Assembly (NCBI GenBank): GCA_011316305.1
Contig: SAUG01000082.1
Location: 248,001-312,000, forward strand
Direction: 5' to 3'
Origin: Rusavskia elegans
Lineage: Eukaryota > Ascomycota > Lecanoromycetes > Teloschistales > Teloschistaceae
Length of the DNA stretch: 64,000 nt
Below the pieces are notes generated by a model that was not told where the DNA came from, did not search any database, and was given only the letters and a program-made list of their open reading frames with translations. Shown here one piece after another: positions 1 to 64,000 of this stretch (position 1 is the first letter of the stretch; every line of letters begins with the position of its first letter). Both the position numbers and the translations under genes were made by a program.

Positions 1-519
1 TTATTTTAGAATTATATACTTTTTCAATTATATTATTTGTATTTTTAGGAACTTTTATTTCTTTTAAAATTTCTTTGTTTCTTTTTAATAGAAATCTATT
101 TAATTTTTCTACTACCTTATAGTTTATTCAATAATTCAAAGTATCTATATTAATAATATTAATACTATTATCCTATTTTATTTCAAAATTATAGTAGATT
201 ATTTCTTTAGCCTATTTTCATTATTTTTAATTAAGTTTTTCATTTATTAGAAATAATAAAAGGTTTTTATAATTAGTATAAACTGTAAATTTTTCACTAT
301 TTTCTTTATATATTTCTTCTAATATATAAAACCCGCTATAATTATTAATATTGATATATTTATTACTATATAGTTAATTTCTATAGATATAAATTTCTTT
401 AAATAGTTTTTTAGAAATCTTTTTCTATATTATATACGATTCTAATATTAAATCTAAAGCGTTTATATATAGTATTATTTATTTATTTTATTCGAAAATT
501 TCTAAAATATTTTTATTTA

Positions 520-748
520 TCGGCCTAGCCCGATCGATCGAAGGAAATTGAGTTAATTAAAGTTAAATATATCACGGTTTCCCTCTGGATTTTAGTCCAG
601 ATTTAGCTCCTTCGAGAGTCCTAAATTGAGTCCGCGGTAAAATACTTGAGTACCAAAAAATTGCGTAATCTGATCGGTTAGTGCCTCTAGTATTAATTCG
701 TGAAAGACAATCAAAAATCCGAATGATTCATCGTATATATATATATAT
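520..748. other. Less mutated 0.23 kb insertion in Gypsy copy A
   Basis: A block of ordinary base composition, with many TG and CA dinucleotides and a hairpin ctggattttagtccag near 585-600, interrupts copy A. Copy B reads straight through the same site near 24850. It ends on the right in a short TA run that merges with the target. Repeats of gagtcc and the palindrome cgatcgatcg are visible. I could not match it to 5S rRNA, a spliceosomal RNA or a tRNA, and no open frame is evident. It may be a short non-autonomous element, a SINE-like sequence or a captured fragment too short or too rare to be a RIP target. Confidence 0.6.
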
Positions 749-2249
749 AAAATTTTATTTTAATTTTTTAAATATATTTTTTTATAATAAATCTACTAAA
801 AAAGCAGTTTTTTCTAAATATATTACTATTATATTTTAATAGAATTTTATAAATTTAAAAAAAATTTATATTATTTATATATTTTTAGATATAGATTATT
901 TTTTTTTAATAATTTTAGTTAGTTTTTTTTTATTTTGGTATTTCCCGTTTTTATTATAAAATCGAAAAATATTAAAATTTTTTTTTTACTTTTAGGTGAT
1001 ATTTTTTTAATTTTTAGATTATATTTTTAAAATTTTTATAGAATTTTTACTATATATCGTTTGAATTTTTTTTTATTTACGATAATATTAGTATATTATC
1101 TTTATATATTATAATAAAGATAATAAAATAGTTATATAATATTTTATTAATTGTATATTATAAAGTTGTTGATATATTTATTAATCTAAAAAGTATTATT
1201 AAATATTTTAATAATCTATATTTTATTTTAAATACAATTTTGTATTTATTTCGATTTTTTACTTTTATTAGATTAAAAGTATTTTTTAGATCGAATTTTA
1301 TAAATCATTTAGTTTTCCTTATTTCAATTTTAAAATCGGTAAAAAAAAAAACTTATTTTTTTATATTATTATATTAAATAGTTCATAACTAATATTAAAT
1401 CGATAGAGTCTATTTTTTTATTAGTATAAATATAACCGATTATTCTATATTATATTTTGAATATTTTAAAAATTTCAATTTAAAGATATAATTAATATAT
1501 TATTTTAATACTTTTAATTATTTATTTTTTAATCTATATATTAATTCAACTGTTAGCCTTTCCAAATGTATTATAATAATCTTATAATCCATTTAATTAT
1601 AAACTAGAAAAAATAGGTTTTTTTTTTCATGTTTTTTTAGTATTTTTTAAAACTTTTTAAATAGTTATAGAATTTTATTTATAGCTACTATTTGCTTTTA
1701 TATTTAGTTCTTTCCGGATATTATTTTATTTTCGGCTAATTTTTTAGATACACTAAATTAATAGCTATTTATATCTATTTATATTAGCATTTACTTAATT
1801 TTCGGCTTCTATTTAGACTGGCCGTCGGGTCGGATTTTTCTACGGTTCGACCCGACTCGAACCCGGGTCGGGGTCGGATATCCGGGTTCGACCCGCTAAG
1901 ACGCTAAGATCGTGTATAAAAGTATAATCCTAGTATTAAAATATAATTTTTTTTATACGTTATATTGCCTATAAATCCCTATTTTTTTCTAACGATATAT
2001 TAAAGAATTTAAATATTTCTAATATTAACGTATTCTAATATTAACGTATACTATTTAATATTATCTATTAAATAGTTAATACTATTTATATTATTATTTA
2101 GTATCTATATATCTATATTATCTTTTTGTATTATTATTATAGAAACGTAATATAAAATATCTAATATAAATATCGATCCTTGCCTTTTTAATTTCTAGAC
2201 CGATACGTCTAGCGAAGGCCTTTCTACTAAGTAGTTTTAATAATAGATA

Positions 2250-4414
2250 GCCTATCTAAAATTATATATAAATACTCTTCTAAAGTTTTTAACTATTTTA
2301 TAACTTCTAGTTCTTTAAATATATCTACTATAAAGAAATATCTTTCGACTAATAGTTACTACGGATCCAAGCGACGCAATATATAGTCTATTATTAAAGT
2401 AGTAATTATCCGCGTAAGTAGTAAATAGTAATATAAAGAGATAATATAAAGTTTATTTATTTAATAATAGAAGAAAAGCTATATTAAACTGGATTCTACT
2501 TTCGACTAAAACGCCTGGAATAAATACCTATATAAGACTTTCTTAGATCTAAATCTATCAGTCCGGACTATCGAAAATAAGAATTTTAGAAAACTACTAT
2601 AAATACTTAGTCTAGATATATAGCTACTTAAGCGTATATAATTTATAATAATAATTTTTAATAAGTATATAACTATCCGCGATAGAATTAAATCTAATTT
2701 AAAAACCGTAGAATATATTTTATTTATATTAGATACCTGGTCTAGTCTATAGAAGGTTTCGTATTTAGAAATATTCGTATACTGGATTAATACGCAATTT
2801 TAATTTTATAAACGTCTATTTGGATTTATATTTTTATCTATAAATTACTCCGGCCGTTTATAGTACTAAAAGCTATTAACGCTTTTAGAGTTTTTCCAGT
2901 TTAAGCAGCAGCTTTTAGATATTATTACCGATAATACTAGCTCTAATTCTACGTTAAAAAAAGAGCTTGAAAAGACTTTTAATCGATTTAATAGTCGATA
3001 GAATTAATTATAAAACTCGCTATCTTGTCTAGCTTATATAGTTAATCTAGTAGCCTAAAACTTTATTAAAGATATTAGATTATAAATATTAAGTGATAAC
3101 TTTATCTATTAGCTAGATAATAAGTAAATTACGGCTTTTACTATCGGCTAATCGAATATTATAGAAAAGGTAATATACGTAGGTAATATAAATTAAATAA
3201 TTTTTATACTAATAGTATTTTTAGGCTCGCGCTATTACAGTCTATTCCGGTACTTCCTCTTAACGTAAGCTTCGTTTTAAAGAATTTTAAGATAGAGCCG
3301 ACCCTAATTCCTGCGCTAGGACCTATATTTAAGATATTTATATTCGATAGAATTCGATTTATCGTATAATTCGTAGGGTATATCTACTTCGCTAAACTAT
3401 TAATAAATTCCTCGAAGAGAATTCGCGAGACCTATAAATATAAAAGATTACCTTTAATATAGATAAATAGTAATCTCTTTTCCTTATAGATAGTATACTG
3501 CAGCCGTTCTATAAAATTACTTTAATAGTTTCGCGAATTACCGGCGTTAGAGTTTATCTAGTATACCGATTTTATAGTACGCTTTACGATTATCTTACTA
3601 AAGTATAAGAAGTTGTAAAAGCTTTAAACTATCTTTAAAAGGCGATAGTACTAACAGCTTGCGAAAAGGCTTTTACTAAATTTATTAAATATTATTCTTA
3701 TACTAAAAATAAAGAAAGATTAATATATAACCTTGCGAATATTTTTAATTCTATAGTAAAGTTTAACCTTTATCCGAACTGTGATACTATTAAATAGGAG
3801 GCAGATATTAAAGAATATTCGGTATATATAGATAAATATCGGGACGAGTTTAAGAAACACTTTAATAAATACTACAAGGCCTCTGTTAATTTACTAAAAT
3901 ATAGAGCCCGCCGTAGAAAGGAAAATGAAGTAATATATAATAGTAATATATTATAAATATACTAACTAATTAATAGCCTACTATAACTACTTTAAATAGT
4001 TTTCTTCGATAGCTTTAATATTTTCGAATACTTGCTTCCGAAGCTGATCGATACCTTCGTATTATTACTATTAAAGATAATCTAAATTAGAAATCTTAGA
4101 AAAATAATGCTTCGAACTTTCTAAAATTAGTATAGATAGCTCGCGATATTCTTTCCTATCTAATATCCTCGGTCGGAATTAAACGGACTTTTAGTTTTAC
4201 TAGAAGAGTTTATCGGTAGAATTAAGCCTAAATAACTCTATAGTATATAGAACAGACGATATTAATAAAATACTATAACCGTACTATAGATTTAGATCTC
4301 GACGAAGTATTAGAGGAGCTATAGAATATATTTAATCGGGTAAAAATAGAGGATAGCGCTATATTATTAGAAAGGGAACTATTTAAAAAGAATTTTAAAA
4401 GTATATTAGATTGA
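2250..4414 (+). pseudogene. hAT transposase
   Basis: Cut-and-paste transposase relic with a DDE/RNase H-like core and C-terminal dimerisation domain. Readable motifs are a DTWSS block at about 2735, ITDN near 2924-2935, and CLAYIVN at 3026-3046, where the usual His of CLAH is Tyr through CA to TA. A C-terminal hATC block SSVGIKRTFSFTRR at about 4166-4207 is followed by acidic and Leu-rich helices up to a TGA at 4412-4414. Internal stops are TAG/TAA at Gln-like positions. The N-terminal BED finger is too damaged to place, so the start is uncertain. The family is certain; activity is impossible in this copy. Confidence 0.85.
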
Positions 4415-4479
4415 TTAGCCTAGTATACTTTTTATTTAATATTAGTATAGTAATATATATAGGTAATATATTCTTTCTA

Positions 4480-5480
4480 GACTATTATTCCTCGATCTAT
4501 ATAACTAGTTAGATAGTTTAATATTTCTTTCTATATTTTTATCTTTATCTTTTTTTATATCTTTATCGTTATCCGCCTCCGCTTTCTTCTCTATATCTTT
4601 ATTCTGACTATTAAAATTAATATTTCTAGCTAAATTTTTACTATTTCTAAGTTTAGTATTATCCTATATAGAAGAGTATCTCCCTACTATCTGATTCTTT
4701 TTATTAACTTTAACGATATTATCGCTATTCTTTTCCTCCTTTCTATAAATAGACTTAATATATTTATTAGCCGTATTCTCGCTATAACTAAACTCTTTAG
4801 TAAATACTATCTACTCTTCTAGAAAATCTAAAGCTCTAGCGGACTAAAGCTTTTAGAAGCCGGTATAATAGATTATTTATTATTTAATAAAATTAACGAT
4901 TAGAGCTATATACTTCGTTAAAATTACTCTATTCGGACTATTAATAGTAATATTAGACTAGAGAAAATATTAGAAATAAATATTCCTATACTAGATAGTT
5001 CTATTTATATTCGATATATTATCCTAATATATTACTTTCTTTTTTTTCTATTTTATCTATTCGATAGTTATCGACTTTTCTATATCTTTTATAAAAGCTT
5101 TAGTACGTAGATCGTTTTCGTAATATAATACTATATATAGATAAGTATTTAGTATAGTATATATTATCTTATTATATTACTATAAATCTCTTTCTCGACT
5201 CTATAGTCTATTTTCTAATCTCTAGAATTTTATTTTAATACGGCCTTCGTTCTTATATCTACGCTTTTCTAGAAATCTATTTCTTTGAATTTCTTAAAAT
5301 ATTTATATATTATAATACGGTCCGTACTCTATTTTTTATAGAGTTTATATTCGGTATCGGACTATTCTTTTCCGCGTTTATAACTTACGACTAATTTAGA
5401 TTTCGTAGATAGTAGTTTTAATTTAGATATAGTAGATAGTATACTAAATAATATAGTAGGATAATATAATTAGTAGCTAT
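4480..5480 (-). pseudogene. Opposing second reading frame of the hAT element
   Basis: Between the transposase and the histone-like gene lies a minus-strand coding relic whose stops are only TAG/TAA. The N-terminal half (about 5480-5060) is basic, with blocks such as YKRGKE and KYFKKFKEIDF. The C-terminal half (about 4960-4490) reads in another frame, with GFQKL, SARALDFLEE and a Lys/Asp-rich tail. A frame change near 5050 may be an intron or an indel. Total length would be about 330 residues. No known domain was recognised. The high charge suggests a nucleic-acid-binding or accessory protein, which is inference only. Confidence 0.45.
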
Positions 5481-5845
5481 AGAATTATCTAAAAATTCTA
5501 CGTATTATAGTATTAGAATACGCTGGAAGTTTATAGAAGTATACGGGCTCGTTTAGAACTCTAACCGTCTAGCCGTAGTATAGCCGACGATTACCTAAAT
5601 AACTTTACTTTACTTCTAATTTCTATTCTTTAATAATTAAATACTATAATAAGATATTATTATACTATATATCGTACCGTATTATATTTTATTTTATTAT
5701 TAGTCTTTCGTTCCTTTCGTTCGTCGCAGCGTAATATATAATATATACGAATTCAAATAGAGAAAATATATTAAAGTAATATAATTAATTATATAATAAC
5801 GCTAAAACTATTCTAGATAAAAAATTAATTCCGTTTTATAGAAGT

Positions 5846-6354
5846 ATAGCGAAGACTCGAGGAGATAGAATTAGGAAAGATAATAGGAAAAGTAAAAGGA
5901 AATTTTATAGTACTATAGTTCTAATAATACTCTAGAGTAATATATTCTAGATAATCTAGCTAATAATCTATTAAAAGAAACGTAAATAGAAGCCTAAAAC
6001 CGTCGCTCTTCGAGAAATCCGTAGATACCAGAAAGGTTTCGAATCTTTTATTTCTAAAATACCTTTCGCTAGACTATATCGCGAAATCTTTACCGATATC
6101 GCTGCCGTAAATATAAATAGAAGAATCGATAGGATATAAAATAAAGCGTTAGTAGTTCTATAAAATACGATAGAAGGATTTATAATTACTTTTCTAATAA
6201 GTAAATATATTATCTTATTATTTTACTATATATATCCGCCTATATTTATTTTTTATAGATTATTAAATAGCCGTAAATCTATACTAAACGCGTTACTATT
6301 TTATAAAAGGATACCTGATTTATTAAAAGGTTAATATAGAATCTGGAGGTCTAG
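5846..6354 (+). pseudogene. Histone H3 / CENP-A-like gene carried by the hAT element
   Basis: The frame starts at an ATA (probably a mutated ATG) followed by Ala-Lys-Thr-Arg. It runs through a basic tail to the H3 alpha-N/alpha-1 signature [12 protein letters not shown] at 5999-6034, then [12 protein letters not shown]. The alpha-2 equivalent ALVVLQNTIEGFIITF reaches a GT at 6201, and 6201-6258 looks like a 58-bp GT-AG intron. The second part carries YTKRVTIL.KD (6280-6312), matching the H3 motif AKRVTI..KD, and ends at TAG 6352-6354. Loop 1 is about six residues longer than in canonical H3 and the tail lacks the ARTKQTARKS pattern, both more like centromeric CenH3. Stops inside are TAG/TAA plus one TGA. 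Joining the two parts needs a 1-base shift. Fold assignment is firm; function is unknown. Confidence 0.8.
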
Positions 6355-7063
6355 CCGAAAATATAACGATAGCTAGTTAATAATAAATTTTAAAGAATTA
6401 AAAGCTCTAGAGAAAAGATATACGTCTGTAAAATTATTTAGGAAAGGATAATACTATTTATATAGTATCGATATATAAGTTAATATTTATAAATAACCGT
6501 TATATAAACCAGTATTAAATAGAATATATTACCCTTTTATATTACCTATAATTACTTTCGTATTTAACTATCGAATTCGATTACGAGTCGGGTCGGGTCT
6601 AGTTTTCGGGTCGGATTCTCGAGTTAAAATCTATAACTCGACCGTTTAGCGAATCGAACTCGGGTCGGATTACTAAGATCGGGTCGGATACCCGACGGTT
6701 CGATGGAAACCCGACCCGAACCGGCCAATCGACTTCTATTTTATAAACTATAAAATATCTAAATAGATATTTTTTATAAATTTTAAAAATATTAATAATA
6801 ATTTTTTTTCTATATTTATTAATTATTATTATATATCTAAAAAATCTTGTTTAAAACTAGATTTTAATAGTTTCTATTCTATCAATAATGTCTATAAAAT
6901 ATAGTTCTTTTTTTCTAATAAAAAGAATATTAAATTCTTTTATATAATCTTTTAATATCAAAATTCTAGTAGTTATTAATTTAACTAGAGCTTTTATAGG
7001 TTATTCGAATATTATTAACCAGATAAAAAGTCGATTTTTATCTATTTTCCGAAATTATTAAAA

Positions 7064-7491
7064 TTTAATATTTCTAATATATTAAAAAAGAATTTTATTT
7101 CAGCCTAGCTATAGTTATAGATATAGTTCAAACTATTAAAAAATAAAGTAATTCTAATATAAAGTATTATATCGAGTTCTATATAACTATAAAAATAAAA
7201 TATATATTCTATAAAATATCTTTATTATATAGTTAATTTTAAAAAAAGTATACGATAATATTTAGTATATATATTAATATCTAATAAAAAAACTATCTAG
7301 TAAAAATAAAAAAAGCTATCTAGTAGAAACAAAGAGTAGTATATATGGTAAAAAGATCGATCTATCCGATAGAGCCGATCTACTAAATATAAGCAGCCCT
7401 GCGACTCTAGCGGCATTAATTAAACTGGGCTATTAATTCGTTTCTCTAATTAATAAACGTAAAGTACTTCTATAGAGTCGTGGACGTAATA
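7064..7491 (-). repeat. LTR of Gypsy family 1, copy A (5' LTR)
   Basis: This aligns with the LTRs at 14536, 17487, 27703 and 31262. Plus-strand order is a degraded tgtaacgtctctatatat start, a ctagctatag block, the block with subfamily bases gcggcattaattaaac, then gtcgtggacgtaata at the end (gtaaca mutated to gtaata). It belongs to the LTR variant that ends after ttaataaacgtaaagtactt and is shared with 14267-18033, 21413-22201 and 25749-26152. The partner LTR is outside the window. Confidence 0.75.
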
Positions 7492-7940
7492 ATAAATACC
7501 AAAGCTACGTTAAATTCAAAGTTTATTAATTAATATCTCGTTTATATTATAAGTTAAATGATTTCGATAAATTCTTTTATTGAATTATCAATATTTTTAT
7601 TCCTTTACTAATAATTCTGTATAGAGAAAATTGAATTTTATATTTTATCTATTCTAAAACGAACTTTTTGTAGCGTTTATATATTATATCTAATATAAAA
7701 ATATATATTTAATTTAAAAGATTTCTACAATTATCGAAACCAATTTTAACTATAAAATAATATTCATTAAATCAATTACAAAAATAGTTATATTAAATAA
7801 AGAATTCGAGATTTTTTTAATCGAATTAGATACTATATAAAAACTTTAAAAGCCTACTATATCTAAATAAAATAATTTGTCGAAATATTTCTGATATATT
7901 ATTGTTATTAAAGTTTGAATAATAATTATTTTAGTAAATA
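7492..7940. other. No recognisable gene
   Basis: About 450 bases between the Gypsy LTR and the next MITE. They keep more CA/TG than the Gypsy copies, suggesting low-copy DNA only partly affected by RIP. No open frame, repeat or RNA gene could be supported. Confidence 0.5.
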
Positions 7941-8406
7941 TAGACTGGCCGTCGGATCGGGTTTCGAATCTAAATTAGAAAAATCGACCCGATCTAAATT
8001 AGTTTCGACTTTTCTATATATTAAACTAACGGATTTTTAGTTCCTAATTTATAATCCGATCCGACTCGATTCGAAACTACTAAAATATTAAAATATAGTA
8101 TAATAATATAATTTTAGTATAAAAGTTATATCTATCTATCTAAAAAAAACTTTAGTTAATTAACTACGCTAGCTAGAAGGGTTTTAGTTAAACTAAATAA
8201 ACTATTTAAATATTTTAGTCTTATATATAACTTATTAATAAATTTAATATAATATTATACTATTAATAATATTTCAGCGGGTTTCTATTTAATTTTCGAA
8301 TTCGACCCGACTCGAACTATTTAGCGAATCGGTTTAACTGATTTATTTAAACTCGATATAGATTCCTGTAGTATCGATAGAAACTCGTATCGAAGTAGCC
8401 AATCTA
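7941..8406 (+). mobile_element. hAT MITE, type 1
   Basis: A 466-bp non-autonomous hAT element. The left end tagactggccgtcgg and right end cgaagtagccaatcta are terminal inverted repeats with GC-rich subterminal blocks; the middle is TA-rich and contains ttaactacgctagctag. Target duplication is agtaaata (7933-7940) against aataaata (8407-8414), a G/A difference expected from RIP. There is no coding capacity. Relatives are at 21092, 31790, 36826, 45024 and 47856. Confidence 0.85.
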
Positions 8407-11400
8407 AATAAATACTCCCGAATATTTTTAATTTTAGATAATCGAAACCGCTGTAGTAATAATAAATCATATTTAGATAAAGAAATTCGGGTAGAAGATA
8501 GTTTATAGAATTATTATAAAAAATCGTCGTAATTGAAATAATATATATATTTCTAGATATTAAATCTATATATTAAATTTTAATATTCCGCGTAAAGTTA
8601 AAATCTTTCTAAAAGTTTATATCGGCTTTCAAATAGAATATAAAAATACTAATATCTATAGTAATAAAAATATTAGCTAATAGAAGAAAAATATAACAGG
8701 TAATATTATATCCGATAGAATCTAATTCTATTTTACCTAAAAAATAATTATATAAATTTATTATATAACGAGCTATTTATCTAAATTATATACGATATTT
8801 AATATATAGATTCCTTGAAAGAAAATCTAAATAGTAGTAATAGCGAGGAAAAAAACTATAATATCGTCTATAAATCCGTAGAGTAGTTTTATTAGAAGTT
8901 TGTAGAAAAGCTAAATAAAGATAAAGAAAAGAATTTTTTTTTACCTTCTCTAAATCTTTCTAATTTAAAAGATAAAATTTTATCTAATATTAGAAATGAT
9001 AATATTGTTTAGAATTTAGACGATGGAAAAGAAAATTTATAGAGTTATATAGATTATACGATTCGTTTATCGATAGCTAATAAAACTACTGGATTACTAC
9101 AAAGGAACTAATATCTATATTAAAGAAATCTCTCCAAATCTCGAAGTAACAAAAGATAATATTATTTCTAAAAGAGTATATACCATCGGAAAATAATCTA
9201 ACGAGATAAAGTAATATAAAATAAAAAAAAATAGAAAATGGAAAATGTAAAAAATAGTACTAGAATGAACAGTCGGCAAATTAGTAAAGATATTTTATTA
9301 TACGTTCGAAATATATATATCTACGAGGACATTTTATAAAAAAGATTTACTATAACTATAGATATTTAAAACTTTTCTAATAAATATAAAATATTATCAA
9401 AATTTATATCTAATCAAACTAAAATACTGGAATAATATATTAAAATATCCGTTTATAAACGATTTCTTCGAGACTGTTGCTATCGAAATTAAAATATTCA
9501 AGAAAAGAAAATCTGGAAGGTAATTTCTATCGATAAAATAATAAAAATTATAAGACGGTAACTTTAATTATAGAAATTTTTAAAAATGAATTCTATAATT
9601 AGAATTATCTATTTTAATATAAAGTTCATCTCTATTCTAGAAAATAAATTTAGAATATTACGACGGATATTAAGATTGCAATAATAGTTTTTTAGATTTT
9701 CCGAATATTAATAATAATAGTTATAATTTTCGGCTTCGAGAACTTGTTAATATAACGCTGTCAACGCTTTTATAAATGGCGAGATCGATAAACCAATATA
9801 TATTAAAGTATTTTATAGGTAAAATAGATTCAGATCGTTTTTATTATATTTATTCCAAAAATTATATAATTAAAAATAATTACCCGCTTTATAGTATCGC
9901 TATCTATCGGAATATTTTACTAAATTAAATTTTTAATCTGTTTTCGATATCGAATATTTAATTTTTTATAAATATATATTGATACATTTCTTTGATAATA
10001 ATATTACTTATTATTCGCAGTATTAAAATTTTTAAAATTTATTATAAATTTGTCTGAATGTTACTATTTAGCGGCTATTCGAAAAATTCAATATTTAGAA
10101 TATATGAAACTCTAATCTTTTATCTTTGGTATTAAAGTAATAGATCCGATTACTATATTAATTACTTTAATATATATAATTGTTTTCGATTACTCGCGTA
10201 TTCGATTTTATCGATTAGAAGATTTCTAAATAGGAAACAGTTTTATTAAATTCTATCGATACCGAATTACTCGCCGCTTTAATAATAGAAAAGAAAAGTA
10301 TTGAATAGAATAGATTCTTTGAAGAGATTTTGATAGATCCATGATACAAATTGTATATTTAGATAGATATTATATAGATAATCCGAGTTTTTAAAAGCGT
10401 TAAATCTTGATTTAAATTGATATTTCGCTATATAGATATTTACAGCTATTAGTTCAATTAGAAAATTCGAAATAGAAATATAGCTATTCGATATACGATT
10501 TTCGCAATAATTTTAATAGACAGTTCTATAAAAGTGCTGTCTATATTATATTTTAAAGAATTTATTTGAATTTTTGAATTTTAGAAAACGATTTTATATA
10601 AATTTTTAATTAATAATTTTGGTTCTAGTAATATCGATACTGCTAGCGATTATAATACGATCATTATCGATTCTATTTATATAGAAAATAAAGGTTTTAA
10701 TAATATCAAATATTATCTAACAAGATTAGATTTATTATTAAAAATATTATAAGTAAAAAAAATATTCTATAATATAAATATAATAGTAAAGGAATGATTC
10801 GATGGATTTATATAAATCAATAAAATTAGATTACTTTATAAAAACTATCTTTAAATCTATTTTAATAGATATCGCGTTGTTTTAGCGGATTTAACATTTT
10901 TTTTACCATTTTCTCTATAGAGTTTTTTTTATAGATATAATTAACCATCTATATACTGCTGCCTATATAGTTATATACCTTTAGATTGACTTGAATCTAG
11001 CTAATCGTTCGCTTCTATCTAGAGTAGTTTTGGTAGAGCTCTATTACCATTCTATTTTTCGAAAACGTTAAAAAATGGTACTGGAGTAAATAAAAAAATA
11101 GCGATATTTATATAATATAGAGATTTTAGTAATATCTAGAAATATTTATACGCCTAATTTAACTATTAGAAAGGTCAATTTTAAGATTATAGAGTTAATT
11201 TTTGTTTATATAAATATTCTAGATCTGGTATAAAATTAGCGTTCTAGAAAGTTAATTGATTTTAAAAATATTATTCATAGATACTTCTCGTTATTATTTG
11301 TTTTTTTCGGGATATTATTTCTATAATGTAGTTTCGAAACGACTAATTTCGAGAATTATAGATAATTCCGATAAAGATTCGATAAAGCGCGGGTTTTAAA

Positions 11401-12564
11401 GACGTATTAATCGAAAGATTCATTTTATATTATCTAGCCTCGATTTAATAATATTTCTACAAAGCTATTGATTTAGTAACTGATCGTAATCTAGAGGAAA
11501 ATATTTTGGTAATAATTAGTTGTAATATATTTCTTCTAGCAATTTCGTCAGATTAGATATAAATGAAAAAGTTATACGTTTATTAAAACGACTAAATTTC
11601 GATATAGAATAAATCCATCTATTTAAAAGTATAATACTATAAAAACTATGTTTTTTACTCGAAGATCGAGAAATTCTATAGTAATTTATCGACATCTATA
11701 GATGAAACGACTATTTTAATTACTTTATTTAGTTGGATATTTTGAATAACAAAGATTTATATTTCTTTCTCTGAGGTAATATATAGTTTAGAGTTTCAAC
11801 TTCGTATTATAAATTAAGATAACCTCTTTTCGCTTTTCTATCGATATATACAACTCGTAATATACTAATATATATAGATTTTAAAATTGTTAGTCGGGAT
11901 ATAAATACGCGGTTCTAGCTTCTATTACTATAAGTCTACTAGCATTTATACTTGTAGCGAACGAATTTTTAATTCGAATATCTATTTATTTTAAACCATT
12001 CTGAAAAGAGACAATTATATACTATAATTATAAATTACTTAAAATTTATAAATGATTAAATAATTTAATGGTACCGTATAGCTTATATATTATAAATTAT
12101 AAACAAGACTATGTTATAATATAAGCGAATAATAATAATTAAAACGGTATTTTATATAATATCAGCGTCGTAGAATGAATCTAGCTCTATTAATCTATAT
12201 AACAGTATTTTACAAGGAATATATTAAATATAACTTTTTTCTAAAAAATTTTAAACTATAGTACTACTTTAGATTAATAGCTATAGAGATAATTTATAGT
12301 CTAAATACTAACGATCCAGTTATTATCGCTACTACTATCGCCTTTATCTCTTTTACTATTATTATAGTCGGCCTTCGAATTTTCTTTAAACGTATTACTA
12401 TAAAATATAATTTTATAGGACGCTTGGCTACTATTATCGATTCTAATAACTTTTATTATAATTGAAATTCTGATTATTTTATATATATAAATCTCTTTTA
12501 TCGAAATATTCAACGTATACGATATATATTAATGATTTACTTTCAGCAGATATTAATAGCTATT
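8407..12564. other. Low-copy, partly RIP-mutated DNA
   Basis: A 4.1 kb stretch that does not match other parts of the window and keeps clearly more CA/TG than the transposons. It may be unique host DNA weathered by RIP leaking from neighbouring repeats, or a single old element. Apart from the coding-like frame at 8809-9150, translated fragments in several frames (for example 9450-9520 and 11260-11500, plus strand) look weakly protein-like but match no family I recognise. Confidence 0.4.
8809..9150 (+). pseudogene. Unrecognised coding-like frame
   Basis: About 110 codons in one frame, interrupted only by TAG/TAA. Composition is hydrophilic and helix-forming, with blocks KFVEKLNKDKEKNFFLPSL, LKDKILSNIRND and TIRLSIANKTTGLLQRN. 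The frame bias and restriction of stops to Gln-like codons argue for a former protein. No start, intron or domain can be assigned. A fungal kinase (FunK1) relic was considered but no kinase motif could be placed. Confidence 0.35.
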
Positions 12565-13585
12565 TAGTTAATTTATAATTTTGTTTTTTATATCCGATAA
12601 ACCGGTAATTAAATAAATAAATTAAACGTTGGTATATTAGTATCGTATATACAGAATTAGAATTTATATCCTAGTTTAATTAATATAAATAATAGTTTCT
12701 GAAAATTTTAATTTATATTAATTTAATAATATATCGTATCTTTCTATCAATTAAAAGACTAACGTAGATATTTTTATAAATAAATATACCTTGTAATTAT
12801 TGCTTTTTTTTTAATAGTAATACAAGCTCTATAATATCTTTTATAAATATTAGGATTTACTAAAATATTTTATATACGTAGACTGGCTACTTCGATACGG
12901 ATTTCTATCGGTATTCGGAAATTCGATCCGAGTTTTAGCGAATCGGTTCGATCCGACCTATCAAAAAATCTTTATAACAGCTAGAGCTAAAAACTAAACT
13001 AGAGAATATTATTTTTATATATAATAACTATATCTATTTCCGTGGACGTCGACGGTTTTAATATAGCTATAAAAGTCTATATCAATTATAATAAAACTTT
13101 TTTTTTATCCTCTTTAAAATATACTATCCGACTTTTCTATATCTTTTTATTCTAATCGATCGGGTAAAACTTCCAGTCGTAGTAGATAGCGTACTAGCTA
13201 GTAACGTTTTAAAGCTATATAGTCTTGAAAGTACTATAATAATTTAACGAAACATTTAGATACGGGTAATATAATAAATATAAAGAAAGTATTAAAAATA
13301 AATAGTAAGTTTATAGTATAGTAGATAGCTATAGCGAGAATGTTAGATATTTATTATCATTTATAACGTCGAAGAAAAACTAGATAATAGAAGATTTATA
13401 ATCGAAAAGAAAAAAAAATAATTAAATAGAAATTTTTAACTACGTTATAAATTTTATCTGTCGAGTATCTTTTTAGCTGTAAAAATCTCCTTGTACGTGA
13501 AATATAATATTCGTTACAGTATATAACTTTAATGAAAAATATATAAACTCAATATAATTTTAGATAAAAACTTTTCAAAAAAGAT
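12565..13585 (+). repeat. Repeat R1, copy 1 (contains a MITE fragment)
   Basis: This aligns with R1 copies at 23735, 37931, 43015 and (reverse) 56125. Landmarks in order are the start agttaattt, a gataaaccggtaatta block (consensus ggtgaaccagtgattcgat), an aattttaatt block, the inner reading frame with CG-rich words, and an end related to ctttccagggagg. Flanks share tagctat (about 12555-12561 and 13589-13595), part of a short target duplication. A truncated hAT MITE lies at 12885-12975. Confidence 0.65.
12885..12975 (+). mobile_element. Truncated hAT MITE end
   Basis: The sequence starts tagactggctacttcgatacgg, as in the MITEs at 31790 and 47856 (their plus-strand left end), then shows the ttagcgaatcggttcgatccgac block and stops. 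No opposite terminal repeat is found before R1 resumes, so this is an internally deleted or truncated copy. Confidence 0.6.
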
Positions 13586-13774
13586 TTTTAGCTATAAAAT
13601 AACATCGGATATTGATATCCGATTCTAGAACTATTTTAAAATTTATATCTATTATTATTCTCTATATAAAAGCTGTATTTGCTAATAAGACTATAGTACG
13701 TTTATATTTATCATATCTTCTACTTTATTATAATCGAATTTATTAAACTTTCGATTTTTTTATTCTATTATTAT

Positions 13775-13957
13775 TGTTATAATGAAATTAAATATAGATA
13801 ATAATTAGATTGTAGAAGGTTGATTATTTTATAAAAAAGACCTGCGAGTATAAAAGACACGTATTAAAACCGTTATCTAATCTAGCGAGTCGTATTAAAT
13901 TTAATCAAACAGTTTATTTATTTACCTCTCGGCTTTATAAAAGTTTACTCTATAATA
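13775..13957 (-). repeat. LTR (3' LTR of the 13775-20800 element)
   Basis: Direct copy of 20618-20800: it starts tgttataatgaaatt and ends ctctataata, where the final CA has become TA. It shares blocks tataaaagacacgtat and taatctagcgagtcgta with its partner. Confidence 0.8.
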
Positions 13958-14535
13958 AATACTTTAAAAATAAATAAAGATATGACCTTCGATACTATAA
14001 CAAGAGCTAAAGAGATAATTAACTTTGCTACGCCTAATATACGCCTAAATATATCCGTTATCTCTTCTATACGCGCCGTAAAGCTTCTAAAGCTTTCTAT
14101 TTCTCTAAACTTTTTTCTACGTATATAGATTCCTAGCTAGTTAAATCGAGGCGATAGTATTAAAATAAACGAAGATATCGATAACGGCGTAGCTTACGAT
14201 TAGACGAAGGAACGTAGATGGAACGCTTATATATATATATATATAACGGAATGAATAGAAGCGAAATATAACGTCTTTATATATTATAGAACGTTACGTT
14301 CGAGTCTAACTATAGTCGTAGGCGTATTTCGAAGTATTAAGTAGTAAAAGAATCCTACTATAGAATATCGTAACTAGTCCCGTATAGTTATAGAAGTAAG
14401 ATTTTAATATTATAAACCGTTTTCGTTATATAGTTATTTATAAAGGGAGAATAGAATAGAAATTAGTAATTATACTAACGACTAATAGAAAAAGTTATCT
14501 AGTAGAAATAAAAAACGATATATATAGTAAAAAAG

Positions 14536-14943
14536 TGTAACGTCTCTATATATCAGAAAGCGTTACGCTCGAGCCTAGCTACAGCTATAGACGTAGTCCG
14601 AGCTACTAAATAGTAAGGGAGTCCTAGCGTAGGTTATCGTAACTAATCTTATATAGCCGTAGAGGTACAGTCGCGATATTACAAGGTATCTTTATTACGA
14701 GGTAATTAAAAAGAGAATAGTAGAGACGTATTTAATAATTATATTAACGACTAACGAGAGAAGCTATCTATAGGAGTAATAAGCGATATATATATTAAAA
14801 GTAGCTATATAGGCCGATAGTAGTCGCGCGCTAAAAGCTCTACTAAGAGCAGCGGCTATAGCGGCTATAGGCGGCTATAGATAATTAGGCTCGTTTGCCT
14901 AGCTAATTTTCCAGGGAATCTCTATAGAGTTATAGATATAATA
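14536..14943 (-). repeat. LTR (3' LTR of the 14536-17894 element)
   Basis: 408-bp direct repeat of 17487-17894. It contains the cagcggctatagcggctata tandem-like block and the gcctagctaattttccagg block near its right end. Confidence 0.85.
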
Positions 14944-15204
14944 CGGCCCACTTTATATCGCTTCTTATCTAGCGTAATACCGCTTGCGGGGTATAAAAGA
15001 TATTTCTTCTTCTTCTTTATTCTTTAATTTTATTAATACCTCTATTATACGTTTTCGGAGAAAAAGCCGTTTAAAGTCCTTCCGTCGTATTTAATTAAAA
15101 GGAATTAAGATATTTTTTCTATATTTATTATATACTCGTAATTCTTTAAAAGAATATAAGATCGAGGTTAGTAGTAATATCTATAGTAAATATACTCGGG
15201 CTTA

Positions 15205-15960
15205 AAAGTCCTATAATCTTTTAATTTCTAACGTTACTTATATTATATTCATTTTTTTCGTCTATTCCTACTAACGTTCGTAGAGAAACGTCTTAAAGAT
15301 AAGAAGAATAAGTTACGTTCTAATATTATAAGTATTTTTAATAAATATTCCGAAGCTCGTTATTATATCGAGTCCTTTTTTAATTCCGAAAAGGAGATTT
15401 ATAATAAACGCTTAGCTTAGGAATCCGACCTTCGTCGACTTTTTAGGAAGTAAAAGCGTCTTATTATTTATTACCGTACTCTAGATAAACGTAAAAGTAA
15501 TTTTATCGTTTAGGAACAGCGCGTTTTATCTCGTCTCGATAAGCCTAACGATCCTGTTATATTCTATTCCTCCGTTAGGTTTACGCCAGCCGCGTAAAGG
15601 GTATCTATTAAATTAGTTTCTAGGTTTAATTCCGATAATTTAGATTAATTCCTAAGAAATTTCGATTTTTCTTAACCTCTAGAGACTGTAGAATCCTAAA
15701 GAAAGTCTAGTTAAAGGATCCTTCGCTACTATCTTTATATATGGTTTTCTGCTTATATATTTATATTATAAGTTGCTTCCGGTTCTTCCGAGAGCGCTAC
15801 TAAATTTTATTCTTTAGCTACTATCTCGTCCTATAACGATATCGATAGAGACTACGTACAATCTTCGCTTCTTAGTTAAGTACTTAGCGTTAGGTCTGGG
15901 ATTCCTTCGTTCTAATCTACTTAATAAAGTTTATAGTATTTAATCTTATCTATAGCGTTA
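15205..15960 (+). pseudogene. Plus-strand coding-like frame inside the LTR element
   Basis: One frame opposite to gag reads for about 250 codons with only TAG/TAA stops at Gln-like positions. It has a basic, coiled-coil-like first part (EKRLKDKKNKLRSN, ESDLRRLFRK, KRLIIYYRTLDKRKSN, RVLSRLDKPNDP) and a Ser-rich second part (SSYNDIDRDYVQSSLL). Antisense of a retroelement can mimic coding, and one minus-strand frame here is also fairly open, so this is a candidate only. No family recognised. Confidence 0.3.
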
Positions 15961-16099
15961 ATAACGCTTCGGTAAATTTTTCTAACGTATTTTATCTATA
16001 GCTATTAGATTAATTTCTCGTCTTTATTATTTTTCTTCGCAAGTTCTTAGAGGAGATAATAATAATCTTTCCAGATCTATATTTTCTATATTTCTCCGC

Positions 16100-17400
16100 C
16101 TTCTTTAAATTTAGTATCTAAGTCTTTGATTTCTTCGTAGCTTATTATTAATTTAACGTCTATTTCCTTATATAAGAGGTTTTTATATACTAGAAGATAT
16201 ATTATCTATAGTTTTAATTTTCTGCTAACTATACTTTTTTTAACTGGTTTTTCTAAAATCGATTCTTTCTAGTTATTTCCTAGAATAATATACTCTTTTT
16301 AACTATTAATTATAGTAAAGTTTATTACTCTAATTAATCCGTTTTTTATTTTAACCTTAATATTTAAAATTCTATTATTCTATATTATTCGTCCGTAGAT
16401 ATATCCTTTAATTTTATTATAGAATCCTTTCGTGATTTTATTATCTTCCTTTCTGTTCACGAGTATAATAGTTTATTAACCTTCTATTTTAACCTTAAAC
16501 GCTGTTATAAAGGACTTTTCGGTTTTATATAGTTTAAATTCTAATATTAGCCTCTCTAATTTTTACGTTTCCCTAGATTCTTTAGGGTACTATTCTAATC
16601 CCTCTTTATCTAATAGGTAGATAGAGTAATTATTATTATAGTAGGCTAACCAGCTTTTTATTATATATTTATTAGTTACTTTCCCGGATAATTCCTCCGT
16701 TACTTTAAATTAATTTTCGGTTACCTCTATTACCTTCTTAATTAGATAATTCCTTTTAAAATATCCCGTCTTTCCGTATAAATAATAAGCTTTAGTTCGC
16801 GATCCTTTATTTTCGGTAGTATCGAGCTCTATTAGATTTCCTCTAGGCTTTCTCTTCGCGGGTCCTATTTTACTAAGCGCCTGTTTATCTAAGAATATTT
16901 TATACTACCTAGTATCGATTCTTATCGCTAGTTTAATAAGATCTACTAACGAATCTAGTTTTTTAATCGTAGCTATAGCTTCCTTAACTTTTATATAGAG
17001 TTCTTTATAGAAGTAGGCTTTTAGAGCTAAGTCTTCCTAGTCTATTTTATAAACTAACGTTCTAAACTAAATAGTATAAATAGCTACCGACTTCTACTAC
17101 TTTAGAACTATTAGATTTCTATCCGTTACCCTGTCTTTATTATTATCTCCGAAGGTTTCTTTTATAGCTATAATAAGATTATTAAAGGTTTAGAAGATTT
17201 ATTCCGTTTTATCTTCCCTCTGCCCTTTAGGGTTACCGAGATAGTTTTCTAACCGAGGCTATATCTAATTAAAGGTAGTCCCTCCTAGGTACGAAGTTAC
17301 GAATAAGATTTTAACCGTTTCGTTCGGAAACTAACTTATATATAATACGAAATAAATACTTATCTAAGTAGCCTATAGCTTTAAAGATCTTTTATCTCCT
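16100..17400 (-). pseudogene. Gypsy gag (capsid and CCHC zinc knuckle)
   Basis: A minus-strand frame starting just inside the right LTR. The capsid signature ETFGDNN lies at about 17140-17160, followed by a FRTL / ALKAYFYKEL / VKEAIATIKKLDSL block (about 17060-16930) typical of fungal chromovirus Gag. It continues to KRKPRGNLIEL and a zinc knuckle YYLYGKTGYFKRNY (16747-16789), where each knuckle Cys and His has become Tyr, the amino-acid trace of TG to TA and CA to TA. A tail of about 170 residues follows without a recognisable protease triad. Family assignment is secure; it cannot encode a working Gag. Confidence 0.8.
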
Positions 17401-17486
17401 TTATAGACGTTTAGTATTACTGTTTTAATAGTATCGCTTCGGTCTATAGGACGGGATAACGAGACTAATATAGTAAATTATTAAAA

Positions 17487-17894
17487 TATAACGTCTCTAT
17501 ATATTAGAAGGCGTTACGCTCGAGCCTAGCTACAGCCGTAGACGTAGTCCGAGCTACTAAATAGTAAAGAAGTTCTAGCGTAGGTTATCGTAACTAATCC
17601 TATATAGCTATAAAAGTACGGTCGTAATATTACGAGGTATCTTCGTTATAAGATAATTAAAAAGAGAATAGTAGAGACGTATTTAATAATTATATTAACG
17701 ACTAACGAGAGAAGCTATTTATAGGAGTAATAAACGATATATATATTAAAAATAGCCGTATAGACCGATAGTAGTCGCGTACTAAAAGCCCTACTAAAAG
17801 CAGCGGCTATAGCGACTATAGGCGGCTATAGATAATTAGGCTCGCTTGCCTGGCCAATCCTCCAGGGAACCTCTGTGGAGTTATAAACGTAACA
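17487..17894 (-). repeat. LTR (5' LTR of the 14536-17894 element)
   Basis: 408-bp partner of 14536-14943. It ends ttataaacgtaaca with the CA dinucleotide intact, then the target duplication aaaag. Confidence 0.85.
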
Positions 17895-18039
17895 AAAAGC
17901 CGATCCGATCGACGAGATCGACCTATTAAACCGAAACTGTCCCGCGGCTCTAGCGGCTTTAACTAAACTAAGTTATTAGTTCGCTTATTTGATTAATAAG
18001 CGTAAGTACTCCTATAGAATTATAGACGTAATACGGAAT

Positions 18040-20300
18040 TAATTACGGAATTTCTAGAAATTGATTGGTCCGTTATATTATTAGTTAAATAGATAGTAAT
18101 TAGAGCTTCTGAAATATTGATTTACGCTTGTTTTTAATTGGCTAAAATCTATTTAAATATAGCTTTTAACTTCGATTTACTTATCGCTTTCGTTAATATT
18201 ATTTACTTCTTCTAGCGTTTTATATATATAATAAACAGTGACTTTAAGACTCTAATATATATTAAAGGAATTATATTTATATCAGCGCTTTCAATATATA
18301 TAAGCGTAATTTCCTTCTCGCTAATAATTTTAATACGTCTTTTAAAGTAAAAAACTATATTAAAATCTTCTAATTAATTTAAGCCAATGATAAAATCTGT
18401 TTATAGATTATCTACTAATAATACTGTTATAGATACGTTAATCTCGCCTAGTTGAATATTAAATTGAGCAAATTGGTTATATAGTTAGAGACCGAAAGCG
18501 TCTTTAAATATAATAGATATCGTTTTCTTAATAAACCTAGCTAAATTAAAGCTTTTAAGCAGAAGAAAACGATCGATAATAGAGGCTCCGCTGCCTGTAT
18601 CGATATATACGTCTAGATTCGTCTTATTAAATACGATAGCTTTCGTAGTAGCGTATTTCTAGAATCCAAATTTAAAGGTATATACGTTATCGCGTATATA
18701 TTAATTAAGATTATATTATTACTTTATATACATCTACGTTAAAGATTTAGGATTAACGTTATAGAAATAAATACTATAATCTGCGAGCTCGTCGGCGTTA
18801 CTATAGCTCCGGAAAATAGAGTAGAAACTATATATCTATAGCTATAATTCTTGCTTAACGTCTCCGGTATTATTAAAATTAACGGAAAAGCTATATACTG
18901 AATAGATCTCTAGAGAAAACTCTTTTCTATAGAAGCTATTATCGTAAGAATCGTTATTATCTCTGGCGTCTCTGACGAATATATAGGTATTTTTCTCGTT
19001 CACGCTGCTAAAATTAGTATTAGCCTGCTGATTATAATTTAGATTCAGTTTAGAGCCCTAGTTGTTACGTGGCGGAGATTTAATACGGCGTTAAATAGGT
19101 TGTTGCTCGGAAGGCTGCCAAAAAGACTGTTAAAATAATTGTTGCTATTAGGCTCGATTCTGTTTACGAGATTTTGGCTATTTACGAAATACCTGTAACT
19201 ACTATTAATATTAAGATTGATTTTCGTAAGATTGCTATTATTGTCTATAGCTATTTTGTCGAAATAGGCCCTAGTTATTTTACTAGCGCTGCTATATATT
19301 TTTATATAGTTTTAGCGTATAGAATCTTTTTTAAACGGTTTTCTTGGCTTCTAGTTACAGAATAAATAATAGAAGGGTCGTTTTCTCGGAAAATTCGTTA
19401 ATATTACGCCGTAGACTTGATATAAAATAGTTTTAGGTCGAGAGAACGTATTAGTACTCGTTATTAAATTCTATATTTTAGGTATAACGTACTATCGATT
19501 GGATATAGTCGGTGATCAAACGTTAGAAACGGATATTTTCGATCGAGAGTTTATTAGCTCGGAGGAACGTTATAGCGTTAGATATATATATTTTAAAACG
19601 TTAGATAAATAGTTTTTCCTATATCTAGAATTCTTTTTCTTTCTAGAACACTATTCGATATATATAATTAAACTTTATTATATACCAAATTCAAGCTATT
19701 TTTCGAAAATATAGATAGAAATATTTACGAATATATAAAAATTCTAGAATCTATATAAAAGTTCTGGTCTAGTTAAAAAAGAAAAAAATATTACGATACT
19801 AGATATAATCGCCGATAATAACAAGATTTCCTTTATTAAAAAAAGATTATAATAGATAAAAATAAAATATTGCCGATTCCGGATACGTTGAATTTATTTT
19901 TCTATTTTTTATTTTTTATCGTTTTAATAAAATCTCGAATTCCGCCGCCGTAATTAGGGCGAATAGATAAATCTTCGCGAGACGATTTCGATAAAATTTT
20001 ACTAGAAAAAAATATTTTTAAAGATATACCGTATAAATTTGATAGCGAAATAACAAGTTTCGCATTCGCTTATATCTAGATAAAGGATTTAATTTCGTTT
20101 ATAGATAATTTAAGCTCGCCTAATTGTTTATAGCCTTTTTCAAACTTTTTATTAATATTATTACTAGTATCGTTAATCTAGATCTAGTTTTCGCTACCGT
20201 CTTTTTAAACGTTTTCTGTCGTAGTTTATAATCTAGTAAGAAACGAATTACGTAGCCTCTTTCTAAGGCTTCTAGCTCGTCAATTGACGTAGGAATTACT
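18040..20300 (-). pseudogene. Gag-protease relic of the 13775-20800 element
   Basis: The minus-strand frame contains YIDTGSGASIIDR (18568-18611), an aspartic-protease active-site motif with the Asp-Thr-Gly triad still intact. Downstream are LGEINVSITVLLVDNL and DFIIGLN, which fit the second half of a retropepsin fold. Upstream (about 19380-19150) a block with FCN and Lys/Arg-rich residues may be a damaged zinc knuckle, followed by an Asn/Ser-rich linker. Capsid sequence further upstream is not readable with confidence. RIP is moderate. No RT follows before the LTR. Confidence 0.6.
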
Positions 20301-20617
20301 AGAAGAATCGATAAAATTATCGTTACTAAAGGGATTAAGGTTTTAGATATCTACTACGAGACTCTTTTCGTCGTTTAATATAATAACGTCGTTCGTAAGT
20401 AAACTAAGATACAGCAGAGGCCAGTAAAATTCGTAAAATAAAATAAAAACGATTAATTTTTATTGAATCCTAGCGAAAGTAGCTTATATTTACTAAATAG
20501 TAGTTAGAAATAATCGAGCTTCCGAAAGGCTCGGAGGACTACGTTCGCTAGCGTGGATTTAAAGTAAGCCTACGTATAATAACGTAGAATAATCAAAATA
20601 TCTTTATTACTATCATT

Positions 20618-20800
20618 TATTATAATAAAGTTAAATTTAGATAATTATTAGATAGTAAAGAATTAATTATACTATAAAAGAGGCCTACGGATATAAAAGA
20701 TACGTATCAAAGCCGCTATTTAATCTAGCGAGCCGTACTAAATCTAATCGAGCAACTTATTTATATACCTTTCGGTTTTATAAAAGCTTGTTCTATAACA
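20618..20800 (-). repeat. LTR (5' LTR of the 13775-20800 element)
   Basis: 183-bp partner of 13775-13957. It starts tattataataaag and ends agcttgttctataaca, followed by the target duplication attat. Confidence 0.8.
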
Positions 20801-21412
20801 ATTATATTTTCTATTTTATCTATTTACGCTATATATCTATCGTTTCTACTATTTTTTCTACCATCTAGCTTACTACTATACTAGTAATAGAGATAAAATA
20901 TCTCGGATATATAATAGAAATCTACTTTCTAGATTGTTTTAGCGAAGTTTTTAAATATAAAATACCCGCTATTCTGGCTCGCCGTAGCTGTAATAGAGAT
21001 TTTAATCGATGTTACTATTTTATTTCTTCTATTCTATAAAGTCTATCGACTATAGATTTCGAAATAAAAAAAATATCTTATCTTTTATTGCTAGACTGGC
21101 CGTCGAGTCGAATTTCGAATCTAGATTAAAGAAATCGACCCGATTTAAATCGATTTTGATTTTTCTAGATACTAAACCGACGGGTTTTCGATTTTTAGTT
21201 TATAATCCGATCTGACCAAATTTAGAACTACTAAAATAGTAAATTTTAGTAAAAAAATAAATTTCTAATATAAAAATTATATCTATTTATCTAAAATAGT
21301 TCTAATTAATTAACTACGCTAGATAAAAAAGTTTTAGTTAAAATAAATAAACTACCAAAATAGATTACTAATTTAATATTATTATACTTAATATATTTAT
21401 TATATTTTACTA

Positions 21413-22201
21413 TATAACGTCTTTGTCTATCAAAAGACGTTACGTTTAGACCTAGCTACAATTGTAGGCGTAGTCCGAATAGACTGGCCGGTTCGGGTCG
21501 GATTCCCGTCGAACCGTCGGGTATCGGACCCGATCTTAGTAACTCGACCCGGACCCGACCCGATTATATTATATATTTAATATATTTTTATTTTAATAAT
21601 TAAATCGAAGTAATATATCCAGGTAATATATTTAGTTCTACTACGGACTTTCTAGCTAGCGTGGTTAATTATTTAGAATTCTTTTAATAAATTCGTATAA
21701 AAGTTATACTAGTTTTATATTTTTATATTTAAACTTAGCGCTAAGATCTAGTCTTAGCGGGTCGGATCGGATTATAATTTAGGATCTGAAATTCCGGTCG
21801 GGTCGGGTTATATTTTAGTCTAACCCGATTCGAGTCGGGTCGAATTAACTAATCCGGATTCGAAATCCGACTCGACGGCCAGTCTAAATCCGAATTACTA
21901 TATAGTAAAAAAGTACTAGTATAGAATATTATAACTAGTTTTATAAAACATCATTATTATATAATTAATTATAAAATAGAAATAAAGTAATATTTAGTAA
22001 TTATATTAATAACTAATAATAAAAGCTATCTAGTTGAAATAAAAAGTTGAATATATAATAAAAGAGCTAATCTATCCGTTAGAACTTATCTACTAAATAC
22101 GAGCGACTCTATAGCTATAGCGGCTCTAAATAAACCGGGCTATTAGTTCGTTTATCAAATTGCTAAATAAAAAATACTTCTATAGAATTACAAATATAAT
22201 A
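21413..22201 (-). repeat. LTR of Gypsy copy B (3' LTR), interrupted by a MITE
   Basis: 21413-21479 plus 21887-22201 make one LTR starting tataacgtctttgtc and ending acaaatataata. A MITE with an 8-bp duplication sits inside. Confidence 0.75.
21480..21886 (+). mobile_element. hAT MITE, type 2 (shares ends with the full hAT)
   Basis: 407 bp with left end tagactggccggttcgggtcg and right end ctcgacggccagtcta. Target duplication is agtccgaa (21472-21479) against aatccgaa (21887-21894). Its left end resembles the inverted right end of the hAT at 1814-6732 over more than 80 bases, and its right end resembles the hAT left end, so it looks like an internal-deletion derivative of that transposon. Confidence 0.85.
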
Positions 22202-25200
22202 TAGCCTCTTTTATAGTATTTTTTTAAACTTTTTTAAAGCTTTTATATTATTTTTAAAGAATTTTTTTTGTTTCTATATATTTTTTTTTATCTAGAAATC
22301 CTTTTTATTTAATTAAAAATTTATCTATCTATTTTCATTTATTAATTATCCTATTTATTTTTTATTTTTTTTAATAATACTAGTTTGTTACTAGTAGCAT
22401 TTGGTTCGGTACTTTTTTAAAAATTTTATACAAAATATAAGAAAAAAATCTATAGCTAGAAACTTAAATAAAACTATTATATTTTTAATTTCTTCTATTT
22501 TAAAAACTTCTATATAGAATATCTTTAATTTTCTATCTACTAAATTTTTTATCAATAGAATAATAATTTATTTTTTTAATATTATATTATTTTCTAGATT
22601 TATTTTCTTTTTTCTTTACTTTTTTTTTAATTTCTAGATTTTTATTTTTATTTTACTCCAATTTTTTTTTATTTATAAATATTTAAATAGCTAAATTTCT
22701 TATTTTAGAATTATATTATATAGAAGGTTATCCAATATAATTTAGATTTCTTTATTATACGATAAATTAATTGCTATTTATTTTATTTGAAAGAGTTTAA
22801 TCTAATTTTTATTTTAGATAAGAAATTTTTAAATAGATTTCTAGTATTTAATTTATTATATCTACTTATCTATCTTTTCAAAAATAGAATAATATTTATA
22901 TTATTCACTCTATATCAATTGTTTAAATAAGAATTTTTATAAATTTTAAAACGAAAAGTTTATTTTTATCTAATATAATTATTTTTAAAGTATCATTTTT
23001 ATAGAATATCGTTTTTAATAGTAGAAATACTAGCTATTCTACAATTATTATTGTTCTATATAAAATTAATCTTATTTATTTTTTAAATTTATCTATTATA
23101 ATTATTATTATTAATATATTATATTAAATTTATATTAACAGATTGAAAGACTTGAAAAAACCTATTATAATATTTACTTTAATCTATTAACTTAGCTGTT
23201 TCGATATCTATATTAATTATAATTTACCAAATAATTTTTACCGATTTTTATTTACTATTATATAGTTTAGATAATTTTTTATATACTTTTTAATCTATTT
23301 TTCAAAAATTAGTATATTTATTTTTTTTTCAAATTATTTTTAACATTTTTATAATCTTTTAGTAATTTGCTATTTTAATATTATATACTTTTTTTTATAA
23401 TATTTTTTATATTTTCGGCAATTTCTATTTTTTTTTTAAATTTTTCTATTTTTTTTTAGTAAAGGTCTATTTATTTTTTTTACTATTCTATAGTTCATTT
23501 TATAATTTAAAGTATTTATAATAGTATTATTAGTATTTTTAATATATTTTTTTCTGAAACTATAGTAGATAATATTTTCAATCTATTTTATTTATTAGAA
23601 ATAATAAAAGGTTTTTATAATTTGTATAAACTATTATTTTGTCTTGTATTCTTTTTAAATAAATATTCTACTTTATTAAACATTTTTTAACTACAAATAT
23701 CTTATATTTATTATTATAAAATTAATTTATATTTAGTTAATTTGGTTTGATTTTGGTACTCGGTAAATCAGTGATTCGATAAATAAATCAAACGTTAGTA
23801 TACTAGAAGTGAATATACGATAGTAGAAATTTTATTCCAGTTTAGTTAACGTAAATGACGGTTCTTTTTATAGAATTTTATTTTAAATTTACTTAGTAAT
23901 ATAACGTATCCTTCTATCGATAATTTAAAATAGAAACTTTTATAGATAAATATACCTCGCAGTTATCGTTTCTTTTTCTTTTACTAGTAATATAAGCCTC
24001 TCGCAAGTACTATAATTTACTAAAACCGTTTACGTACGTATAAATTTCTAAAATAGCTATATCGCAGTTAAACTAGATAGTAGCATCTATATCTGTATTA
24101 ACTATATCTATCTATACGGTCGTCGATAACCTCGTTATAGCTAGAATAAACTATTTCGACTTTAATCTAAATTTCCTTTTTACCGCTTTTAAAATATACT
24201 ATCCGACCTTTCTAGTCTTTTTTAATCTAATCGACTAGGTAAAGCTTATAGCTATAGTAGCTAGCGTATTATCTAGCGACCTTTTTAAAACCAAATAGAT
24301 TTAAAAATACCTTAATAGTTTAGCGGAATATTTAATTACGGGTTATATAATAGATATAGCAGAGGCGATAACTATTAATAATTGCTTCGCAGTATAGTAG
24401 ATAGATATTGCGGAAAGATTAGATTTATATAATTATAACGTCGAGGAAAGACTAGTAGACCGAGAACTGCGAGTAACGAATTATATTTATATAGTAGAGG
24501 ATTCGTAATCGCGAATAAAAAATAAAATAGTCAAATAGAAGTAATTGACGCTGCAAATCTTGCCTGACGAACTGTATACTTTTGGCTGTGAAAATTTCTT
24601 TATACGTGAATACAACAATCGTTGCCGTATATAACGTTAATGTAATATATATATATAAATATAAAAACTCAATATAATTTCAGATAGAAGCTTTCCAAGA
24701 AGGAATTAATATATATAACTATTAATCTTTTTAAATAACTTTTTAAAAGATATTTTTTTATATAATATATAATTCTAATATTCGATCTACAATAAATATA
24801 TATTTAATATTATTTATTTATTTAAATCGAAAATTTCTAAAACGTTTATATTTATAAAATTTTATTTTAATTTTTTAAAAATATCATTTTCAATTTTTAT
24901 CTATTAAAATAATATATCTTTTTATAGTAAATCTATTAAAAAAATCGTTTTTTTTCTATATTTTTTTTATTATATTTTAATAGAATTTTATTAGTTTAAA
25001 AATGTTTAATATAAATTTTTTATTATTAGTTATAGATTAACTTTTATTTATTTTTAGTTTATTTATCTCTATTTAATTACTTCCCGGATTTATTATAAAA
25101 TTTGAAACTTTTAATTTTTTTTTAATACTTTGAATAATTAAAAATTTAACTTGTATATTAGTCTAGCTTTTAGTTTATCTAGATCTATTATAATAGTTTT

Positions 25201-25748
25201 ATAGTCTTTTTAATTATAAACTAGTAAAAGTAATTATATTTTCGATTTTTTTAAAATTTTCCAAAATCATTTAAATAGTTATAGAATTAAATTTATAGCT
25301 ATTTTTTTTAGTTAATTTCGGGTGAAAAAATTATAATTTTTTTATATTCCGACTAATTTTTTAAGTATATTAAATAGATAGTTTTTTATTGTTATCTATA
25401 TAATTATCTATTTAATTCTCTAATTCAATTTTATAAACTATAAAATATCTAAATAGATATTTTTATAAACTTTTATAATATTAAAAATTATTTTTTTTAA
25501 TTATTTATTATTTAATATCTTAAAAAATCTAGTTTAAAACTTAATTTTAATAGTTTCTATTTTGTTAATAGTATTTATAAACTAAAATTTCGTTTTTCTA
25601 ATTGAAGAAACGTTAAATTTCTTTTTAAATAATCTTTTAATATAATATTTCTATTAGTTCCCGAATCGACTAGAATTTCTATTAATTATCCGAATAATAT
25701 TAGCTAGATAAAAGTTCGATTTTTAATTATATTCTGGGATTATTATAA
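22202..25748 (-). pseudogene. Gypsy pol relic, copy B
   Basis: Minus-strand protease-RT-RNase H-integrase remains, recognised by collinearity with copy C: protease near 25660, RT about 25000-25500, RNase H about 23400-24880, integrase about 22300-23300. It is interrupted by R1 at 23735-24703. It is saturated with TAA/TAG and no catalytic motif is intact. Confidence 0.6.
23735..24703 (+). repeat. Repeat R1, copy 2
   Basis: 969 bp from agttaatttggtttgattttgg to gctttccaagaagg, inserted in Gypsy copy B. Flanks share aattaat (from 23720 and 24704), consistent with a short duplication. This copy shows the inner frame best: SVLSSDLF, FNSLAE-like block, NNCFAVQQIDIAERLD (about 24370-24420), then VEERLVDRELRVTNYI and DELYTFGCENFFIREYNN near the 3' end (about 24560-24640). 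No known domain identified. Confidence 0.7.
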
Positions 25749-26152
25749 TATAATATTTTTATAAATTAAAAAATATTATATTTGAATCTATCTATAGCTA
25801 TAGACGTGGTTCGAACTACTAATTAGTAAAGGAATTCTGATATAAAATACTATAACTAGTTTTATATATCGATAAATGAAAATTTATAATATTATAAAAT
25901 ATTTTTATTATATAGTTAATTATAATATAAAAATAGAATAATATTTAATAATTTTATTAATAAATAATGAAATTAGTTATCTAGTAGAAATAAAGAGCGA
26001 TATATATAGTAAATGGACTGATTTATCTAATAGAACTAATTTACTAAATATTGGCGACTCCGCGGCCCTAGCGGCTCTAATTAAACCGGGCTATTATTTC
26101 GTTTATTTAATTAATAATCTTAAAATTTTCTGATAGAATCGTAGAAGTAATA
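25749..26152 (-). repeat. LTR of Gypsy copy B (5' LTR)
   Basis: 404 bp, from tataatatttttat to gtagaagtaata. It aligns with 7064-7491 and carries the same gcggccctagcggctctaat block. Confidence 0.75.
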
Positions 26153-26233
26153 TTCTATTAATAAATATTTAATAAATTTCTATTAGTTTTCCGGATTTAA
26201 TCTGATCCGAATTATTTAGCGAATCGATTTAAC

Positions 26234-26597
26234 TAGACTGGCCGGTTCGGGTCGGATTTTCGTCGAATTATCGGATATCCGATCCGATTTTAGTAATCCG
26301 ATCCGGATCCGATTCGACTATAAAATATTTTTAATAAATTATATTTTTAATTAATTAATAAAGGTAATACGTTTAGGTAATATATTTTCTCGAATTAGAA
26401 CCTTTCTAGCTAACGTAGTTAGATAATTAGAATATTTTTTATAAATTCGTATAAGAGTTATACTAGCTTTATACTTTTATACCAAAGTTTAGTAATTTTA
26501 GTAGATCTGATTAGATTACGATTTAGAATCCGAAACCCGGTCGGGTCGGATCGGATTAATTAACCCGAGTTCGAAATCCGACCCGACGGCCAGTCTA
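26234..26597 (+). mobile_element. hAT MITE, type 2, nested in a type 1 MITE
   Basis: 364 bp with left end tagactggccggttcgggtc and right end cccgacggccagtcta. Target duplication is gatttaac (26226-26233) against gatttaat (26598-26605), which differ by C/T. Close relative of 21480-21886. Confidence 0.85.
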
Positions 26598-26685
26598 GAT
26601 TTAATCGATTCGTTAAAACTCGTACCGAAATAGCCAGTCTATTTATAGCCTTTTACTCGGCGGTATAATTATTACTACTAGTTTT

Positions 26686-27160
26686 TGTTATAAGCACACG
26701 CGGCGTGCTTTCAGAAACGCGGTAGTATTTAGTACAGCACTGGATTCTCTATTACGCCTCGACAGGCAGAATAGTCTTAGTAAAATATCTCAGTTATCTT
26801 AGTAAGTAAAGTACCTGAAGAAAGATTATTTCAGCTGTTTCAGCGAATAAAGTATCTAAAAAAGGATATTTTAGTTATTTTAGTAACTAAAGTACCTAAA
26901 GAAAGGTTATTTTAGTTATTACGGTAAGTAAAGTATTTAAAGAAGTAGAAGATCTTATTCTCTATATAGATCTCGAACTCGACGCTTTTATAGCTTATAT
27001 TTAATTTATTAGTTATCGCTATATACTGCTCTAGTAACTAACTGATTTATTCTTATATTAATTTAAGTAACTTTTCGTTATACCTCCGTTTACAAATATA
27101 CTAATAAGTCTAACTAACTCTTAGAGATACCAGACCCCCCCCCCCGGTAGCCCTATAACA
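26686..27160 (+). repeat. Solo LTR of Gypsy family 2, lightly mutated
   Basis: 475 bp with intact TG..CA ends, tgttataagcacacgcggcg and ggtagccctataaca, and a perfect 5-bp duplication gtttt (26681-26685 and 27161-27165). It matches the 491-bp LTRs of the element at 48282-54972 but keeps more CA/TG in its first 100 bases. It contains a run of 13 C at about 27133-27145. It arose by recombination between LTRs of a complete copy. Confidence 0.9.
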
Positions 27161-27165
27161 GTTTT

Positions 27166-27697
27166 CTACGAATAGTAATACTCTATCGATTTAGAAAAAT
27201 CGATAACGATTTTATTTAAAATAATATTTAGTTTAATATCTTTTTCGATTTAGTTATTTTATATATTTTAATATCTACCATTTCAATACAAATAAGATAT
27301 TATCTATATAGTCGTAAAATCTATAATTTTCGAAAAAATTTATATATTATAAACGATACTACTATTTTTTCAAATTTTTAAAAAAACGTATAATATTATT
27401 AGAAGTAATTCGAAAGAAAATATTATTATAGATCTGTAAAAGAAATTTATAGAAAATATTTATAGACGTCTATCGAACTATAAATAGTAAAAGATTAAAT
27501 ATTAAATAGTAGAAAGACTGGCCTATAAAATCTAGAAAGACTATTATAATTAAACAACCCAGTAAAATTATATAAATTATTAAATATATTTATTTAATTA
27601 TAAAAAATTTTGTTTTCTACCGACTTTTTACTACGACAGCTAGATATTAAATTCGATATTTTCTAGCTAGTATAAATGATATAACCGTTTCTACTAT
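27166..27697. other. No recognisable gene
   Basis: AT-rich, TA-enriched spacer. A single agactggcc near 27524 has no partner terminus. No frame, repeat or RNA gene supported. Confidence 0.5.
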
Positions 27698-27702
27698 CTA
27701 TC

Positions 27703-28110
27703 TATAACGTCTCTATATATCAAAAGGTGTTACGCTCGAGCCTAGCTATAGCCGTAGACGTAGTTCGAGCTACCAAATAGTAAAAGAGTTCTAATATAAT
27801 TTATTATAACTAGTTCCGTATAACCGTAAAGGTAAAGTTAAATATTACGAGGTATTTTCGCTACGGAAAAAATTAAAAAGAGAATATCTAAAGATATTTA
27901 GTAATTATATTAACGACTAACGAGAGAAACTATCTATAGAAATAATAAGCGATATATATACTTAAGGTAGCCGATAGGGCCGATAGATAGCTGTCCGCTA
28001 AAAGTCCTAATAAAAGGATCGGCTATAGCGGCTATAGACGGCTATAGATAATTAAGTTCGTTTATCTAGCTAATCTTCTAGCGTACTTCTAAAGAGTCGC
28101 GGACGTAATA
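27703..28110 (-). repeat. LTR of Gypsy copy C (3' LTR)
   Basis: 408 bp, tataacgtctctatatatc to gtcgcggacgtaata; original tgtaac..gtaaca ends are inferred from the copy at 17487-17894. Confidence 0.85.
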
Positions 28111-28139
28111 CGGTCCACTCTATAACGCTTTTCTAAATT

Positions 28140-31100
28140 TTTTTAAAGCCTTTTAGGCGTTTTTAAGATATTTCCTCGGTTTCTAGGTATTTTCCTCGTC
28201 CGGAAACTCTTTCTATTTAACGAAAAACTCGTCCAATTCCTTTTTTTTATTAATAATTTATTTTACTTTATATTTTTTTCCTCTTTAGTAATACCAATAT
28301 TTCGCTAGCGATATTTATTTAAACGTTTTTTTAAGTAGGCCGATATAGAATTTTAGGAAAATTTCTATCGTAGATAATTTAAATAGTACCGTTATTTCTT
28401 TAATATTCTATATTTCGAATATTCTAATATATAGCTTGTCGAATTTCCTATCCGTTAGATTTTTTATTAATAGTAGTATCCTAACTCTTTTTCTAATATC
28501 GTAATCCTTTCTAGATTTATCTACTCTATCTTTAATCTTCGCCTTTATTTATTTTATCTTTATTTAAGCTTTATCCTAGTTATTTTTTATTCTATCGATA
28601 AAGGTTTATATCGCTGGATTCTTCGTATTTACGACGATATCTTACCTTAAGATCTTGCTATATAAGAGCCCGTTAGATATTATTTATATATTTTCGTTAT
28701 AAGATAAATTAATTGCTATTTAAACTATCGGTAGAAATATAATCTAGTCCTTTTCCTCTTCCGAACAGTAGATCCTAAAATATACTTCTAATATCTGATT
28801 TATTCTTTCTATCTATCTGTTAGTCTAAGGGTAGAACGAGATTAATATAGCCTATTCTATTCCGACTATCTAGACTGATCCTTTTATAAAGTTAGAAACG
28901 AAGAGCTTGTTTCTATTTAATATAATTTTTTCTACGATACCGTTTTTATAGAATACGATTCGTAATAGTCGAAAATTTAGCTATTCTGCTATTATTATAG
29001 TTTTATAAAGTATAAATCTTATATATTTCGTAAATCCGTCTACAGTTATTATAATTATATTATATAATATTGATTTATATAGATTAATCGACTTCGGTAA
29101 ACCTTTTATAAAATCTAAAACGATCTATTAATACGGTTACTTCGACGTTTACGTTAGAAATAATTTACTAACTAGTTCTTATTTACTTTTTTTAGATATA
29201 GTATACTCGAGGTAATTTTTAATATATTCTTCGACGTACTTCTTAAAAATCGATAAATTTATCTTTATCTAAATTCTTTTAAATATTTTTATAACCTTTT
29301 AGTATTCTGTAGTTTTTAGATCGTAAGTTTATCGGATTATATCTGTAATTTCTTCCGATATTTCTACTTTTTCTAAAACTACTCTATTTTTCTTTAGTAA
29401 TAGTCGGTTCATCTTTTTTCTAGTTTCGTAATCTGCTCTTCGATTTAGCGTATCGATAAGTATATTATCTGTTTCTTTAATATATCGTATTTCGAAATTA
29501 TAATATATAACCTCTTCCGCCTATTTTATTTACTTTTAGTTAAATTCTTTATCGATTAATAATAATAAAAGATTTTTGTAATTAATATATACTATTACTT
29601 TTTTTAACGTTTCGTTTATATATAATCTCTAATATCTTAAATTTACTATAATTACTAATATTTTCTTATATTTAGTTATATAATTAATTTTCGCTAGAAT
29701 CAATTTCCTTAAATAATACCCTAAAGGTATTTTTTTCTATACTACGCAGAATTCTATTATTCTATCTAAAGCGTTTATATAGAATATTATTTATTCGTTT
29801 AGATCGAAGAATTTCAGGACTTCTTCGCTTGCGAAACTTTATTTAATTTTCTTAAAGGATTCGTTTTCGATCTTTATCTATTAAAACGTGATATCGTTTC
29901 GTAATAGATCTATTAAAGAGACTATTTTCTTCGTATATCTACCTGTTAAAAATCTAATAAAATCCTATAAATCTAAAAAAATTTTATATATTTTTTTTAT
30001 TTTTAGATATTAGCTATTCTTTAATTATTTATAATTTATTTACTACTATTATAATACTTTCTTGTTTAATTATATACCCTAAAAATATTACTTCTTTTTT
30101 AAAAATTTCTAATTTTTTATTTTTAACTCTAAAATTATATTTTCGAAACTTTTATAATATTTAATAAATATATTACTTATATTTTTTCTTTTTTTCGGAG
30201 ATTATTAATACGTTATCTATATATACTATTATAAAAATACTAAAATAATCGTTTAATATTGTATTAACCGTTCGTTATAGGATCGCGAGCGCGTTTATTA
30301 ATCTAAAAAGTATAACTAGGTATTCGAATAATCCGTATTTCGTTTCAAATACTATTTTCTATTCGTTTCTATCTTTTATCCTTAGTAGGTTAAAAGCGTC
30401 TCTTAGGTCAAATTTCGTAAAAAATTTAGCTTTCCCTATCTTAGACTTTAAATCTGCTAGGAGAGATAAGAGATATTTATTATTTTATATTACGGTATTA
30501 AATCGTCTAAAGTCGATATAAAACCTAAAGTTTCCGTTCTTTTTAAAAGTAAATATTATAGATTATCTCGTTTTTAATTTAGAATATTATATATATCCTC
30601 TTTTAAAGTTATAATTAATATATTTTCGTAATACGTTTAATTAGTTATTATTTAATCTATAGACTAACTCGGCTTTAAACTTTTCTAGATCCGTTATAAT
30701 AATTTCGTAATATTTTTAAATATAAGCTGATAAAGATAATTTTCCTTTCGGTTCCTTTAATACGTTTTAGAATTTTCTAAATAGTTATAGAACTTCGTCT
30801 ATAGTAGCTAATTTCTTTTTAGTCTACTATTTCCGGGTAAAGGCGCTATATACCTTTTTTATCCCGGTTAACTTTTTAAATATACTAAGTAGATAACTTC
30901 TAATCTTTATCTATATCGATTTTTACTCGATATTTAGATTCTATTCTATAAGTTAAAGAATTTCTAAAGAGATATCTTTTTATATTTTTATAATATTAAA
31001 AACGATTCTTTTTTTATATTTATTACTTTGAATTTAAAAGAGTTTAATTTAAAACAGGACTTTAATAGTATCTATTTTATTAATAGTTCTTATAAAATAA

Positions 31101-31261
31101 AGCTCTATTTTTTTAATTAAAAGGATACTAAACCTTTTTATATAGTCTTCCGATATAATATTACTAGTAGCTTCTAAATTAACTAGTATTTCTACGGATT
31201 ATCTAAATAACGTTAATTAGATAAAAATTCGATTTTTATCTATCTTCCGGAGTCGTTAAAG
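28140..31261 (-). pseudogene. Gypsy polyprotein (protease-RT-RNase H-integrase), copy C
   Basis: The retropepsin motif reads ILVNLEATSNIISED (31142-31190), where an Asp-Ser-Gly triad would be expected, so the catalytic Asp is now Asn and Gly is Glu. The RT follows with FYIDFRRFN (about 30500), AKFFTKFDLRDAFNLL (about 30390-30440) and VYIDN in place of YxDD (about 30207-30226), losing the second catalytic Asp. RNase H covers about 29500-29950, and the integrase core begins LDFIKGLPKS (about 29090-29120) followed by ITVDGFTKYIRF. Stops are TAA/TAG. Gag and a chromodomain were not found. Family is certain, activity lost. Confidence 0.85.
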
Positions 31262-31670
31262 TATAACGTCCCTATATATTAAAGAGCGTTACGCTTAAGT
31301 CTAGCTATAGCAGTAGACGTAGTTCGAACTACTAAATAGTAAAGGAGTTCCAGCGTAGATTATCGTAACTAGTCTCGTATAACTATAAAGGTAAGATTAT
31401 AATATTACGAGATATCTTCGTTCTAAAGATTATTAAAAAGAAAATATCTAAAGGTATTTAATAATTATATTAACGACTAACGAGAAAAGCTATCTATAGA
31501 AGTAATAAACGATATATATACTAAAGGTAGCCGATAGAGCCGATAGATAGCCGTTCGCTAAGAGTCTTAATAAAAAGGTCGGCTACGGCGGCTATAGACT
31601 GCTATAGATAATTAGGCTCGCTTGCCTGGCCAATCTTCCAGCGTACCTCTGTGGAATCGCGGACGTAATA
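31262..31670 (-). repeat. LTR of Gypsy copy C (5' LTR)
   Basis: 409 bp, tataacgtccctatata to atcgcggacgtaata. It keeps the gcctggccaatcttccag block almost unmutated. Confidence 0.85.
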
Positions 31671-31789
31671 CTATTAATCTTTTTTTTATAGATTTAAAAA
31701 ATAAATATTATATACTACGCTTTCTAATAGTAGATATAAACTCGGATATCATTTTTATAGAATAATAGATATTTATAGATATATATTAT

Positions 31790-32200
31790 TAGACTGGCTA
31801 TTTCGATACGGGTTCCCGTTAGTATTAAAAAAACCCGTATCGAGTTTTAATAATTAAGATCAATCGACTCGCTAAACGGTTTAGATCGGGTTAAATCTAG
31901 AAATCTAAAAGAAATCCGTTAAAAATTTAATAAAATTTACATATTATAAATACTATAATTTTATTTACATATTATATATTATATATTAAAATAATATATT
32001 TTTTCTATTTAGTAAATTTATAACTTTTTTATACTATATTCTAATTAAAAAATCAAAATTTAGCGATAATTTCGAATTAGATTAGATTATAAATTAGAAA
32101 CTAAAAATCAATTGGTTTAGTACTCAAAAAAATTAGAACCGATTTAGATCGAGCCGATTCTACTAATTCGAATTCGATATCCGATCCGACAGCCAATCTA
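31790..32200 (-). mobile_element. hAT MITE, type 1 (inverted)
   Basis: 411 bp with left end tagactggctatttcgatacgg and right end ccgatccgacagccaatcta, inverted relative to 7941-8406. Perfect 8-bp duplication tatattat at 31782-31789 and 32201-32208. Confidence 0.85.
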
Positions 32201-32208
32201 TATATTAT

Positions 32209-33815
32209 AAAAGTATTAATATAATATAAAAAATCCTTCTATTACTTTATCTCTGTTATTCTAGGTTTCTTTTATAATTTCTATAGAGATTTTTCAAATT
32301 CTATTACAGTTTTTTAGATTTTTAAAATTTTTATAATCAATTTTAGCAGTTTTATATCTAAAAATAATGATCTATATATAATAATATCTTATAATATTTA
32401 CGATCTATAATATATTATAAACCTACTAAATAGATTATTTTCTAATTTTTTTTATATTAATTAGATGCTCGCTGCGTCGTTGAACTAATTTATTCTAATA
32501 AATACTAGATATCGTCGCTCGAAATCTTTAATAATAGATTATATATCGCTATCTTTAATTTACTATATATTTGATAACGGATTAGATTAGTTTTTAGCTA
32601 TTTAAAACAATATGGGTCTCTAGAATAAAGTTTTACAATATTTAAAATATCGACTTTCTTTATTTTCGACGTTATATTTTCTTTAGATTCTTTTTCCGCT
32701 GTTACTATAGCTAAATATCTTGTAATGTTGTTATAAAACGAACTACTTCGATATAATTTAATATAAAATATTGGAAAACCGGCTAGAATTTCTAAAAAAA
32801 ACCTTTTTAATAGATTGTATAACGTTATTAGATAGCCAATTTTATAGTAGCAATGTGTTAACCCGCGGTAAAAAGTTATATTCTAGAAGAAATAAAGTTT
32901 TAATCGAGTTTTAAATCTTTTATAGATATTAAAATATTCGGTAGATTTTTTTTTAAATTATAATATAAATTTTCTTTTAGAGAATATAGAATACGCCAGC
33001 TAAATAGAGTCGAAAACTTTTGAAATCTATACTACTACTATCGTATCGATGTATTTTCCGGTCTAACAATTTTTATAAATATTTAAATTGGATATAGAAG
33101 TTGGTTCTATAATATTAAAAAATAAATTTTACTTTTCGATTTTATTTTAAATAAACCGTTTAAATAAAGTATATAATATAATTTTAATATCGTTTTTATC
33201 ATTATTAAATATCAATAGATTTCTCCTTAGTTTTCTCTAATACGAATATAGATACGATATATTTTATTCTTAATATTAGCTATATATCTCGTAGCTATAA
33301 CTATTTATATATATAGTTTCTGGATTTGAACGTATTTTATCGTATAAATTATCAATAGTAGATTTATAATACTATTTATATAGTCGACCGTCGTATATAA
33401 TTTAGAATATTTCAATATCAAAATATCAATCTTTATTACTAACGTCTTTAATCGAAACTTTTTAAATATCTAATTGGACGTTTAGATCTAATAATATTAT
33501 TATTTTATTTTTTTTATTTTTCGAATAATTTTCGATATAGCGGATCGTAACTAGTAGTTATCTAACAAGCTATACTAAAGTTATTAGAAGCCGTTATATC
33601 AAATTAACCGTTCAACTTCGTTATAGATTATTTTTCGCCTCGCTAGTTAGATATTATCTCTAATTTATAGTAGATATCCAAAAAGATTTGTTACGTAGTT
33701 TCTAGTAAACTATTATATTTATAAAAAGTCCAATTCTTTATTTTTTATATTCTACTATCTATCGTTTATAAATGTAATAATTTTAGTGGTATTTAGTTTT
33801 TCAACCCTTTTAATT
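32209..33815. other. Low-copy DNA without recognisable gene
   Basis: Moderately RIP-mutated, with CA/TG better kept than in the transposons. A minus-strand frame at about 33050-32870 (FQKFSTLFSWRILYSLK, NLPNILISIKDLKL) looks protein-like but cannot be assigned. Nothing else is supported. Confidence 0.4.
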
Positions 33816-34022
33816 TTAAAGATTTGTCGTTATTAGACAGCTTGCTGTCTTTCTACCGTCGATTTCAAGTATCTCCTTACTCCTAGTACAGTACGCTACG
33901 ATATCTACTCGTTTATATATTGGCTGTAAAGCTACGTCGTATATATTCGATATATTCGGCGGATATCTAAAGCTTTTATACTTATAAACGTAATTTTTTA
34001 AATGTTTTATAAAATGTTCCAA
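33816..34022 (-). pseudogene. R2 segment: conserved 68-residue frame, unknown
   Basis: Open frame from ATG at 34022 with normal CA/TG content. Residues 19-55 (FRYPPNISNIYDVALQPIY then KRVDIVAYCTRSKEILEID) have a degenerate counterpart on the plus strand at about 44030-44175 and a shorter one on the minus strand at about 34390-34440 (PPDISNI, then KRLDI). Such sharing between otherwise unrelated low-copy stretches suggests fragments of a dispersed gene family or an uncharacterised element. No domain recognised; more likely a fragment than a complete gene. Confidence 0.4.
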
Positions 34023-34122
34023 CGCTTGAATTACTTAAATATATCTAATAAAATCATTTAAGTATATTAAATATATAATAGAAAAAGACTTTAAAAAGAA
34101 AAAAAGTTAGCTTAATCTAGTA

Positions 34123-34230
34123 GTCGCAGCCGAGATTCGAATCTAGATAGCTGTATTTATAACGTATCCGCCCTTTTACTTTATTAGATAAAGATCTAAA
34201 TAGAGTTTAGCTATTCGGCTAAAACAGAAC
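34123..34230 (-). tRNA. tRNA-like relic (pseudo-tRNA or SINE head)
   Basis: On the minus strand tagccgaatagctaa (34203-34221 region) resembles a class II tRNA A box, and agattcgaatctcgg (34130-34145 region) resembles a B box, followed by ctgcgac as a 3' acceptor strand (34123-34129). Between them ctttatctaataaag can form an anticodon-type hairpin and there is room for a long variable arm, as in Leu/Ser tRNA. The 5' acceptor strand does not pair well with the 3' strand, so it is not a functional gene. A tRNA-derived SINE is possible. Confidence 0.3.
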
Positions 34231-35149
34231 TATATAGCGTATATTATATCTTCACGCAAGATTTTGTAAATAGATTTTAAACGCCTTACTTTATATATAT
34301 AGTAATTTTAATATTCGGCTTCTATTATTCTTTTTTAGAGGCTTTTAGATATCTAGCCGTTTATCGAATGGTTATGAAACGCCGTTAGTTATATTCGATA
34401 TATCCGCCGGACTTTTTAAAGTTTTCACAGTTTTAAAACGTTTAAATCCGTTATAGCGTTTATTTAGCTTCTTTACATTGGCGTTCTACTAAATATCCTG
34501 ATCTTGAAGCTTTCCTATCCTGCTATAGAGTTCTCTACCCGGTTCTACGACGGATATAAGGATATCTTCGACCTTAGCGCTTTTCTAATACTAAAAAACG
34601 GCCGTAGCCGCCGTAAAGTCTGTTCGCAATATATTAAATCTCGATCGATATCTTCTCTCTCTATCTTATAATTCTATTTCTTTTTTACTCTATCTAGAAA
34701 CGTAAATTTCTGGCTCTAATTAACTCTAATAGGTAGAAATCTGTATATCCAATAAAAACAGCTAAACTAAAATCGGCCGCTCTATTAATAACTGCTTTCT
34801 TGCCGGCATACGAAATTATATATTATCGAATTCTTCCTTCTATACAAGCGCCTGCTTAAAAACGGAACTTTTAAATCTACGAGGATAAAGATAATCACGG
34901 CCTTATATCTCTAATTTTTTAAGTATTTAAAAGATTTCGTATCGGCTTTCCTATTTCGAGCTAGCTAACTCTAATATAATAAGACTCTATATTACGTTTA
35001 TCTACTTTTACTATAGGCGCTTCTACTTCTAGCTAGCCGACGCCTAGCTAGTCTATATCTACTAAAAAATTTTTCCTAAAACTGTCGGATATTCTTTCGA
35101 GAAATATCGTTTATATCTAAGCTCCCTAACCCGTCGCCGCTCTAGCGCG

Positions 35150-36817
35150 AATTCATTTTATAATAGAAGATAGAAAAGAGAAGTTAGAGTTCGATAAAAC
35201 CTAGAGAGATAAATTCGATTTAAATAGAAGGATCGATATAATAGATATCAAAGAAAATAAGAAAAATAAAGCGAAATACTAGATTTCCCTCTTCTATTAT
35301 TATAGGATACTTCTATATTATCTCGAGTTTTTTTCTAGTTTAAAACCAATATAATAAAGAGTAACTATCGGATCTATCTATTCCTTCCTAAACGCCCTCG
35401 CGCTTTATTAAATATAAAGTCTATAGTATTACTCGTGGTCGCCGCTAATTTATAATACTTTTTGATCTTTTATATAATATCTATATTACCGAAACGCCTA
35501 GAACAGCTATCGAAGATAAATAGTATTATAATAGAGGTTATAAAACTCTTCAGTTTTATTTCTTCGATTATAATTACTATTTTACCAGATATCGTAATTA
35601 TCTAAATCTAAAATAGTTTCAATCTCTAACTATCGAGTAAGACTATTATAAGTTCGTTAAGTAAATAGATTTTAATAGTTCTATTGTTCGGAAACAGGAT
35701 TAGATCGCCGCAAAAACCTTCTATAACTCGCTATCTAACGTAAAGATAGAATCTTATATAGTTTACTCCGAAAAGACGTTTAATCTTAAAGTTAAAACCG
35801 TCTATAGCGAGGATATCTGCGTCCGATATTAACGCTCTTATAAATCTAAAAGATAATATTAAATTCGAATAACTAACCTGTATAGCGGCGCTAATAATAT
35901 AGATCTAGGCGCTATTTCCTCTAGCTTACTAGAATTTAATACAATAGAAAAAAATCTAATCGCGCGAGCTAGTATCTAGATATCGGTTTAAAAGTATAAA
36001 GATAATTGATTCTACTATTCCGACTATATATATAGCTTTATAGCGAATACAGCGAAAATTATAATAAAGTTACCTCTTTTTTCTAATAAATTAGAGATTT
36101 TAAAACTCGTTTTTCTATCCGCCGACTCTAAGAGTAATATTCGGTATAAGTTTAAAAAAAAATATATTGTACGCCGTAGCCGTATAGAGATCTGGCTCCG
36201 GTATCTTATCGTCTATTATCTAGAATATTATAATATTACTATCGACGAAAAACGTCTTTTTTAACTACTACTCGATAAATCTATCTACGATCGACTATCT
36301 AAATAGAAATAAAAGCGATCTATTACTAACGATAAATAAAACGCCGAGGAATTATCCGTAGAGATAATAGATATAGGCGGCGATAATATCATCTTTATCG
36401 AAGAATCTATTATATCTAATCTATTTGTTAAAAGAATCAAGCGTATATAGCTCGCCGCCGCTTTCGATCGTTTTTATAATAAAGATTAAAATATAATTAA
36501 TTTTATATTACTTACCGCTATCTCTATCTTTTCAGCGATAACTATTAGAGATATTCTTTTTAGCGAAAATAACCCTTCTAACTATATCCTCTTTCTCGCT
36601 TTCTCTATATCGTTTCTAAATAGAGCAATTTTCTTTATAGCGAGCCGCTAGGAGAATATTTCGAAATCTAAATATATATATTATCTACTACGCTATAAAA
36701 ACGATCGTTTCGCCCTCTATTTTAAATTTCGTTACGAGGCGTTTAATTATAATTTATATAAACAGACTAGTAAAACAAGCCGTTATATATAGAAGATTTA
36801 TAAATATTCTATACTAG
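35150..36817 (+). pseudogene. Helitron Rep-helicase, N-terminal half
   Basis: Long frame with mostly TAG/TAA stops. Readable blocks include QFYFFDYNYYFTRYRN (about 35550), EIWLRYLIVYYLEYYNITIDEKRLF (about 36190-36260), AEELSVEIIDIGGDN (about 36340-36390), LFLAFSISF (the FPTLFP-like site, about 36590) and YIYYLLRYKNDRFALYFKF then RYEAFN (about 36674-36750). That last block matches the conserved HLLRY..GRFA.HPRFR.. segment of the Helitron N-terminal domain. The frame is broken by the MITE at 36826. The HUH nuclease motif could not be located. Confidence 0.7.
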
Positions 36818-36825
36818 ATAAAAAT

Positions 36826-37290
36826 TAGACTGATCGTCGGGTCGAGTTTCGAATTCGGGTTAAAAAAACCGATCCAATCCGAATCGGTTCCGACTTTTCT
36901 AGATACCGAACCGAAAGATTTTTAATTTTTAATTTATAACCCGATCTAATCTAATTCGGTACCGCTAAAATACTAAATTCTAGTATAAAAGTATAACTCT
37001 AGTAGAAAAGTTATATCTATTTATCTAAAAAAATTCTAGTTAATTTACTACGCTAGCTAAAAGGATCTTTATAAAACTAAATATATTATCTAAATATATA
37101 ATCGTTTTATATAATTATTAAATAAATTAGTTGTAATATTTTACTTTTAATAAAATTTTAATAGATTTCTATCGGATTTTCGGATTCGATCCGATCTAAA
37201 TCGTTTAGCGAATCGATTTAACCGACTCGTTAAAACTCGATACGGGTTTCTATAGTATCGACGGGAACCTATACCGAAGTAGCCAGTCTA
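36826..37290 (+). mobile_element. hAT MITE, type 1, inside the Helitron
   Basis: 465 bp, tagactgatcgtcgggtcg to ccgaagtagccagtcta, with a perfect 8-bp duplication ataaaaat at 36818-36825 and 37291-37298. It provides the uninterrupted reference for the split MITE 21092-26641. Confidence 0.9.
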
Positions 37291-37930
37291 ATAAAAATAA
37301 ACTTCGAATATTAGTTAAAGATAAATATATACTATTTTATAATCTAAATAGACGCCCTACTGTTATATTATAAGGGATACAACCTTATTAGACGAAGGCT
37401 CGTAACGAACTTAAAGCGATATATCGTTAACTAGAAACGTCTACTATCTTCTTTACTTAAAACGCCGCCGATATATAGTAAGACGACCTCTAATAGTATC
37501 TTTTCGAAAAAGATAAAGCTAAATACGTTAGTTTAGATAAAATAGAACGGCAGCAAACTATCGTTTAATAGTTTTAAATAAATTTAAAGATTATAGTATA
37601 TTAGTTTACTATTCGCTTCCGTACCTTTTTAATAAAGTTTTATCTACAGTCTTCGGCACTATTCAAGATTACTAGTTTCGATTTAAATAGTAAACTAGAA
37701 GTAACGGCTATATCTATAACTTCTTTTAGCTCGACGGCGTTTTATCATTAATCGTTAGTAAAAATAATTTCCTACTTTACTAGAAGTTAAAGGTTTTCGT
37801 CTTTAATCAAAATTCTGCCGTAGATCTATCGGCTAAATAATCTATAAATATAATTTTCTTTTATCGTTCGAACTCGCTAGCCGAGCTCGCCTAGATTTTA
37901 AATAGATATTAACGATATACTAGATATATT

Positions 37931-38840
37931 TAGTTAATTTGTTTTGGTTTTGGTATCCGGTGAACCAGTGATTCGATGAATAAATCAAGCGTTGGTACTC
38001 CAGTATTGAATACACGGTAGCAGAACTTGTACCCAAGTTTAATTAACGTAAATAACGATTCTTTCTATAGAATTTTAATTTAAATTTGCTCAGCAATATA
38101 ACGTATCCTTCTACCGATAACTTAATATAGAAATTTTTATAGATAAATATACCTCGCAGTTATCGCTTCTTCTTTTTTTACTAGTAATATAAGCCTAAAA
38201 CCCTTTAGGTACGTATATACTCCCGCAATAGCTATAGTTGCAAGCTAAATCAGACGGTAGTATATCTGTAATAACTATATCTACCCGCGCGGTCGTCGAC
38301 TAGCTTATTATAGCTAGAGTAACCTATTTCGACTTTAATCTAAATCTCCTTTTTACTACCTTTAAAACGTATTTTCCGACCTTTCTATCCTTTTTTAATC
38401 TAATCGACCGGGTAAAGCTTCTAGCCGTAATAGCCAGCGTACTGCCTAGCGACTCTTTTAAAGCCAAGTAGACTAAAGAGTACTTTAACAGTTTAGCGGA
38501 ACGTTTAGATACGGATTATATAATAAATACGGCTGAGACGACAACTATAGATAATTGCTTTATATTATAGCAGGTAGATATAGCGGAAATATTAGATATT
38601 TATAATTATTTATAACGTCGAAGAAGGAATAGTAGAGGATTCGTAATCGCGAATAAAGAAGGAAATATTTAAATAGAAGTAATTAACTGCGCTGTAAATC
38701 TTTTCTGACAAATATACCTTTGGCTGTAAAAATTTCTTTATACGTAAAATACAACAATCGTTGCCGTATATAACGTTGATGAAATATATATATATATATA
38801 AAATCTCAATATAATTCCAGATAGGAGCTTTCCAGGGAGG
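37931..38840 (+). repeat. Repeat R1, copy 3, inside the Helitron
   Basis: About 910 bp, the best-preserved copy at its 5' end (ggtatccggtgaaccagtg). Flanks share a 13-base duplication atactagatatat (37917-37929 and 38841-38853). The frame reads SVLPSDSFKAK, FNSLAERLDTDYIIN, QQVDIAEILDIYN, then Arg-rich RRRRNSRGFVIANKEG. A longer duplication than for LTR elements and a variable 5' start between copies suggest target-primed insertion. Confidence 0.75.
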
Positions 38841-38853
38841 ATACTAGATATAT

Positions 38854-40990
38854 ATCGAACTGTTATAAACGTTTTAATATAATTTTTCAGAAAAACGTCT
38901 ACCGTTTCCGCTTTCTTTTTAAATATATAGACGCTCTACGCCTCGTTTATAGAAAGGATTCCAAGTATAAAACCTTCTAGCCGATACGAAATAATAGCTA
39001 TATATATAAATATAGTCCCGTCGTTACTATAGTCTAGCTCGTAAATACCGATATCTTTCTATATATATATCTAGGAGCAGTAATTAATAATTTAGCTAAA
39101 TACTACTTAAAGACTAAAAAGAAATCCGTTAAACTCGACGATTTAATAATAGAAAACTTATCCGCGATTATTTTTATATTAACTAGTAGTTTCCCTAATC
39201 CGTAAAGTATTAAATAAACTTATCGGCAAACGTAACTAATCAGCCTAAAAAATCTATTATTAATTAATTAGGAATAATATTCGGGATTTAAGTCGTATAT
39301 ATTACTTTCAGAATCTAAAGCCTTTAGAACGGCGTAGTCGATAACTAGATTTAGATATTCTAGATAATAGTTTTAAGATAATCGCTTTAGAGAACTACTA
39401 TAATAGAGACAAGGCTATAAAAAACGTTTTATTACTCTAGTATATACGGGATTAGATTAAATGGAAATCCGAATAGCGTATACGGCCTCGACCTACTATA
39501 GTTTCCTTTTTTCTTCGCTATAATTCTAACTTCGATTAGTAATAGTCTAATTTCTATAGAGTTAAACTAATATTAAACTATTTTTCCGAAATCTAATCTT
39601 CGATATCTTCCGATTCGTCGATATAATCAAGTATAGTTTTTTGGTAGAGGCCTACTAATACTATAAAATAGAATACAACGATGATAATATACTAGATATC
39701 AAGTTTTTTTTTAAAGATAACTTCGAGGATAATAGATTAGAATCTAGCGATAACGATGTAGAAAATAATCGTATAAAGGATTCTAATAAGATTATAGCTA
39801 GACGTAAATCTAATCGAGACGGGATTAATATATCTATACTATTTTACCTTGGCGAACGTCTAGATAGCAGAGATTTTAACTAACTTAGTAATAACGACGG
39901 GTTTACGATTTCTCTCGTTCGAGCTAACCTTATTCGCTTTAAAGAAGATACGATATTATAGTATTAAATTTAACCTAAGACGGCAGCTTCTACTATCGAT
40001 AGATATAGTACCGAAAATCTTAATTTCTAGTAATACGAGGTTTTTATAAAGATAATTTAAAGCTATTTCGATCCTAATAGACCGCAGTTATTACTTTACC
40101 TAGACGGCGAGACCGGTATCGGGAAGTCGAAGGTTATTAATATTATTACGGTATATCTAAAGATTTTATACTATCTATATAATAAACTTTCCGAATAGTA
40201 TTCTATTTATCGTATATCTTCTATAGATATAGCTGTTTATCTAATTAACGGTATAACTTTCTATTAGCTATTTAAATTCTCTGTTAATAAACCTTTTATT
40301 TCTTTCGTAGCTAATTAAATTAACGAAGCCTAGTTCCAGTTAAAATAGTATGGTATTATTTTTATTATTAATATAAAGCTTATAATTAGCTTTAAATAAC
40401 TTTACTTTATCGACCAGCGACTTCGGCAGATTAAATGTAAACTTAACGAATACTTTAGCGATATAAATATCCTGCTAGAAAGCGACTTTATTTAATTAGC
40501 TCTAGATATAAACGCTTCGATATATTCTCTAGAATAGTTTAACTTTAAACCGGAGGTAATCGTAGATAAAAACGCCTATAACGCTTTTACGAAGATAATA
40601 TTTCTTAATAAGAATATACGTATTTGGGAAACTATTCTAGAAATTTAATAGTTCCGCTGCGTATTAGATCAGTTCCGGAATAGTTTTATAGTAATCGAAA
40701 ACTAGGAGTACGTTTAAAATCTAATCTTCCGGCCAAAGATTACGCGAGCTTCTATAATACTTTATATTTATATTTTACTTAAAAGGCCGTTCGTAGATAT
40801 AATAAAAGCCGGCTACGAAATTTCGCTAGATTTATTATTAAAATCTATATAGTTTTTCTATAGTATATTATTTATAGTTTCGTTAAACTTTAACCGACGC
40901 GAATATTCGAAGCCAGCCAAATAAGAAAGATAAAGGCTATAATTTAAATTAGGCGATAGAAGAAAAAGAATTTTAGAATTCTATAGAACT
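38854..40990 (+). pseudogene. Helitron Rep-helicase, C-terminal half (PIF1-like helicase)
   Basis: Continues the Helitron frame after R1. First comes the connector with YLGAVINNLAKYYLKTKKKS (about 39065-39125), corresponding to the AVxxYIAKYxSKxEKKS motif. The helicase follows: LLLYLDGETGIGKSKVIN with Walker A GETGIGKS at 40103-40129, a region where DE(K/R)S is mutated to NIKL, then KQLYFIDQRLRQIK (40391-40434), a hallmark of Helitron helicases. Later helicase blocks to about 40990 are weak. Walker A Lys and Ser are intact, but TAG/TAA stops interrupt every 30-60 codons. Confidence 0.75.
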
Positions 40991-41413
40991 TTATATTACT
41001 AACTAATAGAATAAAAATAGAGTAGATGTTACGTTGTTTTAAAAACTACTAGAATTCGTTATATATATAATAGTTTAGATCGTTATTATATAGCCTCGTT
41101 GGGTGAGATTAATTACTAATATAAATCGATATCTATAGGATTTTTAAAGATAAAAGTAAAATAAGTTTATTGATTCTTGAATAGTAGAATACTATATCAA
41201 AGATAATTTAAATTATAAAATTTATCGAATTTTATAACTATAAATAATATAGTATACTTTTTTATAGAAGAGATCGTCGTGTCTAATTTTTTACTAGCTA
41301 TATTTTTATCTTGTTAGTTAATCTATATTATCTATCTCTTACTACTATTAGCTATTTTCGTAGTCCGAGATTAGTTTTACTAGCTATTTATTGAATATTA
41401 GATATAGATTATA

Positions 41414-42010
41414 GAAGAATTAATTTTTATATTACTTATATTAGAAAATTTATTCGTAAAAGGATATATATATAATATTTTAAAAGCGGTTAAATCCTGT
41501 AGCTCCGTATTTAATAGATATTGTTAAATATTCGAACCTCGATAGATATTTTTAAAGGCTTAAATAATTTCCGCTAAATTTCGTATTTTATCTAGAAAGT
41601 TCTATAGCTAAATAAATTCTAAATACTTATACAGCTGGGAATATTATACGGAAGATAACTATTAGATATCTTGTAGTTTTTATTAAAAGTCGTTAAGTTA
41701 TTCTAGTTTCTATAAAATCTTTTCGGATGATATCATTTATAATATTTCGGAAAAATCTATTGAAAGAAAACTATATTCTTTATATAGAGGATTTAATAGA
41801 ATTAGATCTATTTTATCTCGAGGAAATGTTTCGTGATTATCTTTACTATATACTAGCTATATTTATATATATTGAATTTCCGAAAAGAAATTCGATAATA
41901 TAGTAAAATACTTAAAATAGAATTGATTTCTTAAATTTTTATCTATTTCGCTAGTATGCCTAGCTGCTACGACAAAATACTAAAGCGTAACTATTCGATT
42001 TCGAATAAAA
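41414..42010 (+). pseudogene. Unrecognised coding-like frame
   Basis: About 200 codons in one frame with stops mainly TAA/TAG plus three TGA. Blocks include LENLFVKGYIYNILKAVKS, YKIFSDDIIYNISEKSIER and KLYSLYRGFNRIRSILSR. The hydrophobic/charged alternation suggests an alpha-helical protein. No start, no catalytic motif and no family known to me; a weathered host gene or the cargo of an element are both possible. Confidence 0.35.
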
Positions 42011-42397
42011 TAAAAAGAGAACGTAAATTTAATAAAGTAATTAAAATAGTGGAAATAGTTATAGTAGCTTTTTAGTCTGTTTAATACAAATCAGCTTTAG
42101 CTTTTTAAAAAAGTTTTATAATATTCTACTTTTTAGATAACTAATTACCAGTTATACTATTACAGAAAATCTAGCGAATATAGTACTACTATATATTAAA
42201 TAATAAAAAAATCAATCGATAAAAGTTATAATTACAGATAATAGAGCTAATAGATTAGAAATATATATTTTCGTTTATCTTTCAAAGTTATATAGTAATT
42301 TAGAGAATCGATATTCTAAAATAAACTACTAGTAAAACTAATATAGATATAAACGTAGAATAATCTATATAGAGAAGCAATTAGCGCTAATCTAGAT

Positions 42398-42610
42398 AAA
42401 CTAACGTTCTACGAAATAATTCCGGAGATTTTTAAATATCTTTTCTATAAACTATACGCCTATCTTTTCTACAGCCTTCTAGAACTATAAGACGACGATA
42501 TAGGATTAGATAGAATTATTATTACTTATCGTATATTTAGTAAACTGTATTAGATTTTTATATATCCTGCTAGTTCGAAAAGATTGTTTAATACTATTTA
42601 TATTATTTCT
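42398..42610 (+). pseudogene. Unrecognised coding-like frame
   Basis: About 70 codons: LTFYEIIPEIFKYLFYKL, then LLEL followed by DDDIGLDRIIITYRIF and PASSKRLFNTIYII, interrupted by TAA and TAG only. It could be the C-terminal part of the frame at 41414-42010. No domain recognised. Confidence 0.3.
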
Positions 42611-43014
42611 AATTCAAAATATAATTATATCAATTTAGATAGAACTGAAATTTTACTATAGCAATTTTAATAGATTTATAATTTCCTATATATTCAAACC
42701 AAATTATTTTAATGGTATATATTTATAGTATAATATAAAGCCAACACGCTATAATATCTCTTTTCTATAAAATTGAAATTAATTTTTCTATCTATCTATT
42801 TTATCTATAGTAGATTATAACAATTTATATCTATCTATATCTGGACTATAGATAGTTTACTCGCTCGAGTTTAAATTGTATTCTGGCTAGCTCTATTATA
42901 ATTTAGCGTAAAAATAGCTAAAATCTATAAAATAGTACGGTTTATATAGATTCTACTACTATACGTATAAAAATATTATCAAATTTATAAATTTTCAAGA
43001 TATAACTTATATTT

Positions 43015-43939
43015 AGTTAATTTGTTTTGATTTTCGTACCCGGTAAACCAGTGGTTCGATAAGCAAATTAAACGTTAGTATATCAGTATTAAATATACGG
43101 TAGTAGAATTTTTATCCTAGTTTAATTAACGTAAATAACAGTTCTTTCTATATAATTTAAATTTAAACTTATTTAGTAATATAACGTATCCTTCTATCGA
43201 TAATTAAACGTAGAAATTTTTACAGATAAATTTACCTCGTAGTTATCGCTTCATTTTCTTTTACTAGTAATATAAGCTTTATAATATCCAAAACCTTTTA
43301 CGTACGAATATATTCTCGTAATAGCTATACTGCAGCTAAACTAGATAGTAATATCTTTCTATATCAGTAATAACTATATCTACCTGCGCGTTTTTCGATT
43401 ATCTTATTATAGCTAGAGTAACCTATTTCGACTTTTATCTAAATTTCCTTTTTATCGCCTTTAAAATATATTATCGGACCTTCCTAGCTTCTTTTAGCTT
43501 AATCGACTAGGAAATACTTCTAGCTGTAGTAGCTAACGTATTATCTAGCGATTCTTTTAAAGCTAAATAGATTAAAGAATATTTTAATAATTTAACGAAA
43601 TGTTTGGATACAGGTTATATAATAGGTACAGCCGAAGCGACGACTATAAATAATTACTTCGCAGTATAGTAGATAGATATACCGGAAATATTAGATACTT
43701 ATAATTATTTTTAATATCGAAAAAGAAATAGTAAAAGATTCGTAATAGCGAATAAAAAAGGGAATGGTTAAATAAAAGTAATTAATTACGCTGTAAATCT
43801 TGTCTAACGAACTGTATATCTTTAGCTATAACAATTTCTTTATACGTAAATATAATAATCGTTATCGTATATTTTATTAATAATGTATATATATATATAT
43901 AAATTCTATATAACTCTTGATAGATACTTCTTACAGAAG
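43015..43939 (+). repeat. Repeat R1, copy 4
   Basis: 925 bp, agttaatttgttttgatttt to a degraded ttgatagatacttcttacag. Flanks share aagatata (about 42998-43005 and from 43938). The 5' motif here reads ccagtggttcgataagc. The inner frame is more RIP-damaged than in copy 3. Confidence 0.7.
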
Positions 43940-44759
43940 ATATATTTTTTATTATATATATTGATAAAAACTTAATAGCTAGTACGTACGTTAAATCTAC
44001 TATAATATACGTACGGAATATTTTAAACTATAGAAATTTCAATAGTCCGCCGGATATATCGAATATAAACAACGTTATTTAAAGCTAATAGATAAACGGA
44101 TATCTCTTTTAACTAATATAACAGAGATAAAGAAATATTAAAAATCGATAGTAAAAAGATAGTAAATTATCAAATTAAAATATAATCTCTAAAGTTTTTT
44201 ATTAATCTCTAGCAGATTTTAAATATCTTCTAAAATTGAATTAACTATAGAGTTTCTATTTTAGTATAAATTTAAAGGTTTATATTTATATATCGTATTT
44301 CGTTAAAACAAAAGTTAAATTATCTATCTCTATCAATATTTAAATTTTTTCTAATAATACTAACAGAATAAAATCTATCTTAATTTTATCGAAAACTAGA
44401 TTAGAAATAAGTTATAGCTTCGAAATTATATAGCTAGAAGCTATATCTACAGATATAGAATCTTAAAACTAGAAATCTATAGATACTATAAAGTAATAAA
44501 ATCTAAATAAATAAAATACGGATACTATCTAGCTATAGAATATAATAACGAATAGACTATAAAGTCGAGACATCTACTATAAAGATTCCAAGAAAATCTC
44601 TAAAATATAAAAAATTTAAAAACAAATAGTCTATATTTAGTAAATTTATTCTATTATATTAGAAAACTATTCTAGTTTAAAAGTCGATAGATATAGATTT
44701 TAATCGCCGGCTGGTCTCTAGTATACTAAAGATAGCCATTTATAATTCTATAGCGTTGA
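43940..44759. other. Low-copy DNA, contains an R2 segment
   Basis: No complete gene. Positions about 44030-44175 (plus strand, ccgccggatatatcgaatat onward) are a RIP-worn counterpart of the R2 frame at 33816-34022, now with frame shifts and stops. The rest is AT-rich without recognisable signals. Confidence 0.45.
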
Positions 44760-44943
44760 AAAGATACGTTATATCGCTGAACAAATTTGAATTAAAATTT
44801 TAAAAAACTGTTATTTACGTTAACTAAACTAGAATACAAGTTCTACTACTATAAATTCAATACTAATATACCAGCGGTTAATTAGTTTATCGAACCACTG
44901 GTTTATCGAATATAAAAACCAAAATCAAAAGTTAACCAAATAA
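44760..44943 (-). repeat. Repeat R1, copy 5 (5' fragment, inverted)
   Basis: On the minus strand it starts with a gttaacttttgattttggt block, has aaaccagtggttcgataaac, and stops after a gcgatataacgtatc block. Only the first 185 bases of R1 are present; no 3' part follows, so it is deleted or truncated at the 3' side. Confidence 0.65.
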
Positions 44944-45023
44944 ATAATTCTAAAAAAATTGCTAGATATATTTTAAATAGAATACTAGGTACAATATAAT
45001 CGAAGTTCAGTCTATATACTACT

Positions 45024-45476
45024 TACATTGGCTATTTTGATACGGGTTCCCGTGGATACTACGGGAATTTATATCGAGTCTTAACGGGTCGATTAAATCG
45101 ACTCGTTAAACGTTTTAGATCGAATCGAACTCGAGAATCCGATAGAAATCCGCCAAATTTTATTAAAAGCTATATATTATATATACTATTATATTAATTC
45201 TTTTATATCAAAAATATTTTAAAGTAATATATTCTTTTTATTTTGAAAAATTGTTAACTAGCGTGGTTTAATTTTTACTAATTAGTTTATAAAATTAGTA
45301 TAACTTTTATACTATATTTGTTTAAAATAAAAAAACTTATAAGTACTTTATATTGAATTAAATTATTAATTAGTCCGCGCAAATCTATTAGATTAGTATT
45401 TAAAAAAGTCCAAACCGATTCGGATCGAGTCGGTTTTACTAATTCGGATTCGAAATCCAATCCGACAGCCAGTCTA
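45024..45476 (-). mobile_element. hAT MITE, type 1 (inverted)
   Basis: 453 bp from a degraded left end tacattggctattttgatacgg to ccgacagccagtcta. Flanks atactact and atactata agree at six of eight bases. Same orientation as 31790-32200. Confidence 0.75.
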
Positions 45477-45881
45477 ATACTATATTAAATAGTGGTTAGT
45501 AGTATTTATTTATAGAAAGCAGCCGCTAATAATTTTAAATAAACGGTCTATTACCTTTTAAAAAAAATTCTAAAAATTGAAAAATCGAAATTTAACTCTA
45601 TATTTACTTTTTTTAAAGCTAATATTTATATCTTTATTTATCTACTAACTTCTATCCAATCTATATACTAGCTAGTTCGATGAAATCCAAGTAAAACACT
45701 ATTAGATTTGATGTAAAAGAATTATAAAATAGCTTTATCGCTGTTATTTAATATAAAAATATCTATACTTTTACTATCGACTTTATATATACTTTACCGG
45801 ATATCTATAATGTCGAAAGAACTAGTAAAATACAAAATATCGGAGTTACAATAATAATAGATAAAATAAATCGAGAATATA

Positions 45882-46041
45882 TAGACTGGCCACTTCGAAC
45901 CAAAATGGCGACCCGACTTCGCGATAAACGTGGCTATTGCGTCTAAATTACTAGTTAAAGTTAGTCTCCTTCCGAATACAGTTAGAATCTCGAACCCGAG
46001 ATACGAATCCGAGTTCGAAACTCGACAAAACGGCCAATCTA
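45882..46041 (+). mobile_element. Short hAT MITE (160 bp) that escaped RIP
   Basis: Ends tagactggccacttcg and acggccaatcta, with a perfect 8-bp duplication agaatata at 45874-45881 and 46042-46049. Unlike its surroundings it keeps normal CA/TG (aaaatggcgacccgac, aatacagttagaatc). It shares termini but little interior with the longer MITEs. At 160 bp it is below the length normally needed for recognition by RIP in Neurospora, which may explain its condition. Confidence 0.85.
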
Positions 46042-46049
46042 AGAATATA

Positions 46050-47847
46050 GTTTTTTACAGGCGTTTAATTTCTTTTCCGATAGCGTGGACAGTAGTTTAG
46101 AAACTCTATTAAATATAGATCTATTATCTATATAATTCGAATTCGAAATATAAAAAGTAGTACTAAAAGAAAATATTAATTAATATATTGCTTTTCCAAA
46201 TATAGATTTCGACGGAATTATAGATATCTTTTATTAGATTAATTAGAAAAAATAAAGCTTTCGTCTACGAATATATATACTTTTTAGAATAAATAATATA
46301 GTCGAGCTATTAGACCGCTTTATTAAATTAAAAGTTATTGATCTCGGCCTACTATATTAAAATAAAAATATTTTAAATCGCTTTTAATAATATAATGTAA
46401 TAATTTCCTTAAATATTAAAATTATATTTTTGAAAATATAGATATAGCTAGAAAACTATTTAGTATTATCATACGCTAACTTCGTTATTAATATAAATGA
46501 CGATCTAGAATCGATAAATAAATCTAGTAAAAGCGGATTCGAGACGGTTAATCGAATATAAAATAAATTATAACGTAAATTATATATACGAAATGTTATT
46601 AAATATAAAGTTACTTTTAGAGATAATATTAAAGTTTTAAAGTTTTTTAACAATAAAATTAACTATTTAAAATAGCTGAAATACTATTATTTTATTAGAG
46701 ATATCGACTTTTATACCGATCCTAATTTTATTAATATTAGAATTGATTATCGATTCGGATCTTCTAATAATTATAAATTAAAAGTTTTTCTACGTTGAAG
46801 AATATAATTATATTCAAAAAGCTTTTCGATATCTTTATATCGCGTTTATATATCTATAACGTTAAAATTTTCGTTTTATAAATATTCATTCGTAGAATAC
46901 TCTAGTTAAATAACGGAAGATCAATATTATAGATTTTAAAAATACCCGAAACCAAAAGATATTAGATTGAATTATAACGATTAGTAATATTGAATCGATA
47001 TTCAAATTATACATTATACTCGAAGTAATAATATTAGAAACTAGAAATGCATGTTTCAATATAAGGTTTTTATAATATATAAACGTTAATATAATTATAT
47101 ATTATATATAAAACAAACGTCTATAATACAATTATTTTATATATTTTATAACGGTATTAAAAGGCGAGATATCATTATCGAAGCTAGTATATTTTCGAAT
47201 TAATAGTATTTTAGGCGAGTATCTTTAGATTAATTAATCGAGATTTTAGAAATAATTGAAAAGACTAGAATTAACTAAAAAATATCTATTTTTGGAATAA
47301 ATTAAAAATTTAATTTCAATCTAATCTAATATTTATCTAAAACTAAAATAGTTTATTTTTCGATTACTAATAGCTTATTATAAAAGAGATTATCATAGAC
47401 TATATTACGATAGAAGAGAAAAGAAAACGATATCTGCTAAATTTAGAGATAGAGAGCTAGATAATGATTCGAGTTATAAAAATCTTTCGATACTTAATAT
47501 TTATTATTTTATTATCTAACTATTTTCAATAAATATATTCGATATCGAAACGAATATAAAGAAAACTCTAAATCTAGCTATTTTAGAAAGATATTTCGTT
47601 CCCGCTTCTTATATCTAGAATATAAAATCGATTAAATAATAGCTTTATAGAACGTCTCGTCTACGTAATCGATATTTTGAAATTTTTACTATTTATTATA
47701 CCGCTATAGGTAGTTATAAAAAGATAATCAAGATTTTAATTCGATTCAAATATAATTTAAATCTATAAAAATATAGTTATATTCTATTTCCTTTAATAAT
47801 ATATTTAATCTATAAAAAATATACTAAATTTTGAAAAAAAAACTAGA
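46050..47847. other. Low-copy DNA with one coding-like frame
   Basis: AT-rich, moderately RIP-mutated. No repeats shared with the rest of the window. Apart from the frame at 47366-47765 nothing can be supported. Confidence 0.4.
47366..47765 (+). pseudogene. Unrecognised coding-like frame
   Basis: About 133 codons in one frame with only four stops, all TAA/TAG. Blocks: LIAYYKRDYHRLYYDRREKK, RDRELDNDSSYKNLS, LNLAILERYFVPASYI, LYRTSRLRNRYFEIF. The clean frame and protein-like composition indicate a former gene on the plus strand, perhaps beginning well upstream. Family unknown to me. Confidence 0.4.
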
Positions 47848-48281
47848 ACTATAATTAGACTAGCTATTTCGATACGAATACCTATCGGTATTCGGAAATC
47901 TAACTTGAATTTTAGCGAATCGGTTCGATCTAACCCGCTAAAAAGTCGATATCGGTTCGAATCTAGAAATTCGATTATAATTCGATCCGATCTACTAAAC
48001 CTGCTATATATAATATAAATTAATAATTAATAAATTAGTTGATTAAATATCAAGATAATATATTTAGATAAGATATTTAGATAATATATTTAATCTAACT
48101 AGAATCTTTCAAACTAATATAATTAATTAACTAGAGTTGTTTTAGATAAATAGATTTAATTTTTATACTATTTTTATATAAGTTATATAGATTTATTAAT
48201 ACTTTCGAATTATATCGGATTATAAATTAGGAACTAAAAATCTATCGGTTTAGTATTTAGAAAAGTCGAAACCGATTCGGG

Positions 48282-48772
48282 TATTATAAGTACAGGCGGC
48301 GTACCTTCGGGAACGCGGTAGTATTTAGTACAGCGCTGGATTTTCTATTACGTCTCGACAGGCAGGGATATACAGGACGGTCTTGGTATTAATACTAAGG
48401 AATATCTTAGTAGTTTTAGTAAATATATATCCTAAATACTATAATCTTAGTAGTATTAGTAGATAAATACTATAAATATCTTAATTTTAGTAGTTTTAGT
48501 AAATAAGTACCTTAAAATAGAGCTATCCTAGTTACTTTAGTTAATAAATAATCTAAATAGAGGAGGATTTTATTTATCTATATAGATTTTAAACTCGACG
48601 CCTTTATAGCTCGTATTTAATTTATTAGTTATCGCTATATACTACTCTAGTAAATAACTAAACTATTTTTATATTAATTTAAGTAATTACCTGTTATACC
48701 TCCGTTTATAGATATATTAATAAGTCTAACCTAATTTTAGAGATATTAAATCTCCCCGATAGCCCTATAATA
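48282..48772 (+). repeat. LTR of Gypsy family 2 (5' LTR)
   Basis: 491 bp, tattataagtacaggcggcg to gatagccctataata; intact ends tgttataag..ctataaca are seen in the solo LTR at 26686-27160. Confidence 0.9.
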
Positions 48773-48829
48773 CTTTAAATACCTTTAGGATATCTATCGC
48801 AGGTTAACGTAAAATCTCTACCCTAAATA

Positions 48830-49760
48830 ACTCTAGTAATACAGCTAAACCGTCCGAATCTAAAGGAAAGGAAGTCTAAATAAAAGACGATAGTAAAGAT
48901 AAAATTCCTTCTACTAACTATAGCTCTCGTAGTACTAGAATTGATTAACCCGATAAATACTATAGAGATTATAATAAATTAGAAGATTAACTTATATAAT
49001 TAAATATATACTTCGTATTCTATTTTATACCCGAAAAGAAGAAGACTCTCTTTACTATATTCTATCTTCGAGGATAAACCTAGTATTAGATAAAACCTAT
49101 TCTTTAATAATATATAGATAATAACGAAGATAACGAACGTATCTTTATATAATTTATAAAGTTTAAAAAAGCTATTTACAAGATCTTTAGGCCTTCTAAT
49201 AAAATCTAAATAACTAAATACCTTATTTAATACCTTTAGTAGAAAAATATAGTATCGAACTATACTATATAATTTAAGGAATAGATACTACTAATAGAGT
49301 AAAATAATAACGCCCTATATATAATATTTAGATAAGGATTTAAAGAATAAATAAAAAACGAACTAATATATAATAGTCGAGTATATAATATACTAGATAA
49401 TCTAATTAAAATATCTATCGACTTTAATAATAAACTATATAAGAAAGATATAGAAAAACGCTATAATAATAGATCGCGAAGTAATATAAGACGTTATTTA
49501 GGATAGCCCTACAGAAGATAGTACTAGAATAAAAAATAGTTCGGAGAAAGCTACTACAGATCTATACCGATAGAACTAGATTCTATATAAAAGTAATATA
49601 AAGGTAAAAACCCTAGAAATAATAAAGAAAATAAGAATTCTAAGACGTACTATAATTATAGTAAACCAGGCTATTTCGTAAGAGAGTATCAATTAAATAA
49701 GATATAATAACGACAGCTTAACGCTACGCTAAGAAAAAATTCTAAAGATTAGTAAAAAGT
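48830..49760 (+). pseudogene. Gag of Gypsy family 2
   Basis: Capsid-like frame following the 5' LTR, ending in a zinc knuckle YYNYSKPGYFVREY at about 49651-49692, in which the CCHC residues have become Tyr. Stops are TAG/TAA. The nucleic-acid-binding role of the knuckle is known for Gag proteins; here it is destroyed. Confidence 0.7.
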
Positions 49761-50599
49761 AATTTTAGAAGACGACAATAGTAGTTCTAAACTCTAGGAA
49801 ACTAGTTTAAATAAAGAATTTATATTTATAGAAAACGATAAAGTATTATAGGAAGCTATAAAAAATAATACTTCTATATAGTTATTAATAGAATCTATTA
49901 GAAGGAGAACTACTTATAAATAGGTTATTATAATAACAGAGGACGTTAAACTAGTATACCTTTAAAGCCTTTACGATAAAAAAATAGTAAGGAAAGAATT
50001 TATAGTAATCTATAAAAAATTTAAAAACGTCAATAAAATATATATTAATAACAAGTACCTATAGAACTACTATTAGGACTAAAAAGTAAATAATATCGTC
50101 GATATACTAAAAGAGTAACTAGAAAGTAATATCTCTAATAATAAAGATATTTCTAAACCGATATTATAATAAGAGAATATAATAATAGGAGATTAATATT
50201 TACTACTAAATTAGACCGCCTACTACGATAAAAATTACAGGGTCTATAAGTTAGAAAAAGAAGGAATAGAATAGTATCTATTAAAACTACGCCGATATAC
50301 TCCTATAACGCCTATTATAATCGGAAATTATAATATTTATAACTATTCCGGATATATTATATATAGTAGATATAAATACTAGAAGAAATAGTAGAAAAGA
50401 AATAGAACCTTTAATTAGAAACTCTATAGATATATTTCGTAAATAGATTATAAAAGTAAAAAATATAAAAATATAAGTAATAATTCGGGAAAAGTCGAAA
50501 TCTTATAGTAACGGGTATACTATAAGTATATAACTTTATAGCCTAGAAAAAGTAACTAAATTTAGCTAGCTACGTATATATACTCGAAATAAAAATAAT

Positions 50600-53500
50600 T
50601 ATCGAAACTAATAATAGATTATAGAAAATTAAAATATTTATTAATTTAGGCGTAATTAGAAAATTTATATTAGAGGACTTAGCTAAAAGAAAAGAGTTCT
50701 TTTAAACTAAAAAAAAGGATCTATATAATTTAATAGTTATTAATAGAAGTAAAATATCGAGTAGAAATAGAAGAGTTATAGATAAAACGATACCGCTTTA
50801 AGTAATAATTTACTAGTACTAGAAAGAACTTTAATTCGATATTATTTAGATATCTAGCTATAAAATTATATTTAGAATTCTTTAATTAAAAGATTATAAT
50901 CTAGTAATAGACTAGGAGAAAAAAGTACTTAGTTTTAAATAATACTTCTATATAGGGAGTATCTAGCCTATACCGAAGTAGTAATTTCGGGTAGATAAAA
51001 AGTAGAATATAAAATATAAACTTATAGTTTCGAAAAAAAATAACTAAAAACTATTTAAATCCGATTTATTAGATATCGGTATAGATTGGCTGGATTAATA
51101 AAATAGAAATAGAAAGAAATATTATAAACCTTTTAAAAACTCTATACTATCTAATAAAAAGTTAATAGAAAACCTATTAGAAAGAATTCTAGATAAATAT
51201 AAAAACTAGATAAATTTATTTCGGGAAAAGGTAGCTATAAAGGTATTATCTAAATATTAACCGTAGAATTATAAAGTTAGATTTAAACTAGGTAAGTAAC
51301 CTATATTTAGATCTATCTATCTATTATCTATAATAGAGCTTAAAATACTCTATAAATATTTAGATAAGAATATAAAAAAGGAATTTATTAGGAAATTTTA
51401 ATTACTAGTAGGATATCCGATTCTTTTTATATTTAAAAAGGACGGAATACTCTATTTATATATCGATAACCGGAAGCTAAATAATATTATAATAAAAAAT
51501 CGATATCTACTACTAAATATTAGTAAACTTTAAAATAGACTTTCTAGAATAAAATATTTTATTAAATTCGATCTTCGAAAGATATATAACCTTATATAAA
51601 TAAAAGCCGGAAAGAAATAGAAAATAGCTTTCCGAATATAATATAGTTTTTATAAATATATAATTATACTATTCGGGTTTATAAACGTTCTAGTAATCTA
51701 TAAAAATATAATTAATAATATATTTAGATAATATCTAGATATATTTATTATTTCCTACTTCGATAATATTTTAGTTTTTTCTAAAATACTCGAAGAATAT
51801 AAGTAATACGTTAGTAAAATTTTTAAATATCTAGAGAAAAGAAACTTACGTTTTAAATCAGAGAAGTATAAATTCTATAAAAAAGAAGTTAACTTCCTAA
51901 AATTTATTATAGGGCGAAACGGACTATATATCGACTTTAATAAACTTAAAGCTATTATATAATAGAAGATACTAGTTAATATTAAGAAAGTTTAGAGTTT
52001 TTTCGGATTTATAAACTATAATCGAAAGTTTATAAAAGACTATTCTAGAAAAGCTCTCGCTCTAATAGTTTTAATAAAAAATATCGTTAAATAGTATTAA
52101 AAAGAAAGAGAATAGTAAATATTCGAAGATTTTAAAAAAGAATATATATAAGACCTAGTATTTAAAATATTCAATCTAATAAAATTATTACGAATAGAAA
52201 TAGATATATTAAATCTAGCTATAGATATATACTTTCTATAGTAATATAATAGTAAATAGTCTCCGATAGAATATATATAAAGAAAATTATTACTAGCGGA
52301 AGAAAATTACGATATCTATAATAAAAAACTACTAGCTATAGTAGCTGTTCTAAAATAATAGAAAGTATACGCCAAGAGATTATAAGAATTAATTATATTT
52401 ATAGACTATATAATTCTTCTATACTTTATAATAATAAAATAATTTAATAGAAGATAAATACGATAGTCTAAACTTTTTAGTTAGTATAAATTTAAAATAT
52501 ACTATACTCTAGATAAAAAAAATAGAAGAATAGATATTCTAAATCGAAGAAGTAATTATATAAAAATAAAAGAGATTTTTAATAATAGTATCTTTAAAAT
52601 TAATAAAAATAGATTACTATTAGCTATTTAGTATCAAATAAATATAACGTTATATATACTAAAAGACGACTAAAAGTAATTTCCTATTAAAAAAGAAAAA
52701 CTATAAGTACCAGACGATAAAATCGACGAATATATTAAAAAATACTACAGTAGAATGTTATAAAAATATCCAGATATAATAAAGATAATATAATTTTTAT
52801 AATAATATTACTAGTTTCCTAATATAAAGTAAAGGATCGAGATATATATTAAAAAATATTTTAGTTATTAGTAAAACAAGTATACTATATATATTCGTTA
52901 TATAATGATTCAGTTTTAGAAACTACCGAATTTACTATAGAAGGAAGTTATATTAGACTTTATTATTAAACTTTCTAAATCGAAAGACCCGACGACGAAT
53001 ATAAAATATAACTCGAAATTTAATATTATATATAGGTTTATAAAATATATCTATATAATTCTATTATAAAAAGACTTTATAGTAGAATAACTTGGATTTA
53101 TTATCCTAGATTAAATATTTCGATACTACGGAATATCAGAAGCGCTAATAAATAATAGAAATAAGCTCTTTATTTTAAACTATTAGAAAACCCTTATTCC
53201 TTTACTTAGTATAAAACTAAAAATATTAATAGCTTTCTATCCGATAATAGATAGATAGATAGAATATACTAACTAGATAATAGAATAGTATATACAGTAC
53301 TTTATTAATAAAATCTAAAATAATTAAGTTTCGCTTTTACTAATAGTATAACTAGCGTTTAATATAAAAGAATCAAGTATAACGAAAGAAATACCTTTTA
53401 ATGCCGATAATAAAAGAAATCCGAATCTATATAGATAACTACTACTATATAAATTAGCCGAATCGGCGATCGAAAAAGTTTATATTTAGAAAAGAATCTA

Positions 53501-54000
53501 TATAAATATCCTGAATATATAAAAGAACTCGGGTAATTATTAAAATAAAAAGCGAAAAATAGTACTTTAGCTAAAGAAAGGGGATAAGGTATACCTTTTT
53601 ATAAAGAATTTAAAGATAAAAATTCTAAGTAAGAAATTTAACTATATTAAAGTCGGATTATTTTTAATTAAAGAAATTAAGAGACCCTAGAACTTTAAAT
53701 TTAATCTATTTAAAGATATTAAAGTATACCCGGTCTTTTATATATCTCTTTTAGAATTAGCCGATTCCGGAACGCTAGTATAATAGATATTTAACTTTAA
53801 AATATAAGAGAAAAATACCTTTATAGTCGAAAAGATTCTATAATAGGAAGGTTAGAACTATCTAATTAAATAAAAAGGTTATCTTACTTCGGAAAATATT
53901 TAGAAACCTAAAAAATATTTAGTAAACTGCTAGAGAGCTCTATAATAGTTCTATTAAAAGGAGTTAAGAAAATTATTAACTAACCGAAATTACTAGATAG
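50600..54000 (+). pseudogene. Pol polyprotein of Gypsy family 2 with chromodomain
   Basis: The protease active site is damaged to INLGVIRKFI (about 50638-50667). RT reads from LKILYKYLDKN (about 51330) through GYPILFIFKKDG and YIDNRKLNNIIIKNRY to the YxDD site YFDN (about 51757-51768), with its second Asp turned to Asn. RNase H follows (LLAEENYDIYNKKLLAI, about 52290-52340). Integrase has ILDFIIKLSKSKDPTTN (about 52947-52997) and EALINNRNKLFIL (about 53140-53180, DRG-type site changed). A chromodomain (FIVEKIL, then NYLIKQKGYL, about 53820-53890) ends the protein; in chromoviruses it directs insertion to heterochromatin. Confidence 0.85.
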
Positions 54001-54481
54001 GACGATTTATTTAGAAGTTACGTCGATAAAAGAATTTAGATTAATAGAAAAGGAAAAATCCGTACTACCTTTACGTTCTAGCTCTTTAATATTTTATAGC
54101 TCTCCGTTAACTATAATACGCTACTCTTTTTTAATATAATTTAATTAATAAAGTAGACGTTATTACTTCGTATACGCTTTATATAATTCCTTTTTTAACT
54201 TTTTACGCTTATCTTTAAGACGACGCTAACGCGCGGTATCTAATAGAGTAAGGTTATAAGAGTAGGTATACTTTATATAACTAATATACTTTTTAGAACC
54301 TTCGCCGATATAATAGGATTTTCCTAGTAAAGAATAGTTTCGATAAAAACGTATAGCTAATATATCGATATCTAATAATAAAACTTTTTTACGACGGTTT
54401 TTAGTTAATAACCTTTTCCTTTTACCTATAAGAAAGAAAGGATAATAGTTTTTAGGATAAAAATCTAAAGAGGAGATCTAG

Positions 54482-54972
54482 TATTATAAATATAGACGGT
54501 ATATCTTCGGAAACGCGGTAGTACTTAGTATAACGCTAGATTTTCTATTACGCTTCGACAGACAGAGATATATAGGACGATTTTAGTATTAATACTAAAA
54601 AGTATTTTAGTAGTTTTAGTAAATAAATATCCTAAATACTATAATCTTAGTAGTTTTAATAGATAAATACTATAAGTACCTTAATTTTAGCGGTCTTAGT
54701 AAGTAAATATTCTAAAATAAAGCTATTTTAGTTACTTTAGTTAATAAATAATCTAAATAGAGGAGGATTTTATTTACTTATATAGATCTCGAACTCGACG
54801 CTTTTATAGCTTATATTTAATTTATTAGTAATCGCTATATACTACGCTAGTAAATAACTAACTTGTTTTTATATTAATTTAAGAAATTACCCGTTATACT
54901 TCCGTTTATAGATATACTAATAAGTTCAATCTAACCTTGGAGATACCAGACCTCCCCGGTAGCCCTATAATA
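54482..54972 (+). repeat. LTR of Gypsy family 2 (3' LTR)
   Basis: 491-bp partner of 48282-48772: starts tattataaatatagacgg, ends ggtagccctataata. Confidence 0.9.
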
Positions 54973-55037
54973 TCGGGTCGGGTCGGTATCTTCAATTCGA
55001 GTTCGAAACCCGATCCGACAGCCGATCTAACTATAAT

Positions 55038-56115
55038 TAATAGGATAGATCTGGGCGAAAATACTTTTCTACTATATTTTACCGCGAAACGCCGATTTTA
55101 TATCGGTATTAAATTACTTTAGAAAGCTGGCGTGCGTCTCTATCGATATTTTCGATTAACTTTAAATTTTACCTCTATATATAGTAGCTACTCTAAAATT
55201 CACGCCGAGTAAAAAACTACTATTTAATTATAACGTATCTCTATCTATTAAGAACTAGGATGGCTAAATACTATTATAATCAACTGTATCGGGAGGTAAT
55301 AATATAGTTAATTATATACAATTTAACGCTAGCGCTTCTTACGATTTTTAGAATTCGACTAGATATCTATAGCGGATAGATATAGCGTTTTAATCGACGG
55401 TTCGATATAATAAACTGGAAACAATCTATATATTACTTTATTAAAATGTCAATATTAATATTCCTATTAAAGGTATCGGTATTATTAAATCTATTTCAAA
55501 TCTTTTATATATTAAAATAGAATCAGATCATCTAGAAGATGCTAAAATTCTATTTAAATATAAATCCGATCTAGAAATACGAATTATCATATAAAATTTA
55601 CTATTATTCTCAATTAGATAAAGTCTATAACTAACAATAGTAGTGTTTTTCTTTAAAGCTAGAGCTTTTTTTTAAAAGTTGAAACTGATATTGAAACGAC
55701 GATTCTGATTACTACGTTATTTATAAAAGTTATTCCATTTAAAGACTTTATTTTAGCGTAATTTTATATCGATAAAGTGCTATATATCGGAGTTTAAAAG
55801 ATGGAAACGAGGATAATATTAGATAGTTCTATTGCTATAGATAATATTATGAATATAGAATATTTATTAAAGAACTATAGCGATATTAATATAAAAGATA
55901 TAAAAGAAAAAAAACGTCTATTAGTTTCTATAGGCTACGGTTTATTTATAAATAAAGAAATACTAATCTCGAAAAAGATATTCCTTTATAGTTAAAATAC
56001 GATAGAATAGATAGCTTTATATTTTACTATAGCCTTCGATTCCGTTAAAGCTATTTTATTTTTTTAGAAAAAAAAGCAGAGCCTATTAAATTTTCTTGAA
56101 TGAGTTCGGTTATAA
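55038..56115. other. Low-copy DNA; a 64-codon frame at 55801-55995 not assigned
   Basis: About 1.1 kb with moderate CA/TG retention. A plus-strand ATG frame at 55801-55995 is open, but an overlapping frame with TAA/TAG stops (IAILI, KKKNVY, RKRYSFIVK) looks equally protein-like, so neither is called a gene. No RNA gene or repeat is recognised. Confidence 0.4.
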
Positions 56116-56124
56116 TAGATATAG

Positions 56125-57086
56125 TCCCTCTGGAAGGCTTCTATCTGAAATTGTATTGAGTTTTTTTATATATAAATATATTTTATTAAAGTTATATACG
56201 GCAAAAATTATTATATTTATATATAAAGAGATTTTAATAGTTAAAAGTATATAGTTCGTTAGGCAAGATTTATAGCGTAGTTAATTACTTCTATTTTATT
56301 ATTTCCTTCTTTATTCGCGATTACGAATTCTATACTATCTAATCTTTTCTCGACGTTATAAATAATTATAAATATCTAATATTTCCGCTATATCTATCTA
56401 CTATACTATAAAATAATTATCTATAGTCGACGCCTCGGCCGTATCTATTATATAACCTATATTTAAACGTTCCGCTAAACTATTAAGATAATCTATAGCC
56501 TATTTAGCTTTAAAAGAGTTACTAGATAAAATACTAGCTATTACGACTAGAAGCTTTACTCGATTAACTAAATTAAAAGAGACTAGAAAAGTCGAATAAC
56601 GCGTTTTAAAAGTAGTAAAAAAGAGATTTAAATTAAAATCGAAATAGATTACTCTGGTTATTATAAAGTAGTCGATAACCGCGCGGGTAGGTATAGTTAT
56701 TATAGATATAAAAAGATACTACCGTCTAGTTTAGCTATAATATAACTGTTATTGAAATTTATACGTACGTAAAGGTTTTTAGTAAGTCGTAGTATTTACG
56801 AAGGGTATTATAGAACTTATATTACTAGTAAAAAAAGAAGAAACGATAAATGCGAGATATATTTATCTATAAAAGTTTTTATTTTAAAATATCGATAGAA
56901 GGATATATTATATTACTAAGTAAATTTAAATTAAAATTCTATAGAAAGATCCGTTATTTACGTTAATAAAACTAGATTATTATTTCTACTACCGTAAATT
57001 TAATACTAATATACTATCGTTTGATTTGTTTACCGAACTATAGATTTATCGGGTACTAAAATCAAAACAAATTAACTAAATATCCG
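56125..57086 (-). repeat. Repeat R1, copy 6 (inverted, full length)
   Basis: Minus-strand copy: 3' end tccctctggaaggcttc at 56125, 5' end gttaatttgttttgatttt near 57075, extending to 57086 if the shared flank tagatatag (56116-56124 and 57087-57095) is the target duplication. It includes all R1 landmarks in order. This copy begins about 8 bases further upstream (cggatattt) than copy 3. Confidence 0.75.
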
Positions 57087-57599
57087 TAGATATAGTCGCG
57101 TATCTATATATATATAGCAACTATAAAAAATACTAGATAATAGATTAAATATATATAATCGAACCCGAATCTAACGAAAGTATTCGAAGATTATAAATAG
57201 TAAATAAACGCTAGAAACGATACGATTCCGACGCGCTAACGATAATATAATAATATTTTATTTAGTAGAAATTCTAACTTTCTATAATTTATTTATTCGA
57301 ATATTTTCTTTTAATTTATATAAGTTTTTTGCCTTTATATTTATAGATATATCTCGTCTATTTTATTCTAAATATCTCTATTATACGACTAGTAATAAAG
57401 GTAATATAAATCGTTTAAATCTAATCTTAAAATATTTAAAAGATTATCTTACTAATATTTGCGCTAAATATCGAAAAGATAGAAAATATTTCTTTAATTA
57501 TAATATAATTTATTTCCTTTTAATATATTAGCTGGAAGCTAACTATAGTAGATCTTTTATACTTTCGACTCGGCCGTTAGACAATTAATTAGCGTCTAT

Positions 57600-58620
57600 C
57601 GTTTCGCAGTATAGAATAGTAAAAAACTTTCTCTAGACGACTATAAAATCGTAAAGAAGTTTATCTAAAATATTACTAATATCTTTAAATACGTTCCGTC
57701 TTTCGATACGATACTATACGATATTATAGGACAGTTTACTATTTTCGAATACTTTATATAAACTTTAAACTTTTCTATTAAACGAATAGAGCTTTATAAA
57801 TATATAAACGAAAGTTTAACTCGAGAAAATACGGCTTTATAGGCTAAATAGACTGCTCTAAAAATTAAAATCTAGGAATTTTAAATTTAGCGGCTCTTTC
57901 TCGTTTTTAATTTTTCGATATATAATTTCGACTCGCTATATAGTTTTAATTCGCCTTTACTATTCCTATTTATATTCTATCTTTGTCGCTAAAGCTTCGC
58001 CCCGCTAGCGGTATCTAAACTTTTATCTTTCGGGGTAGATATTACTAGTACTCTAGCGGCGGTTTCGACGTCTACTACGATAGTTTATTTTACTATATAG
58101 ATCTTTAAAGTATAATCTATAATCTTCCGAGTAAGATAGCCAATCGCTTATACGTCGCTATAGAATCGGATAACGTTTTTCGAATTATAGTATTTTAGAT
58201 TATAGGACGATATAAATTTCGTTTATACCCTTTCAATATTATCTACGACGCCGTAAAAGAGCTCTTTTAAATCTAAACCTCTATAGTTAGATATCCTACG
58301 CTAGTAATTACGTAGCCTATTTTGTTAATCGAGAGTTTATCGCGGGAAACTATATCTCTATCGTTTATCGGCTTTTTTCTTTTTAAGATAACGCCAGCCT
58401 CTGCGGTATAGAACTTTATACCCTTCGGCGGATTCTTTAACGACGCTAATAAACTAACTATATCGGCTGATTTCGCTTTATTTATTAAAAAAGAAATAGA
58501 AGTTTTATTTTCTATAGCTCCTTTTTAGTTCCCGTTAATCCTCTCGCGTATAGTTTTAAAGGGGTCGGAGGTATCCGGACCCTAGCTTCTAGAGGTTAGG
58601 ACTATTGGTATCCCGGCTTT
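57600..58620 (+). pseudogene. Long plus-strand frame opposing the family 3 chromovirus
   Basis: One frame runs about 340 codons with only TAG/TAA stops. It opens with a Leu/Lys-rich, helical part (SLDDYKIVKKFI, FKYVPSFDTIL, FIQTLNFSIKRIELYKYIN, ESLTRENTAL) that would form a coiled coil, then a Ser/Thr- and Phe-rich part (SFGVDITSTLAAVSTSTT). It lies beyond the chromodomain end of the minus-strand Gypsy pol, where such elements normally have only untranslated sequence and an LTR. It may be an accessory antisense gene, or gag of a separate inserted element. Family not recognised. Confidence 0.4.
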
Positions 58621-59049
58621 TTAGACGATTTTTCCGACAAATATTCTAACGTTTTTTACTATTTTAGATTCGATATATAAATTTCTATAGATACTATTTT
58701 CGGCGGTACTATAAAAAATTACTTTTCTAGTATTATCTCTTCCGACCTTTATAGATATTTAGAAAGAAAGTTCGAATTAGAAATTCGTTTTAAAATTAGA
58801 TAAATTATATAAATGTAGTTATCTGCGAAAAGGAAATCGTATTACGTATTTTAGTATATAGTTAATATATATATCTAAATAAAATTAATTTACTATAATA
58901 ATTATCTTTTAAATATATATATTATATTTATATTTTATAATCGTTTAAACGTCTATAAATATAGTTTATTTCCGTTAAACTCTGCCTTTTTTTCTATTGC
59001 GTTTTAGTTTACGTTTCTTTATTAGAATGTTGTTATAATTATATACCTC

Positions 59050-62000
59050 GAAAAATTTCTAAATATTATTAAGGTCTTTATATAGCTATTCGGAATTATA
59101 TTCTTTTAATTAACCAATCTATTTAATTAGATATTCCGTTTTTAGTTTCTCGCTTTTTTTAGATTTTATAAATCTTTTATCCAAGATCGTTTCTACTTTC
59201 TATTTCTCTTTATTATCGATAAGTTCCGGTAATAGGTACTCTAGCAGTTCGCTATTTTAACGGCGATATAGCTTTTCTAATAAAAATATATAAAAGTTAT
59301 TATAGATTTTTAATCTAATTAGAAAAACTAATCGATATATTTAAAAATCTATATATTTCGAAATTCGATATAAATCTGCGAGTTTAGAGATAATCTTTTT
59401 TAATTATTTAAACTTTAGATTTTTTATAGATAATAATACTAAATTACTAATATTATATTCTATCGGTTGATAATTTTTATTTTAGTATTTAGCCTGACTT
59501 TTCTAAATTTTATTCGAAGTCGTACGTATCGATTCGTATATCTTCTATAAATATACGACTTTTTTTTTACTATTAATATTTTCGTATTTACTATTTTCCT
59601 TTCTACGGCGTTATTTTTAACGCCTTCGAATATTAAATCTAGATTAGAATCTATAAACAATTTAAAAGAAGAAATTTTTATAATACTATACTCGCTATTC
59701 TTACAGATTAACTTAGCTATATATAAAAATTAGGTCTAGTTCTTTTATTTTTCAAAATTATATATCCTAAAGTAATATTCTAGCGATTAATTCTATTGTT
59801 TAGTTTACTTGTTTATTTAAAGATAGAATATACTATTTAAATAACGTTTAATCCTTAGATAATAGTATACCTCCGACTAGAATTCGCTTATAAATAGCGA
59901 GCCTCTATCGCTAATAATTTTATTAGAAATAAATTCTTTATATTAAAGTTTATCGATAATAAACTCTATAAAATCCTTCGCGTTAATCGTCTCGTAATAT
60001 AGAATATAGCTCGCTATTTTAATAAATCGATCGACGGCTATTAGTACTAAATCTATAACGCTTCGACTATATCGAACAGATAATAATCCAGTAATAAAAT
60101 CTATCGCTATCTCTTTTTATAGCCGTATAAAATATAGAAGATTTTAAAGTTTTCTATAAAATTTATATCTATAGACTTTAATACGTTAATAGATATTATA
60201 CGTTTCTATATATTCTTTAATATATTTAGATAACTTCGACTAGCTATATCTGCGTCGAATAAATAATAAAATACGTTTATATTAAAAGTATCTAGCTATA
60301 GAATCGTTATAGTATTTTACTAGAAGTTTTATATATAGTATCTTATCTTCGGGTATATATAAAGACTTTCTATAAAAGAAAATACTAATCTTTATTTCTA
60401 TATTATATAGCCCGGATTTCTTTCTCGATTTATATTAGATAGTTTATATACGCTTTTATACGTCGGTATTCCGATTTTAAAGCTGAATAAACAATCGCGT
60501 ATACTAGGAATTATATTACTATAAACTATTCCGTTAATAGTTGCCTTCTAAACCGTTTTATATAGGCTATTAAAACTATAGTATATATTCCTAGTAATCG
60601 AGTTTATTTCGTTATCGTATCTTTTATCGGAAATAGTCGTCGCTAATATATCGCTACCGCGTCGGTAGTTTATTGTACCCGAAGATAATTTCGATATACG
60701 AAATATATCGCGTCTTTTTATTAGTAATAGAAAGTTAATTCTATTATCTTTAGAGTTTTTAGGCTCTATAAAAGGTTTTCTAGGCCCTTTTATTATACGC
60801 CCGCGTAAAACGTAATTAATTCGAATCTTCCGTATCGAAAACGGTTCGCTGCTAGATTTATAGCTAGTAAAATTTAGTTTCCGCTAGAATGAAGATAATA
60901 TTATTTAGGTTTAAAGATTAATATTATTATAATCCAGCTTTCTAGATAGCGGATTAGCTAGGTTCGTCTTTTTTAGACGATAGAAGATATCGAAATCTAT
61001 AGTAGCTAACTTAATAATCAAGTAACGTTATCGAATATTATATTTTTTAACTTTTATAAAACTTCGGAAGTTATTATAATCTATTTAAATCTTTATTATA
61101 TACTTCGCGCCTTTAAGGTAATATTTCTATTACTCGAAAACTTTAATAATAGCGAGTAATTCGGTGTTATACGTCTCGTAATTACGTTCGACAGAAATTA
61201 TTTTCTTTAACTAGAATATAACTAGGCGCTGGGAATTATTTTTATCTAGTTAAAATATAATTCCGGCTAATTCGATTCTAGAAGTATTAGTTTTAATATA
61301 TATCCTTTTTTCTAAATTAAAATATTATAATACCCCGGTGGTATCGAATACGTATTTTAGTTTTTCGAAAGTCTTTTAGATTCCGACAGTCTAGTAAAAC
61401 GGTTCCGATTTCTTTCTGTTAACGTTTTCTATAAGTAGACTCTTTAGAAGCGCTATAATCCGAAAATATTAGTAAATAAAGCGCCGATAAAAGTTTACGA
61501 ACTCTAAAAAGATCTATACTTCCCGGTAAATTTTTAGAATCGGCTATTCTTTAATAGTTACTATTCGTTCTAGATCTATTAATATATTATCTATAGATAC
61601 GATAAAGTCTAGAAATTTTATATTTTTAATGTAAAAAGTATTTTATTAAAAGTTAAGGTATAGCTATATATTACGAAGTTTTCGAACGATTTATCGGATA
61701 TAATTTTAATATTTTTCTTCCGAATTAGAAAAAATTAGAATAATATCTAGGTAAATTATATAGTAAACGTTAACTAGTATTACTAAAGCCTTATTAATTT
61801 AGATCTAGAAAGTTATAGATATATTAGTAAAATCGAAAGGTATAACGAGATATTCGAAATATTTATACTTCGTATAAAACGTAGTTTTTTATTCGTTACC
61901 CTTTTTAATCCGGATCCGATAGTAGATATCTTAAATATTATATTTAGAAAAATACTTTACCTCTAATAATCGATTCAGAATCTTAGAGATAAAAGGTAAA

Positions 62001-62900
62001 GGATAACGATTTTTTATCGTTACTTTATTAAAACCTCTATAGTCGACGTATATACGAAGACTATTATCTTTCTTCGGTATAAAAAGGATTAGAGCTCCTA
62101 TAAAAGACGTTAAATAACGAATCTAGCTCTTTTTTAGAGCGATATCTAGATAATTATATAGCTTATCGACTTTACGTTTAGATAGGCTATAGATTAGACT
62201 ATATAGCGAATCTCGCCTGTCTAACTCGATCGTATAATCGATATCTTTAAATAGCGATAAAGAATCTATTAATCGTATATAATAATCTTTAATCTCTTTA
62301 TATATAGGTTCTAGAATCGACGACTCGACCTATTATATATTTTTATTATCTATATTTATTATCGGTTTCTATATATACGGCGGTACTGATAGTTCCTATT
62401 TATAATATCGTATTATTATTAGATTCCGTATATAAGGCGGCAACAGATATTATATATACTAATATATACTACTCGGCCTATTATATACGAACGAAAACTA
62501 CTAGTAAGTTAATACTAAAACGCGTAAACCGTTTTCTACCAATTTTAGTATTTTATATCTCTTTATTATAGGTAGAAAATCGCTATTACTTAAACTTAAG
62601 ATCTATAACTATATATATTTAATATAAAGCTGGTATATTTTAAAAAATACTATATTTATCTGTTATATCTTGAATATAAAAACGCGATATATATATTTTT
62701 CGAAGGTTTTAACAATCTATTATTATCTAGTTTAAATTATATATTCTATTATAGACAGCGTTCAAACTTTGGATCTATTAAAAATAGGATTTTTCTATTT
62801 TTTAAATAGATTCTAAATCGTATTAAATAATAAAAAATTACGAAACGATATTAATTTAGAAATCTAGATCTAGAAACGCTTTAGTTCAACTATACTCTTT
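59050..62900 (-). pseudogene. Pol of Gypsy family 3 (protease-RT-RNase H-integrase-chromodomain)
   Basis: Protease-like FLDLDFQINIVS at about 62885-62845. RT has GALILFIPKKDNSLRIYVDYR (about 62100-62040), then FNKVTIKNRYPLPFI and a YxDD site now YLDI (about 61735-61765). RNase H shows LLAIIKVFEKQKYYLKG (about 61160-61110). Integrase has a zinc-binding region near 60250-60370, then AIDFITGLLSVR and VDRFIKIASY (about 60115-60020) and SDRGSLFISEF (about 59925-59890), where the Asp of DRG is kept. The chromodomain (VETILDKRFIKSKKSEKL, then EYLIKQIGQLKEYN) lies at about 59200-59090. Stops are mostly TAG/TAA. Confidence 0.85.
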
Positions 62901-64000
62901 TACTAATAATTTAATAATTACTTTTATTAAAAGATCGTTTCTTGCTTTAATCTTTATTTTAAGCTGTTATCGAAGCTATAACTTATCTTTTTAGTTTTTT
63001 AACTAGTTAATATTACTAGGATTACCCTTTATCGTATTAACTATAGACTTTTTAAAAGATCTGTTACCGTTACTACGAGAATTATTTAACCTTCGATTAC
63101 TTTAGCTTTAATCCTAGTTCTAGAGGTAACTTTTAGACTAATAATCTATACTACTGTATCTAAAATATATACTAGATTTATTATTCTATTTATATTTTCC
63201 CGAGTTATTATTACTAATATTAGGAGTATATTTTCTACCGATACTATTCTAATCGTTTTATAATCGGCTTTTCCGATTCCGATTCTCGAAGCTTTAAGAA
63301 CTTTCTTTATAATACGAAAGTAGATTAGGTTTTTTAATAAAAGAATTCTATTACTAATCTAGTATTATTTTATCTACATTTTCCTATCGGATAGTTCAAG
63401 CTATCTATTTATTATAGTCAAAGTCTTTTAATTTCGCAGTTTGAACGCGTATAGTACGCTGTAATTCTAGATAAATTTTAAAAAAAAAAAGATCGAACGC
63501 TATTCTTTCGATAAAGGAAATATCTTGGTGTCTATTAATATAAAGAAATTATAGAATTCTAGGATACTCTAGTCTTTATTCTAGATCGTACGAAAGTATT
63601 TTATCGCGGTATCTAACGAATAAAACTTAGAATCGATAGTAAAAATTAAGAGAAAATCTATAAATTTATTCTATAATATATCGTTAAAGATATTTTTATC
63701 GACGAAATATTTCTTCCGTTCGAGCTAACGGTTTAATTTCTAACTTTTAATAAAATTAACCTATCGAATTAAATCCGTATAGATAGATAAAGTATAGAAT
63801 TTATAGAACTAATCCGTATAGAACTCGACCTATTCGTACTACTTTTTAAAGATTATTTTATCGCCGTACTTTTCGGATTCTTTAATTTTAAACTTTGATA
63901 AAATTTACGGCGTTTACGAATACCTAGCAGCTAGTCTAAAAAGTGGTTAGTCGTTATCTAAAATATAATTTAGATCTATTACGCGGAAAGCTTCTACTTT
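62900..64000 (-). pseudogene. Gag portion of Gypsy family 3 (partial)
   Basis: Minus-strand frame upstream of the protease, rich in Asn/Ser/Arg (NNSRSNGNRSFKKSI, then NTIKGNPSN) near 63060-62990, typical of the nucleocapsid linker, with capsid-like segments to the window edge. No clear zinc knuckle could be read. Cut off by the window end. Confidence 0.5.

Follow-up and report, generated by a model that had tools for sequence, protein, structure and literature searches.

The window analysed here is a stretch of 64,000 nucleotides (G000:C202:248001-312000) from the 44.16-Mb assembly, in 217 contigs, of a lichen-forming fungus. It is high in AT and depleted in CpA and TpG (0.20 and 0.22 of expectation), and across positions 1801-6735, which cover the element described below, the two values fall to 0.08 and 0.15. 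Judged from composition, high AT together with this depletion is the mark of repeat-induced point mutation (RIP). The features of the window, and the host genes with which they were compared, are collected in Table 1.

Table 1. Features of the hAT element and its histone-like gene (H3L) in window positions, with histone genes of the host by contig
Feature	Position	Strand	Remarks
hAT element, 4919 bp	1814..6732	+	RIP-degraded; terminal/subterminal inverted repeats GC-rich; ends read directly
Target site duplication, left copy, 8 bp	1806..1813	.	CTTCTATT; same letters as 6733-6740
Target site duplication, right copy, 8 bp	6733..6740	.	CTTCTATT; from sequence
hAT transposase gene, degraded	2200..4420 (approximate limits)	+	several frames, stops throughout; dimerisation domain near 3' end
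Central region, possibly a degraded gene	4440..5570 (approximate limits)	-	inferred from translations
H3L exon 1, provisional	5846..5917	+	short Gly/Lys-rich tail; possible start at 5846 reads ATA, perhaps a mutated ATG
H3L intron 1, probable, 72 nt	5918..5989	+	fixed stop before KPGT; donor GT counts
H3L exon 2	5990..6200	+	15-residue segment, alpha 1, long loop 1, alpha 2
H3L intron 2, 58 nt	6201..6258	+	58 nt in most copies; once excised, loop 2 follows alpha 2 in the register of H3
H3L exon 3	6259..6366	+	loop 2 (YTKRVTI), alpha 3, short C-terminus; contains the 1-nt insertion of the window copy
Host H3 (L001)	C139:343685-343951		introns read from frames: after MARTKQTARK and at KPG/TVAL
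Host CenH3 (L002/L005)	C209:440326-440669		intron read from frames: after FSRLV
Third, divergent H3-like host gene (L004)	G000:C214:42716-42943	-	on a 78-kb contig

The terminal inverted repeats begin TAGACTGGCC on the left and, as reverse complement, TCGATTGGCC on the right, and the perfect 8-bp duplication reported in a preliminary description of this DNA, made without database searches, flanks them. The left-end regions of 16 other copies were fetched, 12 of which stop short of a readable end. Among the four with a readable end a right end was also available in three, L110 having none to pair with its left; the duplication agreed at 8/8 positions in L014 and at 7/8 in both L013 and L026, each with a RIP-type difference. 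The hAT dimerisation domain (PF05699) was found in the transposase part at 24.5 bits (cut-off 21.4), while two other pieces of the transposase gave nothing above the Pfam cut-offs, the one weak match, to CTE_SPB4 (E 0.23), lying far below. Target duplication, inverted repeats and dimerisation domain together identify the element, from its sequence features, as a hAT DNA transposon.

The minus strand of the central region holds a lysine-rich candidate degraded gene, of which two pieces were searched against Pfam with no match. A short relative of the element with the same terminal sequences (TAGACTGGCCG..) occupies window positions 7941-8406 (466 bp), is flanked by an 8-bp duplication, AGTAAATA/AATAAATA, that agrees at 7/8 positions with a RIP-type difference, and looks like a MITE of the hAT family. 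A GC-richer stretch at about 520-735 of the window was found again in L092 beside a remnant of the histone-like gene and looks like part of another dispersed repeat.

Between the transposase and the right end the preliminary description had placed a gene resembling histone H3, here called H3L, and searches with a histone profile bore this out. When the whole genome was scanned with the Pfam Histone profile (PF00125), the window locus scored 34.5 bits (E 6.8e-7), and the matches also included two more copies, both broken. PF00125 matched all seven H3L copies scanned, and the raw translation of L013, with X at stops, reached 51 bits (E 2.1e-13, cut-off 26.4). A profile built from the seven copies found solved histone H3 chains at E 2.3e-17, all of the best 60 of its 174 PDB matches being named H3. 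H3L thus belongs, by these profile matches, to the histone H3 family.

The copies of H3L are numerous. At least 97 distinct loci are present in two lists, a further five having been recognised in fetched DNA. In the DNA search for H3L 40 of 614 candidates were scored. A query of the genome with the histone fold returned 88 places, which comprise the host H3 (one), the two exons of the host CenH3, L004 (one) and 84 others; the 57 of these 84 that were missing from the DNA list were fetched and all aligned to L013. No intact copy of H3L was found by this query. L004 is a 105-amino-acid open frame with 36/68 residues identical to the host H3, and a 12-residue H3 motif that is present in H3L was not seen in the frames surrounding it.

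The association of H3L with the transposase was followed through the 40 loci scored, out of 453 candidates, in a search of the genome with the transposase. In 32 of the 40 (27 according to the lists and five from fetched DNA) an H3L region followed downstream on the same strand, no farther than 3.5 kb away, so H3L commonly accompanies the transposase, and a single chance insertion does not account for it. The remaining eight varied. H3L was 7.8 kb distant in C77, partial before the match breaks off in C15 and C209:934445, and cut off by a break 69-105 bp into the region, ahead of H3L, in C8 and C41:20534, though on C41 an H3L locus follows after 8 kb; the C67 locus runs into a contig edge, and C212 and C174 had no H3L match in the 1.1 kb fetched. 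H3L is a regular part of the hAT element and moves with it, although up to four copies could lack it.

Every aligned copy is decayed. None of the 92 aligned copies has an open H3L, each carrying between 4 and 13 stops in the proposed exons (seven in the window copy), and from its sequence the hAT/H3L system in this genome looks dead, inactivated by RIP. The exons as first drawn were free of frame-breaking indels in 27/30 copies of a first alignment and in 43/92 of the larger, and the three exons now proposed in 46/92, or 42/70 within the larger subfamily. In 59 copies, stops within the gene's first 355 nt average 8.4 per copy when read in the H3 frame, and 15.0 and 12.5 in the two alternatives. 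Three copies, L064, L065 and L099, pass from H3L into one shared foreign sequence, the junctions lying at different places within exon 2 or at its end. Transversion distances divided the 92 copies into subfamily A (70, including the window copy), subfamily B (12) and 10 outliers, several of them truncated or interrupted, which were excluded from subfamily counts.

The preliminary description read all of the H3 motifs in one frame. The 12-residue motif and the stretch resembling alpha 2 do share a plus-strand frame, but YTKRVTIL is in another, which is explained by a 58-nt intron between them together with a 1-base insertion. The insertion, near 6275, occurs in the window copy and in none of the 29 others aligned with it, and splicing of the window copy does not restore a continuous frame. 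The intron is 58 nt in 29 of these 30 copies and 57 nt in one. Within subfamily A it is 58 nt in 59/70 copies and ends in an acceptor AG in 61/70, while the donor is GT in 6/70 and AT in 56/70. The scarcity of donor GT is read as RIP damage because L013, the copy of highest GC among the 92, retains GTAAGT. An intron after alpha 2 is therefore well supported, though not proven, by the aligned copies.

A second intron probably precedes KPGT. The codon directly before KPGT is a stop in all 69 subfamily A copies with letters there, in contrast to the stop columns of the proposed exons (those with a stop in at least two A copies), 17/17 of which retain sense codons in at least three copies; an intron is likely on account of this contrast. 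Its donor is GT in 49/70 A copies and 12/12 B copies. An intron-free reading across 5918-5989 was considered and dropped in view of the invariant stop. The putative start is ATA in subfamily A and a CTG/CTA- or TTA-type codon in subfamily B. The position of intron 2 is found in neither the host H3 nor the host CenH3, while intron 1 and one of the host introns are about three codons apart.

The question of which H3-type histone H3L most resembles was addressed by alignment and phylogeny. H3L shares the histone H3 fold with the host H3 and CenH3 and differs from both in its longer loop 1, short Gly/Lys tail and different introns. Loop 1, whose greater length the preliminary description had noticed, is by alignment six residues longer than in the host H3 and about three longer than in the host CenH3. 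A loop longer than that of H3 is a CenH3-type trait, insufficient alone for assignment to CenH3, and H3L is without the loop-1 tryptophan (RWQS) of the host CenH3. L013 is identical to the host H3 at 41/86 positions and to the host CenH3 at 39/98. Some likeness of the Gly/Lys tail to that of H4 was noticed and set aside on account of low complexity. An ARKS/TARK-like motif was seen in 0/70 subfamily A tails, a count to be read with the knowledge that RIP may have erased some and that indel-bearing tails are read out of frame. The host CenH3 itself has relatives at 91% identity in Calogaya, 89% in Polycauliona, 88% in Xanthoria parietina and 87% in Squamulea, and at 99% in Xanthoria sp. 1 over 46% of its length, which points to a fungus within the Teloschistaceae or close to them.

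The tree was built from four of the 70 A copies, three of the 12 B copies, nine CenH3 sequences, the host H3, L004, two database H3 variants and human H3. All sequences from the element group together in one clade (100/100), and those of CenH3 make up a second (100/100) that does not include H3L. In AU tests a tree constrained to place H3L with CenH3 was borderline (p = 0.0504) and one placing it with H3 was not rejected (p = 0.34). A caveat that applies to these results is that the H3L branch is lengthened by RIP damage and that the three B rows are odd in letter make-up. The two database variants, P0001 and P0002, were the only matches when about 8000 word-sharing candidates were scored in a protein search with the seven H3L copies; both are H3 variants placed apart from H3L in the tree, and no relative was found. 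A like search with the transposase pieces, again scoring about 8000 word-sharing candidates, also found no relative, and both searches were limited by RIP damage to the queries and by a word-based first look. Identity as a CenH3 is supported by neither the tree nor pairwise identity. H3L is best described, from its alignment and its place in the tree, as a divergent H3-type histone that groups with neither H3 nor CenH3.

Comparison of the subfamilies offers a moderate sign of purifying selection on the fold. A and B have each retained the fold as well as the two introns. Within the fold, codon positions 1/2/3, with 101 sites apiece, carry 9/8/20 transversions between A and B (p = 0.0075 by a one-sided binomial test), exon 2 being the source of the third-position excess (4/6/15). 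No excess was found in exon 3 alone (5/2/5), in the tail, which in the exons as first drawn covers the initial 49 codons (6/3/4), or in transversions common to at least seven A copies, which represent younger variants (2/2/3), and rare transversions within A are distributed 97/88/88. The introns differ between A and B at 4/71 and 5/56 sites, below the 20/101 of third codon positions, so these positions are not plainly neutral; the flanks differ at 8/51 sites upstream and 11/72 downstream. The signal thus may reflect constraint on the fold, with no echo in introns, exon 3 or younger variants.

The preliminary description knew of no hAT with such cargo, but two groups have been reported, both from plant pathogens of the Dothideomycetes. 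In Pyrenophora tritici-repentis, according to the available text of Manning et al. 2013 (PMC3538342), a 5.6-kb hAT has terminal inverted repeats, a transposase, a central ORF and H3L, and is present as 10 full copies and 16 of a 2.3-kb short form, all nearly identical; only two of its H3L genes are frameshifted, ESTs for H3L are reported, and the protein is placed in neither H3 nor CenH3. The element described here is like it in being a many-copy hAT with inverted repeats, a transposase and an H3-like gene belonging to neither the H3 nor the CenH3 group. In layout, transposase, H3L and inverted repeats are all present and the central gene is only tentative, though the central region could match the 'central ORF'. 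It is unlike it, as far as descriptions can be compared, in its length of 4.9 kb, its at least 97 loci with 0/92 open, its two subfamilies and the class of its host.

The second group was reported from Pseudocercospora fijiensis and five other Mycosphaerellaceae, the genera including Pseudocercospora, Cercospora and Sphaerulina (Dhillon et al. 2019, PMC6710886). As far as the accessible parts of that paper go, each genome has 135 to 784 copies, every one inactivated by RIP, an 8-bp target duplication is shown in P. fijiensis and Cercospora zeae-maydis, and the element has no nucleotide similarity to that of Pyrenophora. P. fijiensis has 784 H3-like copies, with one or two in each full-length element of 9.5-9.9 kb, and its H3 seems to have entered the element as an intronless transcript or a retrocopy. 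The present element is similar in its 8-bp duplication, H3-like cargo and RIP-inactivated copies, and differs in the introns of H3L, one following alpha 2 and a second, probable one ahead of KPGT. A literature search found no report of an H3-carrying hAT in lichen fungi. The element is a further H3-carrying hAT, from a third fungal lineage and a class different from those of the earlier two groups. What is new, as far as was searched, is the fungal class, the divergent intron-bearing H3L in two subfamilies and the moderate indication that its fold was under purifying selection.

We consider it somewhat probable that this RIP-dead, multi-copy hAT carries in H3L a formerly working gene for a variant H3 that acted in chromatin. 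That H3L was once a working gene making such a histone is most likely; its role is one that we infer. While the element was active H3L would have made a variant H3, which may have paired with H4, and H3L-H4 would then have changed the chromatin of the element or of its targets and kept it accessible. The working idea is that a short tail with no readable ARKS/TARK could not bear the silencing marks of normal H3; the lack of the motif in the A tails suggests, without showing, an escape from tail-based silencing.

The reading that comes closest, to which we would give rather less than an even chance, is that of passive transduplication, in which the hAT took up a copy of a host H3 that became a functionless, drifting hitch-hiker. 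The captured H3 of P. fijiensis reads as a passenger killed by RIP in the available account (PMC6710886), and drift is suggested for the Pyrenophora H3L in that of PMC3538342. The distance of H3L from the host H3, the stops in all 92 copies and the lack of a codon-position signal in tail, exon 3 or younger variants agree with this. Set against it are the lean of A-B differences in the fold towards third positions, the retention of both introns in both subfamilies and the occurrence of H3-carrying hAT elements in what are now three fungal lineages. The divergence of H3L, its apparent splicing and its occurrence in two subfamilies argue in particular against a recent capture.

It is also conceivable, although we think it unlikely, that H3L, rather than being a repeated capture, has long been an integral gene of a hAT lineage found across several classes of filamentous fungi. 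It would then be a transposon-encoded histone devoid of H3-tail silencing sites that remodelled the element's chromatin so as to evade heterochromatin or aid transposition.

The proposal of the preliminary description, that a captured CenH3 targeted or perturbed centromeres, has become very improbable. The length of loop 1, the divergent tail and the borderline AU value are in keeping with a CenH3, but the CenH3 clade excludes H3L with full support, the loop-1 tryptophan is absent and identity to the host CenH3 (39/98) is set against 41/86 for the host H3; a centromeric role is unsupported. That the resemblance to H3 is due to chance or to AT-rich sequence has next to no likelihood, as low-complexity translations do arise from RIP but the E-values of one raw copy and of the solved H3 chains, with PF00125 in all seven copies, refute it.

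One-off hitch-hiking is made less likely by a third fungal lineage with an H3-carrying hAT, which also allows testing of whether transposons encode histone variants of their own. Should selection on H3L be found in relatives with intact copies, the gene would encode a histone that belongs to a transposon and functions in chromatin.
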